Origin: Rhodopirellula sp. P2
Lineage (GTDB): Bacteria; Planctomycetota; Planctomycetia; Pirellulales; Pirellulaceae
DNA: 64,000 nt
Assembly (NCBI RefSeq): GCF_028768465.1
Contig: NZ_CP118225.1
Span: 4,011,001-4,075,000, forward strand
Direction of reading: 5' to 3'
The notes beneath the pieces are model-generated. The model did not search any database, was not told the DNA's origin, and was given only the letters and a program-made list of their open reading frames with translations. Below are positions 1 through 64,000 of this stretch, piece after piece. Within the stretch, counting starts at the first letter, position 1, and each line of letters starts with the position of its first letter. The translations under genes were made by a program, and so were the position numbers.

Positions 1-306
1 CGAGTCGGCCTTTCTGATCGAGCGAACTATCGTCCGAATCAATTGTCGGTGGGGCAACAGCAGCGAGTCGCGATCGCTCGGGCTCTCGCTGGTCGTCCCA
101 AACTGTTGTTGGCCGATGAGCCCACCGCGAATGTGGACCCGGCCAGTGCCGACACGGTGTTGAACTTGATCATCGATTCGTGTCGTGACGAGGAGATCTC
201 ATTGTTGATGGTCACGCACAGCATGGATGTGGCCCAGCGTTTTCAGCGCGTTGACAAACTGGAAGACATCAACCGAGCCTTTTCACCCTTGGGGGCCGGA
301 TCATGA
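1..306 (+). CDS. ABC transporter ATP-binding protein, C-terminal part (cut by window edge)
   Basis: This is the C-terminal end of a LolD/MacB-type ABC ATPase; its start lies outside the window. The frame is open from base 1. Visible are the signature motif (LSVGQQQR, where LSGGQ is usual), the Walker B stretch LLLADEPTANVD and the H-loop VTHS. The Walker A end is missing from view. The stop overlaps the next gene's start by four bases (ATGA), so it is very likely translationally coupled to the FtsX-type permease that follows. Together they would form an exporter or lipoprotein-release type complex that powers a substrate across or out of the inner membrane; the substrate cannot be read from the sequence. 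Confidence 0.93.
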   Translation, partial: RVGLSDRANYRPNQLSVGQQQRVAIARALAGRPKLLLADEPTANVDPASADTVLNLIIDSCRDEEISLLMVTHSMDVAQRFQRVDKLEDINRAFSPLGAGS

Positions 307-1670
307 GCCTGTTGTTCATCGCTTGGCGAAACTTTCGCTACCGTGCTTTGTCGAGTTTCTTGACCACCTTGTCGCTGACGTTGGGCGTCGGTTTGGTGGT
401 TCTGGTGATGTCGGTTTACGGCATCATCAGTGAAGCGTTCGTACGCAACGCGTCAGTGGGATACAACCTGGTCGTTGGTCCCAAAGGCAGCACGCTGCAA
501 CTGACGCTCAATGCGGTCTACTACCTCAGTCAACCGATTGAGAACCTTCCCTACACCGAGTACATGGAGTTTTATCCGAAGGAGAAGCGAGCTGAGATGG
601 TTCGCACTTTCGGGGGAGATCCGGCTCTGGGGGAACGTGACGGGGTGTACTCTGGGTTCATGACCGATGGCTATGCGATCCCGCTCGCGCTGGGAGATTA
701 CTTCGGTGAATTTCGAGTTGTTGGTACCACACCCGACTTCTTTGAGTTGTTGAAACACGGCCCTGATGCCGATCAGCCGTTCACCTTCGAAGAGGGACGC
801 AACTTTGAATTTCGCAACGAAGAGAACAGCTACTTCGAATGCGTGTTGGGTTCCCGCGTTGCAGCACAAATGGGAATGCGTGTCGGCGATGTGATGAACC
901 CTACGCACGGCGATCCGGAAGGCAAAGGCCATGGGCAAGGGTTCCTGATTGTCGGGGTGTTGGATCCCACTGGAACGCCGAATGACCGCGCCGCGTTTGT
1001 CAACTTGGAAGGCTTTTACTTGCTCGAAGGGCACGCGAAACCGATTCCGGATGATGCCGTGATCGTGCTTCCTGAATCAGCCGAGACGGCTGGGCCGGAC
1101 GAACCGTTGTTGCTGACGATTCCTGAACGGGAGGTCACGTCGATCCTGGTTCGCAATGGCAACCTGATGATGGCTCCCATGCTTCAAAACCGAATCAAGG
1201 AAAGCGTGCGAGCGGAAGCTGCGACGCCAATCGGCGAAATCAACAAACTGATGACGATGATTGTTGGTCCGCTGATGCAAGCCTTGCTGGCCATCACGTT
1301 GATCACTTGCGTGGTCGCTGCCGTGGGAGTTTTGGTGGCGATTTACAATTCGATGAACGACCGCAAACGAGACATCGCGGTGATGCGTGCCCTGGGGGCT
1401 CGCCGCGGCAATGTGACGTGGATCATTTTGTTTGAGAGTTTGATCATTGCCCTCGTCGGTGGCATCGCCGGCTGGGTGCTGGCTCACCTGGGAATTCTCG
1501 CGGCCAGTCCGTTGATCGAGGCCCGCACCGGTGTCCAGGTTGGCTTTTTCTCGATGAGCACGTATGAGCTTTATCTGTTGCCGTTGGTGATTGGATTGAG
1601 TTTGTTGGCTGGCATTGTCCCGGCCGCGTCCGCCTACCGCACGGACGTGGGCACGAACCTGTCGGCCTAG
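303..1670 (+). CDS. FtsX/MacB-family ABC transporter permease
   Basis: The product is a 455-residue inner-membrane permease. One transmembrane helix lies at about residues 15-40. A large periplasmic domain follows (about 45-310), and three helices lie at the C-terminus (about 320-350, 370-395 and 425-450), which is the MacB/LolC-E topology. The C-terminal FtsX domain carries the typical cytoplasmic loop NDRKRDIAVMRALGARR, which contacts the ATPase. The start is the ATG that overlaps the stop of the ATPase gene. The periplasmic region is longer than in LolE and contains a His/Gly stretch near residue 205. The substrate is unknown; lipoprotein or peptide/macrolide export are both family possibilities. 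Confidence 0.9.
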   Translation: MSLLFIAWRNFRYRALSSFLTTLSLTLGVGLVVLVMSVYGIISEAFVRNASVGYNLVVGPKGSTLQLTLNAVYYLSQPIENLPYTEYMEFYPKEKRAEMVRTFGGDPALGERDGVYSGFMTDGYAIPLALGDYFGEFRVVGTTPDFFELLKHGPDADQPFTFEEGRNFEFRNEENSYFECVLGSRVAAQMGMRVGDVMNPTHGDPEGKGHGQGFLIVGVLDPTGTPNDRAAFVNLEGFYLLEGHAKPIPDDAVIVLPESAETAGPDEPLLLTIPEREVTSILVRNGNLMMAPMLQNRIKESVRAEAATPIGEINKLMTMIVGPLMQALLAITLITCVVAAVGVLVAIYNSMNDRKRDIAVMRALGARRGNVTWIILFESLIIALVGGIAGWVLAHLGILAASPLIEARTGVQVGFFSMSTYELYLLPLVIGLSLLAGIVPAASAYRTDVGTNLSA

Positions 1671-1787
1671 CCCATTTGTTCGACGATCCTGAGCCTGTCT
1701 CCTACGCCGGAGTCGATGGGCGACAATCGGCTTGTTGGAGAATGCTAAACTGGCCGGTCCTACCTCCCACCTTGAGAATGGACCACC

Positions 1788-3137
1788 ATGAATTGCCGTC
1801 CCCCCCGCCGAGTCACTTGCTCCCTGTTCTTCGCGTCGATCACGGCGTTTTCCGTTGGCACATTTGCGATGTTGCCGTTCGCCCTTGCTGCTGAACCGGT
1901 CGGGGATGGTGTTGCCGACGACACCGCTGCGATTCAGCAATGGATTGATGCCGAACGCGACGTGCAACTTCCGGTGGGAACGTACCGGATCACCCGTCCG
2001 CTTCGCGTCGATCTGAAGAGCACGGGTGCGATCGCATTCCAAGGCGAGGGACGCAGTCGGATCGTGATGGCGGGACCTGGCCCAGCGATCCAGGTCATGG
2101 GGACTCATGCTGGAACGGCGGACCCTTCGACTGTGACAGACGACATTTGGAATCAGCAGAATGCCGTGATCATTTCAGACTTGGAGATTGTCGGTGAGCA
2201 TCCGCAAGCTGACGGCGTCGAACTGTCGGGAACGATGCAGCCCACGCTTCACAACCTGACGATTCGAAAGTCGCGACATGCGATTCATTTGGTGGATCGC
2301 AATCGCAACGTGATCGTCAGTGATTGCCATCTCTACGAGAACTCCGGCGTTGGACTGTTTCTGGATGCGGTCAACCTGCATCAAATCAACGTCACGGGAA
2401 GTCACATCAGCTACAATGCCGGTGGCGGAATTGCTTCGCATGATGGCAACGTTCGTAACTTGCACATCACTGGTTGCGACATCGAAGGCAACATGGGGTC
2501 CGCCGACGCCGCTTCTTCCGCCAATGTTTGGTTGACCAGTGGGTCGGGATCAATCGGAGAAGTGGCGATCACCGGTTGCACGATCCAGCACACCCATCAA
2601 GGCAAAGACTCTGCCAACATCCGGATCGATTTGCACAGCCAGCAGGTCAACGGCACGGAGGAACGTCGGCATGGCAACATCACGATCAGCGGCAACATCC
2701 TCTCTGACACTCAAGTCAACGTTCACCTGCGGCACCTGCGCAGTGCGACGGTCACCGGCAACACCATTTGGAAGGGATTCCAAAGCAACGTTGTGCTGGA
2801 AAATTGCGAAGCGGTGACGTTGGCGTCCAACGCCATGGACCGGAATCCTCGCTACCATCTGGGGCGAAACACCGTTGCCAAGCATGGTGTTCAGCTGACC
2901 GATTGCCGTGACTGCGTTCTTTCCGCCAATGTGATTCGAGGTGTCAACGATCGTCCCGCGGTGTTGGAGCTCACCCGGTGTCAGGGCATCCTCGTTCAAG
3001 GCGGGGTGTTTTCAGATGACTCGCTGCCCGCGATTTTGGCGGTGGAATGTGCGGATTGCGTGATCCGAAACAACATCGTCCGCGGCGGCGATTCCCCGAT
3101 TCAGTTGCGAGACTGTGAAGGGATGCAAACGGACTGA
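1788..3137 (+). CDS. Secreted right-handed parallel beta-helix protein (pectate-lyase-like fold)
   Basis: The product is 449 residues with an N-terminal signal peptide (hydrophobic about 10-34, cleavage likely after ALA). The motif GDGVADDTAAIQQWID is the hallmark opening of the pectate-lyase-3/glycosyl hydrolase 28-like superfamily. It is followed by many irregular beta-helix coils rich in Asn, Gly, Ile and Val (patterns such as ITGCDIEGN and ISGNILSDT). Such proteins usually bind or cut polysaccharides outside the cytoplasm; no catalytic residues could be assigned, so an enzymatic role is open. The gene stands alone between the ABC exporter and the sigma factor. An extended -10-like TGCTAAACT lies near 1743-1751, without a convincing -35 box. 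Confidence 0.8.
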   Translation: MNCRPPRRVTCSLFFASITAFSVGTFAMLPFALAAEPVGDGVADDTAAIQQWIDAERDVQLPVGTYRITRPLRVDLKSTGAIAFQGEGRSRIVMAGPGPAIQVMGTHAGTADPSTVTDDIWNQQNAVIISDLEIVGEHPQADGVELSGTMQPTLHNLTIRKSRHAIHLVDRNRNVIVSDCHLYENSGVGLFLDAVNLHQINVTGSHISYNAGGGIASHDGNVRNLHITGCDIEGNMGSADAASSANVWLTSGSGSIGEVAITGCTIQHTHQGKDSANIRIDLHSQQVNGTEERRHGNITISGNILSDTQVNVHLRHLRSATVTGNTIWKGFQSNVVLENCEAVTLASNAMDRNPRYHLGRNTVAKHGVQLTDCRDCVLSANVIRGVNDRPAVLELTRCQGILVQGGVFSDDSLPAILAVECADCVIRNNIVRGGDSPIQLRDCEGMQTD

Positions 3138-3267
3138 TTCGTCGCCGGACTTCTGGTGGGGCTCCGTCCGGGGCCTGTTTTCAGGACAAATTCTCCCCGA
3201 AACGATCTGTTTCGCAAAATTCGTCTGAATTTGCGGCAGGTTGCTCCAGTGACTCAAATAGGTAGTC

Positions 3268-3813
3268 ATGTCCCCATCCCAAGTCCCGCCGCAACCGCTG
3301 ACGGAGAGCGATTTCATGCGTCTCTTCGTCAAGCATGAACTTGCCTTGCGAGCGTTTGCGCGGTCGATGCTTCCCAATTGGAACGCGGTCGATGATGCGA
3401 TCCAAGAAGCCAGTGTCACGATGTGGCAAAAGTTCTCTCAGTTGGATGGCGAGGACGGATTTCTTCCCTGGGCGAAGGTCATCTTGCGTTTTAAATGCCT
3501 CAGTGCTGTCACTGGATTGCGACGTGACGGACGGTTGCTCAGCGATGAGGTGTTGAAACAAATCGCGGACGAAGCGGAAGCCATCGAAACTGAGCGAGTG
3601 GTGGAGATTCGTTCGGCACTGCAAGAGTGCCTGACCAAGTTCCCTCCGCCACACCAGGAATTGTTGATGGCACCGTACCAAAGCGGCGGTCAAATCACGC
3701 AACTCGCGGAAAACGGCGGCAAAACCGTCAACGCGTTTTACAAGTTGCTGGGGCGACTCCGGCAAAAGCTTGCCGATTGCGTTCAGCAACGTTTGCAAAT
3801 GGAGGCGAACTGA
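3268..3813 (+). CDS. ECF-type sigma-70 factor (planctomycete/verrucomicrobial group)
   Basis: The product is a 181-residue RNA polymerase sigma factor. Region 2 covers about residues 10-75 (FARSMLPNWNAVDDAIQEA and FLPWAKVILRFKCL fit the core-binding and -10 recognition helices). Region 4 covers about 110-175 and ends in a helix-turn-helix of the form LAENGGKTVNAFYKLLGRLR. The gene is followed after one base by an anti-sigma-like FecR protein whose Shine-Dalgarno (GGAGG at 3801) lies inside this gene, so the pair is an operon. Downstream genes encode secreted DUF1592, DUF1552 and sulfatase proteins, which this sigma factor may control. No target promoter motif was identified. Confidence 0.88.
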   Translation: MSPSQVPPQPLTESDFMRLFVKHELALRAFARSMLPNWNAVDDAIQEASVTMWQKFSQLDGEDGFLPWAKVILRFKCLSAVTGLRRDGRLLSDEVLKQIADEAEAIETERVVEIRSALQECLTKFPPPHQELLMAPYQSGGQITQLAENGGKTVNAFYKLLGRLRQKLADCVQQRLQMEAN

Positions 3814-3814
3814 C

Positions 3815-5155
3815 ATGGACCCTTCTCTGTTGATACAGCAATACCTGTTGGGAACGCTTTCGGATTCACAAGTGGCTGATCTGGAACAGCTGCTCGCGAG
3901 CGACTCAAAATTGCGGAAAGAGTTTGCCATCGCCGCGGCCACGGATGCGGGACTGCGTGATCTGGCCATTCAGCGTTCGATGGAACCGCCGGTCGTTCGA
4001 GGTTCAACCACCAATCGAAACATTTGGTTGGTGGGTTGGTGTGCGATGGCTGCCTCGTTGTTGCTCGCCTTTTTGTTCACGACCGGTTCGCAATCGCCCT
4101 CTCCCATTGCCACGCTCAGCACCAGTGAAAACGCGGCATGGGAAAGTGCGTTGCCCACCACCGTCGGATCCAAGTTGGTTGCCGGAAACATGAAGTTGAT
4201 GGCGGGCATTGCGACCGTTGAGTTTGAGTCGGGAGCCAGGATCACGTTCGAGGCCCCTGCCCACTTTGAATTGTTGGATGCCATGCGAGTCCGAATGGTT
4301 GATGGGGCGGCCGTGATTGATGTCCCCGAATCCGCGCATGGATTTGTCGTGGAAACACCCGGCGGATTTGCGATCGATCACGGAACTCAGTTCGCCGTTT
4401 CGGTGCAAGAGTCGTCGCAGACATCGGACTTTGAAGTGCTGCAAGGCGAGATCTCGGTTCATCATCCGGCCAGTGGAAAAGAAGTCCACTTGTTCGATGA
4501 GCAATTCGCTTCGCTTTCCGACAGCGCGTTGTCGACGCAATCGGCGACCTCGCCCGAACAAGAATACGACCAATCCAACGCTGATCGCCCACGTGTGATT
4601 CGGGTCGGTACGGAAGGGCAATCCGACTATGTCATTCGCAACAATCGCCGCGGCAAGTGGATCCATCCTGAGATGCTGATGGTCAAACGAGCGGACAGTC
4701 GCAAATGGGACATGCGAGCGATGTTTTCGATGAGCATCGATTCGGTTGACTTGAACTCGGTCTCAACTGCACGCCTGCGTCTGAACCAAGTTCCCAGTGG
4801 CAAGGGATTCGCCTCGCGATTGCCAAAACTCAACACCTTCGCGATCTATGGTGTGACCCATCGATCCAAGGAGACTTGGGGCGACGACCCGAGTTGGGAA
4901 GACGCTCCCGACATCACCGATGGCATTTTGCTTGGCAAATTTGACATTCCTCGCAGTCAACAAACGGGAACGTTTGGCATCCAGTCCGATGCGTTGCTGC
5001 AGTTCCTGCGAAACGACACGGACGGACGGGTGACCTTTGTTCTGGTGCGTGAATCGGGCTTGGTCGAAGGCACCGACCGCGGTTTGGTCCACGCGTTTGC
5101 CAACGATGCTCACCCCGAGGTCTCCGGCCCGCTTCTGGAGTTCACTTTGGACTGA
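3815..5155 (+). CDS. FecR-domain transmembrane anti-sigma/regulator protein
   Basis: The product is 446 residues. The ATG at 3815 is chosen because GGAGG sits nine bases upstream; an in-frame ATG at 3770 lies inside the sigma gene. A short cytoplasmic N-terminus (about 1-68, including LLIQQYLLGTLSDSQ, an anti-sigma-like helix pair) is followed by one transmembrane segment (about 70-88). A periplasmic FecR domain spans about 125-235 (ETPGGFAIDHGTQFAVSV is its core). The C-terminal 180 residues resemble a DNRLRE/carbohydrate-binding-like beta domain (TARLRLNQVPSGKGFAS, then WEDAPDI). The inferred role is to sense an envelope or carbohydrate signal and control the neighbouring sigma factor. Confidence 0.8.
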   Translation: MDPSLLIQQYLLGTLSDSQVADLEQLLASDSKLRKEFAIAAATDAGLRDLAIQRSMEPPVVRGSTTNRNIWLVGWCAMAASLLLAFLFTTGSQSPSPIATLSTSENAAWESALPTTVGSKLVAGNMKLMAGIATVEFESGARITFEAPAHFELLDAMRVRMVDGAAVIDVPESAHGFVVETPGGFAIDHGTQFAVSVQESSQTSDFEVLQGEISVHHPASGKEVHLFDEQFASLSDSALSTQSATSPEQEYDQSNADRPRVIRVGTEGQSDYVIRNNRRGKWIHPEMLMVKRADSRKWDMRAMFSMSIDSVDLNSVSTARLRLNQVPSGKGFASRLPKLNTFAIYGVTHRSKETWGDDPSWEDAPDITDGILLGKFDIPRSQQTGTFGIQSDALLQFLRNDTDGRVTFVLVRESGLVEGTDRGLVHAFANDAHPEVSGPLLEFTLD

Positions 5156-5232
5156 GCGATTGAGATCTGCCTCCCCGCGTCCCCACCATCCTCTGGTGTC
5201 CCCTCCACCTTCACCGCCTGAGATTCATCCTC

Positions 5233-7782
5233 ATGCTCTTTCATCGTCTGTCACTCGCTCTGCTTTTTTCCGTTGTTTGCCAAGCTGCATTCGCGGAGGA
5301 GCTTCCTGGCACCGAGATGCCAAATCGTCACGCGGAGCTTCTTGCAACCCACTGCTTGGATTGTCACGACAGTGCGACCAAGGAAGCCAACATTGATCTC
5401 GAATCGCTATCAATGAACGTGGCTGAGGACATGGCGACCGCGGAGTTGTGGTCGAAGGTGCTGGGGGCTCTGAATTCAGGCGAGATGCCACCGGAAGATT
5501 CGGAACCTCTTCGCGACGCGGACAAACTCGCGTTTTTGGAAGACTTGTCTGAGAAAATGGTCACCGCACGACAGCTGCTGAGCGATTCGGGGGGCGACAT
5601 CATGATGCGTCGTCTCAATCGTCGCGAATATGCGAACACGGTGGAAGCATTGTTGGGCGTGCGTCCGGATGTGACGACGCTGCCGGACGACCAGGCCACG
5701 GCTGGGTTCGACACCGCAGGAGCCTCGTTGTTTCTATCGAGCGACCAAATCGAACAGTATCACTCGACTGCGATTGCGAATTTGCAGTTGATACTCTTGC
5801 CTCGAAAGAGTCCGGAGTCGAAAACGATTCGCATTGAACCCGAGGAGTACTACACGCCGCACTACACCGAGGCGGCCGAGCAAATGCGAGACATCGGCAA
5901 ACGTGCCAATGCATTCTTGTCTCAAACAGAGAAGCCTGCGTCTGAGTTTGGGTTGTTGGATGCCTACCAAGCCAAGAAGCAGAAGGTCCAGGAGTGGTTG
6001 CCATTGATGGAAGACTACTTGGCTCGACCGGAGACCCAAACGGGGATCACGTTGATCATGACGATCAAACAGGGCGGGTACACGAAAGTCAAACTGCCGA
6101 CGCAGCATCCCGACGCGGATGGCAAATACCACGTGCGAGTTCGTGCGGCGATGTACCCCGACGCCGATGAACGGCACCACTACTTGGAATTCAGCTCCGG
6201 CTTCGGAACCGGACGTCAATTGCTGGGGTGGCGCAAGGTGACTGCCCCAATGGACGACCCACAAACCATTGACTTTGAATTCACGCATGAACCGGGGGCC
6301 AGGCAACAAGTTTGGATTCACCAACGATCTCATCAAGATCGCGGCGACAAGAATCTCGCCACGCTGCACATGCGAGACAATGGAATCGGAACACCGCCTG
6401 GGATTTGGATTGATTGGGTCGAACTGAACGGTCCTTCGCCTTCGGATCAAACCAAGGCCATCCAGGCTGCTCGTGATTCGATTCTGTTTGAGCAACCAAG
6501 TGACATGGACGAATCCGAATACGCTCGCGAGGTGATTCGGCGTTTCGCCAGCCGAGCGTTTCGTGGGTCACCGCCTGCCGAAGACTACTTGCAGCGTTTG
6601 AGTCAGCACTATCAAACGGCCCGTGACCAAGGCCAATCCGTCACCGAGGCGTTGGTCTCACCGCTGTCGATTGTGATGGCTTCCCCGAGTTTTCTTTATC
6701 AGGTCGAGGAAACCGATTCTGAACAAGATCGCAATTTGTCGCCCAATGAGTTGGCGGTACGGTTGTCGTACTTTTTGTGGTCAGCTCCGCCAGACGAGGA
6801 ACTGATGGCCCTGGCGAAATCCGGCGAACTGACTGATCCTTCGATTTTGGCAGCGGAAACGGAACGAATGCTTCGCGACTCTCGCTCCCAAGCTTTGATC
6901 GAAGGGTTTGTTCATCAGTGGTTGCAGATGGAACGATTGGACATGTTCCAATTTGACGGAGCGGACTTCCCCAACTTTGACAACGCCGTTCGTGAGAACG
7001 CTCGGCAGGAACTATTCGAAACGTTTGCCTACTTGCTGGAGAGTGAGCTGCCACTCGAAAAGTTATTGAAGGCCGACTTTGTTGTCGTCAACGATTTGTT
7101 GGCCGGATACTACGAGATCGAAGGCGTGGAGGGACACGAGTTTCGCAAGGTTGCGGTGCCGGACGATTCCTTGCGAGGTGGCTTGCTGGGCACTGCAGCA
7201 GTGCTGGCGATGGGGTCCGATGGTCAGCGATCATCGCCGGTCGAACGTGGTGCTTGGGTGCTGCGTCACTTGCTGCACGATCCTCCGCCGCCGGCACCAC
7301 CCAACGTTCCTCAACTGAGTCGATTGGCGGGGGAAACTTTGCCTGCACGTGAATTGGCGCGGGCTCACCAGGAGCAACCTCAGTGTGCCAACTGTCATCA
7401 CAAGATTGATCCGATCGGGTTTGGACTCGAGAACTTTGACGCGGCCGGTCAGTGGCGGGATCAAGAGGTGATTGGGATCGGCAGACGTCGCTATGGCCGT
7501 TGGGAAAAAGACGTCCGATTCGATATCGAACCCGCCGGGAAGGTTCCCAACGGACAACCGTTTTCGAACTTCTTTGAACTCCGCGACGCGGTCGCAGAAT
7601 ACGACGACGAATTCGCTCGCGGATTCACGGAGGCTTTGATCGCGTACGGTCTCGGTCGTCCTTTCGGATTCACCGATCAAGAGCTCGCCAGCCAGATCAG
7701 CTTGCAGGCAAAGCAACACAATCATTCCATTCGCCAGTTCATTCACGCATTGATTCAGTCACCTACGTTTCAAACTCGCTAA
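5233..7782 (+). CDS. DUF1592-family planctomycete cytochrome c (PSCyt/DUF1587-DUF1595-DUF1592-DUF1588-DUF1585)
   Basis: The product is an 849-residue exported protein with a signal peptide ending near AFAEE. An N-terminal cytochrome-like segment has one CxxCH (HCLDCHDS, about residues 40-45). The usual planctomycete domain chain follows: DUF1587 (MMRRLNRREYANTVEALLG, about 124), DUF1595 (EVIRRFASRAFRG, about 430), DUF1592 (ELAVRLSYFLWSAPPDEEL, about 505) and DUF1588 (LRGGLLGTAAVLAMGSDGQR, about 645, with a second heme motif CANCHHKIDP at about 718). DUF1585 lies from about 773. The central stretch at about 270-400 probably holds a carbohydrate-binding-like module. This type is almost always followed by a DUF1552 gene, as here. 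The biochemical function is unknown; redox-linked polysaccharide metabolism is a guess. Confidence 0.9.
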   Translation: MLFHRLSLALLFSVVCQAAFAEELPGTEMPNRHAELLATHCLDCHDSATKEANIDLESLSMNVAEDMATAELWSKVLGALNSGEMPPEDSEPLRDADKLAFLEDLSEKMVTARQLLSDSGGDIMMRRLNRREYANTVEALLGVRPDVTTLPDDQATAGFDTAGASLFLSSDQIEQYHSTAIANLQLILLPRKSPESKTIRIEPEEYYTPHYTEAAEQMRDIGKRANAFLSQTEKPASEFGLLDAYQAKKQKVQEWLPLMEDYLARPETQTGITLIMTIKQGGYTKVKLPTQHPDADGKYHVRVRAAMYPDADERHHYLEFSSGFGTGRQLLGWRKVTAPMDDPQTIDFEFTHEPGARQQVWIHQRSHQDRGDKNLATLHMRDNGIGTPPGIWIDWVELNGPSPSDQTKAIQAARDSILFEQPSDMDESEYAREVIRRFASRAFRGSPPAEDYLQRLSQHYQTARDQGQSVTEALVSPLSIVMASPSFLYQVEETDSEQDRNLSPNELAVRLSYFLWSAPPDEELMALAKSGELTDPSILAAETERMLRDSRSQALIEGFVHQWLQMERLDMFQFDGADFPNFDNAVRENARQELFETFAYLLESELPLEKLLKADFVVVNDLLAGYYEIEGVEGHEFRKVAVPDDSLRGGLLGTAAVLAMGSDGQRSSPVERGAWVLRHLLHDPPPPAPPNVPQLSRLAGETLPARELARAHQEQPQCANCHHKIDPIGFGLENFDAAGQWRDQEVIGIGRRRYGRWEKDVRFDIEPAGKVPNGQPFSNFFELRDAVAEYDDEFARGFTEALIAYGLGRPFGFTDQELASQISLQAKQHNHSIRQFIHALIQSPTFQTR

Positions 7783-7877
7783 GCAGTGAAACAGGCTTCC
7801 AGCTCGTCCCTCGTTCCTTCGCAAAAATGGTAGGCAGGATGTCTGTCACATTTTCCGTCCCCATCAAGGCAACTCCC

Positions 7878-9176
7878 ATGAGAACAATTCGTCCCTCCCG
7901 TCGTGGTTTTCTTCGTAGCAGCAGTGCCTTGGTTGCGTTGCCCATGCTGGAATCATTTGGTTTCAAACGATTCGCCAGCGCAGCAACGACCGCAGTTGCG
8001 CCAGCCAAACGCATGGTGTTTTTGGGGATGGGGTTTGGTGTCACCGCGGATCGTTGGTACCCCGACATCGACACGGTGGGCGAGAACTACGAATTGCCCA
8101 AGATCCTTCGGCCGCTGGCCAAGCACCAGAAGGACATCACGATCATTCAGAATTTGATGCACCAATACTCCGCGGACGGACACTCCGGCAGCACGTTTTG
8201 GTTGACCGGCGCGAACCGTTATGCGATTCCCGGGCAGAGTTTTCACAACACTGTTTCGGTCGATCAAGTTGCTGCCGAAGTCCTCGGTCAGCAAACTCGA
8301 TTCACGTCGATTCAGCTTGCGGCGCAAGGTGCCTCCGCGGATGGTCATGGTCCCGGTGGATCACTGGCTTGGAATCGCTCAGGCAAACCGATCGCCGGGT
8401 TGGATACGCCGGTGGCTGCTTTCCACCGTTTGTTCTCCGTCGACAGAACGCCACTTGAAGTTCAACAGCAACGTTTGAAGGAACAACGTAGCGTGCTCGA
8501 CACGGTGCTTTCGGACGCCAAGTCGATCAATCGGAAACTGAACGCATCTGACAATGCGAAACTGGATGAATACTTCCAGTCCATTCGAGAGATTGAGGTT
8601 CGATTGTCCAAAGAAGAGAAATGGTTGGGGGTCGAGAAGAAGCGGCCTCAAGAAGCGGTTCCCGAACCGGGGGAATCACTTGAGGGCGTGGAAGAGATTC
8701 GGATGATGTACGACATCATGGTCGCAGCCATGCAAGTCGATGCAACCCGGGTCTTCACCTACCGCATGCCGGTCAGTTCGATGATCGCCAGCCTCGGTGC
8801 GACGATGAGTGCGCACAGCATGAGCCACTACTCCGAGGGTGAACGTCGCACCGTTTCGCAGAATCGCGACACCGCTCACGCTCGTCTGTTGGCGGAGTTC
8901 ATGGACAAGCTGAAAGCGAGCACGGAACCGGATGGATCCAGCCTCTTTGACAACGTCGCCATCTCGATGGGAACGAACCTCAGTTCGGTGCACACGTTGA
9001 AAAATTGCCCCACCTTGATTGCCGGTGGCGGAGCGGGATTCCGACATGGTCGTCACCTCGTGATGGACGATCCCAAAACACCATTGTGCAATCTCTGGCT
9101 CAGCACCTTGCGGGGCGCCGGGATTCAGTCGAATTCCTTCGGTGATTCGACGGGGATTATCGAGGATCTGTTTTGA
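7878..9176 (+). CDS. DUF1552 domain protein, Tat-exported
   Basis: The product is 432 residues from the ATG at 7878. This start is preferred over an in-frame ATG at 7827 because it places a twin-arginine signal (SRRGFLRSS) close to the N-terminus. DUF1552 proteins are the constant partners of DUF1592 cytochromes in planctomycetes; their fold resembles the alkaline-phosphatase/sulfatase-like DUF1501 group. Visible conserved blocks include NLMHQYSADGHSGSTFWLTG and the C-terminal MGTNLSSVHTLKNCPTLIAG. Tat export suggests that it folds, perhaps with a cofactor, before crossing the membrane. It follows the DUF1592 gene by 95 bases and is probably co-transcribed with it. The function is unknown. 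Confidence 0.87.
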   Translation: MRTIRPSRRGFLRSSSALVALPMLESFGFKRFASAATTAVAPAKRMVFLGMGFGVTADRWYPDIDTVGENYELPKILRPLAKHQKDITIIQNLMHQYSADGHSGSTFWLTGANRYAIPGQSFHNTVSVDQVAAEVLGQQTRFTSIQLAAQGASADGHGPGGSLAWNRSGKPIAGLDTPVAAFHRLFSVDRTPLEVQQQRLKEQRSVLDTVLSDAKSINRKLNASDNAKLDEYFQSIREIEVRLSKEEKWLGVEKKRPQEAVPEPGESLEGVEEIRMMYDIMVAAMQVDATRVFTYRMPVSSMIASLGATMSAHSMSHYSEGERRTVSQNRDTAHARLLAEFMDKLKASTEPDGSSLFDNVAISMGTNLSSVHTLKNCPTLIAGGGAGFRHGRHLVMDDPKTPLCNLWLSTLRGAGIQSNSFGDSTGIIEDLF

Positions 9177-9260
9177 TGCTTGAGTCGGAGTGAATTCGAA
9201 AAGAGTTTCTGATTCGCTGCACTGTTTCCACTTCCTGCGCTGAAAGTACCTGGTCCTGCC

Positions 9261-10754
9261 ATGATCTGTCCCACCCTGTTTTCATTGCCGACTGTTGTTC
9301 GCTTGTTGGCTGTCATGACACTGGGGCTGATGCCTGGGGGGACCCGCGGGGAAGCGGCGGAGCGTCCCAACATTGTCTTGATGATGTGTGACGACATGGG
9401 GTGGGGCGACACAGGGTTCAACGGGAACACGATCATTCAAACTCCCGAACTGGATGCTTTGGCCAGAGAGGGGACGGTGCTCGACCACTTCTACTCCGTC
9501 GGTCCCGTTTGCTCGCCCACGAGGGCTGCGTTCTTGACGGGACGGCACTACTATCGAATGGGAGTTTGGTCAGCCAATCAAGGGCACCTCCCAGAGCAGG
9601 AATTCACCTTGGCTAGGCTGTTGAAATCAAACGGCTACGTGACCGGGCACTTCGGCAAATGGCACCTTGGGACGCTCAGTCGAACAGTCTCTGCGAAAGG
9701 GAAGAGGCGGCGTCCGGATCGTCACTACGCACCGCCTTGGGAACGCGATTATCACGCTTCTTTTGTGACGGAGTCGGCTGTGTGCACCTGGGACCCAGGT
9801 GTGGGGAAGCGTGCACGCAACAACCCCTACTACGAAAACGGTGTGCCGACAAACGAGAATGTATTGGGGTGCGATTCCCGGGTGCTGATGGATCGGGCGG
9901 TGCCGTTCATCGAACAGGCGGTGGACCGTGAACAACCGTTTCTGAGTGTGATTTGGTTCCACGCCCCGCACGAAGACATCCAAGCTGGACCTGAGTATTT
10001 GGCCCGGTACGAAGGGCACGGCGAGGCGGCCCACTACTACGGATGCATCACCGCGGTGGACGACCAAATCGGCCGTCTGCGAAGGAAACTTGATCAGCTC
10101 GGTGTTGCCGACAACACACTGCTATTCTTCTGCAGCGACAATGGGCCGGAAGGTCAGACGCCCAAAGATCGATCCAAAACCCGACGTGCGGGCAGTGCCG
10201 GCGATTTCTCAGGACGCAAACGAAGCGTGCTCGATGGTGGCGTTCGAGTTCCCGCCTTGGTCCATTGGCCAGGCAACGTCCCTGCTGGCGTCCGACTCGA
10301 TGTCCCACTGTCGGTCATGGATTTGCTTCCCACCGTGGCAGCAATCACGGGGACCAAGCCGCTCCCCGGTCGTTGGATCGATGGTGAAAATGTCCTTCCC
10401 ATTTGGAAAGGCGAACAATCGAAGCGAGAGAAGTCGATTCCGTTTCGCTACGGAGAGTTCGCTTGCCTGGTCCGCGGCAAACACAAGCTGATCATCGAGT
10501 CAGCCAGCGACACTTCCCGAGACCGATTGTTTGATCTCAGCAACGATGTCACCGAATCAAACAACCTCGCGGAGCAGCATCCAGGTCTGGTCGGATCGAT
10601 GCGGAAGGAACTGCTTGAGTTCTTGGAGTCTGCGAAATCCAGCCATGCGGGCGAGGACTACGAAGGGGGGCAGGCCAAACCGGTTGATCGATGGCGTTCG
10701 CTTTCGAAAGCCGAGACGTCTTCTTTGCAATCGCACTCGAACGTGGTGCGTTGA
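9261..10754 (+). CDS. Secreted sulfatase (arylsulfatase family, S1)
   Basis: The product is 497 residues with a signal peptide (residues about 1-32). It is a type I sulfatase. MMCDDMGWGDTGFNGN gives the metal-binding Asp pair, and CSPTRAAFLTG (Cys about residue 84) is the motif whose Cys is converted to formylglycine. GHFGKWHLG and FCSDNGPEG are the further conserved blocks. It would hydrolyse sulfate esters, probably of algal polysaccharides, in the periplasm or outside. It is the last gene of the sigma/FecR/DUF1592/DUF1552 series. It needs a formylglycine-generating or anaerobic maturase enzyme, not present in this window. The substrate cannot be assigned. Confidence 0.93.
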   Translation: MICPTLFSLPTVVRLLAVMTLGLMPGGTRGEAAERPNIVLMMCDDMGWGDTGFNGNTIIQTPELDALAREGTVLDHFYSVGPVCSPTRAAFLTGRHYYRMGVWSANQGHLPEQEFTLARLLKSNGYVTGHFGKWHLGTLSRTVSAKGKRRRPDRHYAPPWERDYHASFVTESAVCTWDPGVGKRARNNPYYENGVPTNENVLGCDSRVLMDRAVPFIEQAVDREQPFLSVIWFHAPHEDIQAGPEYLARYEGHGEAAHYYGCITAVDDQIGRLRRKLDQLGVADNTLLFFCSDNGPEGQTPKDRSKTRRAGSAGDFSGRKRSVLDGGVRVPALVHWPGNVPAGVRLDVPLSVMDLLPTVAAITGTKPLPGRWIDGENVLPIWKGEQSKREKSIPFRYGEFACLVRGKHKLIIESASDTSRDRLFDLSNDVTESNNLAEQHPGLVGSMRKELLEFLESAKSSHAGEDYEGGQAKPVDRWRSLSKAETSSLQSHSNVVR

Positions 10755-10774
10755 ATCGGAACGCGTCCGAGGTC

Positions 10775-10827
10775 GAAAAAGCGGCTCCCGGTCCTTCGAG
10801 GGCTAGTCGAATCGCGGACCGGGAGCC
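10775..10827 (-). terminator. Rho-independent terminator for the metal-efflux operon (possibly bidirectional)
   Basis: A perfect 12-bp inverted repeat (GGCTCCCGGTCC at 10783-10794 and GGACCGGGAGCC at 10816-10827) is flanked at its left by AAAAA (10776-10780). On the minus strand this reads as a strong stem followed by a T-run, 220 bases beyond the lipoprotein gene ending at 11045. In the plus direction it lies 28 bases after the sulfatase stop but has only a weak T-tract. Confidence 0.7.
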
Positions 10828-10907
10828 TTGCCGGCATTGGAACGTCCTCCACCGACTGATGCGATGAGACCACCATGGTGAATGCAATCACTCCGGGGGC
10901 TCAGCAT

Positions 10908-11036
10908 TAAGCAGTTCGGCAGGAGTCTTTCATCATTTGGAATGTTTTGGGTAGCGTCGTTGCTCCCACGTGCAACCGGGGCTAACGCCCAAACGGCTCA
11001 CATCGTTGCACCCGATCATTCCTGCCGACCTGCTTA
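10908..11036. repeat. Dispersed intergenic repeat, copy 1 (129 bp, terminal inverted repeats)
   Basis: The element begins TAAGCAGTTCGGCAGGA and ends TCCTGCCGACCTGCTTA, which are inverted copies of each other with one mismatch. The right half carries the core GGGGCTAACGCCCAAACGGC. It is nearly identical to the copy at 24135-24263 and related to the copy at 29708-29835. It lies between the convergent sulfatase and lipoprotein genes. It encodes nothing visible and resembles a MITE- or REP-like element. Confidence 0.85.
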
Positions 11037-11044
11037 TTTTTGAC

Positions 11045-11611
11045 TCAGTCGTGGTCGTGGCCTTCGTGACCCTCTGCGTCGTGGTCGTGTCCGTCGTGAT
11101 CATGGCCCTCATGATCGTGTCCCTCGTGATCATGATCGTGCGAGATCTTTCCGGTGTAGGACTTGCCGCTGATTTCCAACGTCACTGCACCTTCGGCACC
11201 TTGTTCCATCCACGCTGCCATCTCAGGGTTGGCAACGCTGAACGAGGACGACTTGCCCGCGGTGGTTTCCGCGGCGGGCAGCGAGAACGTTTTCACGGTG
11301 TCATCGTGCTTCAAACTGACAGTCAATTCGGTCGCCTCGATGGCAACCACTTCGGTTGCAGCACCGTTCAGCACATTCAGGGTGACGGTTTGATCGTCGT
11401 GAAGCATCTCCAAGTGGAACGCTTCTTTGCCGAGTTCAATCAGTTCTCCGCCGTTGGGGCCGTGTTCGGGGTGACCGTGTGCCTCAGGCGGCATCCCTTC
11501 CACCACCACGGTGTCGGTGCCGGGGGACGAGGTCGCACCCGAGGGCGACTTGGGGCCACAGCCAACGAGGAAAACACACGCCAATGCCACCAGATTCCAT
11601 GCAAACTTCAT
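11045..11611 (-). CDS. Histidine-rich lipoprotein of the metal-efflux operon
   Basis: The product is 188 residues from the ATG at 11611, which has GGAG just upstream. A lipoprotein signal peptide ends in the lipobox LVGC (Cys 18). A folded middle domain begins with a His-containing segment (HGHPEHGPNGGELIEL) and is mostly beta-strand-like. The last 33 residues are an Asp/His/Gly/Glu repeat built on HDHEGHDHEG units, an obvious metal-binding tail. It is the last gene of the minus-strand efflux operon, 93 bases after the RND pump. The likely role is periplasmic metal buffering or delivery to the pump; which metal is unknown. No named family was recognised. Confidence 0.75.
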   Translation of the reverse strand: MKFAWNLVALACVFLVGCGPKSPSGATSSPGTDTVVVEGMPPEAHGHPEHGPNGGELIELGKEAFHLEMLHDDQTVTLNVLNGAATEVVAIEATELTVSLKHDDTVKTFSLPAAETTAGKSSSFSVANPEMAAWMEQGAEGAVTLEISGKSYTGKISHDHDHEGHDHEGHDHDGHDHDAEGHEGHDHD

Positions 11612-11704
11612 TTCAACTCCGAGATTTGAGGGGGAGATCAATCACTTCTAGGTTTCTTTTCCATCGATTCAGTGTGTCGTCATCGATCGAAGCGTTCTTC
11701 CAAT

Positions 11705-14700
11705 TCAATGGGTTCCGTTCACGAAAGGGTCGCTGGTTTCGGCGGTCGAGGCTTCTACCATTTGCTTCCCCGCTTCACGTCCAATGGCCCAGAACAACGC
11801 AGGCCGCACGAAAAACTCGGCCAGGGTGCTGCTGAACAATCCACCCACAATCACCGTCGCGATGGGGTACAGGATTTCTTTCCCGGGTTCGCCCGCGGCT
11901 AGTGCCAACGGCAGCAACCCAATGCCTGATGTCAGGGCGGTCATCAACACCGGTGCCATGCGTTCCTGTCCTGCACGGACCACCATCTGATGAGTCCATG
12001 ATTCGCCTTCGTGACGAACCAAGTGCAAGTAGTGGTTGAGCAACAGGATGCCGTTTCGACTGGCGATGCCGCACAGTGATATGAAGCCCACCATCGCGGC
12101 AACGGTCAGGTTTTGGTCGGTCAGCACGAGTGCCGCCACTGCTCCGACAAATGCGGTCGGAAGTGCAACCAGGACTTGCATGGCAAAGTTGACGTTTCCG
12201 AACAACGTGTAGAGAACCAGGAACATTCCCAGCAAAGCCACGCCGGACAGAATCATCAATCGACGTGTTGCCGATTGTTGGCTCTCGAATTGGCCGCCGT
12301 ATTCCAAGTAGTAACCCGGTTCGAGTTCCAGGTCTTCTAGACGGGATTGGATGTCGTTGACCACGTCCACGACGCCGCGGTCTGAAACGTTGGCTTGCAA
12401 CACAATTCGGCGTCGAACCTTCTCTCGCTTGATCATGTTGGGGCCATCGCTGCGATAGATCTCTGCCAACTCATCCAGTGGAAGTGTGCCGCCATTGGGC
12501 AAGGGAACTGGCAGTCGCTTGATTTTCTCGATGTTCTCTCGGTAGGGTTCGTCCATGCGAAGCATCAGGTCAAACGTGCGTTGCCCCAGAACCACTTGGC
12601 TAACGACTTGCCCATTCATTGCCGTTTCAACCAGTTCCATCACATTGGCAGGCCGCAGCCCATTCTGTGTCAGAGCAGGTTGATTCACGTCGATCCGCAA
12701 CTGGGGAATGTTCGTTTGTTGCTCGATCATCACGTCTGCTAAACCGGGCACACCTGCGATGCGTTGCTTCATTTCTTCGGCTTTGTTTCGCAACACATCC
12801 AAGTCATCGCCGTACAGTTTGATCCCAATCTGCGCCTTGACCCCAGAGATCATGTGACTGATCAGGTGGGCGAGTGGTTGTTCGGTACTCGAGACGACTC
12901 CCGGGAATTCTTCCATGGTTTCGCGAATGGTCTCGATGGTTTTTTCTCGATCCGCTCCGTCTGCGATCTCCAAGAACATCTCGGTGACGTTGACGCCTTC
13001 GGCGTGTTCGTCCAGTTCGGCACGTCCAGTGCGGCGAGCCACCGACTTCACGGAATCAAGCTTCATCAACTCCTCTTGAATCGTTTCGCCGATCTGGTTG
13101 CTGGTCGCTAGCGACGTCCCGGGTGCCAACAGAGCGTTGACCTGAACCGCACCTTCATTGAAAGGCGGCAAGAAATCTCGCTCCAGTCGCGACAAGGCGA
13201 TGGCCGCGAAGACGACCAACACCGCGGTTGCGGCCAACACAGGGACGGCGAACTGAGTGCTGAAACGAATTGCCAAGCCCGCGATTCCTTTCAGTCCTTC
13301 CAATAGACGTCCCTCTTCGGCGTCCTCGCCACCCAGCATCCATTCAGAGACTTGGATCAAGATCCAAAACACGGGCGTCAACAAGAGCGTCCAGACAAGT
13401 TGGTTTCCGGGAAGTCGCCAATCTTCGACGAACCAATGTGAGAATCGAGGCAGAATCCAGGTGACGGTCAGCCCAGCGATTCCGAATGCCAACACGGGGA
13501 CCACGATTTGCCAGTTCCGCTTTCCCACCATCAACAAGGACGCCAGCACGGGGGTGACGGTCAGTGAAACGCCCAACGACGCAATCAGAGAGACCACGTA
13601 ACCCATTGCCAATGGCACAAACAGTTTGCCTTCCATTCCCTCAAGGGCGAACAAGGGGATGAAGACGAGCACCACAATCGCGGTGCCATAAACAACGCTG
13701 CTTCGCACCTCGACGCTCGCGTCGTAGACAACTCGCAGTACCGGACGAGGGTTCTCGGAATGACGGTTTTCCTTCAGCCGCCGAAAGATGTTTTCGACAT
13801 CCACGATCGCGTCGTCGACCAACTCGCCAATCGCGACGGCCAATCCGCCCAACGTCATTGTGTTGATGGACAATCCAAACGCAGCGAACACGCAGGCGGT
13901 GGAAATGATGGACAACGGGATTGCAGTGAGCGTGATGAACGTGGTGCGAAAGTTCAAAAGGAACAGAAACAGAATCACCAGCACCAACACGCCACCATCC
14001 GCCAAGGCCTCGACCACATTGTCGATGGCTCGATCGATGAACGAGCGTTGGGAATAGACGTTTGCGATTCGGATGTCATCCGGAAGCGATACCCGGAGTT
14101 CCTCCAGTGCTTCCACGATCGCTTGATCGACCTTTCGAGTGTCGCTGCCGGGTTGTTTGTTGATTGTCAGCACGACGGCGGGACCACCTTCGACGTTGCC
14201 GTCTTCATCACGCACAAAGGCGGACGAATCGCCTCGCTTGACTTGAGTACCCTCGACCACACGAGCGACATCGGCCAAGGTCACTGGCCGTCCCGAACGC
14301 ATCGTGATCGCGATCTGTTTCAGTTCCTCCAAGCTGGTGATGCGTCCCAGTCCTCGAACCAGCAACTCGTTGGCCCCTTGGTCGTCCAGGTAGCCTCCGG
14401 TTGCGTTCAGGTTGGATTCTTTGACCGCTGTGTGAACTTCTTCGATCGTCAGTCCAAACTGAATCAACTTGTCGGGATCGATCAGAACCTGATACTGCAT
14501 CCGTCCGCCGCCCATGGTGAACACCTGCGAGACACCCGGCACAGTCAACAATCGCTGACGCACCACCCAATCGGCCAGAGTTCGCACTTCCATCGGTTCG
14601 GTTTCGCCACCTTCGCTCCACATCCCATACATCAGGATTTGGCCCATGATCGATGAAATGGGGGCCAGGGTTGGCTTCACGCCATCAGGCAATTGTTCCG

Positions 14701-15052
14701 ACGCGAGTTGCAACCGCTCGTTGACGATCTGCCGGTCGTTGTAGATGTCGGTGTTCCAGTCGAACTCCACATAGATCACCGACAATCCAATGCCGCTGCT
14801 GCTGCGGACCGCTTCAACGCCACTGGCTCCATTGAAGGCGGTTTCCAATGGGAAGGTGATCAACGTTTCCACTTCCTCAGGGGCCATCCCGTGGGCCTCG
14901 GTGATCACCACCACGCGAGGGCGATTCAAATTGGGAAAGACATCGATTGGAAGTTGGGTGGCTTGCCAAGTCCCAATGCCCAGCATGATCGCCGCGACCA
15001 CCAGGACCAGCAGGCGGTTCCGCAACGAGAATTGAATGATCTTGTCTAACAT
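11705..15052 (-). CDS. Heavy-metal efflux RND transporter (CusA/CzcA family)
   Basis: The product is 1,115 residues, the normal size for the HME-RND family. The start is the ATG at 15052, giving MLDKIIQFSLRNRLLVL, the canonical N-terminus. The twelve-helix, two-large-loop plan is evident. TM4 carries AIGELVDDAIVDVENI, the proton-relay motif of this family with its acidic residues. The pump moves a cation, for example Cu(I)/Ag(I) or Zn/Co/Cd, from periplasm to outside with the adaptor encoded just upstream and the TolC-like protein at the operon head. The sequence alone does not settle the metal. The Met triad of CusA was not identified with confidence. Confidence 0.93.
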   Translation of the reverse strand: MLDKIIQFSLRNRLLVLVVAAIMLGIGTWQATQLPIDVFPNLNRPRVVVITEAHGMAPEEVETLITFPLETAFNGASGVEAVRSSSGIGLSVIYVEFDWNTDIYNDRQIVNERLQLASEQLPDGVKPTLAPISSIMGQILMYGMWSEGGETEPMEVRTLADWVVRQRLLTVPGVSQVFTMGGGRMQYQVLIDPDKLIQFGLTIEEVHTAVKESNLNATGGYLDDQGANELLVRGLGRITSLEELKQIAITMRSGRPVTLADVARVVEGTQVKRGDSSAFVRDEDGNVEGGPAVVLTINKQPGSDTRKVDQAIVEALEELRVSLPDDIRIANVYSQRSFIDRAIDNVVEALADGGVLVLVILFLFLLNFRTTFITLTAIPLSIISTACVFAAFGLSINTMTLGGLAVAIGELVDDAIVDVENIFRRLKENRHSENPRPVLRVVYDASVEVRSSVVYGTAIVVLVFIPLFALEGMEGKLFVPLAMGYVVSLIASLGVSLTVTPVLASLLMVGKRNWQIVVPVLAFGIAGLTVTWILPRFSHWFVEDWRLPGNQLVWTLLLTPVFWILIQVSEWMLGGEDAEEGRLLEGLKGIAGLAIRFSTQFAVPVLAATAVLVVFAAIALSRLERDFLPPFNEGAVQVNALLAPGTSLATSNQIGETIQEELMKLDSVKSVARRTGRAELDEHAEGVNVTEMFLEIADGADREKTIETIRETMEEFPGVVSSTEQPLAHLISHMISGVKAQIGIKLYGDDLDVLRNKAEEMKQRIAGVPGLADVMIEQQTNIPQLRIDVNQPALTQNGLRPANVMELVETAMNGQVVSQVVLGQRTFDLMLRMDEPYRENIEKIKRLPVPLPNGGTLPLDELAEIYRSDGPNMIKREKVRRRIVLQANVSDRGVVDVVNDIQSRLEDLELEPGYYLEYGGQFESQQSATRRLMILSGVALLGMFLVLYTLFGNVNFAMQVLVALPTAFVGAVAALVLTDQNLTVAAMVGFISLCGIASRNGILLLNHYLHLVRHEGESWTHQMVVRAGQERMAPVLMTALTSGIGLLPLALAAGEPGKEILYPIATVIVGGLFSSTLAEFFVRPALFWAIGREAGKQMVEASTAETSDPFVNGTH

Positions 15053-15171
15053 CGTGGTCACAAATGGAAATGAATGGGGTGGCTTGGTGGGCGGCAACCT
15101 ACGAGTGCCATTGGCACTCTTTTTTGATTGGCCCCGGAAAGAAGCTCAGAGCGATCTTCGACGGATCGAGA

Positions 15172-16656
15172 TCAGTGGTTGTGTCCGGCGTGTGGGTCAA
15201 TTGCACCACCGCCACGATTCTTCATTTCCATTTGCAACTGGTGCGCACCACGCACAGCGATTTGTTGCCCTGGCCAGATTTGCCCATCGTTTCGGATGGC
15301 CACGTGAACGCTGTCGCGAGCCACGATCTCCACGGCAACCCGATCAAAGTGGTCTCCGTTTTCGACGAACACAAACCGGTTCAAACCTTCTTCCGCGACC
15401 GCATCTTTGGGAACCACAATGGAGTTTTCAATTCGCGAGACAGGAAGACGAAGCGTCAGTCTTTGTCCGGGTTTGAATCGCCAACTCACGTAACGTTTTT
15501 GATTTCGGACCTCGTCCCGCTCAATCTCGTTTTCGAGACCGACATAGAACGCCAAGGACCGTGACTCCGTCTCGATCTTGTTGCCGATGTAGATCACATT
15601 CAGGCCACCAATCATTTCCACGTCACCATCCGGCCCGCTCATCGTGGCCTGGACTTCAGCGTGTGTGTCCGCCGCTTGACGCAACAGTCTGGCATCTCGT
15701 TGATAGGCCAAGCCTTCAATCAGCAGTTGACCGAAGTCCGAAATCTGTGAGATCTGTTGGCCAGCGGTGACTGATTCACCCCGTCGCACATCGAGTTCGG
15801 AGACAACAAATTCCGCATCAATGTGCGTGTGCCCGTGATCGTCCAGTGGCGGTGGTTGCATCGAGGCCAGTCGGGCTTCGGGGGTGCCCGCCATCCGATT
15901 GGTCGCCTGGCTGAGTGCCTCGTGATGAAGCGAATTGTCTTCCTCGACCCATGGCGCCCGAACAACGACTTCGCGAATCAAGGTGCGGTCTCGTTCGATG
16001 GTGGCAATCTGTTGTTCCGTCAATCCGTGCAGCAGCATCGATTGCTTTGCCGCACGGAGTCCCGCCAGCAACTTCTCTCGCTCGTATTCGCGAGCCAATC
16101 GCGTCTTGCCGGAAACAGCCCCGGAACTGGTGATCGCCGACAGGCGTTGGATTTCGCGATCCTCGACATCCAGCTGTCCCAGCTGCAGCAGGAAGTCCTC
16201 TTGGGTCTCGACCAAGTCTTGGTGCGTCAACCGCAACCGAAACATAGGAGCGCCACTTGCAATCAACTCGCCTCGCGACACATGAATCGCGTTGATGACT
16301 CCCGTCAAAGGAGAGGTGATTGAGATGTGTGTCTTCCCTGGCCACGGTGTCACCATGCCAGGCACTTCCGCGTACTTGGTGTAGGGGCCAACCGTGACCG
16401 ATTCGGTACGGAGTCGCAGGTTTGCTCGGGCCTGCGATGTCAGTTCCAGCGAGTTGGCTGCATCGTGCCCCGCATGGTCGTGACCGGCATGGTCATCGTG
16501 CCCGTCATCCACACTGGATTGCGACTGCGTTTGGGCGGTTGATGGGCCGGCGAAATCGGTGAGAAAATACAGTCCGATCGCGACGGCAACTGCGATAGCA
16601 AGCAGTGAAAGAATGGAGGTGCGCAGCGATGCGAGCCAAGAATTGGATGAAGTCAT
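15172..16656 (-). CDS. Periplasmic adaptor (membrane-fusion) subunit of the metal RND efflux system
   Basis: The product is 494 residues from the ATG at 16656. An N-terminal membrane anchor (about 12-32) is followed by a His/Asp-rich linker (HDDHAGHDHAGHD at about residues 50-62). The usual MFP domains come next: a lipoyl-like half (ITSPLTGVINAIHVSRGELI), an alpha-helical hairpin (about 150-260) and beta-barrel and membrane-proximal parts (SIVVPKDAVAEEGLNRFVFV). It ends in DPHAGHNH. The His clusters at both ends suggest metal capture and hand-over to the pump. It lies 119 bases before the RND gene in the same operon. Confidence 0.9.
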   Translation of the reverse strand: MTSSNSWLASLRTSILSLLAIAVAVAIGLYFLTDFAGPSTAQTQSQSSVDDGHDDHAGHDHAGHDAANSLELTSQARANLRLRTESVTVGPYTKYAEVPGMVTPWPGKTHISITSPLTGVINAIHVSRGELIASGAPMFRLRLTHQDLVETQEDFLLQLGQLDVEDREIQRLSAITSSGAVSGKTRLAREYEREKLLAGLRAAKQSMLLHGLTEQQIATIERDRTLIREVVVRAPWVEEDNSLHHEALSQATNRMAGTPEARLASMQPPPLDDHGHTHIDAEFVVSELDVRRGESVTAGQQISQISDFGQLLIEGLAYQRDARLLRQAADTHAEVQATMSGPDGDVEMIGGLNVIYIGNKIETESRSLAFYVGLENEIERDEVRNQKRYVSWRFKPGQRLTLRLPVSRIENSIVVPKDAVAEEGLNRFVFVENGDHFDRVAVEIVARDSVHVAIRNDGQIWPGQQIAVRGAHQLQMEMKNRGGGAIDPHAGHNH

Positions 16657-16931
16657 GACAGTGCACAGAATCAAGGTGGACGATCGGATCGTCCTCGCCA
16701 GCAGCGATGCACGCGGAAGCGAGAAGGCAAGTGTCTCAGTGCAATGGAGAGGTTGCGTGATGTGTCATCAATCGCCACTGGACGACGGAGCAGATCGAGC
16801 AAACACTCACCAACCGCAAACGAGAACTCGTTCCGATCGATAGTGAGAATTGGGAATGAAAAGAAGGCAAAAGGTTGATCGCAACTGGGGCTTATCCCAG
16901 CTCACGAAAGACCATTCGCGGGTTCCCAACT

Positions 16932-17438
16932 TCAGATCACCCAGGTGCACAACCAAGCACAGTGGGACCTGGAATTCATCGCTGTCCAGCCGACATCGTC
17001 GACTGTGACGCGGTTCCAAGCAGCCGAGGAACGATGGTTTGGATCCTCCGCTGGCATCTCCAGGTAAGCAATCCAAGGCAATTCGACGACGAATTGCACA
17101 TCATTCGAGCCCACAAAACTGCAACCAACGCCCCCGTGGCAACCGGGGTGGTCGTGATCGCAAGGATCAGACTGGCAAAGGCATCCGTCGATGCAACGGG
17201 ACTCGCTCGCATCGGATGCGTTCTCGTGTGCCCCCTGATGGTGCTGGCAGCAATCCTGTGATTTTGCCTCCGCATGATCGTGTCCAGCGTGGACACTTAG
17301 CGGGTCAGCCTCCAGGTGGTCGTGCAGACAACCTTCGTGATCGTGGCCACCACACGCAACGACGTGATGCATCGCACACCCGAAAAACAGGTGCAGCAGC
17401 AATGCCACGGCGGTGATGAGACGACAAAAGACGGACAC
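16932..17438 (-). CDS. Secreted His/Cys-rich putative metal-binding protein
   Basis: The product is 168 residues starting at GTG 17438. A hydrophobic N-terminus (about 6-22) looks like a signal peptide. The first 110 residues then hold numerous His and 11 or so Cys (for example CGGHDHEGCLHDH, CCQHHQGAH and CLCQSDPCDHDHPGCH), after which the C-terminal third is ordinary. No named family was recognised. Its place between the outer-membrane factor and the adaptor gene, and the His/Cys density, suggest a periplasmic metal chelator or sensor. The alternative, a spurious ORF, is less likely because the signal-like start and the metal-ligand clustering fit the operon theme. Confidence 0.65.
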   Translation of the reverse strand: MSVFCRLITAVALLLHLFFGCAMHHVVACGGHDHEGCLHDHLEADPLSVHAGHDHAEAKSQDCCQHHQGAHENASDASESRCIDGCLCQSDPCDHDHPGCHGGVGCSFVGSNDVQFVVELPWIAYLEMPAEDPNHRSSAAWNRVTVDDVGWTAMNSRSHCAWLCTWVI

Positions 17439-17654
17439 GTTTTCTCTGCGGGTGAAAGGCTGCGAGTATTATCGGTTGTTCGGATCACAAAGGCCAGATC
17501 GAAGACCACTCAGGAAGTAAATTCGATCAGAATTTCAGAGGGGCTTGGGGTGGGATCTCGCGGATGCATTTCGACGCTGGGTTACTGAGCGTGATGGCCA
17601 TCGATCAACCAAGCCAATTGAAAAGGGCTGGCTGGACAAGGGAGGCATGCATTT

Positions 17655-19262
17655 TCAACCGTCCAAGGTCACCAGCAATCCTTCGATCTCCGCGGCCGCT
17701 TGACGAGCCTGCGCGGCGGCTTCCAAGACGCTCAGACGCGTGTTGAACAAGGTGCGTTGGACGGTCAACAACTGCAGGTAGTCGGTCTCTCCTGCCTCAA
17801 ACGCTCGTTGCGACAATTGGTAGGTTTCTTCGGAAATTGGCAACACGCTTGTGTTCAATCGGTGATAACGTTCGAGGGCCACTTGGTATCGTCCAGCCGC
17901 GTTGGCCAACCGACCTTCCAGGCTCCATTGCGTTCTCTCGATCGCGGCAGACGCCTCGGAAATGCTCGCCCGGGCACTGCGGATGTTGCCCTGGTTTCGA
18001 TTCCATAGCGGCAACGGAACGCTGACTCCGATCCGAGCAAAGGTATCGTCCGACGCGGCGTCGACCCCGACACCGACGAGCCCCGTGATGTTGGGAGTGA
18101 CTTGGGCGCACGCCAGACGCAGCGACCATCTCGCGCGTTCCAACGCTGATCCAGCCGCCGAAAGTTCGGGGCTGGTCGCCTTGATTTCAGACAGCAGCGA
18201 GTCCCATGGCGTTTCGCTCAGTCCCTCGGCGATGTCGCCCACCAAAGCACCTTCCGGCAAGGCTGGCAAGCCGGTCGCAGCGGCCAACGCTGTGCGGTTG
18301 GCTCGCAACTGAGTCGCAGCGTTCTCGGCGGTGATGCGTGCTTGTTCGGTCTCAACTCGAGCCTGCAGCCAGGCGACTCGTGAAACTTCTTCAGCGTCCA
18401 GCAAATCCTTGACGCTGTTCAGCGACTTCTCCGCCAAGTCGACGATCTGGGACGCGATTTCGGAACGACGCTGAGCCACCAGGGCACTCGCGAACGCGGT
18501 GCGAACGTTGGTCAGGACTTGCAGTTCTGCCATTCGTAATTCTGAGCGTCGCTTTTCAGCCTCGTGAGCCTGGACCTGTTGAGCGAGCTGAAGCTTGTTC
18601 GCGGTCACGAACTGCTGGGACAATTGCACCGAGTGCAATCCCGAGGACGCTTCGTTGCCAATCTCATCGGATTGATATTGTAGAACCGGGTTGAATGGCA
18701 GGCCCGCTTGGATGGCTTGCCCGTTTGAAAACGCGACCCTTGCTCGAGCTTCCGCGATCGCAGGGTGTGCCCCCAACGCCATCGATTCGAGGGACGACAG
18801 AGTCAACTGGCCGAGTGGATGGGAGCCCGCCACCTGGGATCCAGCAACGATTGGAGACGAGAGGCCCGTGGGCGAGATCGGCTGCGACGCCTCGACCTCA
18901 TTCAACGAGGCATCCAATTCCATCGCATCACGCAACGTTTGCGGCTCGATGACCAGCGTGGAAACTTCGTCGCTGGTTGAGGGCGAGTCGGGCGGCGCCT
19001 GCAAGGCGACAGGCTCCGGGGCGGTTTCACGAGCGAACGCGAACTCATTCCAGCCAACCTGTTGAACGCTTTCTTGCGGCTCGAGTTTCCCTGCCGGCTG
19101 TGGTTGGACGGTCTCTTGCAACGCAGGTTGTGCCCCTGCAAACGAGCGATTAGGCGTCCTTTCGCTAACGGTTTGGCAACCACTCGCGATTCCCAAAGAG
19201 GCCAGCAACAACGCATGTTTCGCGTTTCGCATCCCGTTGCTGAGTTTTGAATGCATTTGCAT
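17655..19262 (-). CDS. TolC-family outer-membrane efflux protein (CusC/CzcC-like)
   Basis: The product is 535 residues from the ATG at 19262, preceded by GGAAAGGTG about six bases upstream; a longer reading from 19331 lacks a good ribosome site. A lipoprotein signal is seen (LLLASLGIASGC). A low-complexity stretch of about 130 residues comes next, then the OEP domain with its two coiled-coil hairpins (ALGAHPAIAEARARVAFSNG and the C-terminal EAGETDYLQLLTVQRTLFNT). It would form the outer-membrane exit duct for the adaptor and RND pump encoded downstream. It is the first recognisable gene of the operon; the next gene starts 216 bases later. Confidence 0.9.
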   Translation of the reverse strand: MQMHSKLSNGMRNAKHALLLASLGIASGCQTVSERTPNRSFAGAQPALQETVQPQPAGKLEPQESVQQVGWNEFAFARETAPEPVALQAPPDSPSTSDEVSTLVIEPQTLRDAMELDASLNEVEASQPISPTGLSSPIVAGSQVAGSHPLGQLTLSSLESMALGAHPAIAEARARVAFSNGQAIQAGLPFNPVLQYQSDEIGNEASSGLHSVQLSQQFVTANKLQLAQQVQAHEAEKRRSELRMAELQVLTNVRTAFASALVAQRRSEIASQIVDLAEKSLNSVKDLLDAEEVSRVAWLQARVETEQARITAENAATQLRANRTALAAATGLPALPEGALVGDIAEGLSETPWDSLLSEIKATSPELSAAGSALERARWSLRLACAQVTPNITGLVGVGVDAASDDTFARIGVSVPLPLWNRNQGNIRSARASISEASAAIERTQWSLEGRLANAAGRYQVALERYHRLNTSVLPISEETYQLSQRAFEAGETDYLQLLTVQRTLFNTRLSVLEAAAQARQAAAEIEGLLVTLDG

Positions 19263-19954
19263 CGCGACACCTTTCCCATGATTCGACACTAGCCCATTGC
19301 GTTCATCGGTTTGACACGACTGATGCATCACGCATGATCGCGATAACCCGAACGAATCCTCCCATCCGAGGATCAGGCTGTAGCGATTGTGCCGATCAAG
19401 GAAAGTGGCAGGGCACCGTCACGCTGGTTCAACAGGGGCCACCACCGATTCGCTGCGCAGTGAATTCACGGCAAAACAGTGACTCACCAGGACTGCCTCC
19501 GCAATTCAGAAACAAGCCCTCGGACGCTCTCGAGGATGCCGTCTGCAAAGACGGACGCCAGGCTTGCAGTTCCGGTCGGCAGTGTTGCCAAGTTTTCTTC
19601 AAAGGTGGATTGTTCTGCCGGAGTCATCCGCCGATGACGTTCCCGGAATCTCGAGGCGTCTCGTCCTCGTGCTGATGATTCATGCTGGATTTGCAGGAGG
19701 GCTTTCTGGTTCCTCGATGGGGTTGGCGAGCCAATGCTGCCATCAAAGTCAATGGACTTCGTTGCCATCGATCGCTTGCTGCCGCATGTCCCGTTTTCGA
19801 AAGAACGACGACGCGTGCCGTCTGGGTTTGGGGAAGAGTTTGTCTCAGAGCAATCAATACGGGGGTTCAGTGCAGCACTGGCGAATCGACCTGTCGATGA
19901 ATCGTCGGACCGCACCTATCCTGTAGGAAAGACGGTGTCCATTCTGTGCCGTCC
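19263..19954. other. Intergenic stretch upstream of two divergent units; no assured gene
   Basis: These 690 bases separate the efflux operon (leftward) from the hexosaminidase unit (rightward), so promoters for both should lie here. A minus-strand ORF at 19484-19915 (143 codons) ends with a gene-like stretch (MTPAEQSTFEENLATLPTG and onward), but its N-terminal half looks random. A competing frame carries MNHQHEDETPRDSGN and then stops. I could not decide whether a short gene (about 47-70 residues, minus strand) is present or this is a decayed one. No metal-regulator gene is visible here. Confidence 0.35.
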
Positions 19955-20089
19955 ATGGACCATCCTCCCTGGCCGTTGTTCACCGTGCTTGGACGCATCG
20001 TTGTCGAGAACGACTTGGAGGAATTGGTTTGCTCGTTGTCAACCGATCCGACCGATCCTTTGTTTCACATCTTCCCGATTGCATCATGA
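19955..20089 (+). CDS. Possible small protein overlapping the hexosaminidase start
   Basis: A 44-codon ORF starts with ATG at 19955 (MDHPPWPLFTVLGRIVVEND). Its TGA overlaps the ATG of the hexosaminidase gene by four bases (ATGA at 20086-20089). Codon choice resembles that of neighbouring genes (TTG, GAC, GAG, ATC, CCG). The overlap is the arrangement used for translational coupling in several other gene pairs here. The upstream frame is open only back to 19901. No family was recognised. It could be a leader peptide, a small partner or chance. Confidence 0.4.
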   Translation: MDHPPWPLFTVLGRIVVENDLEELVCSLSTDPTDPLFHIFPIAS

Positions 20090-22191
20090 CTTTCCGTTGC
20101 CTCTTTGTTTTCCTGTTGTTGACGTCTTCCGTTGCTGCGGCCGAGATTCCAATGGTGCCGCTACCTACCAAGATGAAAATCCAACAGGGAGCGAAATTGG
20201 ATTTCCCTCAAATCCTCACCGCAGAAACACCTGACGATCCAACGTGGGCGACGCACCTCGCGATCTTTGGGGAACGTCTGAAGTGGATGACGCGGGGAGA
20301 ACATCAACTGCAATTCGCGGATGGCGAACACGCGTTGCTGACGTTCACCCATTCAGCAGAACTTCGGCCAGAAGCCTATTCGATCGCAGTCACGTCCAAT
20401 CAAATTCAGGTGGCCGCTTCGACCGTCAAAGGGTTGGCTCATGCGACGGCAACGCTGCTTCAGTTGATCGGCAGCGACAATTCAAAATCGATCCCGCAAC
20501 TGCAGATCGAAGATTCGCCCCAGCTCACCTATCGAAATCTGATGATCGACATGGGGCGAAATCCCCACAGCATCGAGCTATTGAAAGAAACGATCGATTT
20601 GCTTTGGTTCTATAAAGTCGACTCCGTTCAATTGCACCTCACCGATGATCAGCGAATCGCCTTTCCCTCGACCGCCTTCCCGAAACTTTGGGATGGAGTG
20701 ATTTCTGTAGCAGAGTTCAAGGACCTGGAACGCTACGCGGTCGAGCGTGGCGTCACCATCATTCCTGAGTTAGAAGTTCCTGGTCACTCCGAACTGTTGC
20801 GCCGTGTCTACCCAGAGGTCTTTGGAAAGACAGCGACGGATTTGACCCAGTCCGAAACGGCGCTGAAGGGAATCAAGACGCTGTTGGATGAAATGATGGC
20901 TGTCTTTCCGTCGTCGCCGTACGTCCACATCGGTGGCGATGAGGCGTTCGGCGTGCCCGAGAATCTGCAGCGAGACTTGATCAACAAACTGCAAGCGTAC
21001 CTGAAGAGCAAAGGCACAGAGACTTTGGTGTGGGAGGGACCGCGGGCGGGAACCGGTGACAATCGAGTCCATCCGGAAGTCATCCATCTGAACTGGCGAA
21101 CGATCAACTACCCGGCCGACGAAATGGTTCAGAATGGACACCGGGTGGTCAATGCGGCATGGGATCCTTTGTATCTGGTCGATCACTATCCTCGCACCAA
21201 CTTCACGATGACTTCGCCCCAGCACATTTATGAAACGCTGTCGCTGACAAGATTCAAACACGTGAATCCGGAGATTCGAACCTACGCCAATCCAATTGAG
21301 GTGGAGCCAACCGACAAACTCATTGGATTTTGCATGCCGTGGTGGGAAGGCCGTGAAGAGAATTTCTCGTCGCAGGCATTCCCTCGTTTGATTCCATTTG
21401 CCGAAGTCGCCTGGAATCCGAACGTTGAACGGAATTATGACGACTTCAAAAGTCGGTCTTCGTTGGCCGAGAAGGCAAGGTCAGCAGCGTTCTATCCCGT
21501 TTCAATCGACGCCACGAACTTGATTGTCCCAGCGGACGGCGTCTTTGAACACTCGACATTGGTCACGCTGAAGATGGCTGAAATCGCTGGTCGTTCGTCT
21601 TCGAGTTTCGAGATTCGTTACACCACGGATGGTTCCGAACCGTCGTTGGAATCAACCCGTTATGAGTCGCCATTTGAGTTGACCAGGAGTGCCACGGTCC
21701 GCGCCACGGCGTTTTCCGCCAAGCAGGCAATTGGCCATGGGAGCCGATGCAACCTGGTGAAAGTGAACGGTCAACCGAATCTCGCTCTGCACAAACCGGT
21801 CACCTCAAGTGCGACGTCTGGACCGCCGTTTTCCGTTCAGCGAATCACCGATGGGGGAACCGACAACCTCGGTTTCTACCTGGGGTACCCCGCAGATCCA
21901 GAACCAATCCACCTGACCATTGACTTGGGAAGCGTCCAGTCGGTGAAACAGATCAACGTGTTTGCCTACAGCATTGCGGGGTCATTCGAAAAGTACCGCG
22001 TGGAGACATCGACGAATGGAGTCGACTTCGAAGGAGTGACGGCCAGGATGGAGAAGCCCGCAGACCCAACGGTTCCCGCTGAGCACCACTTCTCACCACG
22101 CGAGGTGCGTTACGTCCGGCTTCTGTCCCATGGCAACAAGGGCTATGTGTTCAATTCGTTTTCGAAGATCATCGAAGTGCAAGTCTTCTGA
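20086..22191 (+). CDS. Secreted beta-N-acetylhexosaminidase (GH20) with CHB_HEX_C and F5/8-type domains
   Basis: The product is 701 residues from the ATG at 20086, which gives a clean signal peptide (LFVFLLLTSSVAAAE). An N-terminal GH20b alpha/beta domain covers about 22-140. The GH20 TIM barrel covers about 150-480 with the catalytic Asp-Glu pair in VHIGGDEAF (D285/E286). A chitobiase C-terminal-like module follows (YTTDGSEPSLESTRYESPF, about 505-565). The last 120 residues form an F5/8-type C (discoidin) carbohydrate-binding domain (NLALHKPVTSSATSG onward). It would remove terminal GlcNAc/GalNAc from chitin fragments or glycans in the periplasm or outside. The convergent neighbour is an exported HAD protein. 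Confidence 0.93.
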   Translation: MTFRCLFVFLLLTSSVAAAEIPMVPLPTKMKIQQGAKLDFPQILTAETPDDPTWATHLAIFGERLKWMTRGEHQLQFADGEHALLTFTHSAELRPEAYSIAVTSNQIQVAASTVKGLAHATATLLQLIGSDNSKSIPQLQIEDSPQLTYRNLMIDMGRNPHSIELLKETIDLLWFYKVDSVQLHLTDDQRIAFPSTAFPKLWDGVISVAEFKDLERYAVERGVTIIPELEVPGHSELLRRVYPEVFGKTATDLTQSETALKGIKTLLDEMMAVFPSSPYVHIGGDEAFGVPENLQRDLINKLQAYLKSKGTETLVWEGPRAGTGDNRVHPEVIHLNWRTINYPADEMVQNGHRVVNAAWDPLYLVDHYPRTNFTMTSPQHIYETLSLTRFKHVNPEIRTYANPIEVEPTDKLIGFCMPWWEGREENFSSQAFPRLIPFAEVAWNPNVERNYDDFKSRSSLAEKARSAAFYPVSIDATNLIVPADGVFEHSTLVTLKMAEIAGRSSSSFEIRYTTDGSEPSLESTRYESPFELTRSATVRATAFSAKQAIGHGSRCNLVKVNGQPNLALHKPVTSSATSGPPFSVQRITDGGTDNLGFYLGYPADPEPIHLTIDLGSVQSVKQINVFAYSIAGSFEKYRVETSTNGVDFEGVTARMEKPADPTVPAEHHFSPREVRYVRLLSHGNKGYVFNSFSKIIEVQVF

Positions 22192-22300
22192 GTGACTGAA
22201 TGAAGAGCACTGCGTCAAAGAACCAACTGTTTTCATGCGGAAGCAGTTCGATGGCTGGGGCGCGGGCGAGCCACCAGCCCCAAGCGTTTGCAAATTCGAC

Positions 22301-22320
22301 ACCGCCTGTTGGAGGGCGGT
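22301..22320. other. Small hairpin between convergent genes
   Basis: ACCGCC (22301-22306) and GGCGGT (22315-22320) form a 6-bp stem with an 8-base loop in the 136-base gap between the convergent hexosaminidase and HAD genes. There is no T-run, so it is at best a weak or Rho-assisted termination site. Just upstream lies a GC-rich partial palindrome (GGCTGGGGCG and CCACCAGCCCC). Confidence 0.35.
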
Positions 22321-22327
22321 CACACCA

Positions 22328-23194
22328 TCAACGCTTCGCCTGGGGCATGATGTCGGCCAACTCATTCAGGTCATTCACGATCACATCAGGCTTCTGAACG
22401 TTGGGGTACAACGCGGTTCCAGGTCGTTTCACGAACGCGGTCTGCATTCCGACGCTTTTGGCTCCCGCTAGATCCCAGGCATGGGCAGCGACCATCAAGG
22501 CTTCATGAGGTTGGACCCCCAGGTCATCCAACACCATCTGATAAGGAGCTGGATGAGGCTTGTACTTTTTGAGTTGATCAACGCTGTAACGTTTCTCAAA
22601 CAAGTCGGTGATTCCAGCGTTCTTCATTTGCGTCTGGACGCCCACTGAGGAGGAGTTTGTCAGACTCACCAAGCGAAAGCCCTGCTTTGCCAGTCGCTGC
22701 AGTCCTTCGCGAACGTCGGCGTGTGCTGGCAAGGATCTCAAGGGAGTGACAATCGCAGCCCGGGCGGATTCGCGGTCCAGTTCGATTCCTTCCCGCTCGG
22801 CGACCATCATCAAGGCGGCGGTACCGATTTCGCCAAAGTCGTGATACTCGCCCGCCAACGTTTCAACCAACGAGTAATGCAGCATCGTTGAGAACCACAA
22901 TGGCAGCAGGTCTTCGCGTCCGTTCAAGGCTTTGCCAACCGAGGTTTTCAACGGAGCCAAGTCGAGCAACGTCTCGTTCACGTCGAACACAATCACTTTC
23001 GGAATGGTCGTATTGGAGTGGAGCATGGGGGGATCCGGTTGCAGTTGGTTGGCTTCTCTCGAAGGAGCAGCCTTGGATGGGACGCTTGCCGTTTCTTGAG
23101 CGGGCAAGTTCGTCATGCAAACAAGCATGAACAGGACGGAGAGAGCGAAACGATTCGAAAAGAATGGCATGGGCTGCGTGCAATGCGATTTCAT
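22328..23194 (-). CDS. Exported HAD-superfamily hydrolase, haloacid dehalogenase type II-like
   Basis: The product is about 288 residues if started at ATG 23194 (23170 is also possible; neither has a clear ribosome site). A signal peptide (about residues 14-34, ending LPAQ) precedes the HAD domain. Motif I is VIVFDVNETLLDL (nucleophile Asp, with Asn-Glu in place of the common DxD). Motif II is LVSLTNSS, and the Lys/acidic motifs are KKYKPHPAPYQ and VAAHAWDLAGAKSVGM. These features match L-2-haloacid dehalogenase relatives, which are normally cytoplasmic; export is unusual. A phosphatase or dehalogenase activity is inferred, with the substrate unknown. Confidence 0.82.
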   Translation of the reverse strand: MKSHCTQPMPFFSNRFALSVLFMLVCMTNLPAQETASVPSKAAPSREANQLQPDPPMLHSNTTIPKVIVFDVNETLLDLAPLKTSVGKALNGREDLLPLWFSTMLHYSLVETLAGEYHDFGEIGTAALMMVAEREGIELDRESARAAIVTPLRSLPAHADVREGLQRLAKQGFRLVSLTNSSSVGVQTQMKNAGITDLFEKRYSVDQLKKYKPHPAPYQMVLDDLGVQPHEALMVAAHAWDLAGAKSVGMQTAFVKRPGTALYPNVQKPDVIVNDLNELADIMPQAKR

Positions 23195-23726
23195 TGAAAA
23201 TGACGAACAGAGAAGGTCATGGGGAACAGGCTCGGTGCAATTCAATGATGTGTTCCCCGTCCCGATTCCCGCCAACCCGGAGTTCGTTTTCATTTGGCAA
23301 ACCAGTTGAAAGTGCTTCCCAGGTGGACTCGTCCAATCGCAGCAACCCCTCTCAGAACGAGCTCGTAGGCGTCACCCGCCACCGAGGCGGGTGGTGCCCT
23401 TTGGGATCGCGGCGTAGAGGGGGCGCGTCGGGCCTCTTGCCGCCTGGGGATGTCCAAAGCATTGCCTGAACCATTTCTTTGCACGAAAGCGGTTTGCGTT
23501 TTTTCTTCGTAGCCGTGTTTGTGTTCCCGTTGTTGGGGTTTCGAGGGGCCGCGTTGGCCAACGGGACCACACAGCGACCTCTGTCTCGAAAATACATCCA
23601 GCGTTGTTCCGGAGTCATTCCGAGAATCGTTGTTCGCCGTGAAAATGGTAGGCAAACGGGCGCTGGCGAGCGATGAAAACGCCCGCAAAAAACAAAACAA
23701 CTACTATCGTGATCAGTTGTTGAATT
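23195..23726. other. Gene-poor stretch
   Basis: No supported gene is present in these 530 bases. Several short ORFs on both strands are Arg/Pro-rich and frame-inconsistent, typical of non-coding GC-rich DNA. The next 1.4 kb contains decayed restriction-system fragments, so this may be the eroded edge of the same locus. Confidence 0.5.
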
Positions 23727-23912
23727 TTGAAAATGGCGAAGTCGAATGCAAAACGCTGGGGGAATTGCTACATCTCGGAATACGAGCTGAAAGGGGCAGA
23801 CCGTGCTGAGCACGGAGAACGGTTGCTTGATGGACTGGCAGCAGAACTGACCGATCTGGGGGGCAGCTGTTGGCAAGAACGCCGCTCTTACGCCCCTTTG
23901 CGGTTCTCTTAG
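23727..23912 (+). pseudogene. Fragment of a DUF1016/YhcG-type nuclease gene (decayed)
   Basis: A 61-codon reading frame contains [20 protein letters not shown], then LAAELTDLGG. This matches the family pattern 'I-v-E-x-E-x-G-x-x-R-A-x-Y-G-x-x-L-L-x-x-L-s-x-x-L-T' of the DUF1016 N-terminal domain as I remember it. The frame then breaks (SCWQERRSYAPL) and the rest of the gene, including the PD-(D/E)XK nuclease half, is not found. DUF1016 genes often sit inside type I restriction loci, and an HsdR fragment follows 350 bases downstream, so both look like remnants of one lost locus. Confidence 0.5.
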
Positions 23913-23967
23913 AGGTTTCCGGAGATTGTGCGGTCGCTGACTGCAGAATTCAAATACCTGCTGCCGC

Positions 23968-24020
23968 CGCTTTCGGTTCGGAGAACTGCCCGGCTGGCAA
24001 ACGCTTTCGGTTCGGAGAAC
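23968..24020. repeat. Two 19-bp direct repeats
   Basis: CGCTTTCGGTTCGGAGAAC occurs at 23968-23986 and again at 24002-24020, with a 15-base gap. It lies within the decayed restriction region. It may be a small duplication; there is no sign of an array beyond two copies. Confidence 0.7.
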
Positions 24021-24134
24021 CGAGCGACATTCAGTCACGATCGCACACTCCGGCCCAACTTTCGCGGCATCAATGACAACAGAACACAATGCATCTTTAT
24101 GACCGAGTACAAAACCATCGCCAAATCGAGCAAC

Positions 24135-24263
24135 TAAGCAGTTCGGCAGGAGTCTTTCAGCATTTTGAATGTTTTGGGTAGCGTCGTTGCTCCCTCGTAC
24201 AACCGGGGCTAACGCCCAAACGGCTCACATGGTTTTGCCCGATCATTCCTGCCGACCTGCTTA
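24135..24263. repeat. Dispersed intergenic repeat, copy 2 (129 bp)
   Basis: It has the same ends as copy 1 (TAAGCAGTTCGGCAGGA and TCCTGCCGACCTGCTTA) and the same length, with only scattered differences inside. It ends directly at the first recognisable codon of the HsdR fragment (24266), so it marks, or caused, the break point in the decayed restriction locus. Confidence 0.85.
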
Positions 24264-24265
24264 CA

Positions 24266-24538
24266 TCGATCCTGGAAAAATACAACTGGGAATGGATGGT
24301 TGCCGAAAGCGACCAGAGTGAGGGTGATCTCGAACGCGAACGGATTCAGAATATCTATTTGCTGAAACGGCGAGGCGTGGAGATTCGCGAAGCGTTCAAC
24401 CAGGTACACCGCTACAGCAAGGAGAGCTTTAACAGCGAGAACTCACTGTTCAAATTCCCGCAGTTGTTCCTCATCTCAAACGGTACCGTTACTCGGTACT
24501 TTGGCACCGTCCCGCTGAAATTTGTCACGAGTTCAATG
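24266..24538 (+). pseudogene. Fragment of type I restriction enzyme R subunit (HsdR, N-terminal region)
   Basis: About 91 codons read [20 protein letters not shown], then [20 protein letters not shown], then [17 protein letters not shown]. This is the unmistakable HsdR N-terminal pattern (the domain carrying the endonuclease, before the helicase). There is no start codon in the right place, and upstream sequence is replaced by the dispersed repeat. After VTSSMD the similarity stops at a CGTCCCGGAGGGACG palindrome (24541-24555). The remaining roughly 900 residues of a normal HsdR are absent. The piece is a non-functional relic; no hsdM or hsdS is in view. Confidence 0.8.
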
Positions 24539-24617
24539 GACGTCCCGGAGGGACGGGGGGGAGTGAATCCGCTTGACCTCCGTTTTCTGGGGGCGATTCA
24601 AAGCGTTTTAAAATGTG

Positions 24618-24645
24618 TTGACAGCGAATCGGCCGTGGCTAGAAT
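24618..24645 (+). promoter_or_regulatory. Near-consensus sigma-70 promoter for the cobalamin riboswitch
   Basis: TTGACA (24618-24623), a 16-base spacer and TAGAAT (24640-24645) give the best housekeeping promoter seen in the window. The predicted start near 24651 coincides with the 5' side of the riboswitch P1 stem. Confidence 0.75.
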
Positions 24646-24650
24646 CGCCG

Positions 24651-24878
24651 GCGTTCGAGGTGACTGGTTTGGTTTCAGCCAAATCAGTGAACAGGGAACT
24701 CCGGTGAAATTCCGGGACGGTCCGGCCGCTGTGTGCCACCAGAGATCTTCGGAAGTCGATCTCATTGTTCACTTTTTCTATTCAGCCATTGTTCTCGTTT
24801 TCGCGTTGTGACGTGATTCGTGAGTGAGAAGGCGGTGAGGGAACAAAAGGGTGGTGAGTCAGAAGACCTACCTCGCGC
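24651..24878 (+). ncRNA. Cobalamin (B12) riboswitch
   Basis: The conserved core is clear: CAGGGAACTCCGGTGAAATT (24693-24712), then CCGGGACGGTCCGGCCGCTG up to 24731. These match the B12-element consensus GGGAA...GGTGnAAnTCC.GGaC.G.cCCGCcaCTGT. The 3' side has GAGTCAGAAGACCTACCT (24855-24872), matching the usual CAGgAnACCTGCC. P1 can form between CGAGG (24656-24660) and CCTCG (24871-24875), extended by GCG/CGC. It would bind adenosyl- or aqua-cobalamin and lower expression of the downstream DUF4465 gene when B12 is plentiful. Confidence 0.88.
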
Positions 24879-24881
24879 AAG

Positions 24882-24915
24882 ACGTTTGGGTGCCTTCTTG
24901 GATTGAGGCAAACGT
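24882..24915 (+). promoter_or_regulatory. Candidate expression-platform hairpin of the B12 riboswitch
   Basis: ACGTTT (24882-24887) pairs with AAACGT (24910-24915), and GCCT (24892-24895) pairs with AGGC (24906-24909). The result is a 10-bp interrupted stem four bases after P1. It lacks a T-run, so it may act by alternative pairing or Rho-dependent control rather than as an intrinsic terminator. The remaining leader to the start codon at 25137 (about 220 bases) shows no gene. Confidence 0.5.
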
Positions 24916-25136
24916 TGCAACGTATGAAACCAATGTTGCCATGCTTTGATCGAGGTTGCGGCGGTTCATGGGTTGGGTTTCCGTCTTCAGCTATTGAATT
25001 GGGTTTCGTCGCAGGGTCTCCGTGGATTGAACTTCTCGCACTTGGCTCGTGATTTTGCGATCCAGCTGGAAGTCATCAGGGGGAATATGCGCCGGCAACA
25101 GAAAGTTCAAAGCAAATTGCACTTTGAATTGTCTCC

Positions 25137-26147
25137 ATGTCTACTTCTCGCTCGAACCGCTTTTGTTTCGTCACTGTTTCCTCACGCGATCCGCTGCAAG
25201 ACCATTCACTGGCATTGCCTTGGTGGGTGCTGCTGGCTTTCGTTTGTCTTTCGAGTTTGCGAGGCAGCGTCATCCAGGCCGATGTGGTGGTCGATTTTGA
25301 GGACCAACCCCTGGACGCATCGGGGGTGTTCAATGGTCCCGTCAACAATGCCTCCGTCGTACCGGGACCGTATGGAGGGAATGATCACATCGGAGTCTTT
25401 TCCGCTGATGGAGTGGAGTTCTCCAACCGCCACAACGATCTGTATGGCAGCTGGAGCGGGTTTGCCGTTTCCAATCACACCGACACCATCTCACCAGGTT
25501 ACCCGAATGAATTCAGTGCTTACCCGGGGGAGGGATCAGACGGTTCCAGCAACTACGCAGTGGCCTTTGGCTATGCCAACTCGACTCCGACCAACATCAA
25601 CACGTTGACGGCACTGCCAAGCATTTATTTGCCTGAGGGGGAGCAGGCGATCAGTTTGGATGTGAGCAACACAACGTACGCAGCACTTTCGATGCGTGAC
25701 GGCGATTCCTTTGCGAAACCATTTGGTGGAGTGTCGGGAACAGACCCCGACTTTCTCAAACTGTCCATTTTCGGAATTGATGCGAACGACCAAATCCTGG
25801 ACGCGACGATCGATGTGTTCCTAGCGGACTTTCGTTTCACTGACTCATTGGAGGACTACATCCTGGATGAGTGGCAGACAATCGATTTGGCATCGCTGTC
25901 AAACGCCACAAGCTTGCATTTCAATTTGTCTTCCAGCGACGTGGGACCCTACGGCATGAACACGCCGGGTTACTTTGCACTGGATAACTTTGCGACTGTT
26001 ACCGCGGTTCCTGAACCGGGGTCGCTGGCGTGGATTGCTTGCGCGGGGTTGGGGGTGGCTTGGCAACGACGACGACGACGTCGCACTCAACACGGTGTCG
26101 GCGATCTTAAAACGTCGCAAAACGTTGGGACGAAGTCAGTTCGTTGA
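25137..26147 (+). CDS. DUF4465 protein with PEP-CTERM anchor; candidate surface B12-binding protein
   Basis: The product is 336 residues. A signal segment (about 28-48) is preceded by an unusually long N-terminal tail, so the start is uncertain; no good ribosome site precedes the ATG. The DUF4465 domain (about 52-290) is clear: GSWSGFAVSNHTDTISPGYP, NYAVAFGYA, TTYAALSMRDGDSFAKPFGG, FLADFRF and SSSDVGPYGMNTPGYFALDN. A PEP-CTERM sorting signal follows (VPEPG, one hydrophobic helix, six Arg), with about 20 extra residues after it. In Bacteroides, DUF4465 proteins include BtuH, a surface B12-binding lipoprotein. With a cobalamin riboswitch in the leader, B12 capture is the natural inference. The last 12 bases overlap the convergent protease gene. 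Confidence 0.85.
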   Translation: MSTSRSNRFCFVTVSSRDPLQDHSLALPWWVLLAFVCLSSLRGSVIQADVVVDFEDQPLDASGVFNGPVNNASVVPGPYGGNDHIGVFSADGVEFSNRHNDLYGSWSGFAVSNHTDTISPGYPNEFSAYPGEGSDGSSNYAVAFGYANSTPTNINTLTALPSIYLPEGEQAISLDVSNTTYAALSMRDGDSFAKPFGGVSGTDPDFLKLSIFGIDANDQILDATIDVFLADFRFTDSLEDYILDEWQTIDLASLSNATSLHFNLSSSDVGPYGMNTPGYFALDNFATVTAVPEPGSLAWIACAGLGVAWQRRRRRRTQHGVGDLKTSQNVGTKSVR

Positions 26148-27602
26148 CTTCAGCGTACCGGCTTCTCCAGCCACGATGGCTTCGTACTGCGCGACAAGCA
26201 GTTCGTCACCGAGACGCCGGAGGTTTTCTGCCAAAGCAACATTGTCAGCGATTCGAACGAATCGCTCGTACTTCACTTTGGTTTTGGCTTCATCGGATTC
26301 GCGGGTATCTGTCAGTTCGCGAAAACGCGGGTAGTCGGGATGGTTCTCGACCACGTCGATGAACTCTTCTTGGCGATTGGTCATCAGTTCGATGGCGATG
26401 GGATTGAGCACGTTTGCCAATTCCGGCCATTTGCGTTCCAGGTCGCGCGTGATCCGACGTCGCAGGCCATCCTCGGGGGAGGAGCGTCGTCGGCGTCGAT
26501 TCGAGTTTCGGTCTCGATCAGATTGCGTTGTCTTCCAGGCTGCGTTGATGCGTTCGTCACCAGACAGATTCAATTGTTCGGACAATCCTTCCAGCATCGC
26601 GCGCTGGGAGGGAGTCGCCAGGTCCAGGATCAGCGCGTAGGACTCATCGTTTCGCAGCAGGTCCGGATTGTCTTCGTCGAAATGGCTGTGAATGCTCAGG
26701 AACTCGCCCGAACTCATCACTGGCAAGTCGATCGTGTCCGCGGTGATCACGGTGTACGCGTGAGCTTCATCGAACGAAACAACTCCGTTCCCGTCATAGT
26801 CCGGGCGTTCGATGAGGCGTCCTGATCGATTGCGACCGGAGAGTGCCGCCCAGAAGTAGGTGCTGTATTCCACGTAGCTGGCTTCATCGACTGCGGGCGT
26901 GCAGCCCGACGCGGGCCGATCATGCACGGTGGCGAAAAAGCCAATTCGGTTTTGTTGGGAAAGGCCTTGGTCAGGGTCACCGCCGTCGAAAATGAATCGT
27001 GCAAAACCGCCGGCATGGCACTGAACCATGATCGCAACAACATCCACGCCCTTGGGCAACCCGTCCAGCATTTCGACGAATTCTGTCATCCGGATCGAGC
27101 TGTTGTTCCAAGTTGCGATCGTGGTGTCATACGGTGACTGGCGGTCGCTGCTTCGACTCCCGTGGGCGGTGACGTAAACGTACAATCGATCTCCCGATTG
27201 CATCGTCACACCCACATCTCGAAACCAGCTGCGAATGTTTTCAGGTTCAGTGCTGCCCTTCACGTTGGGAACACTGTGATTGCGATAAGACAGGCCCAGC
27301 GAATCGCGACTGCCAAAGAATTCGGCCATCAAACGATTGGCTTTGGGAACCGAATTCGGATCCATCACTTGCAGATCTTTTCCGACCGCATCCCCGTCCG
27401 AAAAGTAGATGTCGTTGTGGTCGCCGAGCACCCCTTGTTCACTCAAGGCACGCTGTGAGAACAGCACATTGTTCTCAAGCGAGGCTTGGTTGCCCGAAGG
27501 CGAGTAGCCGCCCCCGATTGTGAGGAAGAAATCTTCGGCAGTTGCGAAGGAGCAACAACCGAGCAGCCAACAGCTGAGCAACCAGCGCAAAGATCGTCTC
27601 AT
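26136..27602 (-). CDS. Exported caspase-like (clan CD) protease with EF-hand loop
   Basis: The product is 488 residues with a signal peptide (residues 1-22, ending FATAE). The fold resembles legumain/caspase-type clan CD peptidases. The catalytic His is in LYVYVTAHGS (H147) and the catalytic Cys in AIMVQCHAGGFA (C195), each after a hydrophobic strand. A complete EF-hand calcium loop follows at residues 268-279 (DYDGNGVVSFDE). The C-terminal half (about 290-488) is charged and helical with an Arg-rich linker near 370-385 and no recognised domain. It is probably a Ca2+-dependent cysteine protease of the periplasm or surface. The 3' end overlaps the DUF4465 gene by 12 bases, tail to tail. Confidence 0.75.
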   Translation of the reverse strand: MRRSLRWLLSCWLLGCCSFATAEDFFLTIGGGYSPSGNQASLENNVLFSQRALSEQGVLGDHNDIYFSDGDAVGKDLQVMDPNSVPKANRLMAEFFGSRDSLGLSYRNHSVPNVKGSTEPENIRSWFRDVGVTMQSGDRLYVYVTAHGSRSSDRQSPYDTTIATWNNSSIRMTEFVEMLDGLPKGVDVVAIMVQCHAGGFARFIFDGGDPDQGLSQQNRIGFFATVHDRPASGCTPAVDEASYVEYSTYFWAALSGRNRSGRLIERPDYDGNGVVSFDEAHAYTVITADTIDLPVMSSGEFLSIHSHFDEDNPDLLRNDESYALILDLATPSQRAMLEGLSEQLNLSGDERINAAWKTTQSDRDRNSNRRRRRSSPEDGLRRRITRDLERKWPELANVLNPIAIELMTNRQEEFIDVVENHPDYPRFRELTDTRESDEAKTKVKYERFVRIADNVALAENLRRLGDELLVAQYEAIVAGEAGTLKSTN

Positions 27603-27729
27603 CAGATACTCAATCGGATTCGCGGGAACGCGATGCTGATGCGTGGATGATCAGCAAAGACCGCAGTTTATCAGTTCATCCGAGAGTGGTTTGTATCTTC
27701 TTGGTGGCGGGCGTGCTTTTCGGTGAGAG

Positions 27730-29634
27730 CTAAAGTTGCCGCAGCCAAGTTTCCAGGACCAGCAAATTCCACAGCCGATAGCCATGATTTTGCTCGCCAT
27801 TTTCGTGGGAACGGACCAACCCCGCGATGACCTCGGGGCGGAAGAATTGATTGATCCGCGCGTCTTGAGCCAACATCGTGTCGTGCACCAACGGTTTGAA
27901 GTCTTCCCGGAACCATTGCCCGATTGGGATCCCGAAGCCCATTTTGGGGCGAGTGAAGATCGACGAGGGGATGCGATCACCAAAGGCATCTTGAAGAATC
28001 AGCTTCCCACGTCGCCCCCGAAATTTGTGTTCAACGGGAAGGGATGCCGCCAACTCGACGAAACGATGATCCAGCATCGGTTGGCGAACTTCCAAACCGT
28101 GAGCCATCGACGCGATATCGACTTTGGTGCACAAGTCACACGGCAAGTAAGAAAGAATGTCCGAGGTGGAAGCACGCGTGACAACGTCTCGCCCTTCACT
28201 GCGAGCCCAAACGGATTCCAGGAAATCAACGGGGTCATTTCCGGGCAATCGTTCGATGAAGTCATCGTTGTACATCGACGCCCGCATCGATTCTGGAAAG
28301 ATCTGCAACCAATTCAGATACCGCCGAACGACCGGTTGATCGATTGCCTCCAAGAACCGCTTGGCTCGCCGGATGATCGAACGACGGCGATTCGAATCGG
28401 GAAGTTTTTGAATCAGTCCAATCCCGGGGATTCGGTTCAGTGGGAAGAGGCGAGCAATTTTTTGGCTCATCCAAAGCGCTCGGTACCGTTCGTAGCCAGC
28501 GAACAGTTCATCGCCACCGTCACCCGACAACGCCACCTTGACGCTTTCGCGAGTGAGTTTCGACAAGTACCACGTTGGCACCGCAGATGAATCGCCATAG
28601 GGTTCGTCGTAGTGCCAAACCAGCTTTTCCAGGATTTCAATGCCGCTGGGTTGAACCTCAAACCGGGTGTGGTCGGTTTGCAAGTGTTCCGCCACTTGAG
28701 CTGCGTAACGCGTCTCGTCAAATTCCGCGACGGGAAATCCGATGCTGAACGTTCGCAGGGCGGTGTCGGTGTGATCGCCTGCCAAGGCGGTGATCAATGA
28801 CGAGTCAATTCCGCCTGACAAGAACGATCCCAGCGGAACGTCGCTGCGCATTCGCAACCGCACCGAGTCGGAGAGCAAGTCACGAACCTTTTCAGTGGCC
28901 TCTTCCCGTCCGATCGGACGTTCCACCGATGGGTCAAAGTTCCAGTACCGTTCCACGCGCAGCCCGCGCTGGTCCAAGACTGCGAAATGGCCAGGCGATA
29001 ATTTGTGAACGCCTTTGAAAATCGTTCCTGGATGGGGGATGTATTGATAAGTCAAAAACTCATCGATTGCGTTGGGATCCACTTCCTCGCAAACACCGGG
29101 CACCAGCCGCAGGGCCTTCAGTTCACTGGCAAAAACCAAACGCCCGTTTTTGTACGAATAGTAAAGCGGCTTTTGACCGATGCGATCTCGTGCTAGAACG
29201 ATTCGGTTGCGTCTGGCATCCCAAATCGCGATGGCGAACATCCCGTTGAGGGACGAGAAACAGTCCGTCCCCACATCTTCGTAGAGGTGCAGGATCGATT
29301 CGCCGTCGCCTTGTGTTGCAAATTGGTGCCCGGCGCCCTGCAAGCGTTTTCGCAGCACTTCGTAGTTGTAGATCTCCCCGTTGAAGACCATCCGGACCTG
29401 GCCGTCTTCGTTGGCAAGTGGTTGGCGTGCGCCGTCCACGTCGATGATCGACAAGCGTCGGAATCCCAGGCCAACGCCCATGGGTTGGCCGGTCGCATCG
29501 CGATGTTCGGCGTCCATCCAGATTTGCGAATCATCGGGACCGCGGTGAGCGATTTCGCTTGTCATCCTGGACAGCAATTCGGCGCTGATCGCTTGGTCTT
29601 CGCGTTGCCAGAGACCGCCGGTGATACCGCACAT
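27730..29634 (-). CDS. asnB: Glutamine-hydrolysing asparagine synthase
   Basis: The product is 634 residues from the ATG at 29634, chosen because it leaves Cys2 as the N-terminal nucleophile after Met removal (MCGITGG). The class II glutaminase domain covers about 1-210 (RGPDDSQIW, VFNGEIYNY). The synthetase domain follows with the PP-loop SGGIDSSLITAL (about residue 280) and LSGDGGDELFAGYERY. It converts Asp, Gln and ATP to Asn; related amidotransferases serve exopolysaccharide/exosortase loci, which cannot be excluded since PEP-CTERM proteins occur here. It is preceded on the same strand, across repeat copy 3, by the corC gene. Confidence 0.9.
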   Translation of the reverse strand: MCGITGGLWQREDQAISAELLSRMTSEIAHRGPDDSQIWMDAEHRDATGQPMGVGLGFRRLSIIDVDGARQPLANEDGQVRMVFNGEIYNYEVLRKRLQGAGHQFATQGDGESILHLYEDVGTDCFSSLNGMFAIAIWDARRNRIVLARDRIGQKPLYYSYKNGRLVFASELKALRLVPGVCEEVDPNAIDEFLTYQYIPHPGTIFKGVHKLSPGHFAVLDQRGLRVERYWNFDPSVERPIGREEATEKVRDLLSDSVRLRMRSDVPLGSFLSGGIDSSLITALAGDHTDTALRTFSIGFPVAEFDETRYAAQVAEHLQTDHTRFEVQPSGIEILEKLVWHYDEPYGDSSAVPTWYLSKLTRESVKVALSGDGGDELFAGYERYRALWMSQKIARLFPLNRIPGIGLIQKLPDSNRRRSIIRRAKRFLEAIDQPVVRRYLNWLQIFPESMRASMYNDDFIERLPGNDPVDFLESVWARSEGRDVVTRASTSDILSYLPCDLCTKVDIASMAHGLEVRQPMLDHRFVELAASLPVEHKFRGRRGKLILQDAFGDRIPSSIFTRPKMGFGIPIGQWFREDFKPLVHDTMLAQDARINQFFRPEVIAGLVRSHENGEQNHGYRLWNLLVLETWLRQL

Positions 29635-29707
29635 AGATAACGAGAGGGCTGGAGTCAGGAAGGAAAGTAAAATCACATCATCGAACGCCGTCATCTCGAT
29701 GACGTTT

Positions 29708-29835
29708 TAAGCAGTTACGCAGGTGTCATCGGGTAGGTGAGCCGTTTGGCGTTAGCCACGGTTCCCACGTAAAACCGGGGCTAACGCCCAAACGGCTCAC
29801 AAGATGAAACCCAATCATTCCTGCGTACCTGCTTA
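29708..29835. repeat. Dispersed intergenic repeat, copy 3 (128 bp, with full internal stem)
   Basis: The element begins TAAGCAGTTACGCAGG and ends CCTGCGTACCTGCTTA. Compared with copies 1 and 2, the inner bases of both arms differ in a matched way (TCGGC/GCCGA becomes TACGC/GCGTA), so pairing is kept. Inside, GTGAGCCGTTTGGCGTTAGC pairs with GCTAACGCCCAAACGGCTCA almost perfectly, making a long inner hairpin. Its right end supplies the stop codon of the corC-like gene (29833-29835). Confidence 0.87.
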
Positions 29836-31125
29836 GCCGACGCGTTGAGTTTCGCCGTTTGCACGACGAATCCGCATGCTTTCAATCTTGCGACTGGTGG
29901 CGTGCAACACTTCGATCTCCCAATGGCCGACGCGAATCAGATGCCCGGTGGTGGGGATCATTCCCGTGTGATGCAGCACCCAACCGGCCACGGTTTCATA
30001 GTCATCGCTTTCAGGCAGGTCCCAGTGAACCAAGTCGTTGACATCATCAATCATGACCCGTCCGTCGACGTCGATGGTGTCGTCGTCGATCACTCGCATT
30101 TCGATTTCTTCTTCTTCGTCTGATTCGTCAACGATTTCGCCAACGATCTCTTCCAAGGCATCTTCGATGGTCACCACACCGGCAGTTTGCTGAAACTCAT
30201 CGAGAACAATCGCCATGTGCGAACGGCTGTGTAGAAATTCACGCAGCAACAGGTCGACGCTGCGATCTTTGGGCACGGACCAAGGGCGACGACAGAGATC
30301 AATCAACGGTTTGTTGGGCAAACCTTCGCCCGCCAAATAGGGCAGCAAGTCTTTGACGAACAAAATCCCCACCACATTGTCGATGGTGTCTTCGTAGACG
30401 GGATAACGAGTCCGTCCAGTTTCGATGATCGACTCGATCGCTTCTTCCCAGGTCGCTCTGATTTCGATGGCATTGACGTCGACTCGAGGCGTCATGATGT
30501 GCCCCACCGTGTCTTCGTGAAGCTCCATCACCCCTTGGATCATTTCGCGAACGCCGGGGGCAAAGAAACCTTCCCGGGTTCCCGCGGCCACAATCGTGCG
30601 GATTTCGTCTTCGAGTTGCTCTTCGTCCTCGTCTTCTGTTTCTTCCACGCCTGCCAAGCGACGAGAGATGATCTCGAGCAGTTCGCCGGGAGCGTGCAGC
30701 GGACGCATCACAAACGACATCGTTCGCCAAAACGGCCAGGTGTGATAAAGCAGTGGTGCGGAGGCGAACCGTGTCACCGCGTTGGGCAGCCAAGTGTGAG
30801 TCAGCATGGTCAGCCCGGCGGCCGCGATTCCCCATGCCAGCAACGTGTTGAGATCCACATCCACGCGATTGACGACGACAATCGTGCCGAACAGAACGAA
30901 CATCACCGAACCGATGACGTGCAGGTAGGCACCCGCGCGAATCACGGTGTCTTGATGGTCCAGCACCGAACCAAAGCGGTCCCGGTTCTTCTTCACCCGG
31001 CAATAAATCTCCAGCGACCGACCGGCGAACCGATCCAGCAGTTCGCTCCCTAGGCCACCGATGCTGCCCAGGACAAAACCCAGGGCTGCCCACGGCAGGG
31101 CATGAAGTTCACTCAAGTTGCTCAT
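29833..31125 (-). CDS. HlyC/CorC-family membrane protein with CBS pair
   Basis: The product is 430 residues. Three or four hydrophobic helices at the N-terminus (about 10-30, 65-85, 92-112 and 120-140) form a DUF21/CNNM-like membrane part. Two CBS domains follow (MTPRVDVNAIEIRATWEEAI and onward, about 205-330). A C-terminal CorC_HlyC domain (about 345-425, EIEVLHATSRKIESMRIRR) completes it. Members act in Mg2+/Co2+ homeostasis or efflux. The start overlaps the end of ybeY by four bases (ATGA). The stop codon is formed by the edge of the dispersed repeat. Confidence 0.87.
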   Translation of the reverse strand: MSNLSELHALPWAALGFVLGSIGGLGSELLDRFAGRSLEIYCRVKKNRDRFGSVLDHQDTVIRAGAYLHVIGSVMFVLFGTIVVVNRVDVDLNTLLAWGIAAAGLTMLTHTWLPNAVTRFASAPLLYHTWPFWRTMSFVMRPLHAPGELLEIISRRLAGVEETEDEDEEQLEDEIRTIVAAGTREGFFAPGVREMIQGVMELHEDTVGHIMTPRVDVNAIEIRATWEEAIESIIETGRTRYPVYEDTIDNVVGILFVKDLLPYLAGEGLPNKPLIDLCRRPWSVPKDRSVDLLLREFLHSRSHMAIVLDEFQQTAGVVTIEDALEEIVGEIVDESDEEEEIEMRVIDDDTIDVDGRVMIDDVNDLVHWDLPESDDYETVAGWVLHHTGMIPTTGHLIRVGHWEIEVLHATSRKIESMRIRRANGETQRVG

Positions 31126-31688
31126 GAAAAGTCTCCGCTCGACATACCGTCGTCCGACGAGTCATCATCCGGGGACGTCTCCAACGTGGAAGGGGGGCTC
31201 AGTGGCAATTCGATCCCGATCGCTTTCATCGCCACGATTTCCGCGCGACGCATGGCGGCACGAGGCTCCGGGGATTGATCGTCATGGCCGGCGATGTGCA
31301 AGGTTCCGTGAACGACGTACAGCAACAATTCTTCGCGGGGAGAAAGCGGGTTGCTGGGATCACTTGCGTTTTCGATGGCGGTTTCGAAGCTGGCGATCAG
31401 TTCGCCTTCAACCCGAGGTGGGGCCAGTTCATACGGGAAGCTGATCACATCGGTCGGGTAATCGTGCTGCAAGAATTCGCGGTTGATGGGATGGATGGCG
31501 GCATCGTCGCAGATCCGGACTCCGATCGAACCATGATCGCAACCTTCCACAGTGGCGGCGGCTATCGCAGCTTCTGCAAGTTGGGCGCGCGCGTTCGCCA
31601 GGGAACCAAACCACACCGATAAGTCAGGTTCTGCTTCCTCGTCGATGAGGACATCCGCGGTCAAGTTGGTCTCGAGTTGTCCCATCAC
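31122..31688 (-). CDS. ybeY: Endoribonuclease YbeY (rRNA maturation)
   Basis: The product is 188 residues. The zinc-binding HGTLHIAGHDD (three His of the H-x3-H-x5-H motif) lies at about residues 126-136, and the conserved DVISFPY strand is upstream. It cleaves RNA and is needed for 16S 3'-end maturation and ribosome quality control. The C-terminus has an extra acidic Ser/Asp tail of about 20 residues. It overlaps the pgpH-like gene upstream and the corC gene downstream by four bases each, which is the standard phoH-pgpH-ybeY-corC operon. Confidence 0.93.
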   Translation of the reverse strand: MMGQLETNLTADVLIDEEAEPDLSVWFGSLANARAQLAEAAIAAATVEGCDHGSIGVRICDDAAIHPINREFLQHDYPTDVISFPYELAPPRVEGELIASFETAIENASDPSNPLSPREELLLYVVHGTLHIAGHDDQSPEPRAAMRRAEIVAMKAIGIELPLSPPSTLETSPDDDSSDDGMSSGDFS

Positions 31689-34069
31689 GCCGATTGTTGT
31701 CCTGGATACTTCACGCGTGCGTGATAAATCGCAGTCAACGATTTCACGAGGCTTTGTCGCACACGATGCAACTGGGCAAACGTGATGCCGCAGTCATCGA
31801 ACTGACCGTCCGCGACCTTCTTTTGGGCGATCGCGTCCACCAAGCCTTGAATCCGAGCGGGGGTTGGGTCGACCAGCGTCCGCGAAGCGCTCTCGACGGT
31901 GTCCGACAGCATCAACACGGCGGCCTCAAGTGTTTGCGGTTTGGGGCCTGGGTAGCGGAAGTCTTTGTCGCTGACCGCTTCACGATTGGGATCTTCTTCG
32001 CTGCGTTTGGCGGCTTCGCGGTAGAAGTATTCGACCAGCGTCGTGCCGTGGTGCTGCAGGATGAAATCGATGATCGGTTCAGGCAGGTGGTGATTGCGAG
32101 CCAGATCCGCGCCGTCTTTGACGTGCGCGATGATGACCAGCGTGCTCATGGCTGGTTGCAGGGAATCGTGCTGGTTGATTCCCGCCGATTGATTCTCGAT
32201 GAAGTATTCCGGTTTGAACATCTTGCCGATGTCGTGGAAGTAAGCTCCCACGCGAACGAGCAAGCCATTGGCACCAATTGCATCGGCGGCGGCTTCCGCG
32301 ATCGATGCCACGTTGATGGAGTGGTTGTATGTCCCCGGGGCTCGTTGTGCCAAGCGACGCAGCAGCGGGTGCGACGCATCGCCCAGTTCCAACAGGCTGA
32401 GGTCGGTTTGAACGCCGAATGCTTTTTCAACCAATGGCAACAAACCCGTCATCGCCAGAGACGAGAACAAGATGCAGACGCCTGCCCAACCCGCTTCGCC
32501 GATCAGGCCATTGACGACATGATTGAGCGATCCGCCACTGAGCATGCCTTCCAGGTTGCCACCCGGTGCGCCGGAGGAAAGTGTTTGTCCGGTGACGATC
32601 CCGACGCCAACGACAGTGAACATGGTGATCGTGGCGGAGATCAGGCCCACTGTGACCAGGTAAGTGCGAGAGCGAATGCGACCGGTCAACAAGGTGCAGG
32701 TGGTGCAGGCGGCTGTCACGGCAACCAAGTTCGGAATGTCCGCACCGAGCAACAGAATCACCGACAAGCAAACCGAAGCCATCAGTAGAATTGCCAATTC
32801 GCGACCGTAGATCACGGCGGCCGTGATCGATGCCAGCACCAGCGGAACCAGTTCGGCTCGCCAGGCATCGCGTGAGGCGTGGTAGGCCAACACGATGGTG
32901 ATCACCATCAACGCGAGCAGTTTGGCAAGTTTGTTGCGATCCAGCAGCAGGGATCGGTCGTCAACAAACCAAATGTAGGAACCACACAGCAAGTAAAGTG
33001 CGGCGATCATCCCGGCGTAGGCGGCAACTCGAGCGACTCGATCAACCCAACGCATGGACTCAACCAATTTGGACCACTCGCTGCGGAGCAGTCCCAATTC
33101 GCGGCCTGTCAGCGGTTTCCCTGCATCGGCCAGTTTGGTTTGGCCAGCGTAGAAGGTCATCATCACGTCTTCGACCGCGGCGGCGGCTTGGTCGCGAACC
33201 TTCTGGCTGGCTTCGTCGTCGTATTTCAGCGTCTCAAATTCGGGCAGTCGCGTCCGCAGCCAATCGCCAATCATGTCGGCGGCGATCAAGCCTTCGTCAC
33301 CGGGGAATCTGGAACGAAATTGGTCACGCAGTTCTTTGACGAGTTGGTTGCCGGCTTCCGCGATGATGACCTTGGACAGTTCGACGGGGACCGCTTCTTC
33401 GGTTTGATCGCCGGTGAAGACACGGATCATCCGCTGCGACCCTTTTTCGGGCGGGTGCTGCGGGGCCTGCAAGATGCCGTTCTTGTAGAGCTTCAGCATT
33501 GACGAATCGACGGCGGCTTCCAGCGTTGCCAGGTCCTTGTCCTTGCTGAAGACTCGCTTGAGCAAAGCAAAACGCTCGGCCGGCGATTCACCATCGGGGG
33601 CGGTCTCGCTGCCTTCGTAGAATTCCGTCAACGCGGATCGTTCTTCTTTGCCAAGTTGCTCGTAGTTGGCGGCACCCAGGACCAGAAACAGTCGGTTCTT
33701 GAGCGCGGCTCGCAATTGTTCCAGTCGCTGAGGCGAATTGCGGTACAGCGTCATCACTTCGCGGCGCCGGCGTTCCTTCAAATCACCGGTTGCAATCGCG
33801 TCCGCCACTTGAAAGTCAACGCGGGAGATCAAATCGCGAGCGGGGATGGCACCGCTGCGGTAACTGAAAGCGGGTTTCCAGGTGAAGCATAAAACCAGGA
33901 TTGTGATCGCCGCGATCAGCGTCATTCCGACACGGAGCGACCATTCCGCCTTGTCTTTTCGAGACCACCAGGTCGCCCATTTGGACTTCGGGATCCCGAG
34001 CGACTCAATGCGTTCCTTGCCCGCACGTTGTTTGCCTTTGGTCGTCCCGCTTTTGCTCGCTCCGCTCAT
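31685..34069 (-). CDS. pgpH: 7TM-HD-domain cyclic-di-AMP phosphodiesterase family protein (PgpH)
   Basis: The product is 794 residues. One helix at about 48-65 is followed by a large extracytoplasmic 7TMR-HDED domain (to about 335). Seven transmembrane helices lie at about 340-540, and a C-terminal HD domain covers about 560-780 (NHSINVASIAEAAADAIGA, then YFHDIGKMFKPEYFIENQ with the HD metal ligands). The architecture is that of PgpH, which hydrolyses c-di-AMP; activity on another cyclic nucleotide is possible in planctomycetes. The start overlaps phoH and the end overlaps ybeY by four bases. Confidence 0.9.
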   Translation of the reverse strand: MSGASKSGTTKGKQRAGKERIESLGIPKSKWATWWSRKDKAEWSLRVGMTLIAAITILVLCFTWKPAFSYRSGAIPARDLISRVDFQVADAIATGDLKERRRREVMTLYRNSPQRLEQLRAALKNRLFLVLGAANYEQLGKEERSALTEFYEGSETAPDGESPAERFALLKRVFSKDKDLATLEAAVDSSMLKLYKNGILQAPQHPPEKGSQRMIRVFTGDQTEEAVPVELSKVIIAEAGNQLVKELRDQFRSRFPGDEGLIAADMIGDWLRTRLPEFETLKYDDEASQKVRDQAAAAVEDVMMTFYAGQTKLADAGKPLTGRELGLLRSEWSKLVESMRWVDRVARVAAYAGMIAALYLLCGSYIWFVDDRSLLLDRNKLAKLLALMVITIVLAYHASRDAWRAELVPLVLASITAAVIYGRELAILLMASVCLSVILLLGADIPNLVAVTAACTTCTLLTGRIRSRTYLVTVGLISATITMFTVVGVGIVTGQTLSSGAPGGNLEGMLSGGSLNHVVNGLIGEAGWAGVCILFSSLAMTGLLPLVEKAFGVQTDLSLLELGDASHPLLRRLAQRAPGTYNHSINVASIAEAAADAIGANGLLVRVGAYFHDIGKMFKPEYFIENQSAGINQHDSLQPAMSTLVIIAHVKDGADLARNHHLPEPIIDFILQHHGTTLVEYFYREAAKRSEEDPNREAVSDKDFRYPGPKPQTLEAAVLMLSDTVESASRTLVDPTPARIQGLVDAIAQKKVADGQFDDCGITFAQLHRVRQSLVKSLTAIYHARVKYPGQQSA

Positions 34070-35124
34070 TCGCTCGCAGCACCCGGATCGTTTGAATTGG
34101 CTTCGTCGTCGCTGTTGAATTCCGTTGAGGAAGACACTTCATCGACGACGGTTTCACCGTCTTTCTGTTCGTAAGCAGCCACGATTTGTTGCACCAGGCG
34201 GTGACGCACGATGTCGGCGGCTCCCAAGCGAATCTGAGCGATGCCTTGGATGCTGCTGAACCGATAGACCGCGTCATGGAGTCCACTGCGCACTCCGCGA
34301 GGCAAATCCAGCTGGGTTGCATCTCCACTGACCACCATTTTGCTCCGTTCGCCCATCCGGGTCAGGAACATCTTCATTTGGGCCACGGTCGTGTTTTGAG
34401 CTTCGTCCAGAATGATGAACGCATCGTTGAGTGTGCGGCCTCGCATGTACGCCAAAGGAACAATTTCGATGACATCATGTTCCATCAATGCACGGGCTTG
34501 GTCAAAGTCAACCATTTCACCCAGGGCATCGAGCAGGGGCCGCAAATAGGGGTTCAGTTTGGCTCGCAAGTCACCCGGTAGGAAACCGAGGCTCTCGCCG
34601 GCTTCCACGGCCGGCCGCACCAACACAATTTTCTTGATCGATTCGTTGCGAAGCGCTTCGACGGCGGTGGCCACCGCCAAATAAGTTTTGCCGCAACCGG
34701 CGGGGCCCGTCGCGATTGTTAAATCGTGTTTTCGGATCGCTTCGACGTAGCGAGCTTGCCCCGGCGTTCGCGGGGCAATTTTGCGTCCCGCGTTCTGCAG
34801 GTTGATGGCTTCGCCACTGGGAGTCGGTGGGCGACCATTTTCGATTTCGGCACCCTCTTCGGCTGCCGCGGTTTCAATGTCGCCCAGACTGAGCGAGCCA
34901 TTTTTGCGGCAGAGCAAACGCAGTTTTTCCAGCGTTCGAATCGCCGCCCCCACGCCGGTCTCTTCACCAGCGACGCGGATTTTCCCCGCTCGATGAGTGA
35001 TGTCGACACCAAACAGCCGTCGCAGCTTTCGCACGTGTTGATCGCGAGGACCGAACAGCGTCAGGACTTCATTGGGACCCGCTGTCGACAGCGTGGCTTC
35101 GTTCATTGCAGATTGGACCGACAT
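34066..35124 (-). CDS. phoH: PhoH-family ATPase (PhoH-like, phosphate-starvation type)
   Basis: The product is 352 residues. An N-terminal KH-like region (about 15-75) precedes the P-loop domain: Walker A ATGPAGCGKTYLA (about 137-149), ALRNESIKKIVLVRPAVEAG, and Walker B FIILDEAQNTT (about 237). The C-terminal 40 residues are acidic and low-complexity. PhoH proteins are predicted RNA helicase-like/nuclease-associated ATPases, here the head of a four-gene operon with ribosome-maturation factor YbeY. A TAGAAT -10-like box (minus strand, 35154-35159) lies 30 bases before the start, but its -35 is weak. Confidence 0.92.
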   Translation of the reverse strand: MSVQSAMNEATLSTAGPNEVLTLFGPRDQHVRKLRRLFGVDITHRAGKIRVAGEETGVGAAIRTLEKLRLLCRKNGSLSLGDIETAAAEEGAEIENGRPPTPSGEAINLQNAGRKIAPRTPGQARYVEAIRKHDLTIATGPAGCGKTYLAVATAVEALRNESIKKIVLVRPAVEAGESLGFLPGDLRAKLNPYLRPLLDALGEMVDFDQARALMEHDVIEIVPLAYMRGRTLNDAFIILDEAQNTTVAQMKMFLTRMGERSKMVVSGDATQLDLPRGVRSGLHDAVYRFSSIQGIAQIRLGAADIVRHRLVQQIVAAYEQKDGETVVDEVSSSTEFNSDDEANSNDPGAASE

Positions 35125-35230
35125 GCGTCAGAGCGTTTCATTAAGAGAGACTCATTCTAACCGTCCCACACGTGGTCCGACCATCGTGCGGCGTTGGATT
35201 GAGCAGAATTCACGGGAGGCCGAGAGGCCG

Positions 35231-36250
35231 TCATGCCGCTGCCGCTAAACACAGAAAAGCCGGCAAAATCGCAGCAATTAATGAATCCGTCACATCCCAG
35301 ACTCCCCCCAAACCGGGAAGCCAATTTCCGGAATCTTTTGCTCCGCAATCGCGTTTGAACATCGATTCCGCCAAATCACCAACCATTCCGGTGATCGCCA
35401 GAGCTGGGCCCAAAATCAACGCCCAACCGATCGAGGGAAGCGAAGCGGGAGCAACTGAACCGGCAACCATCGCTGGGAACAACCACTGGAAACAAGCCAT
35501 CGCGACCAGCGTCGACATGAGCACGCCGCCGATCGCACCTTCCCAAGTCTTGCCAGGACTCAGACGCGGAATCAGTTTGTGCCGTCCCAATGCCTTGCCA
35601 GCAAAGTAAGCCCCTGCGTCGGCTGACTTCGTTGTTGCGATCATGGTCAGTAGCGCTGCCAGCCCCCAGGAGGTGCTGATGTCGCTGCCCAAACCGCGAA
35701 TCGAGAAAAGCAGACTCATTGGCAACCCGATGTACAGGGAGACAAACGCGGCCCGCATGGTTCGGTCGATGCTGCTGGTTCGGTCAAGGTTGGTGGCACT
35801 TGGTTCGGACGCCGAGTCGCTGGTCGCCAACGAGGTATCCAGATCGTTCGTCGCTGAGACGCCATAAGTTCGCATTTCGCGAATCAACAGCGCGAACAGA
35901 GAAGCGATGGCCATGGTCATCGCCCACCCCAATGGCCCGATGGGACAATTCTCAGGATACGCCCCCATGGCACCCTCACTGAACTGGGACGCTGCGTTGA
36001 CCAAGGTCGGGATGGCCGAGCCCAAGCTGATCGCACCCACCGCGATCATGCACCCGGTTCGCCACACGTTGCGGCCAGATGCCAGCAACAGCGACGTGAC
36101 GTCCCAAGTGGTGCCCAGGGCGAAAAAGAGCAGCAGCGGAATCAGAAGGAGGCCTTCTGTTCCGGGGGTGCTGAATCTCGCATCGGCGAACAGGCACCCC
36201 ATCGAGATCGCTATCAACACCGCTGCGCTGCGAAGCCGGTCGATCAACAA
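35231..36250 (-). CDS. cdsA: Phosphatidate cytidylyltransferase
   Basis: The product is a 339-residue polytopic membrane protein with about eight helices. It makes CDP-diacylglycerol from phosphatidate and CTP for phospholipid synthesis. LSPGKTWEGAIGG (about 225-237) and the C-terminal signature SMFKRDCGAKDSGNWLPGLG (about 288-307) identify it. The signature deviates from the usual K-R-x4-K-D-...-H-G-G-x2-D-R: the His is Leu (PGLGG) and the final Arg is Val (WDVTD). An N-terminal third with a weakly conserved insert (about 120-165, Ser/Thr-rich) is also present. It lies 106 bases upstream of the phoH operon on the same strand. Confidence 0.87.
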   Translation of the reverse strand: MLIDRLRSAAVLIAISMGCLFADARFSTPGTEGLLLIPLLLFFALGTTWDVTSLLLASGRNVWRTGCMIAVGAISLGSAIPTLVNAASQFSEGAMGAYPENCPIGPLGWAMTMAIASLFALLIREMRTYGVSATNDLDTSLATSDSASEPSATNLDRTSSIDRTMRAAFVSLYIGLPMSLLFSIRGLGSDISTSWGLAALLTMIATTKSADAGAYFAGKALGRHKLIPRLSPGKTWEGAIGGVLMSTLVAMACFQWLFPAMVAGSVAPASLPSIGWALILGPALAITGMVGDLAESMFKRDCGAKDSGNWLPGLGGVWDVTDSLIAAILPAFLCLAAAA

Positions 36251-36415
36251 TGAAGGGAGTCCTTGGAAAAAATCGAATTGAGAAATTGAAATCGGAACAC
36301 GAGGTGTGACTCAGAAATCAGGAGTGGCCGACTGGAAACGATTCCCAGCTCGCCGACGTTGTCGACGGAGGAAATCGTTCTCAGGGCCTTCGTTTCACTC
36401 AGCCAATCAAGTCAA

Positions 36416-36934
36416 TCAGCCAACCAGATCTTTGAGAGCCTGCAGGGCTCCTTCGTAGTTCGGTTCTTCGGTGACTTCTGCCACGATCTGCTTGTAGACC
36501 ACTTTGCCTTCCGCGTCCAAGACGATGACAGCACGGCTGAGCAATTTCAGTTCTTCGATTTCGACGCCGTAGTCTTCACCAAACGCGTGCGTTTGGTAAT
36601 CGCTGGCCGTTCGCATCGAAACGTTTTCGGCTCCGCAGAAACGAGCTTGTGCAAAGGGCAAATCTCGGCTGACCGTGACCGCGTTGATCTTGTCACCCAG
36701 TTCGCCCAGTTGCTCATTGAATTTCTTCGTTTGGATCGCACAGGTGGGCGTGTCCAAGCTGGGGACGATGCTGATCATCGAAGGTTTGCCCTTCAAATCC
36801 GCCAACTTCAGTTCTTTCAAACCTTCGTGGGCGTAGTGCAAGCTGAAATCGGGAGCTGTTTGGCCGATTGCCAATTCGCTACCAGCGAGAGTCATCGGAT
36901 TGCCTTTGAATGTGATCACACCACTTTGACTCAT
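36416..36934 (-). CDS. tpx: Thiol peroxidase
   Basis: The product is 172 residues, the normal Tpx length. The peroxidatic Cys is in PSLDTPTCAIQTKKFNE (about residue 62). The resolving Cys is in SRDLPFAQARFCG (about residue 96), which is the atypical 2-Cys arrangement of Tpx. It begins MSQSGVITFKGNPMTLAG, the standard N-terminus. It reduces lipid and other hydroperoxides using thioredoxin. The gene appears monocistronic; 165 bases separate it from cdsA. Confidence 0.95.
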   Translation of the reverse strand: MSQSGVITFKGNPMTLAGSELAIGQTAPDFSLHYAHEGLKELKLADLKGKPSMISIVPSLDTPTCAIQTKKFNEQLGELGDKINAVTVSRDLPFAQARFCGAENVSMRTASDYQTHAFGEDYGVEIEELKLLSRAVIVLDAEGKVVYKQIVAEVTEEPNYEGALQALKDLVG

Positions 36935-37615
36935 CGAAATTCACTTTGATTGAGAGAACAGGTTGGACGGGAACCCGGCAGTATGCGCATCGCCGTTCCG
37001 GCCGTGAACCCCGGGGTGATTCCTGGGTTTCCCGGCGGGAGAGGTCTTCCACGGGAGCGTCCCCGCAAGAGTGTCCCAGTCAAATCCGATTGGAATCAGG
37101 ATTGATGAGCCGACTGCGGGCAGATCCAACGCAGAGCGGGAAAATTTAGGTTGCAAACATCGCCATGGAATGTGCAAATAGGTCGTTTCGGTTGCACGCA
37201 GCTTTCCCTGACCGGCCCAGTAGTTAGACTACGAAACGTCGTGGTAGAATTCACTTCGCAGGGCAGTTTGGCTGTGTGCTCGAATGGAACACATCGCCGG
37301 GCAAGGCTTGCAGAGACACGAATTCGCAGCGGCGAATTGCATCCGGACGGGGTGCGCAGGAGTAATGGGATTTGCATGTAACGGCTGCGTATTTCAAGGT
37401 TCCTCGCACTCCCTCCGGGCGCAACTCGCTGCTTGGGCGCCACGCTCGAGATGCCCAAACAATCCAGCGTTCCGCCTTTCGGGGTGTCGCTGTCATTGGA
37501 TGAGGCGAGCAGGAGGCGTTCGCACCGCTGCTCACGGTTGGTTTGGCGGCAGCGATCGCTGCTGTGACGCTGAACCAATGAACAATCTTGGGTCGGACCC
37601 CATCACACTTCATCG
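36935..37615. other. Intergenic stretch without a supported gene
   Basis: These 680 bases lie between the divergent tpx and recO genes. A hairpin can form between CGGGAACCC (near 36969) and GGGTTTCCCG (near 37027). Short ORFs on both strands are Arg/Ser-rich and overlap one another without a consistent frame. No tRNA or known RNA was recognised. TAGAAT occurs near 37247 but is 370 bases from recO. Confidence 0.55.
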
Positions 37616-38503
37616 ATGATCAATCAATCCACCACCGCGATTGTTCTGCGAACGGTGGAATTCAGCGAAACCAGCCTGATCGTCACCTTGCTGACGAAGG
37701 ATCTCGGGCGGATCTCAGCCCTCGCCAAAGGGGCTCGGCGTTTGAAAGGTCCTTTTGAGGGATCGTTGGACCTGTTGTCAGTGTGTGCCATCACTTTGAT
37801 TGGCAAACCAGGCGATACACTGGATTTGTTGACTGAATCCAAACTCCGCCGTCGTTTTCGTGGTGCCCAGCGATCGTTGGACCGACTGCACGCCGGGTAT
37901 TACATCGCGGAAATGCTGCGGTTGCTGGTCGACGACGACGACCCACACGGCGAATTGTTCGACATGACCTTGTCGGCCATGGGGATGATCGATGGGGATG
38001 GTCCGGTGGCGGAAACGTTGTTGGCGTTTGATGCCCAGTGTTTGAGATTGTTGGGGCATTCCCCGGCAACCGATCGTTGCACGGTGTGCGGGAAGGACGT
38101 GGAGCGAAGCCGAAGACGAGCTTCGTTTTCATTGGTCGGGGGCGGCGTGGTGTGTGAAACCTGCCGTCCGGCGCAAAGTCATCTGATGACGGTCAGCTGG
38201 GATGCCTTGGGGGCTCTGCGTGAACTCGCTCGCGATCCTGGTGGTGACGGGGACGGTGCGGCGAATCCAGCGACCCAAAGTGGTGAACATGGGATCTCAG
38301 AAGGCACGCTTTCGGTGAATCCGAGCCCCGAGGATCCGGCTCCGCTGCCCTCGGCCGCGTTCCCGATTGGCCGCCTGTTTCCCTCGCTGACCCCGGCAAT
38401 CTACCGTGACCTGCGCGGGTTGCTGAATCACACGCTGGAGGCACTGATCGGGAAAACGCCGCGAATGCAAGCATTCCTGCCCAGCAAGCTCGATTCGCAC
38501 TAG
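37616..38503 (+). CDS. recO: DNA repair protein RecO
   Basis: The product is 295 residues, slightly longer than usual. The N-terminal OB fold covers about 1-80 (TAIVLRTVEFSETSLIVTLL, KGARRLKG). The helical domain holds a Cys4 zinc site (CTVCGKD at about 160 and CETC at about 186). A linker of about 45 residues rich in Gly/Pro/Ser (about 205-250) interrupts the C-terminal part, which ends with YRDLRGLLNHTLEALIG. It loads RecA at gaps with RecF/RecR. It is followed 65 bases later by the bamD-like gene. Confidence 0.92.
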   Translation: MINQSTTAIVLRTVEFSETSLIVTLLTKDLGRISALAKGARRLKGPFEGSLDLLSVCAITLIGKPGDTLDLLTESKLRRRFRGAQRSLDRLHAGYYIAEMLRLLVDDDDPHGELFDMTLSAMGMIDGDGPVAETLLAFDAQCLRLLGHSPATDRCTVCGKDVERSRRRASFSLVGGGVVCETCRPAQSHLMTVSWDALGALRELARDPGGDGDGAANPATQSGEHGISEGTLSVNPSPEDPAPLPSAAFPIGRLFPSLTPAIYRDLRGLLNHTLEALIGKTPRMQAFLPSKLDSH

Positions 38504-38568
38504 CGACGTGGCGAGCGAGTTGAGTATCTCCAACGAGTCATTTCGAACTTGACTGAAGGAAGCTGCTC

Positions 38569-39777
38569 GTGACGTTTCGCCGTTCGCTGTTACTCGCATT
38601 CGCTGTTTTTGCTGCTCCATTGTCGGGCGTGAATTCTCTTCAGGCCCAAGATGGGTTTTGGGATTCGACAAAAAATACCACTGATCGTGCCCTGCGGTTT
38701 CTCACCATGCGTGAGCAACCCGATGCGGAGCGAGCCCGAGAGCTCTATCAAGAAGCCGACCAGTTGTTCCGTGCTGCTGCCGCTCGCACCAAACAAACGG
38801 AACTCGATGGCGAAGCGGAGGGCACGGAAAAGAAGGACTTTGCCCGCGCCGCCAAATTGTTCGCTCGGGCTGCTGACGCGCAGCCGGGCACTGCGTTGGC
38901 GCAAGATGCGATGTTCATGCAAGCCGAGAGCCTGTTCTTTTCGGATCAACTCCCTGACGCGACGGACGTTTACGAACGTCTGAACAAAGAGTTCCCCAAC
39001 AACCGTCATGTCGACCAAGCCGCCGCCCGCGCGTTCGCAATTTCTCAGTACTGGATCGATACCGAACGGGCGACCGAAGACGATTGGTTCAAATTCAATC
39101 TGTTCGATCCCAGTCGCCCGCGTTTGGACACCGAAGGCCACGCGGTTCGTGTCCTGGACCAGATCCGATACGACAATCCAACCGGACGCTTGGCCGATGA
39201 TGCAACGATGGCCGCAGCGGTCGAGTACATGCGTCAGGGCGATTTCGAAACCGCCGACGAGTTCTTGACGGACCTCCGCGAAACATTTCCCGAGAGCGAG
39301 CACTTTTTCAACGCACACCTGATGGGCATTCGTTGCAAGCTCGAAGTTTTTGCGGGGCCCAAGTACAGCGGGCTGATGTTGGAAGAAGCTGACAAGTTGG
39401 TCCGGCAAACCCGTGAGCGTTTCCCGGATCGCCTGCAGGATCCTGAAACCTCTGGAATGGTCGCTCGCGCCGCCGCTGAAGTCGCCTTCCGCCGGGCAGA
39501 GAAGCTGAACGACCGAGCGATCTTTCGTGAGAAGCGATCGGAGTACGGTGCGGCACGTTTGCACTACCAGATGATTCTGCGTGATTATCCCAGCACTCCC
39601 TTTGCAGATCGAGCCCGCGAGCGACTGGAAGCCATTTCGGGGTACCCCGCCGTTCCCGCGGAGCGAGTCACTGCGATGGTGCTCAAGCGAGTCTTCCCAG
39701 ACAGTCGCCGATCGCCACCTTTGGAAACCAAGTTCAACTCATCCACCGGTGACCGCAACGAGTCGATCTACCGATGA
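38569..39777 (+). CDS. TPR-rich BamD-like outer-membrane assembly protein
   Basis: The product is 402 residues starting at GTG 38569 (AAGGA eight bases upstream). A signal peptide (residues about 5-26, ending SLQAQ) has no clear lipobox. Helical TPR-like repeats run from about 60 to 375, with BamD/YfiO-style patterns such as AQDAMFMQAESLFFSDQLPD and YQMILRDYPSTPFADRARER. It probably acts in outer-membrane protein insertion or as a periplasmic TPR scaffold. The stop overlaps the following LptE-like gene by four bases, which supports a joint outer-membrane biogenesis role. Confidence 0.8.
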   Translation: MTFRRSLLLAFAVFAAPLSGVNSLQAQDGFWDSTKNTTDRALRFLTMREQPDAERARELYQEADQLFRAAAARTKQTELDGEAEGTEKKDFARAAKLFARAADAQPGTALAQDAMFMQAESLFFSDQLPDATDVYERLNKEFPNNRHVDQAAARAFAISQYWIDTERATEDDWFKFNLFDPSRPRLDTEGHAVRVLDQIRYDNPTGRLADDATMAAAVEYMRQGDFETADEFLTDLRETFPESEHFFNAHLMGIRCKLEVFAGPKYSGLMLEEADKLVRQTRERFPDRLQDPETSGMVARAAAEVAFRRAEKLNDRAIFREKRSEYGAARLHYQMILRDYPSTPFADRARERLEAISGYPAVPAERVTAMVLKRVFPDSRRSPPLETKFNSSTGDRNESIYR

Positions 39778-40325
39778 GCCAACGCACACGACGACAGAAT
39801 TCGGTGACGGTGTTTGGGATCCTTGCGACAGTGATCGTGGGGTGCCTCTCGGGTTGCGCGCCCTATCAATTCGGCAATGCCTCGTTGTTCCCGCAGAACA
39901 TTCGAACCGTGCACGTGCCAGTCATTCGCAATGCGACGTTTCGAGAGGACCTTGGCGTTCGTCTGACCGAAGCGCTCAACAAAGAGATTGAGCTGCGAAC
40001 TCCATACAAGGTCACGGCGGATCCGCTCGCCGACACGGTGCTGCGTTGCGAGGTTGTCGACGAAACCAAACGGGTTCTGACCGAAAACGATGCCGACTAC
40101 GTGCGTGCTCTGGATGCAGCGGTTCAGGTCCGGGCCTCTTGGTCAGATCGGCAAGGTCGACTGCTGATGAAGAATTCCATCGTCCCAACGGATGACCTCA
40201 CGATCCTCTTCAGTCAGGACGAGCGGTTTGTTCCCGAAGCTGGGCAATCGATCGACACGGCCACGCAAAAGGCCATTGAAGATCTGGCAAACCGAATCGT
40301 CAGCCAAATGGAAGCTCGTTGGTGA
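39774..40325 (+). CDS. lptE: LptE-like LPS-assembly lipoprotein
   Basis: The product is 183 residues. The lipoprotein signal ends in CLSGC (Cys about residue 28). The mature domain has the LptE pattern: YQFGNASLFPQNIRTVHVPV at the start, then REDLGVRLTEALNKEIELRT, then a C-terminal helix AIEDLANRIVSQMEARW. LptE plugs LptD in the outer membrane during LPS delivery. It is translationally coupled to the TPR protein before it. The next gene is convergent. Confidence 0.83.
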   Translation: MSQRTRRQNSVTVFGILATVIVGCLSGCAPYQFGNASLFPQNIRTVHVPVIRNATFREDLGVRLTEALNKEIELRTPYKVTADPLADTVLRCEVVDETKRVLTENDADYVRALDAAVQVRASWSDRQGRLLMKNSIVPTDDLTILFSQDERFVPEAGQSIDTATQKAIEDLANRIVSQMEARW

Positions 40326-40364
40326 GCCGGTTTGGTCGAAGCGGTTGATCCAACCCCTCGCGAA

Positions 40365-41378
40365 TCAGACGCCCAGCCACCAAGCACCGATGGCCATCCA
40401 GACCGGAATCAACACGATCCCGAGCAGCGAAGTTGACAGCACGACTCGCAGGGCCGTTGCCGTGTCACCTTCATAGAGCCTGGTCAAGACGATTGGGAAC
40501 ACCGCCGATGGCATGGCGGCCTCCAGCAGCAGCACTTGCTTCAAGTCCGTGCCGGTCACCGTCACCGCGGCAATGCCGAGCATCACGACCGGCATGAACA
40601 GTTGGCGGAAACCAACTGCCAATCCAATCACCGGTGCGGATCCGGTCCAGTCCGCTGCTCGTAGGAAGTCGACCAGGATCGCTCCGCTGAGCAGTAACCC
40701 GAGCGGGATTGAACTGGAGGCCAGCAGTCCCACTGAACGCATCACGGAGGTTGGGATCAAGGTTTCTGCGCCGGTGGCCCGAAGGGAGAGGGCAACGATC
40801 ACCGCGATCAGCGGGGCGCTTGTGGCGACGGGACTGATTCGTTCCCAGTTTCGCCGCCAAACGCTTGTCTGTTCTTGGGGGGGCTTCTTTCCGCTGCTGC
40901 CCGTCACGATCGCGACGCCCACGCTCCAGAGCGCGATGTCGACGCCGACGTTGTGCAGAATCATCTCGACCTCTGCATTGGGGTAAGTGATCTGGGCCAG
41001 CGGCAAGGGGATGTAGCCGTAGTTGCAGATCCCTGCGCACAGCGCGAACGCTCGTTGCTGGGCGTCGGTTTTCAAGCCCACCCAGGGCCCAATTGTTTTG
41101 GCGACGTACCATGCCGCGAGAAAGCCGAACGTGGTGATCGAAAAACCGAGCAGCGGCGGCAGCCACGCGGAGGCCAGGGAATCCAGGGTCGAATCGCCGA
41201 GGATCCGGTCCAGAAACAAGCAGGGCAGCAGGACTTTCGCCGTCAGTTTGGCGAGCGAAACATCGGCCTGGTGAGTCAACCAGTGCTGGATCCGGCACAC
41301 CGCACCGACGCCCATGACCAGGAAAACACCGAGGACACTGCTGGTGATGATGGCAAAGGCTTCCGGGTCCATCAGCAT
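40365..41378 (-). CDS. AEC-family (auxin efflux carrier-like) transporter
   Basis: The product is a 337-residue membrane protein with about ten helices in two halves, typical of the AEC/BASS-like fold. Conserved features are LTAKVLLPCLFLDRIL in the first half and LLLEAAMPSAVFPIVLTRLY near the end. Bacterial members carry malate, malonate or other organic anions; the substrate cannot be given. It starts at ATG 41378 (41372 is also possible). It is convergent with lptE (39 bases apart) and divergent from the TPR gene. Confidence 0.87.
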   Translation of the reverse strand: MLMDPEAFAIITSSVLGVFLVMGVGAVCRIQHWLTHQADVSLAKLTAKVLLPCLFLDRILGDSTLDSLASAWLPPLLGFSITTFGFLAAWYVAKTIGPWVGLKTDAQQRAFALCAGICNYGYIPLPLAQITYPNAEVEMILHNVGVDIALWSVGVAIVTGSSGKKPPQEQTSVWRRNWERISPVATSAPLIAVIVALSLRATGAETLIPTSVMRSVGLLASSSIPLGLLLSGAILVDFLRAADWTGSAPVIGLAVGFRQLFMPVVMLGIAAVTVTGTDLKQVLLLEAAMPSAVFPIVLTRLYEGDTATALRVVLSTSLLGIVLIPVWMAIGAWWLGV

Positions 41379-41467
41379 GAGCAGGTTACCTGGCTTGGGC
41401 GGGGACGGGTTTCACTTGCGAGGTTTCGACTTGCTGCACAGGCACTGAATTTCGTATTGGTCGTGCA

Positions 41468-42319
41468 ATGGAAATCGTGTCGATCCAAGCGAAACATTAT
41501 TGGACGTGCCTGTGGCCGGGGATGTCGGAGTTGTGGTGGCGCGGACGGTTGTCAGCTCTGCCTGCGTCCGTCGCGTTTGCCGCGGTGGTCAACGCATTGC
41601 TGATCGCCAAGTTCATTTATCCCGGATGGATGTCCGGGGCGTTGGTCATGCTGGCCTGTTGGATCGTGGCCGCCGCCTGGGGTGTGCTGACGGTTCGTTC
41701 GATTCGCGAGTTGCCGTTGCTGTTGTCGCCCCGCCAAGTCAGCGACCAACCGGACCGCTTTGCCGAAGCACAAGTCGCCTATTTAACGGGCAACTACGCG
41801 TTGGCAGAAGAGGCGTTGACAGCCGGGCTGTCAATTGAGCCCCGTGATCCGCCCGCACTGTTGTTGCTAGCCGCCGTGCTGCGGCACACCGGACGATTGA
41901 ACGCCGCAGACGCCTTGTTGACGGAAATTCCAAAATTGGAAGCCGCCGCCGCTTGGAACTTGGAGTGGGAAAGCGAGCGAGCACGGCTGGAGCGTGACCT
42001 CGATTCGCGCGGTGAACTGCAAGACGACGCGGAGTCCGCCGCAGAAGAATCGGACGAACCAGAATCCGCAAGCATCGACGAAGCAGAGGCGGGTGCCGCC
42101 GCATTCGCATCGCACGATCGTGCCGGTGAAGAGGATTTGTCGCCCGACGAGTTGCCCCCCAGCGGATCGAGAGAGCCGGACGGCCAGCCATCGACCCTGT
42201 CCCTCGACACGGCGCTGGAGTCGTTTGCAGCGGAAGACGTCCAGGAGCAGTCGGGCGATCAGCACGATGGCCAGCGGGACGACGATCAGAAATTCAACGA
42301 TTTTTCGGAAGCTGCCTGA
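41468..42319 (+). CDS. Membrane protein with TPR segment, function unknown
   Basis: The product is 283 residues. Two closely spaced transmembrane helices (about 33-50 and 55-75) are followed by two TPR-like helical repeats (about 98-160; AQVAYLTGNYALAEEALTAG and PALLLLAAVLRHTGRLNAAD). The last 100 residues are highly acidic and disordered (Glu/Asp/Ser/Gln-rich). No family name is offered. It lies 52 bases before the DUF1559 gene in the same direction and may be co-transcribed with it. Confidence 0.7.
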   Translation: MEIVSIQAKHYWTCLWPGMSELWWRGRLSALPASVAFAAVVNALLIAKFIYPGWMSGALVMLACWIVAAAWGVLTVRSIRELPLLLSPRQVSDQPDRFAEAQVAYLTGNYALAEEALTAGLSIEPRDPPALLLLAAVLRHTGRLNAADALLTEIPKLEAAAAWNLEWESERARLERDLDSRGELQDDAESAAEESDEPESASIDEAEAGAAAFASHDRAGEEDLSPDELPPSGSREPDGQPSTLSLDTALESFAAEDVQEQSGDQHDGQRDDDQKFNDFSEAA

Positions 42320-42370
42320 CCTGGATTCAGCGATCTTCGCGAAGACGCCTTGGCTCGATAAAATACGGGC

Positions 42371-43327
42371 ATGAATGCTGCTACCCATCGCCGACTTGTT
42401 CGTTTTGACACCTCACACACTCGGAAACGCCGCGCGGACCAGCTGCCGCGACCTGGCGTTTCCTTGGTGGAAGTGATCGTTGTCGCACTGATCGTGTTGA
42501 TCTTGCTGTCGCTTTCGATCCCGTTCCTGCGGAACATGCGAGAACTGACGCGGCGCAGCAACTGCGATCAAAACCTGGTCCGACTCTCGCTTGCCATGCA
42601 GTCCTACTCGACTGATCAGGGGCATTTGCCGACGGGCACGGCCTCTTTCAATGCCACGTTTCGGCTCTGGCCGGAAGTGCCTTCGCCCGGGGATCCGGTC
42701 GCAGATGTCGCGGAAACGGAGCTTGCCATCACCAGCGTTGCCGAAGGTTATCACCACAATTGGGTACCGGCATTGCTTCCCTACGTCGATCAAACCGGGC
42801 TGTTCCAGTCCATTGATTTCACAGCCAGTGTGTACGCGGATTCCAATCGCTTGAGTCGCGAAACGATGGTTCCGGTATTTCGTTGCCCTGCCGATGATTC
42901 CGCGCCCACCAACTCGAGCTACGCAGGGTTGCATCATTCCGTTGCCAGCCCCATCGGGACGTCCAACGATGGGCTGCTGTTTCTCAATGCCTGGGTTCGC
43001 TCGGAAGAAGTTCCTGACGGGATGTCTGCCACGATCCTGCTGGGAGAAAAGCTCTCGTTTCCAGGCGACCTGGGTTGGTTGAGCGGCACGCGAGCGACGC
43101 TCCGCAACTCAGGCCACCCAATCAACTCGTCCCCAGAAGAAGAGCAGCTTGAGGATCTGAGGTTCGTGGGAGGGTTGGGCAGTCGGCATTTTGGCGGCGC
43201 CAGCGTCCTCAAGGGCGATGGTGCGGTGACGTTTCTATCCGAGACCATTGACCAACCGCTGTTTCAATCCATGGTCAATCGGAATGACCGAGCGGCCGAC
43301 GGATCTAGCGAAGCGGATGCCGACTGA
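42371..43327 (+). CDS. DUF1559 pilin-like (prepilin N-terminus) protein
   Basis: The product is 318 residues. A type IV prepilin-like leader (positively charged, about 1-30) ends at Gly, followed by VSLVEVIVVALIVLILLSLS, the hydrophobic N-terminal helix with Glu at position +5. The DUF1559 domain then covers about 60-310 (RRSNCDQNLVRLSLAMQSY and the C-terminal HFGGASVLKGDGAVTFLSE, the H-x-G-G-...-D-G motif). Planctomycetes carry many such proteins; they are thought to be pseudopilins or surface-exposed envelope proteins of unknown role. Confidence 0.88.
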   Translation: MNAATHRRLVRFDTSHTRKRRADQLPRPGVSLVEVIVVALIVLILLSLSIPFLRNMRELTRRSNCDQNLVRLSLAMQSYSTDQGHLPTGTASFNATFRLWPEVPSPGDPVADVAETELAITSVAEGYHHNWVPALLPYVDQTGLFQSIDFTASVYADSNRLSRETMVPVFRCPADDSAPTNSSYAGLHHSVASPIGTSNDGLLFLNAWVRSEEVPDGMSATILLGEKLSFPGDLGWLSGTRATLRNSGHPINSSPEEEQLEDLRFVGGLGSRHFGGASVLKGDGAVTFLSETIDQPLFQSMVNRNDRAADGSSEADAD

Positions 43328-43420
43328 AATGCATCGACGCAGTGGGTCAGGAATGATCGGAATCGCCTCCTGTGCTATTGGGCGTTGGGTCCGGTTGCAG
43401 GTGCGAACCGTGACGGCGGT

Positions 43421-44482
43421 TCAGGCGAAGTCTTTTTCCCACTGGCGACCCTGTTCGTCGTCGTTGAACTTCAACGTCGCGAACTGTTCTTTCAGCTTCA
43501 CTGCGTTGCAGTCGATCGTGGTTTCAACGGTGAAGATTTGTCGATTGGAAAGTGACTGAACGATCGAGGCGACCAAGAATTGTTCGTGCGTGGACAGTTC
43601 GCGTTCGGCCATCGAGGTCGCAAACCCTTTCTTGGGCTTGGGGGCCGGGTAACCATTGAGTTCCACCGGATGCATCAGCCGCAATGACAGGATCGAGCGG
43701 GCTCCATCCATGACTTGCCCTTCGGGATCGCCCACCCACAGATCCATCGCAGCGAGCGGTTCGTTGGTTTGGTGGTCCATCAAGACATTGCGTTCCATGT
43801 CGAAGTGGCTCATCGCGACCGCGGTGCGATGATTCAGCGGCAGCATCGGCAATCGGTCGATTCGAGTGGAGCGACGCAGTTGCAAAAACTCTCGATTGAC
43901 CGGCGGACGATACGTCGATGTGTTGGCGACCAAACGCAGCAAACTGCGAGCGACACGAAAACCATGTCGCGACAACAGGGAGGCCACGCGCGCGTCCGAG
44001 ACAGGGACCCCCATCCCGTGCCCGATGGGAGGCAATCCGCCGTATCCATTTCTTGCATCGCGAACCGGACCGACGCACATCCGTTTGACGCCCGCGTCCG
44101 CGGCACGTTGCATGGTTTCGATCAGCAATGAATCGCAGACCGCCAGCCCAGCTTCGCCGGCAAAGCAAATCGCGGCGACCAGCGATGTCGGCACCGCATC
44201 GACTTCGGGAACTTCGTTGAGGGCAACCTGCGAGTCGCCTGCTAGCAATTCCGGTGGTGGTGATTGCCAGTCGTCTGAAAACTGATGGCACCATGCCACC
44301 ACTTCGCCATCCACTTCCGCCACCAGCAGGCTGGCGGGGGAAAAGAACGTGCGTGAAAGCACGGCTCGTTCGAGAATCGAAACGCTGACCGGAGGAATTT
44401 GTCCGGCGGCCTCCCAGTGACGCATCCAAACGTCAAACAGGCCCGGGAGATCAGAGTTGCGAAACGGTCGGATGTTCGCCAT
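43421..44482 (-). CDS. GNAT-like acetyltransferase family protein
   Basis: The product is 353 residues. The N-terminal opening MANIRPFRNSDLPGLFDVW and LLVAEVDGEVVAWCHQF match a GNAT fold (about 1-170). The second half (about 190-340) seems to be a second, more diverged GNAT-like unit. The acetyl-CoA motif is weak (VKRMCVGPVRDARNGYGG stands near the expected site). The substrate is unknown. It is convergent with the DUF1559 gene. Confidence 0.65.
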   Translation of the reverse strand: MANIRPFRNSDLPGLFDVWMRHWEAAGQIPPVSVSILERAVLSRTFFSPASLLVAEVDGEVVAWCHQFSDDWQSPPPELLAGDSQVALNEVPEVDAVPTSLVAAICFAGEAGLAVCDSLLIETMQRAADAGVKRMCVGPVRDARNGYGGLPPIGHGMGVPVSDARVASLLSRHGFRVARSLLRLVANTSTYRPPVNREFLQLRRSTRIDRLPMLPLNHRTAVAMSHFDMERNVLMDHQTNEPLAAMDLWVGDPEGQVMDGARSILSLRLMHPVELNGYPAPKPKKGFATSMAERELSTHEQFLVASIVQSLSNRQIFTVETTIDCNAVKLKEQFATLKFNDDEQGRQWEKDFA

Positions 44483-44610
44483 GACGGTAAAACACGATGC
44501 AGTGAAAACGAAGCAGGTCGACGCGTTATCCTACCGCGCAACCACTTGGATGTGTCCCACTTATCGACCCGTCTGGCTTCCCAAGCGACCTTCTTTTCGA
44601 AAGTGCCTCA

Positions 44611-45594
44611 TCACTTCTGAAGTTGTTCCATCACTCGGCGAGCGATCACTTGGATGGCTTCCAGCGGCATCTCCGATGTGGCAGACATCTTGGCTTGTGT
44701 GGAATGAACCATCGCGCTGATGTCGCGTTCGGCATCTGCGATCAGGGCTTGTTGCTTGTCCGACAGTGGCAAGCGACTGCGGCCGAGGTCCCAGCCACGG
44801 GCACGGGCTCCTGCTCGGAAGCCTTCTGGGAATTCGCCCAAACCGATCATGGCGTCGAACAGTGGCAGCAACAAATACTGCAGTTCCATGGCCAGCTTGT
44901 GATCGCCTTCCGCACATGCCCGGTGAATGGCCCGAGTCAGTTCCGGCAACACGCCGCTGGTTGCGTTGGTGCCGCCGTCCGCTCCGGCGATCAGCATCGG
45001 GGCCAGCGACGCGTCCCAGCCGGTCAAGAACGAAAAGTCGTCTCGCATCGGCCGAATCGCGGCCATCATCCGCATCAAGTTGGGGAGATCGCCTGAGCTG
45101 TCCTTCAGGCCGATGATCCGGGGGTACTCTTCGGCCAACCGGATGACCACATCGGCCTCAATCGGTGACGCAAACAGCGGGATGTTGTAGAGGGTCACGT
45201 CGACTCGCACGTCGCGCGCGATCCGGGCGTAGTAAGCGTGCACGCCTTCGCTGCTGATCGGGTAATAGAACGGCGCCACAATCGCCACTGCTCGAACTCC
45301 CATGTCACCGTAAGCGTTGCAGGCTTCGATGGTTTCATCGACGTTTGCTTCCGCGGCGCCCGCCAGCACGGGGACGCGACCGGCGGCTTGGTCCACCACG
45401 ATGCGAACGATCCGGCGGCGTTCCTCCGCCGTGAATCGAACGAATTCGCCCGTGCTGCCATTGGGGTACAAGCCATCCACACCGTGGTCGATCAACCAGT
45501 CGACGTACCCTCGCAGCTGGTCTTCGTCGACACGTCCCCGGTCATCCACCGGCGTGATGTTAGGAGTCAAAATGCCGGAGATGCGTCGATTCAT
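44611..45594 (-). CDS. Dihydrodipicolinate synthase/N-acetylneuraminate lyase family protein
   Basis: The product is a 327-residue TIM barrel. YPNGSTGEFVRFTAEERRR (about 42-60) is the pyruvate-carboxylate binding loop. VTLYNIPLF holds the catalytic Tyr, and RIIGLKDSSGD (about residue 168) holds the Schiff-base Lys. It is an aldolase or lyase acting on pyruvate-type substrates; true DapA is less likely because the C-terminus is longer and the gene is next to a thioredoxin-like gene, not a lysine locus. It is 7 bases from the upstream gene, so they form an operon. Confidence 0.87.
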   Translation of the reverse strand: MNRRISGILTPNITPVDDRGRVDEDQLRGYVDWLIDHGVDGLYPNGSTGEFVRFTAEERRRIVRIVVDQAAGRVPVLAGAAEANVDETIEACNAYGDMGVRAVAIVAPFYYPISSEGVHAYYARIARDVRVDVTLYNIPLFASPIEADVVIRLAEEYPRIIGLKDSSGDLPNLMRMMAAIRPMRDDFSFLTGWDASLAPMLIAGADGGTNATSGVLPELTRAIHRACAEGDHKLAMELQYLLLPLFDAMIGLGEFPEGFRAGARARGWDLGRSRLPLSDKQQALIADAERDISAMVHSTQAKMSATSEMPLEAIQVIARRVMEQLQK

Positions 45595-45601
45595 AGTGGG
45601 G

Positions 45602-46207
45602 TCAGTTCGGAGGGGAAGGGGCCAGGCCCAACAGTTCGTGGAAACGGTCAGGTGGTTGATAGCCTACTCGGTGAGCGATCACTTTGCCGCGCGGAATGGC
45701 CAGCAATGTGGTTGGGTACGTTGTCACAGGGATTCGCGACAGAATCTCTGGGTTGGTGTCCGGTCGAAGGATAATCGGCACAAAACCATTCGCCAGTCGA
45801 GATTGAATTCCCGCGTCGCTCAACGTGTTTTGTTTCATCGCGTCACAGAACCGGCAGTGCTCCGACGTGATGAAGATCAGCATCGGTCGCCCTGAACGGC
45901 GAGCCGCGGCCCAGCCCGATTCAAAGTTGTCGTGCCACTGTGGCGTCTCTGGTGAAAAGACTTCCTTGACTCGCGGGCGATTCGAGTTTGCCGACGAGAG
46001 AGCCGAAGCGACTTTGCCAATGATTGGCAACTCGGCTTGGACTGTGGTGGTGAACAGGCCAAAGAGTGTGGCCAGAGCAATGATCCGGCAAGGCTTGGCA
46101 GGCCGGATCGGAAAGAAAACACGCTGTGAAAAGCGTGGCGTCACCGAGTGGCGATCTTCGCCGGTTCCGCAAAAACGGCTGCGTCCCGCAACCATTGACT
46201 GAGCCAT
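45602..46207 (-). CDS. Exported thioredoxin-fold protein
   Basis: The product is 201 residues. A signal peptide lies at about 30-55 (after a long basic N-terminus; a later start may be real). The thioredoxin-like domain has the active site SEHCRFCDAM (CxxC) followed by the cis-Pro segment TTYPTTLLAIPRGKV. It probably works as a periplasmic disulfide reductase or cytochrome maturation helper. It is directly upstream of the DHDPS-family gene on the same strand. Confidence 0.8.
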   Translation of the reverse strand: MAQSMVAGRSRFCGTGEDRHSVTPRFSQRVFFPIRPAKPCRIIALATLFGLFTTTVQAELPIIGKVASALSSANSNRPRVKEVFSPETPQWHDNFESGWAAARRSGRPMLIFITSEHCRFCDAMKQNTLSDAGIQSRLANGFVPIILRPDTNPEILSRIPVTTYPTTLLAIPRGKVIAHRVGYQPPDRFHELLGLAPSPPN

Positions 46208-46529
46208 GAGATTCCCCTTCTTAAGGCAGCAACCTGTCCCTCACAGCCCGAAGATGGGCGTTGAGAGGACCTTGGACCGGGCAAACCTAAGCGTCCCAAA
46301 TTGGAATCACAAGTGTTCAACGTTGAGGCTTAGGCAATTTGCGTAGTTTTTTTGACGACACTCGCCGAAACGCTCTTTCCTCGCCCCTCGGGTTTGGGTG
46401 CCTGTCCCTGCCGGTGAAGGGGGGGCGTCCAGGATGTCTGGACAGACGGCCACTGACGCAGAAGATTGGCGCCGGCTGATTTGCCTCGCTGCTTTGCCTC
46501 GCTGCTTTGAACTGGTCAATTCGACCTGG
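46208..46529. other. Intergenic stretch with a 13-bp tandem duplication
   Basis: No gene was found in these 322 bases between ruvA and the thioredoxin-like gene. TTGCCTCGCTGCT is repeated exactly twice in tandem at 46481-46506, just before the ruvA stop. A G7 run (near 46420) and a small GTCCAG/CTGGAC hairpin (46430-46451) also occur. Confidence 0.55.
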
Positions 46530-47153
46530 TTACTTCGACCGCTGATAGATTGCGGTGAGCAGTGACTCGGTGTCTTTGAACTTTTTGCCGGTCGCCAGGG
46601 TTTCATCGATCAGCTTGCGAGCATCCGCTTCGCTGTGGCCCAGCATCACGAGTGCCTCGTAGGTGTCCGTCACAATGGGCGACTCGGATTGCATTGCATC
46701 GGCGACTTCGCCACCGGCCACCATCAACGCGAATCGTGGCATCTTGCGACGCAGTTTGGCGATCACCTTTTCGCTGGTCGCCGGTCCAATGCCGGGAAGT
46801 GCCGACAGAGTTTTCGCGTCTTGTTCTTCGATCAACACTGCCAGCTCTTTGACAGGGCGAACCATTGCCCGCAGAGCCTTTTTCACACCCACCCCGTCGA
46901 CGCTGCAGAACAGGTCAAAGAATTGGCGTTCAGGAAGGGTTGAGAATCCGATCAAGCGTGGCGTCAGACGTCCGCCTTGAGCGTTGCCTTCGATGTAGTC
47001 CAGCGTGTGCAGCCGAACTTCATTGCCGATTTGGTTCTGCAATTGTCGGCGGGTGAAATCGCCCACGTAGACCTCGTAATCAAACGGGGCCGCCTGGATG
47101 ATGACACTGATCTCGCCCACTTGGATCAGTTTACCTGCGATCGAAACGATCAT
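46530..47153 (-). CDS. ruvA: Holliday junction branch migration protein RuvA
   Basis: The product is 207 residues. The N-terminal OB domain covers about 1-65 ([29 protein letters not shown]). The helix-hairpin-helix domain covers about 70-140 ([19 protein letters not shown] and [20 protein letters not shown]), and the C-terminal RuvB-contact domain ends at LTAIYQRSK. It binds four-way junctions and recruits RuvB. Its start overlaps the nusB stop by four bases. RuvB and RuvC are not in the window. Confidence 0.95.
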
Positions 47154-47575
47154 GAGGAAATGGATTCAGGGCTGGAGTGATACTTGAACAACCGATCCAA
47201 CACACCGTTGATAAACCGCGGGCTGTTCTCGCCGCCGTAGCGTTTCGCCAGTGTCAGAGCCTCTGAAATCGCCACTTGCCCAGGCGTTCCACTGTAGAGA
47301 ATCTCGTAGGCACCCAAACGCAACACGTTGCGATCGGTCACCGGCATGCGGTGCAATGCCCAGTTGGTGGAAAGCTTGGCGAGCTTGGCATCAATGTCAT
47401 CCCGCCGAGCCATCGTGCCATCGAGCAGGTCAGAGGCAAAGTCGGTGAGGACTTTGCGACCTTGCAAACGAGAGCGGATGAACTTGCGTGATGTGGCGGC
47501 ATCACGCCAATCATTGAGATCGGCTTCGTAGAGAAGCTGCAGGACTATTTCGCGGGCGCGTCGACGTGTGGACAT
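47150..47575 (-). CDS. nusB: Transcription antitermination factor NusB
   Basis: The product is 141 residues if started at ATG 47575, which aligns [20 protein letters not shown] with the NusB N-terminus; an ATG four codons upstream (47587) is equally possible. The family C-terminal motif RLGAYEILY, then [20 protein letters not shown] and INGVLDRL, is complete. It binds boxA RNA with NusE in rRNA antitermination. It is coupled to ruvA by a four-base overlap. Confidence 0.94.
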
Positions 47576-47587
47576 GCGAGCGATCAT

Positions 47588-47845
47588 CCCGCAGGAACCT
47601 CAGAAGTGTCAACTAGGCCAAGGCAAAGTTGTCGGAGGGATTTTGGTGAAGTGCCCGGTTGATACCCACGGGCGGGGGCAAACGGAGACGACAAGGCGTT
47701 CGCAACGACAGGTTCAACTCTGCGATACCTGCATGGCACTTCCCTTGGCCTCCCTCTGGGCGGAGGAAATCCCAAAGGCAAGGGGTGTGGACCATCCCCG
47801 TGGGCAGCGTGCCCGAGGTCCGCCGCCAAGAATCATTCGCGCAGC
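47588..47845. other. Intergenic stretch between nusB and the Fe-S carrier gene
   Basis: About 260 bases (330 including the terminator to the right) hold no supported gene. Near 47733-47775 the half-repeats CCTCCCTCTGGGCGGAGG and CCTTGGCC...CCAAAGG could fold into a long imperfect hairpin. Confidence 0.5.
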
Positions 47846-47885
47846 AAAAAAACAAAAGCCGGCTGCTTCAGAGAAGCGAGCCGAC
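47846..47885 (-). terminator. Rho-independent terminator of the A-type Fe-S carrier gene
   Basis: Plus-strand GCCGGCTGCTTC (47858-47869) pairs with GAAGCGAGCCGAC (47873-47885) with one bulge. The A-rich run AAAAAAACAAAA (47846-47857) becomes a T-run after the stem on the minus strand. It lies 36 bases beyond the gene stop at 47921. Confidence 0.85.
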
Positions 47886-47920
47886 TTTCGGTGATTCATA
47901 TTCCGTTCGAGCGAGCTCGA

Positions 47921-48253
47921 TCAGGCTTGGAACGAGCTTCCGCAACCGCAGCTTTTCACAGCGTTGGGGTTGTTGAAAGTGAAGCCTTGCTTTTCGAGGC
48001 TGTCGTACCAGTCGACTTCGGTTCCATCGAGGTACAGCGAGCTCTTTTTGTCGACGACGACGCTGACGCCGTGACAGTCGTATTTCGAGTCGGCTTTCAT
48101 GTCAAAGCTGTCGTCGAAGTTCAGCGTGTAGTTGAATCCGCTGCAACCACCACCAGCGACACCAATCCTCAACAGCATCGAATCGTCGAAGTTGTGTTCC
48201 TTGCGAAAACGCATGACTTCTTCGGCCGCGCGTTCAGTCAATTTGATTGCCAT
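47921..48253 (-). CDS. A-type iron-sulfur carrier protein (ErpA/IscA/HesB family)
   Basis: The product is 110 residues. Three conserved Cys are present: [15 protein letters not shown] (first) and SCGCGSSF (C-terminal pair). It starts [17 protein letters not shown], the typical A-type N-terminus. It receives and passes Fe-S clusters to target enzymes. Which paralogue it is (ErpA or IscA) cannot be told; no isc or suf genes adjoin it. It has its own terminator downstream. Confidence 0.92.
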
Positions 48254-48601
48254 CGTTCGGATGATCCTCGTGAATGGATGGACAGTTGTTTGAAGTTAGG
48301 TCCGAGAAAGGCTCGCCAATGCGAAAACCCGGCATCTTGGCAGTTTTGGCACCAATCGGTCCACTACTTTGTGATCGGAAATTGTACCCGCAGGCCAACC
48401 AGATCAACAACCTCTTTTCGCAGCGAAGGAGTGTCCGGTTCACTTGGAAATCAAAAGCGAGCCCCTTGGAAACTCGGGGGACAGCGGCGAAATGCTAGCA
48501 TTTCACTCGGCTTTTGCCGCCATTTCAGGGGTGAACACGCAGTTGGAACGGGTTGGGACCGGGCAACAATCGGGTGAAATTTGACCCCCGAAATTTGAAA
48601 A

Positions 48602-48631
48602 TTGGTCCACGAGCTGCTTGACCGGTAGAAT
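48602..48631 (+). promoter_or_regulatory. Possible promoter of the Gfo/Idh/MocA gene
   Basis: TAGAAT (48626-48631) with TTGGTC 18 bases upstream (48602-48607) lies 89 bases before the start codon. The -35 element is weak. The rest of the 467-base gap (48254-48720) holds no visible gene. Confidence 0.35.
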
Positions 48632-48720
48632 GCTCCCGTCAGGCGGAGACTCGCTGAGAACGATCGCAGCGAGGTCGTTCGCTTGTCCTTTTCTCTTCTT
48701 TGCACCGTCAGGTGATCGCA

Positions 48721-50166
48721 ATGACCGATTCTTTGGCCAGCCGGGGTGGACGCTGCGCGTCCGCCGACCGTCGCTCTTTTCTGAAACGTTCGACGCTCGC
48801 TGCAGCGTCCGTGATGGTTGTCTCCCCCCATGTTTTGGGTGGTCCCGGCAAGACACCTCCCAGCGATCAATTTCGATTTGCCCAGATCGGTGTGGGTGGG
48901 CAGGGGGCCCGCGACGTTCGCCGAATGATCCATGCCGGTGGAACCCCCGTGGCGCTCTGCGATGTGGATGTGCAAAGAGCTGGCAAAACGTTCTGTCAGC
49001 ACCCTGATGTCGAACGGTTCACGGACTATCGAGTCATGCTCGAAGAGTTCGACAAAGAATTCGATGCGGTCGTCATCAGCACGCCGGACCACACGCATGC
49101 GGCCATCGGTTTGGCAGCGATGCGGCATGGCAAGCACGTCTACTTGCAATGTCCGATGGCTCGCACGTTTGATGAAGTCCGAAGGTTGCAAGCTGCCGCC
49201 AAGGATTCCGGATTGGCAGTTCAAGTTGGTAACCAGGGTCACTCCAGCCTTCATATGCGAGCCTTCGAGGATTTCATTCAGCGCGGTGTGCTGGGTGAGA
49301 TCCAGTCGGTTCACTGTTGGACAGACCGCCCCGAATGGCCGCAAGGAATGGCGACGACTCCGGTTTCGACTGCGCCCCCCATTTCGCTGGACTGGGACCT
49401 GTGGCTCGGCCCGGTCGCGGATCGTCCGTTCTGCAAAGGCTACCTGCCCGTGGCCTGGCGCGGCTGGTGGGACTTCGGCACCGGTGCGCTCGGCGACATG
49501 GGGTGCCATTTGCTCGATCCCGCCTTCACGGCTCTGCGGCTGAAATTGCCGCGAACAGTCACGGCCGATTGTGAAACGGCGGCGTCGATTTCTTATCCGG
49601 TTTGGTCCCAAATCCAAATGGAATTTGAGGCCACCGAAGTCTGCCCCAAAGGATTGAAGTTGACCTGGGACGACGGAGGCAAACAGCCCGAGACGCCGAC
49701 CATCATCGCCGATGAAGCCAGTGGCGAGCCAGGTTACTCGGCCGGCGGCAGCGGCTGCATGATTGTGGGTGACAAGATGACGCTCGTCGGATCGACGCTG
49801 GCGAATGAGCCCGATCAAATGCCACAGATCATCGCCGTCGCCAGCGAAGACGACAACGAACTCGCCGACGCACGGCAAGCTGCCCGGGCACGAGTGGAGC
49901 AACTGTCTGCCGAAGGCAGCGAGACATCGAGGTCTCACTATGAACGCTGGATCCAAGCCGCCCGCGAAGGCAAGTCGGATTCATTGGCCAGCGATCTGCA
50001 AACGGCCGGCACCATGACACAGGCGTCCCTGCTGGGCTGCATCGCGACCCGTTTTCCTGGTCAGGCACTCCGTTGGGATGAAGCCAAGCAGCAATTCGCT
50101 GGCTCCGGCGAGGCCAATTCATTCCTGAGCTTCGAACCTCGCGAAGGCCATTCCTACGAAGCCTGA
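48721..50166 (+). CDS. Tat-exported Gfo/Idh/MocA-family oxidoreductase
   Basis: The product is 481 residues from the ATG at 48721, placing a twin-arginine signal (ADRRSFLKRSTL) near residue 22. The Rossmann fold follows (FAQIGVGGQGARDVRRMI, about 60-77). Tat export suggests that NAD(P) is bound before transport. The usual E-K-P motif, whose Lys acts in catalysis, reads KHVYLQCPMART (K replaced by Cys, about residue 145). The C-terminal domain has WDFGTGALGDMGCHLLD, typical of the planctomycete clade. Sugar or inositol dehydrogenation is the family role, but with the Lys absent the activity is doubtful. Confidence 0.85.
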   Translation: MTDSLASRGGRCASADRRSFLKRSTLAAASVMVVSPHVLGGPGKTPPSDQFRFAQIGVGGQGARDVRRMIHAGGTPVALCDVDVQRAGKTFCQHPDVERFTDYRVMLEEFDKEFDAVVISTPDHTHAAIGLAAMRHGKHVYLQCPMARTFDEVRRLQAAAKDSGLAVQVGNQGHSSLHMRAFEDFIQRGVLGEIQSVHCWTDRPEWPQGMATTPVSTAPPISLDWDLWLGPVADRPFCKGYLPVAWRGWWDFGTGALGDMGCHLLDPAFTALRLKLPRTVTADCETAASISYPVWSQIQMEFEATEVCPKGLKLTWDDGGKQPETPTIIADEASGEPGYSAGGSGCMIVGDKMTLVGSTLANEPDQMPQIIAVASEDDNELADARQAARARVEQLSAEGSETSRSHYERWIQAAREGKSDSLASDLQTAGTMTQASLLGCIATRFPGQALRWDEAKQQFAGSGEANSFLSFEPREGHSYEA

Positions 50167-50208
50167 CGTGGGTTCGGTGTCCAGCCCGCGAAGTCGAAGG
50201 CAGCCTGG

Positions 50209-50227
50209 CTCGGTGGGGACCACCGAG
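50209..50227. other. Perfect 8-bp hairpin downstream of the oxidoreductase gene
   Basis: CTCGGTGG and CCACCGAG flank a GGA loop between the convergent oxidoreductase and PVC heme-protein genes. A second palindrome (GACCGAC/GTCGGTC, near 50253-50268) follows. Neither has a T-run, so termination is uncertain. Confidence 0.45.
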
Positions 50228-50368
50228 CGAGACAGGATCAGCGGTCATCCCGGACCGACAGGTCGGTCTGAACATTGTTCGACTCACGTCTCAGTGTTGC
50301 ACCCCTGAGCGATGGGGGTGGCAGCACGCGTTTTTGATGCGTCGACCTGGTTGGCACGTGAGGAGCCG

Positions 50369-53300
50369 TTACGACTTCTTTTTCAGCCCCATCAGATACT
50401 CGACCATATCCACCAGCCCCTGTTGGTCGGTGGTGTGGTGCAAGTTCTCGGGCATGATCGACTTCTCGCTCTTTTTAACGTCAGCGATTTCGTCTTGGTT
50501 CAATTCCAAGTCGATGGCTTCCGCGGTTCGCAACACAAGTGTGTCGTCGGTCTCCGAGACCAGCACGCCGTTGACGACGCGGCCATCCTCGGTCAACGCG
50601 ATCATGTTCTCGTAGTTGTGACTGATGCCAGCACTGGGGGCCAGAATCGATGTGAACATGGCTTCGCGAGAAAGCTTGGACCCGATCTCGGACAGGTCTG
50701 GGCCGACCTGTTTCCCAAACCCATCGACCAGGTGACAGTTCGCACAGGTCGCGACGCCACGGAAGATGGTCTGTCCTCTTTTTGCATCGCCGCTGAGACG
50801 CACCAGTTCATCCAGTGGAGGAAGCGGAGCGTTGTCTGCTGCGGCGGGTTGAGGCAGCAACTTCTTGGCTCGTTTGGCAATCGCCTGGTTGGCGTTGCGG
50901 CCAAGCAGTCCGCCCGCCAGCAAATGCGTGTCCGCCGGAAGGTGATTCTGCTGAGCCATCTTCAGCAACTCTGTTGCGCCTCCGTTGGACTTTGCCATTG
51001 CACGGACCGCGGCGCTTCGCAAACCGTAATCCATCTCCTCGTCACCGGCGGTCTGGGCCAGCAATCCGATTGCGCGTCCGTTGCCCAGTGAGCCGAGCAG
51101 CGAAAGGATTCGGCCTCGTTGGCCGGGATCGTACTTCGAATCCTTCGCCAAGATGCCGACGAAACGGTTCCAGCCGTCCTGGCGTTTCAACAGCAAACGC
51201 AAGGCGGAAAGCGACAGGTTGTCATCGCCGTCTCGGAGCATCGCGGCAATCAGATCTTCATCCATGTCCATGATCTGAAACTGCTCAACCAGTTCGACAA
51301 AGTCGGGCTTGTCGGCGCGACTGCGAATGTAATCTGTGATCGCTGCTTGGGTCTTGGGGAACTTCGCCGGATCGAAATCGGGCATTCGCGTGACCGTGCG
51401 GACGAGGACTTGAGGGGCAACGACAAGCTCACTGTTTTCATCGGGCAACAACTGACGCAGCACCACTCCACGCACGGCATCGGAGTGGTATTCCAGTGAC
51501 CGGAAGTAACGTTTGGCTTCGTCGCTTGGTATGCCACTGGCTAGCAGTTCAACCATGTTGGCCGCCGCTTCATCCGTACGCAGACGCCAGACAAGGTCGC
51601 GTCCCGCGGGCGTGTTCCAGTTGCCGTGGTTGGCTTTCATCCAAGCCGCGTAGCAATCGCCCGCTCGCAAGTCGCTGGCGATCCCCAACGCCTCCAGCAT
51701 CCAACGGTCGCTGCCGTCGTACTGGATCGCAAGCTTCGCCCAAACCGCTGGCATCGCGTCGGACTCATCGAATCGCAAGGCAACGGCCAGTTCACGGCGG
51801 ACCGCGGGCGAGGGATCGTTGGCAGCATCGCCACAAATTTCTGCGGTTGAAAGACCGAGTTGTTTGCACAGCCGAATCGCCGTGCATCGGATGTCAGAGT
51901 TGTCGTCGGCCAAGGCTTGCTCGACGTAGAATTGCCCGCGACCTTCGATCTTGCCGAGCAACCACAAAGCACGAGCCCGGTAGCGAGGGTTTTCATTTTC
52001 GTACAGCGAATGCAAAGCGGGCTCGGCGGCTTTGCCCATCGCGTGCAGGGTTTGCCAGGCGAGGTAGCGAGCCGAGCGGTTGGGGCTTTGGAGTGCTTCG
52101 ATGGCACCTTCGACGGTCGTCCAGTCAAACTTCGGCACGGAGTATTTCACGCCAGGCGGGGCCACGCGAAACAGGCGTCCGCGGTCGCTGTCCTTTTGGT
52201 GGTGGCCGCCGACACCGGGGTCGTACCAATCCGTCACGAAAAGCGATCCATCGGGAGCCACACAAACATCCGCGGGACGAAACCAATTGTCCGTCGTGCC
52301 GGTGATCAAGGGTTCGATCGTCGCTGAGTATCCCGCGCCATCGGCCATCATCGGATAGGCTCGCACCACGTTGGGGCCCGGGTCGCAGTGGATGACCTCG
52401 TCCCAGAAACGTTCTGGCAACAAGCGTCCTTCGTACAGGCAGATTCCGCTGGGAGAGCCCGCTCCGGTTTGCAACACGTTGGGAACCACGCCGGGGTCAT
52501 TCAGGTGCCAGTGTTGAAGCGGGATTTCATCTTCCAACGTGATCCGGTCAGCTCGCCAAGAGGCCCCGGTTTGTTCGTCTTTGTAACCGTAGTTGCCTTG
52601 CTCCATCACGAAGTTGATTCGTGTGCCGCGGTTGCCATCGTCATCGTTGTCGCTCTGCCACAAGGCACCGAAGGAGTCGACTGTGGTTTCCCAGTTGTTA
52701 CGAAAGTTATGAGCCAGGACTTCGAAATGGGAACCATCCAGGTCACATCGAAATGGCATCCCCCCGTACAGCGGCTTGCCGTTGTCGACGACCGCCCGGC
52801 CGTGGATGTCGATCACCGTTTCGCCATCGGCATCTTTGACCTGCGTCCCGGTGTTGCCGAAGTTCCAGTACAGTTTGCCGTCGTCGCCGAAGAGAAACGA
52901 GTGGGCCGAGTGGTCGTGTTGAGGTTGGCCCGTTTCGGTGAACATCGCGACCTTGGAATCGGGGATGTCGTCGCCGTCGGTGTCGGTGAACTTCCACACG
53001 GTTGGCGAAGCCGACACGATGACCTCGTTGCCGAGCACGCAGATCCCCATCGCCGAGTCGATGTCACGGCCTTGGTAGTAGGTGTGAACGCGGTCGAGTT
53101 TTCCGTCGCCGGTGGTGTCTTCCAAGATCAAGATCCGATCGCCTTCGGGACGCGAGCCTTGGTTGCGGCGGTAGTTCATGACATCGCATACCCAAACCCG
53201 TCCGCGATGATCGATGTCGAGGTTGGTCAGGCTGGAGAGGTCCGGCTCGCTGCCCATCAGCGTGACTTCCAAGCCCTCGGCGACTTCCAGTCCCGCCACG

Positions 53301-53833
53301 GCGTGTTCCGGCGAACGTTGGTCCTCCGCTGCTTTGCCGTCAACTTCATTGAGATTCTTCGGCGGCGATCCAGCGTAAACAGCAAACCGGACGCTGGTGT
53401 GGTTGCCGCCCTGCTGGTTGGTGCCGCCACTTTCCAGAGCGCCCGTCACGGTCAGGCGGTCGTAACCAGGTGGGACATCCAATTCGATGATGCTGGGAGC
53501 GTGCGTTCCAATCGCGGCCTTTCCCGCGAGCTGATTTTCAACCAACACCGGGCCACCCGAGCAATTCGCATTCTTCCGGACGTTGCCGTAACCGGCTCGC
53601 GCAGTCACCCAACCGTGTTCGACTAAATCCAGTGTTCCCTTGGCACCATGCAGCGTCGGTGCCAACCAAGCCACATGGTCACACGAGTAGTCGTCGTTGC
53701 CTTCGCTGACCACCAAGAACAGTTTTTGACGCGCGACTTCATCGACCTCGGTCAGGTCCACTTCGATCGCCACTCGATGTCCTTCCGTCGCGGTGGTCAC
53801 CAACGGGCTGGCGAACAACCACTCAGCGGGCAC
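50369..53833 (-). CDS. PVC-type heme-binding CxxCH protein (NPCBM + dehydrogenase-like propeller + HEAT + cytochrome c)
   Basis: The product is 1,154 residues if started at GTG 53833. An NPCBM-like carbohydrate-binding domain covers about 40-155 (GTHAPSIIELDVPPGYDRLT). A GSDH-like beta-propeller follows (about 175-590; LTNLDIDHRGRVWVCDVMNY, VAPDGSLFVTDWYDPGVGG). HEAT-like repeats cover about 600-980. A cytochrome c-like domain has one heme site CANCHLVDGFGKQVGPDL (Cys about 1029). There is no signal peptide and no convincing ribosome site at this start, although heme attachment needs export. The open frame continues upstream through the A9 run at the end of the ThuA gene, so it may be the second half of a frameshift-made ThuA fusion. 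The inferred role is periplasmic sugar oxidation. Confidence 0.88.
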   Translation of the reverse strand: MPAEWLFASPLVTTATEGHRVAIEVDLTEVDEVARQKLFLVVSEGNDDYSCDHVAWLAPTLHGAKGTLDLVEHGWVTARAGYGNVRKNANCSGGPVLVENQLAGKAAIGTHAPSIIELDVPPGYDRLTVTGALESGGTNQQGGNHTSVRFAVYAGSPPKNLNEVDGKAAEDQRSPEHAVAGLEVAEGLEVTLMGSEPDLSSLTNLDIDHRGRVWVCDVMNYRRNQGSRPEGDRILILEDTTGDGKLDRVHTYYQGRDIDSAMGICVLGNEVIVSASPTVWKFTDTDGDDIPDSKVAMFTETGQPQHDHSAHSFLFGDDGKLYWNFGNTGTQVKDADGETVIDIHGRAVVDNGKPLYGGMPFRCDLDGSHFEVLAHNFRNNWETTVDSFGALWQSDNDDDGNRGTRINFVMEQGNYGYKDEQTGASWRADRITLEDEIPLQHWHLNDPGVVPNVLQTGAGSPSGICLYEGRLLPERFWDEVIHCDPGPNVVRAYPMMADGAGYSATIEPLITGTTDNWFRPADVCVAPDGSLFVTDWYDPGVGGHHQKDSDRGRLFRVAPPGVKYSVPKFDWTTVEGAIEALQSPNRSARYLAWQTLHAMGKAAEPALHSLYENENPRYRARALWLLGKIEGRGQFYVEQALADDNSDIRCTAIRLCKQLGLSTAEICGDAANDPSPAVRRELAVALRFDESDAMPAVWAKLAIQYDGSDRWMLEALGIASDLRAGDCYAAWMKANHGNWNTPAGRDLVWRLRTDEAAANMVELLASGIPSDEAKRYFRSLEYHSDAVRGVVLRQLLPDENSELVVAPQVLVRTVTRMPDFDPAKFPKTQAAITDYIRSRADKPDFVELVEQFQIMDMDEDLIAAMLRDGDDNLSLSALRLLLKRQDGWNRFVGILAKDSKYDPGQRGRILSLLGSLGNGRAIGLLAQTAGDEEMDYGLRSAAVRAMAKSNGGATELLKMAQQNHLPADTHLLAGGLLGRNANQAIAKRAKKLLPQPAAADNAPLPPLDELVRLSGDAKRGQTIFRGVATCANCHLVDGFGKQVGPDLSEIGSKLSREAMFTSILAPSAGISHNYENMIALTEDGRVVNGVLVSETDDTLVLRTAEAIDLELNQDEIADVKKSEKSIMPENLHHTTDQQGLVDMVEYLMGLKKKS

Positions 53834-53877
53834 CGCTGACGTCGAACCGTTCAGCGCTTTTTTTTTGCGTCGTCCTT
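53824..53877 (-). promoter_or_regulatory. Candidate -1 frameshift site linking ThuA and the heme protein
   Basis: On the minus strand the ThuA gene reads GCA AAA AAA AAG CGC TGA (T9 run on plus at 53858-53866), which contains the heptamer A_AAA_AAG. AAGGA (plus 53873-53877) lies nine bases upstream like the stimulatory Shine-Dalgarno of E. coli dnaX. CAGCGG-TGC-CCGCTG (plus 53824-53838) forms a 6-bp hairpin downstream. Slipping back one base gives KKKALNGSTSAVPAEWLF, in frame with the heme protein. Confidence 0.5.
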
Positions 53878-54855
53878 GGACGTCTCGCCGCTGACCGGAA
53901 TGTCGAACTTTTTCGCGATCGACTCCAGGTCGAAGTCCTTGGGCGGTTCATAGTCTTGGTCAGCCAACAGTTGTTCTGCTGAGATCGGTTGAAGCGAGTT
54001 GGCTTCCTGGGTTGGATCGTCACCCGCGGTCCAACGAATCGCGTTGGTCACCAAGCGACGCAATGGAACATGGGACCAATTCCAGTGATGGTGCCCGCCG
54101 GTGAAGCCAAAGCTACGGCCGCCGAATTCAGGTTCATAGGCCCAGGCAACGGTCTGCGGTTCGCCAGCCGCGACTGATTTTCGAACGTGAGGGTTGCCGC
54201 TGTGAGCGCCATCTTCGCGCCGCATGGTCGACTCTGGTGCGACGGATTGCAAAATGGGGGTCAGCTTGCCTTGTTCCGAAAATCGCAAGTGGAAGTACCA
54301 CTCGTCATTGGTTGCAAAGGGTTCGACCTTGTGAGTGATCGGGTGCTCAGGCAGCGAATCAAACTTCGCGATCCAGTGCGGGTTGACGCTGTAATGGATT
54401 TCAAAGTGCCCACCCAACAGTTCGACCATGTCATCTCCGGATTCGCCCGGCTTCATTTCAGTGGCGTAGTGCAAGCACACCAATCCGCCGCCACGCTTCA
54501 AGAGAGTTCGCAATTCATCGCGATGATCAAACGCGACATGGCGATCTTGCCCGTCGCTGTACAGGACCACGCTGTCGGCGGATTCCACCTTGGAAGCGTC
54601 CTTGGGCCAACCACGCACGACTTCGGTTTGAAGGTTTGGATTGGCTTCCTGCAACGACTGTTCGAGAACTTTCAGCCCAGCGTAGTGCTCGTGATCACCG
54701 TAGCCGTGGCTGGGGGCACCAGCGATGAGCAAGATTTTTTTCTCGGCGCCGTCCGCGGATCTTGCTGTGGCAGCCAAGGAGTTCCAACCAATAACGACGC
54801 ACGCGAGAGCGGCGATCCATGACCACGAGGGGGCCGAGAAGACATCATTTTTCAT
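53851..54855 (-). CDS. ThuA-domain protein (trehalose-utilisation type), exported
   Basis: The product is 334 residues. A signal peptide (about 12-34, ending ATARSADG) is followed by the ThuA/class I glutamine amidotransferase-like fold: ILLIAGAPSHGYGDHEHYAG (about 42-61), then KRGGGLVCLHYATE and GGRSFGFTGGHHHWNW, which complete the family pattern. ThuA is thought to act on 3-keto-sugars. In the ordinary reading the protein ends DDAKKKR*, at an A9 run; see the frameshift site. ThuA and PVC heme proteins are regular neighbours or fusions in planctomycetes, as far as I recall. Confidence 0.88.
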   Translation of the reverse strand: MKNDVFSAPSWSWIAALACVVIGWNSLAATARSADGAEKKILLIAGAPSHGYGDHEHYAGLKVLEQSLQEANPNLQTEVVRGWPKDASKVESADSVVLYSDGQDRHVAFDHRDELRTLLKRGGGLVCLHYATEMKPGESGDDMVELLGGHFEIHYSVNPHWIAKFDSLPEHPITHKVEPFATNDEWYFHLRFSEQGKLTPILQSVAPESTMRREDGAHSGNPHVRKSVAAGEPQTVAWAYEPEFGGRSFGFTGGHHHWNWSHVPLRRLVTNAIRWTAGDDPTQEANSLQPISAEQLLADQDYEPPKDFDLESIAKKFDIPVSGETSKDDAKKKR

Positions 54856-55222
54856 GGAAGAGGGAGAACCAAGGTTCCAGGCGGGAGGATTCAGGCGGGG
54901 TGAGGCAATCGTCGACGCTCACGGACATGCCTCCCGATTGTAACCCAAGCTGAAGCCCATGGAGTTCTCCTGCCATCGATTCGTATCGGCCGGTCCCAAC
55001 GCAGGGAGACTCGGCCCCAGAGTAGAACCGTTGTCCTCAACGGTTCCGTCAGAAATCGTGCCAACGCCAAGCCACGTGGTCTGCCAACCAACCCGCAAAA
55101 CATCCGCGTGCCGCGTCTCGGCAGTTCAATCCAAACACGCAAACACTTGAGACAAATGTTCGACTCTGCCCGATTCCGTCGAGCGGTGTCAAAAAGGCGA
55201 CAATTGGCGGGCGCGAATCAGC
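54856..55222. other. Intergenic stretch with one strong hairpin
   Basis: No gene was found in these 367 bases. GAACCGTTG and CAACGGTTC (55025-55046, loop TCCT) form a perfect 9-bp stem, without a T-run on either side. It may be another family of palindromic element; a single copy was seen here. Confidence 0.5.
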
Positions 55223-55501
55223 TCAGCTGTAGAAGCACAGGTAGGCGGTGGGTTCGAGCACGCGAACCTGGAACTTTTGGTTGGCGTCGATTCTGAATTC
55301 GGAGCCGGCTGGGTAAGCCCGGTAGCCAGGTTCACTGGGCAGCTTCGCTTCGAGTTTGCCGGAAACGATTTTCATCAATTCCTTTTCGCTGGTTCCAAAT
55401 TCATATTCCCCCGCCAACATCACGCCCGATGTCGCTCGGCCTTCGCCATTTTCAAACGCGATGGAAGTGACATTGCCGTCGAAGTATTCGTTGACTTGCA
55501 T
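55223..55501 (-). CDS. ppnP: Pyrimidine/purine nucleoside phosphorylase (PpnP/YaiE, DUF1255)
   Basis: The product is a 92-residue single cupin-like beta barrel, the normal length of the family. Features match throughout: MQVNEYFDGNVTSIAFENG, ATSGVMLAGEYEFGTS, and the end EPTAYLCFYS. It splits nucleosides to base and ribose-1-phosphate with broad specificity. It seems to be a single gene; 150 bases separate it from the DegT-type gene. Confidence 0.93.
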   Translation of the reverse strand: MQVNEYFDGNVTSIAFENGEGRATSGVMLAGEYEFGTSEKELMKIVSGKLEAKLPSEPGYRAYPAGSEFRIDANQKFQVRVLEPTAYLCFYS

Positions 55502-55651
55502 GTTGATCTCAGAGAGAAGGGGATTCGGTGAAAATGGCTCGGCGAGAGCACGCGATTGTCCAGCTCGCCCGCCGCTCTCGGGGGCGGAAACCTGGGAACG
55601 CGGAGAAGATAATTCAAGCCGCTTGCATCCGCGAGATCTTCCTGGGCCGAC

Positions 55652-56986
55652 TCAACGCATTTCAATCAAACACTTGCGAATTCGTTCGGTGACGTCGGGG
55701 GCCAGCAGCGCGCGGTGGTCGATGACCAGCAACGCGTCGCTCAATTGTTGTGCGTTTTTCAGCGGCACAGGTTTGTCGCTCCGGCGGTCACTGGTCCGAT
55801 GCATCGCACGAAATCCCTCGCCACAGGGCACCTGAATGGAACGCAGAGCGTGCAGCACGTTCGCTCGTGTCGGAGCGTCTCGAGCCAAGACGGGAAACTT
55901 GTATGGAGCTCGAACGACGGTGGGATCGTTGTTCCAGATCGCGGTGCAGCCGACCGATGCCCAGTCCAGTTCGCTCAAACTCGCCGCGTTTTCGCAGCGG
56001 ATTTGGTTCATCCGAGTCAGCCAACTCAATTGCGGCAGGAGGGCGGCGCATTGCAGTGGGGACAGAGGGAACGCATCGCTTGGTCGATCCACCATCCCTT
56101 TTAGCTTTTGAAATTTGCCTTCGAATTCAGTCGCCAAAGCGCCTCCGTTCCCGCACGTCAGTGGCTTGCTGCCGCCAAAGCTGTAAGTGGTCCAGTCGGC
56201 CAGCGTCCCGACGGGCACAAACACCATTTGTCCGGTCGCGTTCAGTTGAGTTCGTCCTGCTCCAATCGCTTGGCACGCGTCCTCGATCAACAACCACCGG
56301 CGCTGGCGGCACAGATCTGCCAGGGCAAGCGAGTCCACCAACTGGCCGTGCAGGTGCGAGACCAGCACAACGGACTCTGGCGGGGCCTCAATGCGCTCGA
56401 TTGACGTCAAGCATGGAGAGATACCGGCAGGGGAGCAGCTGGCTCGCGTTGCCTGGGGGGGCTCCGTGTCGCATAGCACTGGCCGGGCCCCAAGCAATTC
56501 GACCGTCCGGAAATTGCCGGGGTAATCGTAGGCCGACAAAATCACTTTCGTTGCAGCCTTCTGCTTGCCCCCCGCTGGTCCGGCCCCCAACGTTCGCAAG
56601 GCAAGTTCGATCGCCGAGGACCCCGAGGGGCACAAACGGACCTGGGGGGGGACGCCGAACAAGTCGACTCCTGGGGGGGCTGCCCACTGGGTCGCCGCCT
56701 CGGCCACCGAGGATCGGCATCGTTCGTAAACCCCCGGAGAGCCACCCTTGCCCGCGGTTGTCTCTGGATAAGTGCCCCATTGGCCATCGTGGAGAGCTTC
56801 CGTCACCGAGCGTTCGATCTGGCTGGTCAATTGGGGGGTTTGGGGCGGCCAAGCCGGCCACCCATCGGAGGAGGCCTCGAACGATTCTTCGGCGGGGAAA
56901 TCCAATTGATTCTCAGTGCTACGCAAAGGAGGATGGCGAGGCAAGTTAGGGCTGGGCTTGTGGCGATTTTTTTGCTTCCATATCAT
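55652..56986 (-). CDS. DegT/DnrJ/EryC1/StrS-family PLP enzyme
   Basis: The product is 444 residues. The aminotransferase fold is shown by VRLCPSGSSAIELALRTLGA (about 117-136), VVLVSHLHGQLVDS, LLIEDACQAIGA (Asp-Ala at the PLP ring) and TTYSFGGSKPLTCGNGGALA, where the Lys of GGSK would bind PLP. An N-terminal tail of about 45 residues is Pro-rich and unmatched. The gene is rich in long C/G runs compared with its neighbours. The family makes amino sugars for glycans, but no partner sugar gene is nearby. It is divergent from yajC. Confidence 0.85.
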   Translation of the reverse strand: MIWKQKNRHKPSPNLPRHPPLRSTENQLDFPAEESFEASSDGWPAWPPQTPQLTSQIERSVTEALHDGQWGTYPETTAGKGGSPGVYERCRSSVAEAATQWAAPPGVDLFGVPPQVRLCPSGSSAIELALRTLGAGPAGGKQKAATKVILSAYDYPGNFRTVELLGARPVLCDTEPPQATRASCSPAGISPCLTSIERIEAPPESVVLVSHLHGQLVDSLALADLCRQRRWLLIEDACQAIGAGRTQLNATGQMVFVPVGTLADWTTYSFGGSKPLTCGNGGALATEFEGKFQKLKGMVDRPSDAFPLSPLQCAALLPQLSWLTRMNQIRCENAASLSELDWASVGCTAIWNNDPTVVRAPYKFPVLARDAPTRANVLHALRSIQVPCGEGFRAMHRTSDRRSDKPVPLKNAQQLSDALLVIDHRALLAPDVTERIRKCLIEMR

Positions 56987-57072
56987 GCCGCATTGCGAAT
57001 GACGCAGGCAACCACCAGCCAGGACGGCTGGGGCCGCGTCGAGCTAGTGTCATCTTCCCCGGAATCCCTGTC

Positions 57073-57492
57073 TTGTTGCCTTCTTTCGATCTGTTCTTAA
57101 CTGATCTGACGCGGCAGGCAACCTTGCTCGCATTTCAGTTGCTGGCACAGGATGCACCGCCTGCTGGAGAATCTTCGATTCTGCAGCGAATTCTCGAAAA
57201 CCCGTTGATTTTGCCTGTTGGCGTGGTGGCAATCTTCTACGTCACCTACTTCGGACCTGAACGCCGCCGGCGAGCCGAAGAAGCCAAGATGATGTCAGCG
57301 CTGGGCAAAAACGATCGCGTGGTCACGATTGGTGGCATCCACGGCACGATCGTTTCCGCAGCACCTGACAGTGACACGGTGACTCTGAAAATTGACGAGA
57401 GTGGTTCGACACGCATCAAAGTCAATCGGTCAGCCATCGTCAAAATCGTCGGCGAACCGAAGAACAAACCCGACAACGATTCGTCGGACTGA
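57073..57492 (+). CDS. yajC: Preprotein translocase accessory subunit YajC
   Basis: The product is 139 residues starting at TTG 57073, the only plausible start before the helix. A single transmembrane helix (about 40-60, LILPVGVVAIFYVTYFGPER) is followed by the cytoplasmic YajC domain (KMMSALGKNDRVVTIGGIHG, then RIKVNRSAIVKIVG). It works with SecDF in export. It lies 78 bases before secDF in the classical order; its TTG start and weak ribosome site suggest low translation. Confidence 0.9.
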   Translation: MLPSFDLFLTDLTRQATLLAFQLLAQDAPPAGESSILQRILENPLILPVGVVAIFYVTYFGPERRRRAEEAKMMSALGKNDRVVTIGGIHGTIVSAAPDSDTVTLKIDESGSTRIKVNRSAIVKIVGEPKNKPDNDSSD

Positions 57493-57570
57493 CCTCTTCC
57501 CAAACCATCCTTCCCACAGCGACTGGTTTTGGTCGCAGCGGACACATCGCACCCGTACTTAGAAACCACG

Positions 57571-60500
57571 ATGGATCTTTCGACTCTTCCCGATATTTGC
57601 CAAACGATTTCGGCTCAGTGGCTCGCGCAAACCGACGCTGCCGTTGCCAACGAAGTCTCCAAGGGCATCAGCATCGAACAGTTTCTGACTCTGCTCAGCG
57701 CTGCGGCCGTTCTGATTCTGCCGTTCATTGTTGGCAACTTCTTGGCGAAATCCTTGAAGATGCCAACCTATGGCTCTCGCTTCGGTTTCATCTTGCTCGC
57801 CATCACGGCCAGTGCCGTGACGCTGACAAACAAGTTCCCCAGCCTCGGTATCGACCTCTCGGGCGGTACCATTCTGGTTTACGAACTGGACCCTGAAAAG
57901 CAAGCCGCTGTGATCGAGGGCGGAGGTCAACGAATCACCAGTGAAGACTTGGTGGCACCGTTGACTCGCCGTATCAACCCGGCGGGCACGCAAGAAATCG
58001 TGATTCGCCCCTACGGCGAACAGCAAATCGAAATCATCATCCCGCAAAAAGATCCGGACGCGGTCAAACGCATCAAGGATTTGGTGGAAGAAGCCGGTCA
58101 GTTGCGTTTTGCGATTTTGGCCAACCAGTTTGACCACCAGACCCTGATCAACGAAGCGATTGAGCAAGCCGAATCGCCGCAACCGGGTGTCGCTACCAAA
58201 GACATGGTCGGATCGCCTGAGGATTCGCTTTACGGCTTTTGGGCTCGCATTGGTTTCGAAGAAACTGAAACCGATGGCGTGCGTCCTCTGTTGGTGCCTG
58301 TCACCGGTGCCTTGGCTCGCAACCCACGCACCGGCGCGATCCTGAACGTTCCACCCGAAGCACGCATCGGTGATGAGTCGGTTTCCGTCGCCAAGTGGTT
58401 GAAAACTCAAGATTTCGACAACATCGAAGTCCTGATGGTGGTCAACCCGAAGCTCGATATTCTCGGGGAAGACCTCGCCTACGCCGCCAGCACGTTTGAT
58501 GAAACCGGTGCTCCTGCCGTGGCGTTCACCCTGACCGACATGGGCTCGGGACGTTTCCGTGCTCTGACAACCAACAACGCTCCCGATGGTTCGCGAACGC
58601 GACAATTGGGCATCGTGTTGGATGACGAACTGCTCTCGGCTCCTTCGATCCAAGAGCCGATGAACAAGAACGGTCGCATCACCGGTAACTTCACTCGTGA
58701 TCAAGTCGACTCGTTGGTCCAGATCTTGAAAGCGGGGCAGTTGCCAGCAACGGTGACCAAGCAGCCCATCGCAGAAAACGAAGTGGGAGCAACGCTTGGT
58801 GCTGACACTCGGACCAAGGGTTTGTACTCGATCGGCGTTTCGCTGGGTTTGGTGCTTGTTTTCATCCTGTTCTACTACCGCTTCGCTGGCATGGTCGCGT
58901 GCATCGCGTTGATCATGAACATGGCGATGATTTTGGCCACGATGGTGTTCATCAGCCAGCCACTGACCTTGCCTGGTCTGGCCGGTTTGGTTTTGACCGT
59001 CGGGATGTCGGTTGACGCAAACGTGTTGATCTTTGAACGGATCCGCGAAGAGCTGGGCAAAGGTGCCAAGGCTCGAATGGCGATTCGCAACGGTTTCGCT
59101 CGTGCGACGACAACGATCATCGATGCCAACCTGACAACGCTGATCACCGCCATCGTCCTTTACGCGATCGGAACGGACCAGATTCGTGGCTTCGCCGTCA
59201 CGTTGATCTTGGGCATCCTGTATTCCATGTTCACCGCGATTTACGTTTCGCGAACGATCTTTGACTTGGCTGAGCGTCGCGGATTCCTGTCGCTGGGAAT
59301 GTCCGATGGCGTCAACAGCATCCGCTCGGCATTCGCCGGTGGCGGGCAGTTCAACTTCATCAGCAAAGGCAAGATGACACTGACGATGTCAGCCATCTTG
59401 GTCGTCTGCGGTTTGGGTGCCTTGTTCGCTCGCGGTCAAAGCATTCTCGACATCGATTTCGCCGGTGGTTCTTCGGTTCAATTCCGTGTCGATCAACCGA
59501 CCGACGCGGATGAAGTTCGGCAGATCATGAACGACGCCGTGGCATCATCCGGAATGGAATCCGTTCAGTTCACCGTCAACGGTGTCTCGATCGATGGCAC
59601 GGAAGAAGGCACTGTCTTCAAGGTGGACTCCTCCGTTGACCGAGTCGACGATTTGAAAAAGGTCATCCAGGAAGGTTTCGCCGCCTCCGAATCCGTTGGG
59701 TTGGTGACTTACACCGTCGACATCACTCCCGCTGATCTGCCAGGTGCTTCGCAAGAAGCGGCTGAGCCAGCTGCTGAAGCAACGAGTTCCTCCGATCCTG
59801 CCGGGCCTTCGGAAACCACGACCAGCCAATGGCAGTCGTCCGACAATGGCGTGATGTTGGTGGTTGCTCAAGCTGATGACGAAGAAGCAGTCACCGAAGA
59901 AGTGGCGGTGGAAGAAACCACGGAAGCTGATGAAGTCGTGGCCGAAGAAGCTGAAGCCGAAACCAAGTCCGTCGAACTGCCTGGCTTGGCATTCAGCACC
60001 TCGGACATTTCGCTGGGCATCAAAGGTGGCGATGGAGTCGCAGTCAAAAATGAAGAAGGCCTGATCGATTCGATCGTTTCGGCGGCAGAAGCCGCCAACG
60101 TGCCAATCAATGCCGAAGGGATTGTGGTTCAGCCACTCGGTGACGATATCGACGCTTGGTCGCCCGGTTCGACCTTGGCATTCTCGAAGTGGCGAGTTCA
60201 GTTGCCTCTCGGTGGCGACAACGCCATCAAGGTGATGACCGAAATGGAGCGTCAGCTCGACAGCGATCCTGTTTGGATCAGCAGCAGTGCCGTGGGGGCA
60301 CGTGTTGCTGGCGACATGATCAGCCGTGCATTCGGTGCCTTGTTCGCCTCGCTGCTCTGCATCATTGGCTACATCTGGTTCCGATTCCAACGCGTCATCT
60401 ACGGCTTGGCCGCTGTGGTCGCTTTGCTTCACGACGTTGCCATCACATTGGGTGCGATCGCAGTCAGTTACTGGGTGGCTGACGCCCTTGGATTCCTGCT

Positions 60501-60864
60501 GATCGATCCGTTCAAGATCTCGCTGACCGTGGTTGCCGCGTTGCTGACGATCATTGGTTACTCGCTCAACGATACGATTGTGGTCTTTGACCGCATTCGT
60601 GAAACGAAGGGCAAAGCACCACGCCTGACCGGCGAGATGATCAACAGCAGCATCAACCAAACGCTCAGCCGAACGTTGCTGACATCGATCACGACGTTGA
60701 TCGTGGTCGTGTTGCTCTACGCTTTCGGCGGAGAAGGCATTCACGCGTTCGCGTTCGCCTTGGTGGTCGGCGTGATCGTCGGTACTTACAGCAGCGTGTT
60801 TGTGGCCAGTCCCGTGTTGCTGTGGTTGGTCGAGCGAGCTGAAAAGAAAGCCGCCAACGCCTGA
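57571..60864 (+). CDS. secDF: Fused protein-export membrane protein SecDF
   Basis: The product is 1,097 residues from the ATG at 57571. The SecD half covers about 1-600: the periplasmic P1 region, then GMSVDANVLIFERIREEL with the proton-relay Asp. The SecF half follows (IDFAGGSSVQFRVDQPTDAD at about 625, then IIGYSLNDTIVVFDRIRET at about 1000). It uses the proton gradient to pull preproteins through SecYEG. Unusual is an extra acidic stretch of about 75 residues (about 725-800; Glu, Ala and Ser-rich) in the SecF periplasmic domain. It ends at a terminator (60938-60971). Confidence 0.93.
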   Translation: MDLSTLPDICQTISAQWLAQTDAAVANEVSKGISIEQFLTLLSAAAVLILPFIVGNFLAKSLKMPTYGSRFGFILLAITASAVTLTNKFPSLGIDLSGGTILVYELDPEKQAAVIEGGGQRITSEDLVAPLTRRINPAGTQEIVIRPYGEQQIEIIIPQKDPDAVKRIKDLVEEAGQLRFAILANQFDHQTLINEAIEQAESPQPGVATKDMVGSPEDSLYGFWARIGFEETETDGVRPLLVPVTGALARNPRTGAILNVPPEARIGDESVSVAKWLKTQDFDNIEVLMVVNPKLDILGEDLAYAASTFDETGAPAVAFTLTDMGSGRFRALTTNNAPDGSRTRQLGIVLDDELLSAPSIQEPMNKNGRITGNFTRDQVDSLVQILKAGQLPATVTKQPIAENEVGATLGADTRTKGLYSIGVSLGLVLVFILFYYRFAGMVACIALIMNMAMILATMVFISQPLTLPGLAGLVLTVGMSVDANVLIFERIREELGKGAKARMAIRNGFARATTTIIDANLTTLITAIVLYAIGTDQIRGFAVTLILGILYSMFTAIYVSRTIFDLAERRGFLSLGMSDGVNSIRSAFAGGGQFNFISKGKMTLTMSAILVVCGLGALFARGQSILDIDFAGGSSVQFRVDQPTDADEVRQIMNDAVASSGMESVQFTVNGVSIDGTEEGTVFKVDSSVDRVDDLKKVIQEGFAASESVGLVTYTVDITPADLPGASQEAAEPAAEATSSSDPAGPSETTTSQWQSSDNGVMLVVAQADDEEAVTEEVAVEETTEADEVVAEEAEAETKSVELPGLAFSTSDISLGIKGGDGVAVKNEEGLIDSIVSAAEAANVPINAEGIVVQPLGDDIDAWSPGSTLAFSKWRVQLPLGGDNAIKVMTEMERQLDSDPVWISSSAVGARVAGDMISRAFGALFASLLCIIGYIWFRFQRVIYGLAAVVALLHDVAITLGAIAVSYWVADALGFLLIDPFKISLTVVAALLTIIGYSLNDTIVVFDRIRETKGKAPRLTGEMINSSINQTLSRTLLTSITTLIVVVLLYAFGGEGIHAFAFALVVGVIVGTYSSVFVASPVLLWLVERAEKKAANA

Positions 60865-60937
60865 TCGATTGACGGGAAGTTGCGATCAAGAGGCTGCTTC
60901 CCGTGATTGCGTGAAGCGACGATTCTGCTAAACAACG

Positions 60938-60971
60938 AAACTCCCTTTCGAATCATCGGAAGGGAGTTTTT
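60938..60971 (+). terminator. Rho-independent terminator of yajC-secDF
   Basis: AAACTCCCTT (60938-60947) pairs with AAGGGAGTTT (60960-60969) and is followed by a T-run to 60971, 73 bases after the secDF stop. A weaker hairpin, ACGGGAAG/CTTCCCGT (60872-60904), precedes it. The next gene begins about 85 bases later. Confidence 0.85.
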
Positions 60972-61054
60972 CGTGCGCGGTCCTCAACCGCACCAACTCA
61001 ATGGATTATCATTCGAAGTCCCACCCTCCAATTCCCCACCCATTGGAAATCACT

Positions 61055-62539
61055 GTGACACTTCGAGTGCCCCCGTTCGCCCTGGCGATCGCGATGATCG
61101 CCTGCTGCCTCGCTTCGCAAGCTCGCGCTGACCAGCCCAACATCCTGTTGATTTTCATTGATGATCTGGGGTGGAAGGACATCGGGTGCTACGGCAACGA
61201 TTTCGTTGAGACGCCCCACATCGACCAACTTGCCGCCGCAGGAATGAGGTTCACCAACTTCTATGCTTCCGGCGCGGTTTGTTCCCCGACACGGTGTGCC
61301 GTTCAATCCGGGCAGAATCAAGCTCGGATCGGAATCACCGCTCACATCCCCGGGCACTGGCGTCCGTTCGAACGAGTCATCACGCCGCAGACCACCATGG
61401 CGTTGCCGCTGGACACGGTCACAGTCGGGGAATCCATGAAGGCGGCGGGTTACACGACGGGATACGTCGGCAAGTGGCACCTGGGCAACGGCCCCGAGTT
61501 CCAGCCCGATCGCCAGGGTTATGACTTCAGCGCCGTCATCGGCGGGCCTCATCTTCCCGGTCGCTACCGAGTCCAGGGACGCTCGGATTTGAAACCCAAA
61601 CCAAATCAGTATCGCACCGATTTCGAAGCCGATGTGTGCATCGATTTCATGAAGCAAAACAAAGACCAGCCATTCTTCCTGATGCTGTCGCCGTTTGCGG
61701 TGCATATCCCGCTGGGCGCAATGTCAGAGAAGGTTCAGAAGTACGAAGCGAAGGCGAAGCAAAGCGGCCAGTCGCTGCCTCATCCGGTTTACGCCGCCAT
61801 GATCGAGCACTGCGACGACATGGTCGGGCGTTTGGTTGAGTCGCTCGATGAACTGGGCCTCTCGGATGACACCATGGTTGTGTTCACCTCCGACAACGGC
61901 GGTCTCTACCAACGATACGACTACCGAGAAGCGGCCGACGATCTGGTCAGCACGCAGGCTCCCCTGAAAGGTGAGAAGGGCTCGCTTCACGAAGGCGGCA
62001 TTCGAGTCCCCTTGATCATCTGTCATCCAGCGACCGTGAAATCAGCTGGCGTGTGCAGTGAGCCCACGATCAGTCATGACTTTTATCCCACGTTCGTTGA
62101 ATTGGCCGGAGGCGAATTGCCAGCCAACCAAACGATCGACGGTCACAGCTTATTGCCGCTGCTTTCCGATCCAGCCAGTCGCCTCGATCGGAAAGCATTG
62201 CATTGGCACTACCCGCACTATCACCATGACCGACCCGCCAGTGCCATTCGGGAACGAGAGTGGAAGCTGATTGAGTACTTGGACGGCACCGGGGACCTCG
62301 AACTTTACAACCTGGCAAACGACCTGGGCGAAACGAAGAACCTGGCCTCCGAAAAGAAGGGCCGAGCGAGCGACCTCAAACGTAAATTGACGCAGTGGAG
62401 AAGCAGCGTGATCGCCCGCACTCCGATTCCAAACCCCAACCATGACCCCGAGCGTGCTCACGAATGGTGGAACCTCAAAAGCGGCACACCTGTCCCCAGC
62501 GATGAGCGCAAACGGTTCCCAGCCACTGAAAAAGACTGA
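61055..62539 (+). CDS. Secreted sulfatase (arylsulfatase family, S1)
   Basis: The product is 494 residues from GTG 61055 (GGAA six bases upstream), giving a signal peptide ending ASQARADQ; an ATG at 61001 would add 18 residues without a signal. The sulfatase motifs are FIDDLGWKDIGCYGND, CSPTRCAVQSGQNQARIG (formylglycine Cys about residue 76), YVGKWHLGNG and FTSDNGGLYQ. Compared with the sulfatase at 9261-10754 it has extra insertions and different loop sequence, so a different sulfated glycan is likely. It has no partner gene. Confidence 0.92.
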   Translation: MTLRVPPFALAIAMIACCLASQARADQPNILLIFIDDLGWKDIGCYGNDFVETPHIDQLAAAGMRFTNFYASGAVCSPTRCAVQSGQNQARIGITAHIPGHWRPFERVITPQTTMALPLDTVTVGESMKAAGYTTGYVGKWHLGNGPEFQPDRQGYDFSAVIGGPHLPGRYRVQGRSDLKPKPNQYRTDFEADVCIDFMKQNKDQPFFLMLSPFAVHIPLGAMSEKVQKYEAKAKQSGQSLPHPVYAAMIEHCDDMVGRLVESLDELGLSDDTMVVFTSDNGGLYQRYDYREAADDLVSTQAPLKGEKGSLHEGGIRVPLIICHPATVKSAGVCSEPTISHDFYPTFVELAGGELPANQTIDGHSLLPLLSDPASRLDRKALHWHYPHYHHDRPASAIREREWKLIEYLDGTGDLELYNLANDLGETKNLASEKKGRASDLKRKLTQWRSSVIARTPIPNPNHDPERAHEWWNLKSGTPVPSDERKRFPATEKD

Positions 62540-62593
62540 GTGGCCTGGACTTGTCTTGGGCAGCGATATCGATGGTGCTGACGCAATTGGTTT

Positions 62594-62788
62594 TGTTGGC
62601 CAACGGCCTTCGACATCGTAGCCTGGGGCATCGCCCCAGGGATCGAGAATGAATGGGAATTGGTTGGCCAACGGCCAATATCAACCCAAGCGTTTTGAAA
62701 TGAATTTGGCCGTTGGCCAAAATGGGGCCGTGTTTTTCTGCTCCAGGGGCGATGCCCCTGGCTATGTTGAAAGAGGCCGTTGGCCATT
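62594..62788. repeat. Composite inverted array of intergenic palindromes
   Basis: In order: GTTGGCCAACGGCC (62595-62608); CCTGGGGCATCGCCCCAGG (62622-62640); GGTTGGCCAACGGCC (62662-62676). After a gap come TTGGCCGTTGGCCAA (62706-62720), CCAGGGGCGATGCCCCTGG (62743-62761) and GGCCGTTGGCCA (62775-62786). The second trio is the inverted order of the first, so two composite units face each other. It lies between a sulfatase and the oxidase subunit gene. Confidence 0.85.
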
Positions 62789-62815
62789 AGAGGAAAAAGC
62801 GCAACTTCAAAACAC

Positions 62816-62861
62816 GTGAGCGAGGGACTCCCCCCGATCCGGCGAATGGTCCCTCGCTCAC
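62816..62861 (-). terminator. Long hairpin, likely terminator of cytochrome oxidase subunit III
   Basis: GTGAGCGAGGGAC (62816-62828) and GTCCCTCGCTCAC (62849-62861) form a perfect 13-bp stem. On the minus strand it is followed by GTGTTTTG, a short T-run, 85 bases after the oxidase gene stop. The sequence looks like a repeated Rhodopirellula element, from memory of common predicted ORFs (TRERGTIRRIGGSPS). Confidence 0.55.
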
Positions 62862-62945
62862 GCGTCGGGTTGTGATTTTCGCCACGAAAGTGAATGAGCA
62901 GGGGAGCGGGAAACGCTTCCTCGCGTTGCCATCCGTGCATGCGGA

Positions 62946-63542
62946 CTACAGCGTGATGCCTGCGAAACCACCGGTGGTGGCCACAAACGTGCCGAGCATG
63001 CACAGCCAAACCACGTCCAAGAAGTGCCAGTACTGAGCCGCGAAATCGACGGGCCAGTGGCGTTCGTGGTCGTACTTCCCCAGGATCGATCGCACGGACA
63101 CGATCCCGAGTGCAATCACTCCGCCGGCCACATGCAGGGCGTGCAGGAATGCCAGCACCACGACCATCCCTGCGACACCTTTCCCGGTCCCGCCTTGCAT
63201 CGCGGGGCCGCCCAGCAACTCCAGCATGGCGATGTACTGGATTGCCATGAACACCACCGCGGCAATGGCACTGACCGCCAACAACGAGCCCGTCATGATG
63301 CGTTTCGAACGCCGCACCGTTCGTGTGCCCCAGTGCACCAATCCGCTGATCACGAGCAAGCACGCCGTGCTGGTGAGGAATGCATCGGGCAAGGGCGCCG
63401 ACGATTGCAAATCGCCCAGCCGACTGCTCGCGTAAATGCCGTAAAGCAGCAGACTGCTGAGGAAGAACACCAGCAGTGTTCCCAGGAACAGCCAGCCGCC
63501 TTGTTGATAGCGTCGGTCGGTCGGAAGGACACTGGTGGGCAT
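62946..63542 (-). CDS. Heme-copper oxidase subunit III family protein
   Basis: The product is 198 residues from ATG 63542 (a TTG four codons upstream is also possible). About five transmembrane helices are seen. Family motifs include FLHALHVAGGVIAL (about 134-147) and DFAAQYWHFLDVVWLCML (about 167-184), the subunit III core. Subunit III of cytochrome c or ubiquinol oxidases supports the catalytic subunit I; the short form with five helices is typical of caa3/bo-type systems. Subunits I and II are not in the window. Confidence 0.85.
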   Translation of the reverse strand: MPTSVLPTDRRYQQGGWLFLGTLLVFFLSSLLLYGIYASSRLGDLQSSAPLPDAFLTSTACLLVISGLVHWGTRTVRRSKRIMTGSLLAVSAIAAVVFMAIQYIAMLELLGGPAMQGGTGKGVAGMVVVLAFLHALHVAGGVIALGIVSVRSILGKYDHERHWPVDFAAQYWHFLDVVWLCMLGTFVATTGGFAGITL

Positions 63543-63660
63543 GAGCAACTTCAATTGGCTGGCGAAAGCGGCGGGCGTCGATTCTTTGAACCGTCACGGG
63601 CTGCCAAGTTTAACCGCTTCGCACAAAAGCCATAGTCAGTGACCACGTCGATCTGCCAAT

Positions 63661-63888
63661 TCAGGCAGCGCGGCGTTGAACCAGGTTGTCTTGCAGTGCG
63701 ATGATGGCCGCGTCGAGCGAACCCAGTGAGGCAACCAGTTGCTGGATCCCACGTGCAAACTCCGGCCGAGGGTCAAATCCCATGTCGCCAAGCAGTTCTT
63801 GGACTTCTTCGACTTCCATCTGAAGGATCAATTCTTCAGCCGTCAGTTCGTTGGCGGGCGGACGCGGGGAAGGTGAATTGGACGACAT
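63661..63888 (-). CDS. Small acidic protein, unknown
   Basis: The product is a 75-residue helical protein with ELTAEELILQMEVEEVQELL and a C-terminal helix ending NLVQRRAA. It has no signal peptide and no family was recognised. Leu/Glu-rich heptad-like spacing suggests a dimer or a protein partner. It is on the same strand as the oxidase subunit, 119 bases upstream. Confidence 0.55.
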   Translation of the reverse strand: MSSNSPSPRPPANELTAEELILQMEVEEVQELLGDMGFDPRPEFARGIQQLVASLGSLDAAIIALQDNLVQRRAA

Positions 63889-64000
63889 GTGCAGCAGCCA
63901 AGATCGATGGGAGGAAACGAGACACGGTCACCTCTGCCATCGGCAATCAACCCAGTCGGCCTTCATGGAAAAGTCCGCCCAACCGGAATAAAATCCCGCA

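Follow-up and report, generated by a model that had tools for sequence, protein, structure and literature searches.

A recurring run of nine to eleven A's between ThuA and a PVC-type heme-binding module, a probable slippage site in Rhodopirellula and its relatives

In Rhodopirellula sp. P2, a gene for a ThuA-domain protein ends at a run of nine A's, and a long PVC-type heme-binding module lies open in the -1 frame beyond it. We think it probable that slippage is programmed at this run, most likely by RNA polymerase, so that one gene would provide two products. A transcript whose A count matches the template would encode ThuA alone, and one with an extra A would encode a fusion in which ThuA is followed by NPCBM, a propeller, HEAT repeats and a cytochrome c-type domain. 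In species where the open reading frame (ORF) is continuous across a run of A9-A11, slippage would yield ThuA alone instead. We also favor, if with less assurance, a wider reading: runs of about ten A's would form a family-wide two-product switch that sets the ratio of free ThuA to ThuA-NPCBM-propeller (with or without the cytochrome). The switch would have been gained and lost many times, its default would have been swapped repeatedly with both products kept, and the same code would serve dnaX and perhaps a polyketide-synthase-like gene.

The junction in the window and in its genus

The window is the 64,000-nt stretch of the P2 genome that was analyzed (the genome is G000; other G-numbers denote the compared genomes). 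The features at issue are:

53851..54855, minus strand: ThuA-domain protein (PF06283), 334 aa, with an N-terminal hydrophobic, signal-like segment (Pfam, hydropathy)
53853-53851, minus strand: stop codon of ThuA, TGA, beginning 4 nt past the A9 run
53858..53866, minus strand: A9 run followed by G (T9 on the plus strand), the candidate slippage site (sequence)
53823..53839, minus strand: GC-rich stem-loop of 7 pairs downstream of the run, unconserved among run-bearing loci
50369..53857, minus strand: -1 frame with the PVC-type heme-binding module, entered from ThuA if one A is added

The ThuA protein, whose PF06283 match is above cut-off (74.4 bits vs. 33.4), ends in ...DAKKKR*, encoded by ...GCA AAA AAA AAG CGC TGA. 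An open -1 frame extends from 90 nt upstream of the ThuA stop to 50369. It encodes NPCBM (PF08305), a DUF7133/PVC-type N-terminal domain (PF23500, TIGR02604), HEAT repeats and a CxxCH heme domain (TIGR02603), the CxxCH itself being present; both PVC-type models are above cut-off (TIGR02604, 294.7 vs. 122.2 bits; TIGR02603, 110.1 vs. 68.15). The original prediction, a programmed -1 join of the two frames at the run, thus had the coordinates and the open frame right, and its fusion of about 1,500 residues agrees with the roughly 1,495 aa computed for one added A. The in-frame A_AAA_AAG, the AAGGA upstream and the GC-rich hairpin that it described are all found in the window.

It had also argued that ThuA carries an export signal and that the heme frame lacks one, and hydropathy agrees with this: the best 15-residue mean is 1.94 at the ThuA N-terminus and 0.96 over the initial 100 residues downstream in the -1 frame (export signals are judged here by such means). 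The first usual start in the -1 frame, GTG at 53833, which the original prediction had called poor, is 24 nt past the run and reads GCG in the closest relative (G009).

Beyond the module, at 48700-50166 on the plus strand, lies an ORF convergent with the ThuA-heme gene. It is Gfo/Idh/MocA-like by eye and has a twin-arginine-like start, RRSFLKRS; such a neighbor might be the marker of a sugar-oxidation cluster. Judging from domain names only, the enzyme role is likely sugar oxidation outside the cytoplasm.

In the genus set of 13 genomes, five relatives (G003, G004, G006, G010, and G011) have a single ORF of 1521-1560 aa; the A run is absent at their junction, where three of them read AAG AAG AAG. 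G009, which shares 90% identity with the window in ThuA and 94% in the heme portion, is split at the corresponding position and in the same -1 relation, by A10 then C in place of A9 then G. An intact relative with 8 or 10 A's had been expected if the split were an error; the intact close relatives are run-free, and the A10-bearing G009 is split too. Between G000 and G009, dN/dS is 0.156 in ThuA and 0.084 in the -1 frame (1,161 codons), where the comparison shows a single codon gap. Just before the run, the end of ThuA varies (dN/dS 0.94, 26 codons).

Runs, frames and stops across the family

A total of 241 genomes of the family, which we take to be Pirellulaceae, were searched twice for ThuA loci. 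From among the matches listed we took the loci with an open frame shorter than 700 aa and 60 further fused loci. Nine loci from outside the family and a tenth (G052) were added, duplicates of one gene being counted once, for a total of 190 ThuA loci. Since this sample is not random, the counts below are not population frequencies. The module is fused in frame to ThuA in 122 of these 190 loci, adjacent and out of frame (split) in 15, and not adjacent in 53. The last class includes G198, which has a distant heme protein whose match lies more than 900 nt beyond the ThuA end, and G241b, which has no run and whose heme match, 23% identical, starts about 700 nt away. It also includes three loci followed by little DNA (G066, 881 nt; G215b, 248 nt; G170, 405 nt), in which a module may therefore lie further on.

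A run of A9-A10 stands at the junction in all 15 out-of-frame loci examined, 13 of which need a -1 shift; the other two, G085 and G188, are at +1 and would have to lose one A or gain two. In G188 the frame changes again near residue 282 and the assembly is fragmented, so these shifts possibly reflect errors. Runs of A9-A11 are present at the junction in 15 of the 122 fused loci examined, and a run of at least nine in none of the 53 loci without an adjacent module. The longest A run in the 137 pairs of ThuA and module is shorter than 7 in 104, 7-8 in 3 and at least 9 in 30; because of this gap, gradual neutral growth of the run is not what one would expect. The 30 tracts are A9 in 8 loci, A10 in 21 and A11 in one. 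As 107 of the 137 pairs have no run of at least nine, the run is best described as an optional device. The run-bearing loci examined belong to ten genera and two families, the second family being represented by one genome (G039). What recurs among them is the run of at least nine A's and not the AAG heptamer, which the original prediction had put forward as the site: A_AAA_AAG is in frame in 14 of the 30 and is absent from G009.

The frames and stops around the runs are arranged alike from either starting point. In the 13 split loci at -1, the templated frame always stops 1-44 nt past the run, and one added A opens the module. In all 15 fused loci with a run, the module is read in the templated frame, and one added A leads to a stop within 4-21 nt (median 6). 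In run-free fused linkers, the frame that one added A would reach has a stop within 21 nt for 27% of positions, and for 23 of 102 when the most A-rich 9-mer is taken. In 20,000 random draws of 15, none had all stops within 21 nt and two had a median as low; this control ignores kinship, and the 15 loci span seven genera. The opposite direction of shift is less constrained in the fused loci with a run, the stops coming at 2-107 nt. Because of this placement of frames and stops, the gain of one base would give a second product from either layout.

In a tree of ThuA from 175 loci (quick method), the run state changes 15 times, and the fused or split state six times among run-bearing loci. Run-bearing congeners differ in layout in three genera (g86, g19, and g88), and closely related species have different default frames (G232 vs. 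G238; G030 vs. G084 and G086; G260 vs. G258 and G259). A sign test of 'split' with 'run', corrected for the tree, found 4-5 independent pairs for the association and none against; as its median p is 0.0625, the corrected association is not significant on its own. The first 175 loci underlie the tree and both the stop-distance and folding controls; none of the 15 added later (13 without a module and two fused) has a run of at least nine.

The content of the joined product varies. CxxCH lies within the joined frame in four of the 15 split loci (G199, G025, G030, and G085), and in eight others the joined frame ends at 786-815 residues; for G000, G009 and the broken G188 the CxxCH region lies beyond the sequence pieces read in the survey. 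In five relatives the joined frame ends at about 800 residues and a separate ORF comes next, with a signal-like start by eye, that matches the heme part. The constant core is ThuA, NPCBM and the propeller; the heme domain is not always in the module. The ThuA frame extends upstream in six split relatives (G193, G195, G192, G085, G260, and G030), so that the joined product would be larger still. By eye, the extension looks like another domain, DUF1080-like.

The ThuA signal can be judged in seven of the 15 split loci, the window among them, where hydropathy at the N-terminus is at least 1.7; in the other eight the mechanically chosen start ran upstream, in six into another domain. In the downstream frame, 14 of the 15 loci have no mean above 1.28 within the initial 100 residues, and G232 has 1.63. 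With no export signal seen in the module itself, fusion to ThuA is its only evident route of export.

Polymerase, ribosome and other explanations

One extra A in the transcript and a -1 slip of the ribosome yield the identical frame. Programmed ribosomal frameshifting of the E. coli dnaX type, by which the original prediction had explained the fusion, would find in the window an in-frame heptamer, an AAGGA and a hairpin. More generally, A_AAA_AAA is in frame in all 30 runs, so that a ribosomal -1 slip is possible and would also explain why 13 of the 15 split loci are at -1. In E. coli dnaX, A6G suffices for the ribosomal shift; here the runs have a floor of nine. The AAG heptamer is found in fewer than half of them, and two loci need +1. 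Nor is a Shine-Dalgarno (SD)-like motif enriched, being present at 3 of the 30 run-bearing loci vs. 33 of 102 controls, and there is no excess of downstream folding (mean z -0.40 vs. -0.27); the controls for both were placed where the ThuA match ends and not at an A run. The window and G009 do have an SD-like motif, and their downstream fold is mildly stable (z -1.1 and -1.5). As a family feature, however, such stimulators had to be rejected, the motif and the fold being unconserved over the 30 loci.

All seven genomes looked at, G000 included, have tRNA-Lys(CTT) beside tRNA-Lys(TTT) (ARAGORN). The available part of a review ties the presence of two lysine tRNAs to polymerase slippage in Thermus, and tRNA-Lys(CTT) to poor ribosomal slipping on AAG (PMC5009743). 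We regard the ribosomal explanation as unlikely, if still a serious one. The polymerase is favored because the runs are never shorter than nine, because they use all three codon phases (5, 14, and 11 of 30), because the stimulators are unconserved and because tRNA-Lys(CTT) is present. RNA-polymerase slippage is thus likelier than the dnaX-type shift. Of the programmed join originally proposed, the slip at the run is upheld by the comparison of genomes and the E. coli-like mechanism is not; transcriptional slippage, which had been listed as an alternative, is the better fit.

A different kind of objection is that no second product is needed. A lysine-rich linker may have gained an A run by chance, and slippage would then have made later changes of frame harmless. 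The variability of the ThuA end just before the run is in line with this, as are the old frameshifts at homopolymers that are reportedly rescued in endosymbionts, according to the accessible part of that literature. Such neutral tolerance does not predict run lengths that are bimodal, stops 4-21 nt downstream in every one of the 15 fused loci with a run, or the lack of a run in all 53 loci without the module, and we hold it to be distinctly improbable. A homopolymer tract could also serve phase variation, replication slippage toggling the fusion between cells. The different defaults in the three sets of close species named above would suit it, as would a swap of default in dnaX that accompanies A9 vs. 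A10. The tract is nearly fixed, however, at 9-11 in 30 loci (one genome per species), and the flips of frame stem at least partly from the flanks by eye, G232 and G238 both having A10. Toggling is therefore a very unlikely account of these runs.

That the module is an ordinary second gene, started on its own or through coupling to the ThuA stop, was another alternative raised at the outset. Candidate starts exist: the GTG in G000, a TTG common to G000 and G009, and a CTG overlapping the TGA stop. The GTG is unconserved, however, and in five split genomes (G005, G007, G025, G192, and G193) not one ATG, GTG or TTG occurs in the first 161-225 nt of the module frame, a stretch that falls within a conserved domain. 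No export signal was seen in the downstream frame, and the runs would be left unexplained, as would the 15 fused loci that bear one; two independent genes are highly improbable. Sequence error or a recent frameshift mutation would be natural suspicions at a long homopolymer, which is error-prone, the more so as most pairs have no such run. Both are hardly credible here. G009 is equally split with a different tract, the junctions are out of frame at A9-A10 in 13 further genomes, two other long ORFs stay in frame across their A10 runs in G000 and in G009, and dN/dS is low across the -1 frame. Programmed slippage by RNA polymerase is the reading that we retain. The sequences show the anatomy, the recurring run, how the frames relate, where the stops fall and the low dN/dS; from these we infer that slippage occurs, that it is transcriptional in nature and that both products matter.

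Other A runs and known systems

Runs of nine or more A's or T's are few in the 7.29-Mb G000 genome: there are 16 (18 overlapping matches). This rarity speaks against a chance occurrence at the junction, as does the A10 of G009 at the matching site in the same frame relation. Four are sense A runs within frames longer than 200 aa, namely in dnaX, in a polyketide-synthase-like ORF, in a 485-aa frame and in the ThuA-heme gene. In dnaX, each of the 13 genus genomes carries A9-A10 at about residue 383-395 of the match (A10 in G000, whose dnaX locus is G000:C1:3005832-3007742). In 11 of the 13 the run is in frame, and either alternative frame meets a stop within 5-30 nt. G006 and G012 have A9, which would make the short gamma form the default and leave tau in need of one extra A.

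The polyketide-synthase-like ORF (more than 1,336 aa) has its A10 at G000:C1:774954-774963, after the phosphopantetheine-site region; the copy in G009:C44 has the same tract length and, by Pfam, AT, PP-binding, KR and DH domains. One added A leads to a stop after 21 nt and one lost A after 8 nt, and the run is possibly another two-product site. Near G000:C1 6371543, an A9 lies where a 100-aa frame ending in ...KKKQPK* is overlapped by the 485-aa frame at the start of the latter, a layout that resembles mobile elements.

The sequence signs by which transcriptional slippage is recognized are found at the ThuA-heme gene: a run of at least nine at the change of frame, a joined product that matches single-ORF homologues, and the same layout in several genomes. 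Recoding of this kind is already known; as far as our searches tell, the new elements are the gene concerned, its spread over genera and the recurrent swap of the default. The accessible parts of the literature on frameshifting or slippage in Rhodopirellula and Planctomycetes yielded no report of ThuA-heme slippage, and the available portion of one study whose set has two planctomycete genomes makes no mention of Rhodopirellula, Pirellula, trehalose or heme (PMC3711429). Functional cases of bacterial slippage, in the portions of the literature at hand, are mostly mobile elements, genes of secretion systems and dnaX. If the present reading is true, a chromosomal and probably metabolic gene would use slippage in ten genera and two families. 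The species pairs with a reversed default would offer a comparative test of whether selection keeps up the supply of both products. Annotation may also present such genes as two separate genes or as broken ones, and the export route of the module would then be missed.

Among known systems, the E. coli dnaX gene shares with the window A_AAA_AAG, a hairpin and, upstream, an SD-like motif. It differs from the run-bearing loci as a group, none of the three elements being conserved over the 30 and tRNA-Lys(CTT) being present. In Shigella mxiE and in IS elements, according to the available part of the source, the longer product likewise requires slippage on a run of at least nine, whereas the ThuA-heme gene belongs neither to a mobile element nor to a secretion system (PMC1088944). 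In Citrobacter rodentium tssM1 (A11) and Yersinia pseudotuberculosis tssM3, slippage has been proven experimentally in two species, as the accessible part of the report has it (PMC4256274). There, the short product of tssM1 is the default, an extra A gives the full length, and a relative has the opposite default (PMC4256274). The evidence in those two genes is experimental, whereas the ThuA-heme case in ten genera is known from sequence. Finally, slippage of transcription on A9 is established for Thermus thermophilus dnaX, as the portions of the sources at hand state (PMC1088944; PMC5009743). The likeness lies in A9-A10 within coding sequence, nearby stops in other frames and two products, predicted ones in the ThuA-heme case, with dnaX in the genus of the window itself carrying such a run. 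The difference lies in the gene, which here is ThuA with the PVC heme module, and in the default, which in the window is the short product.
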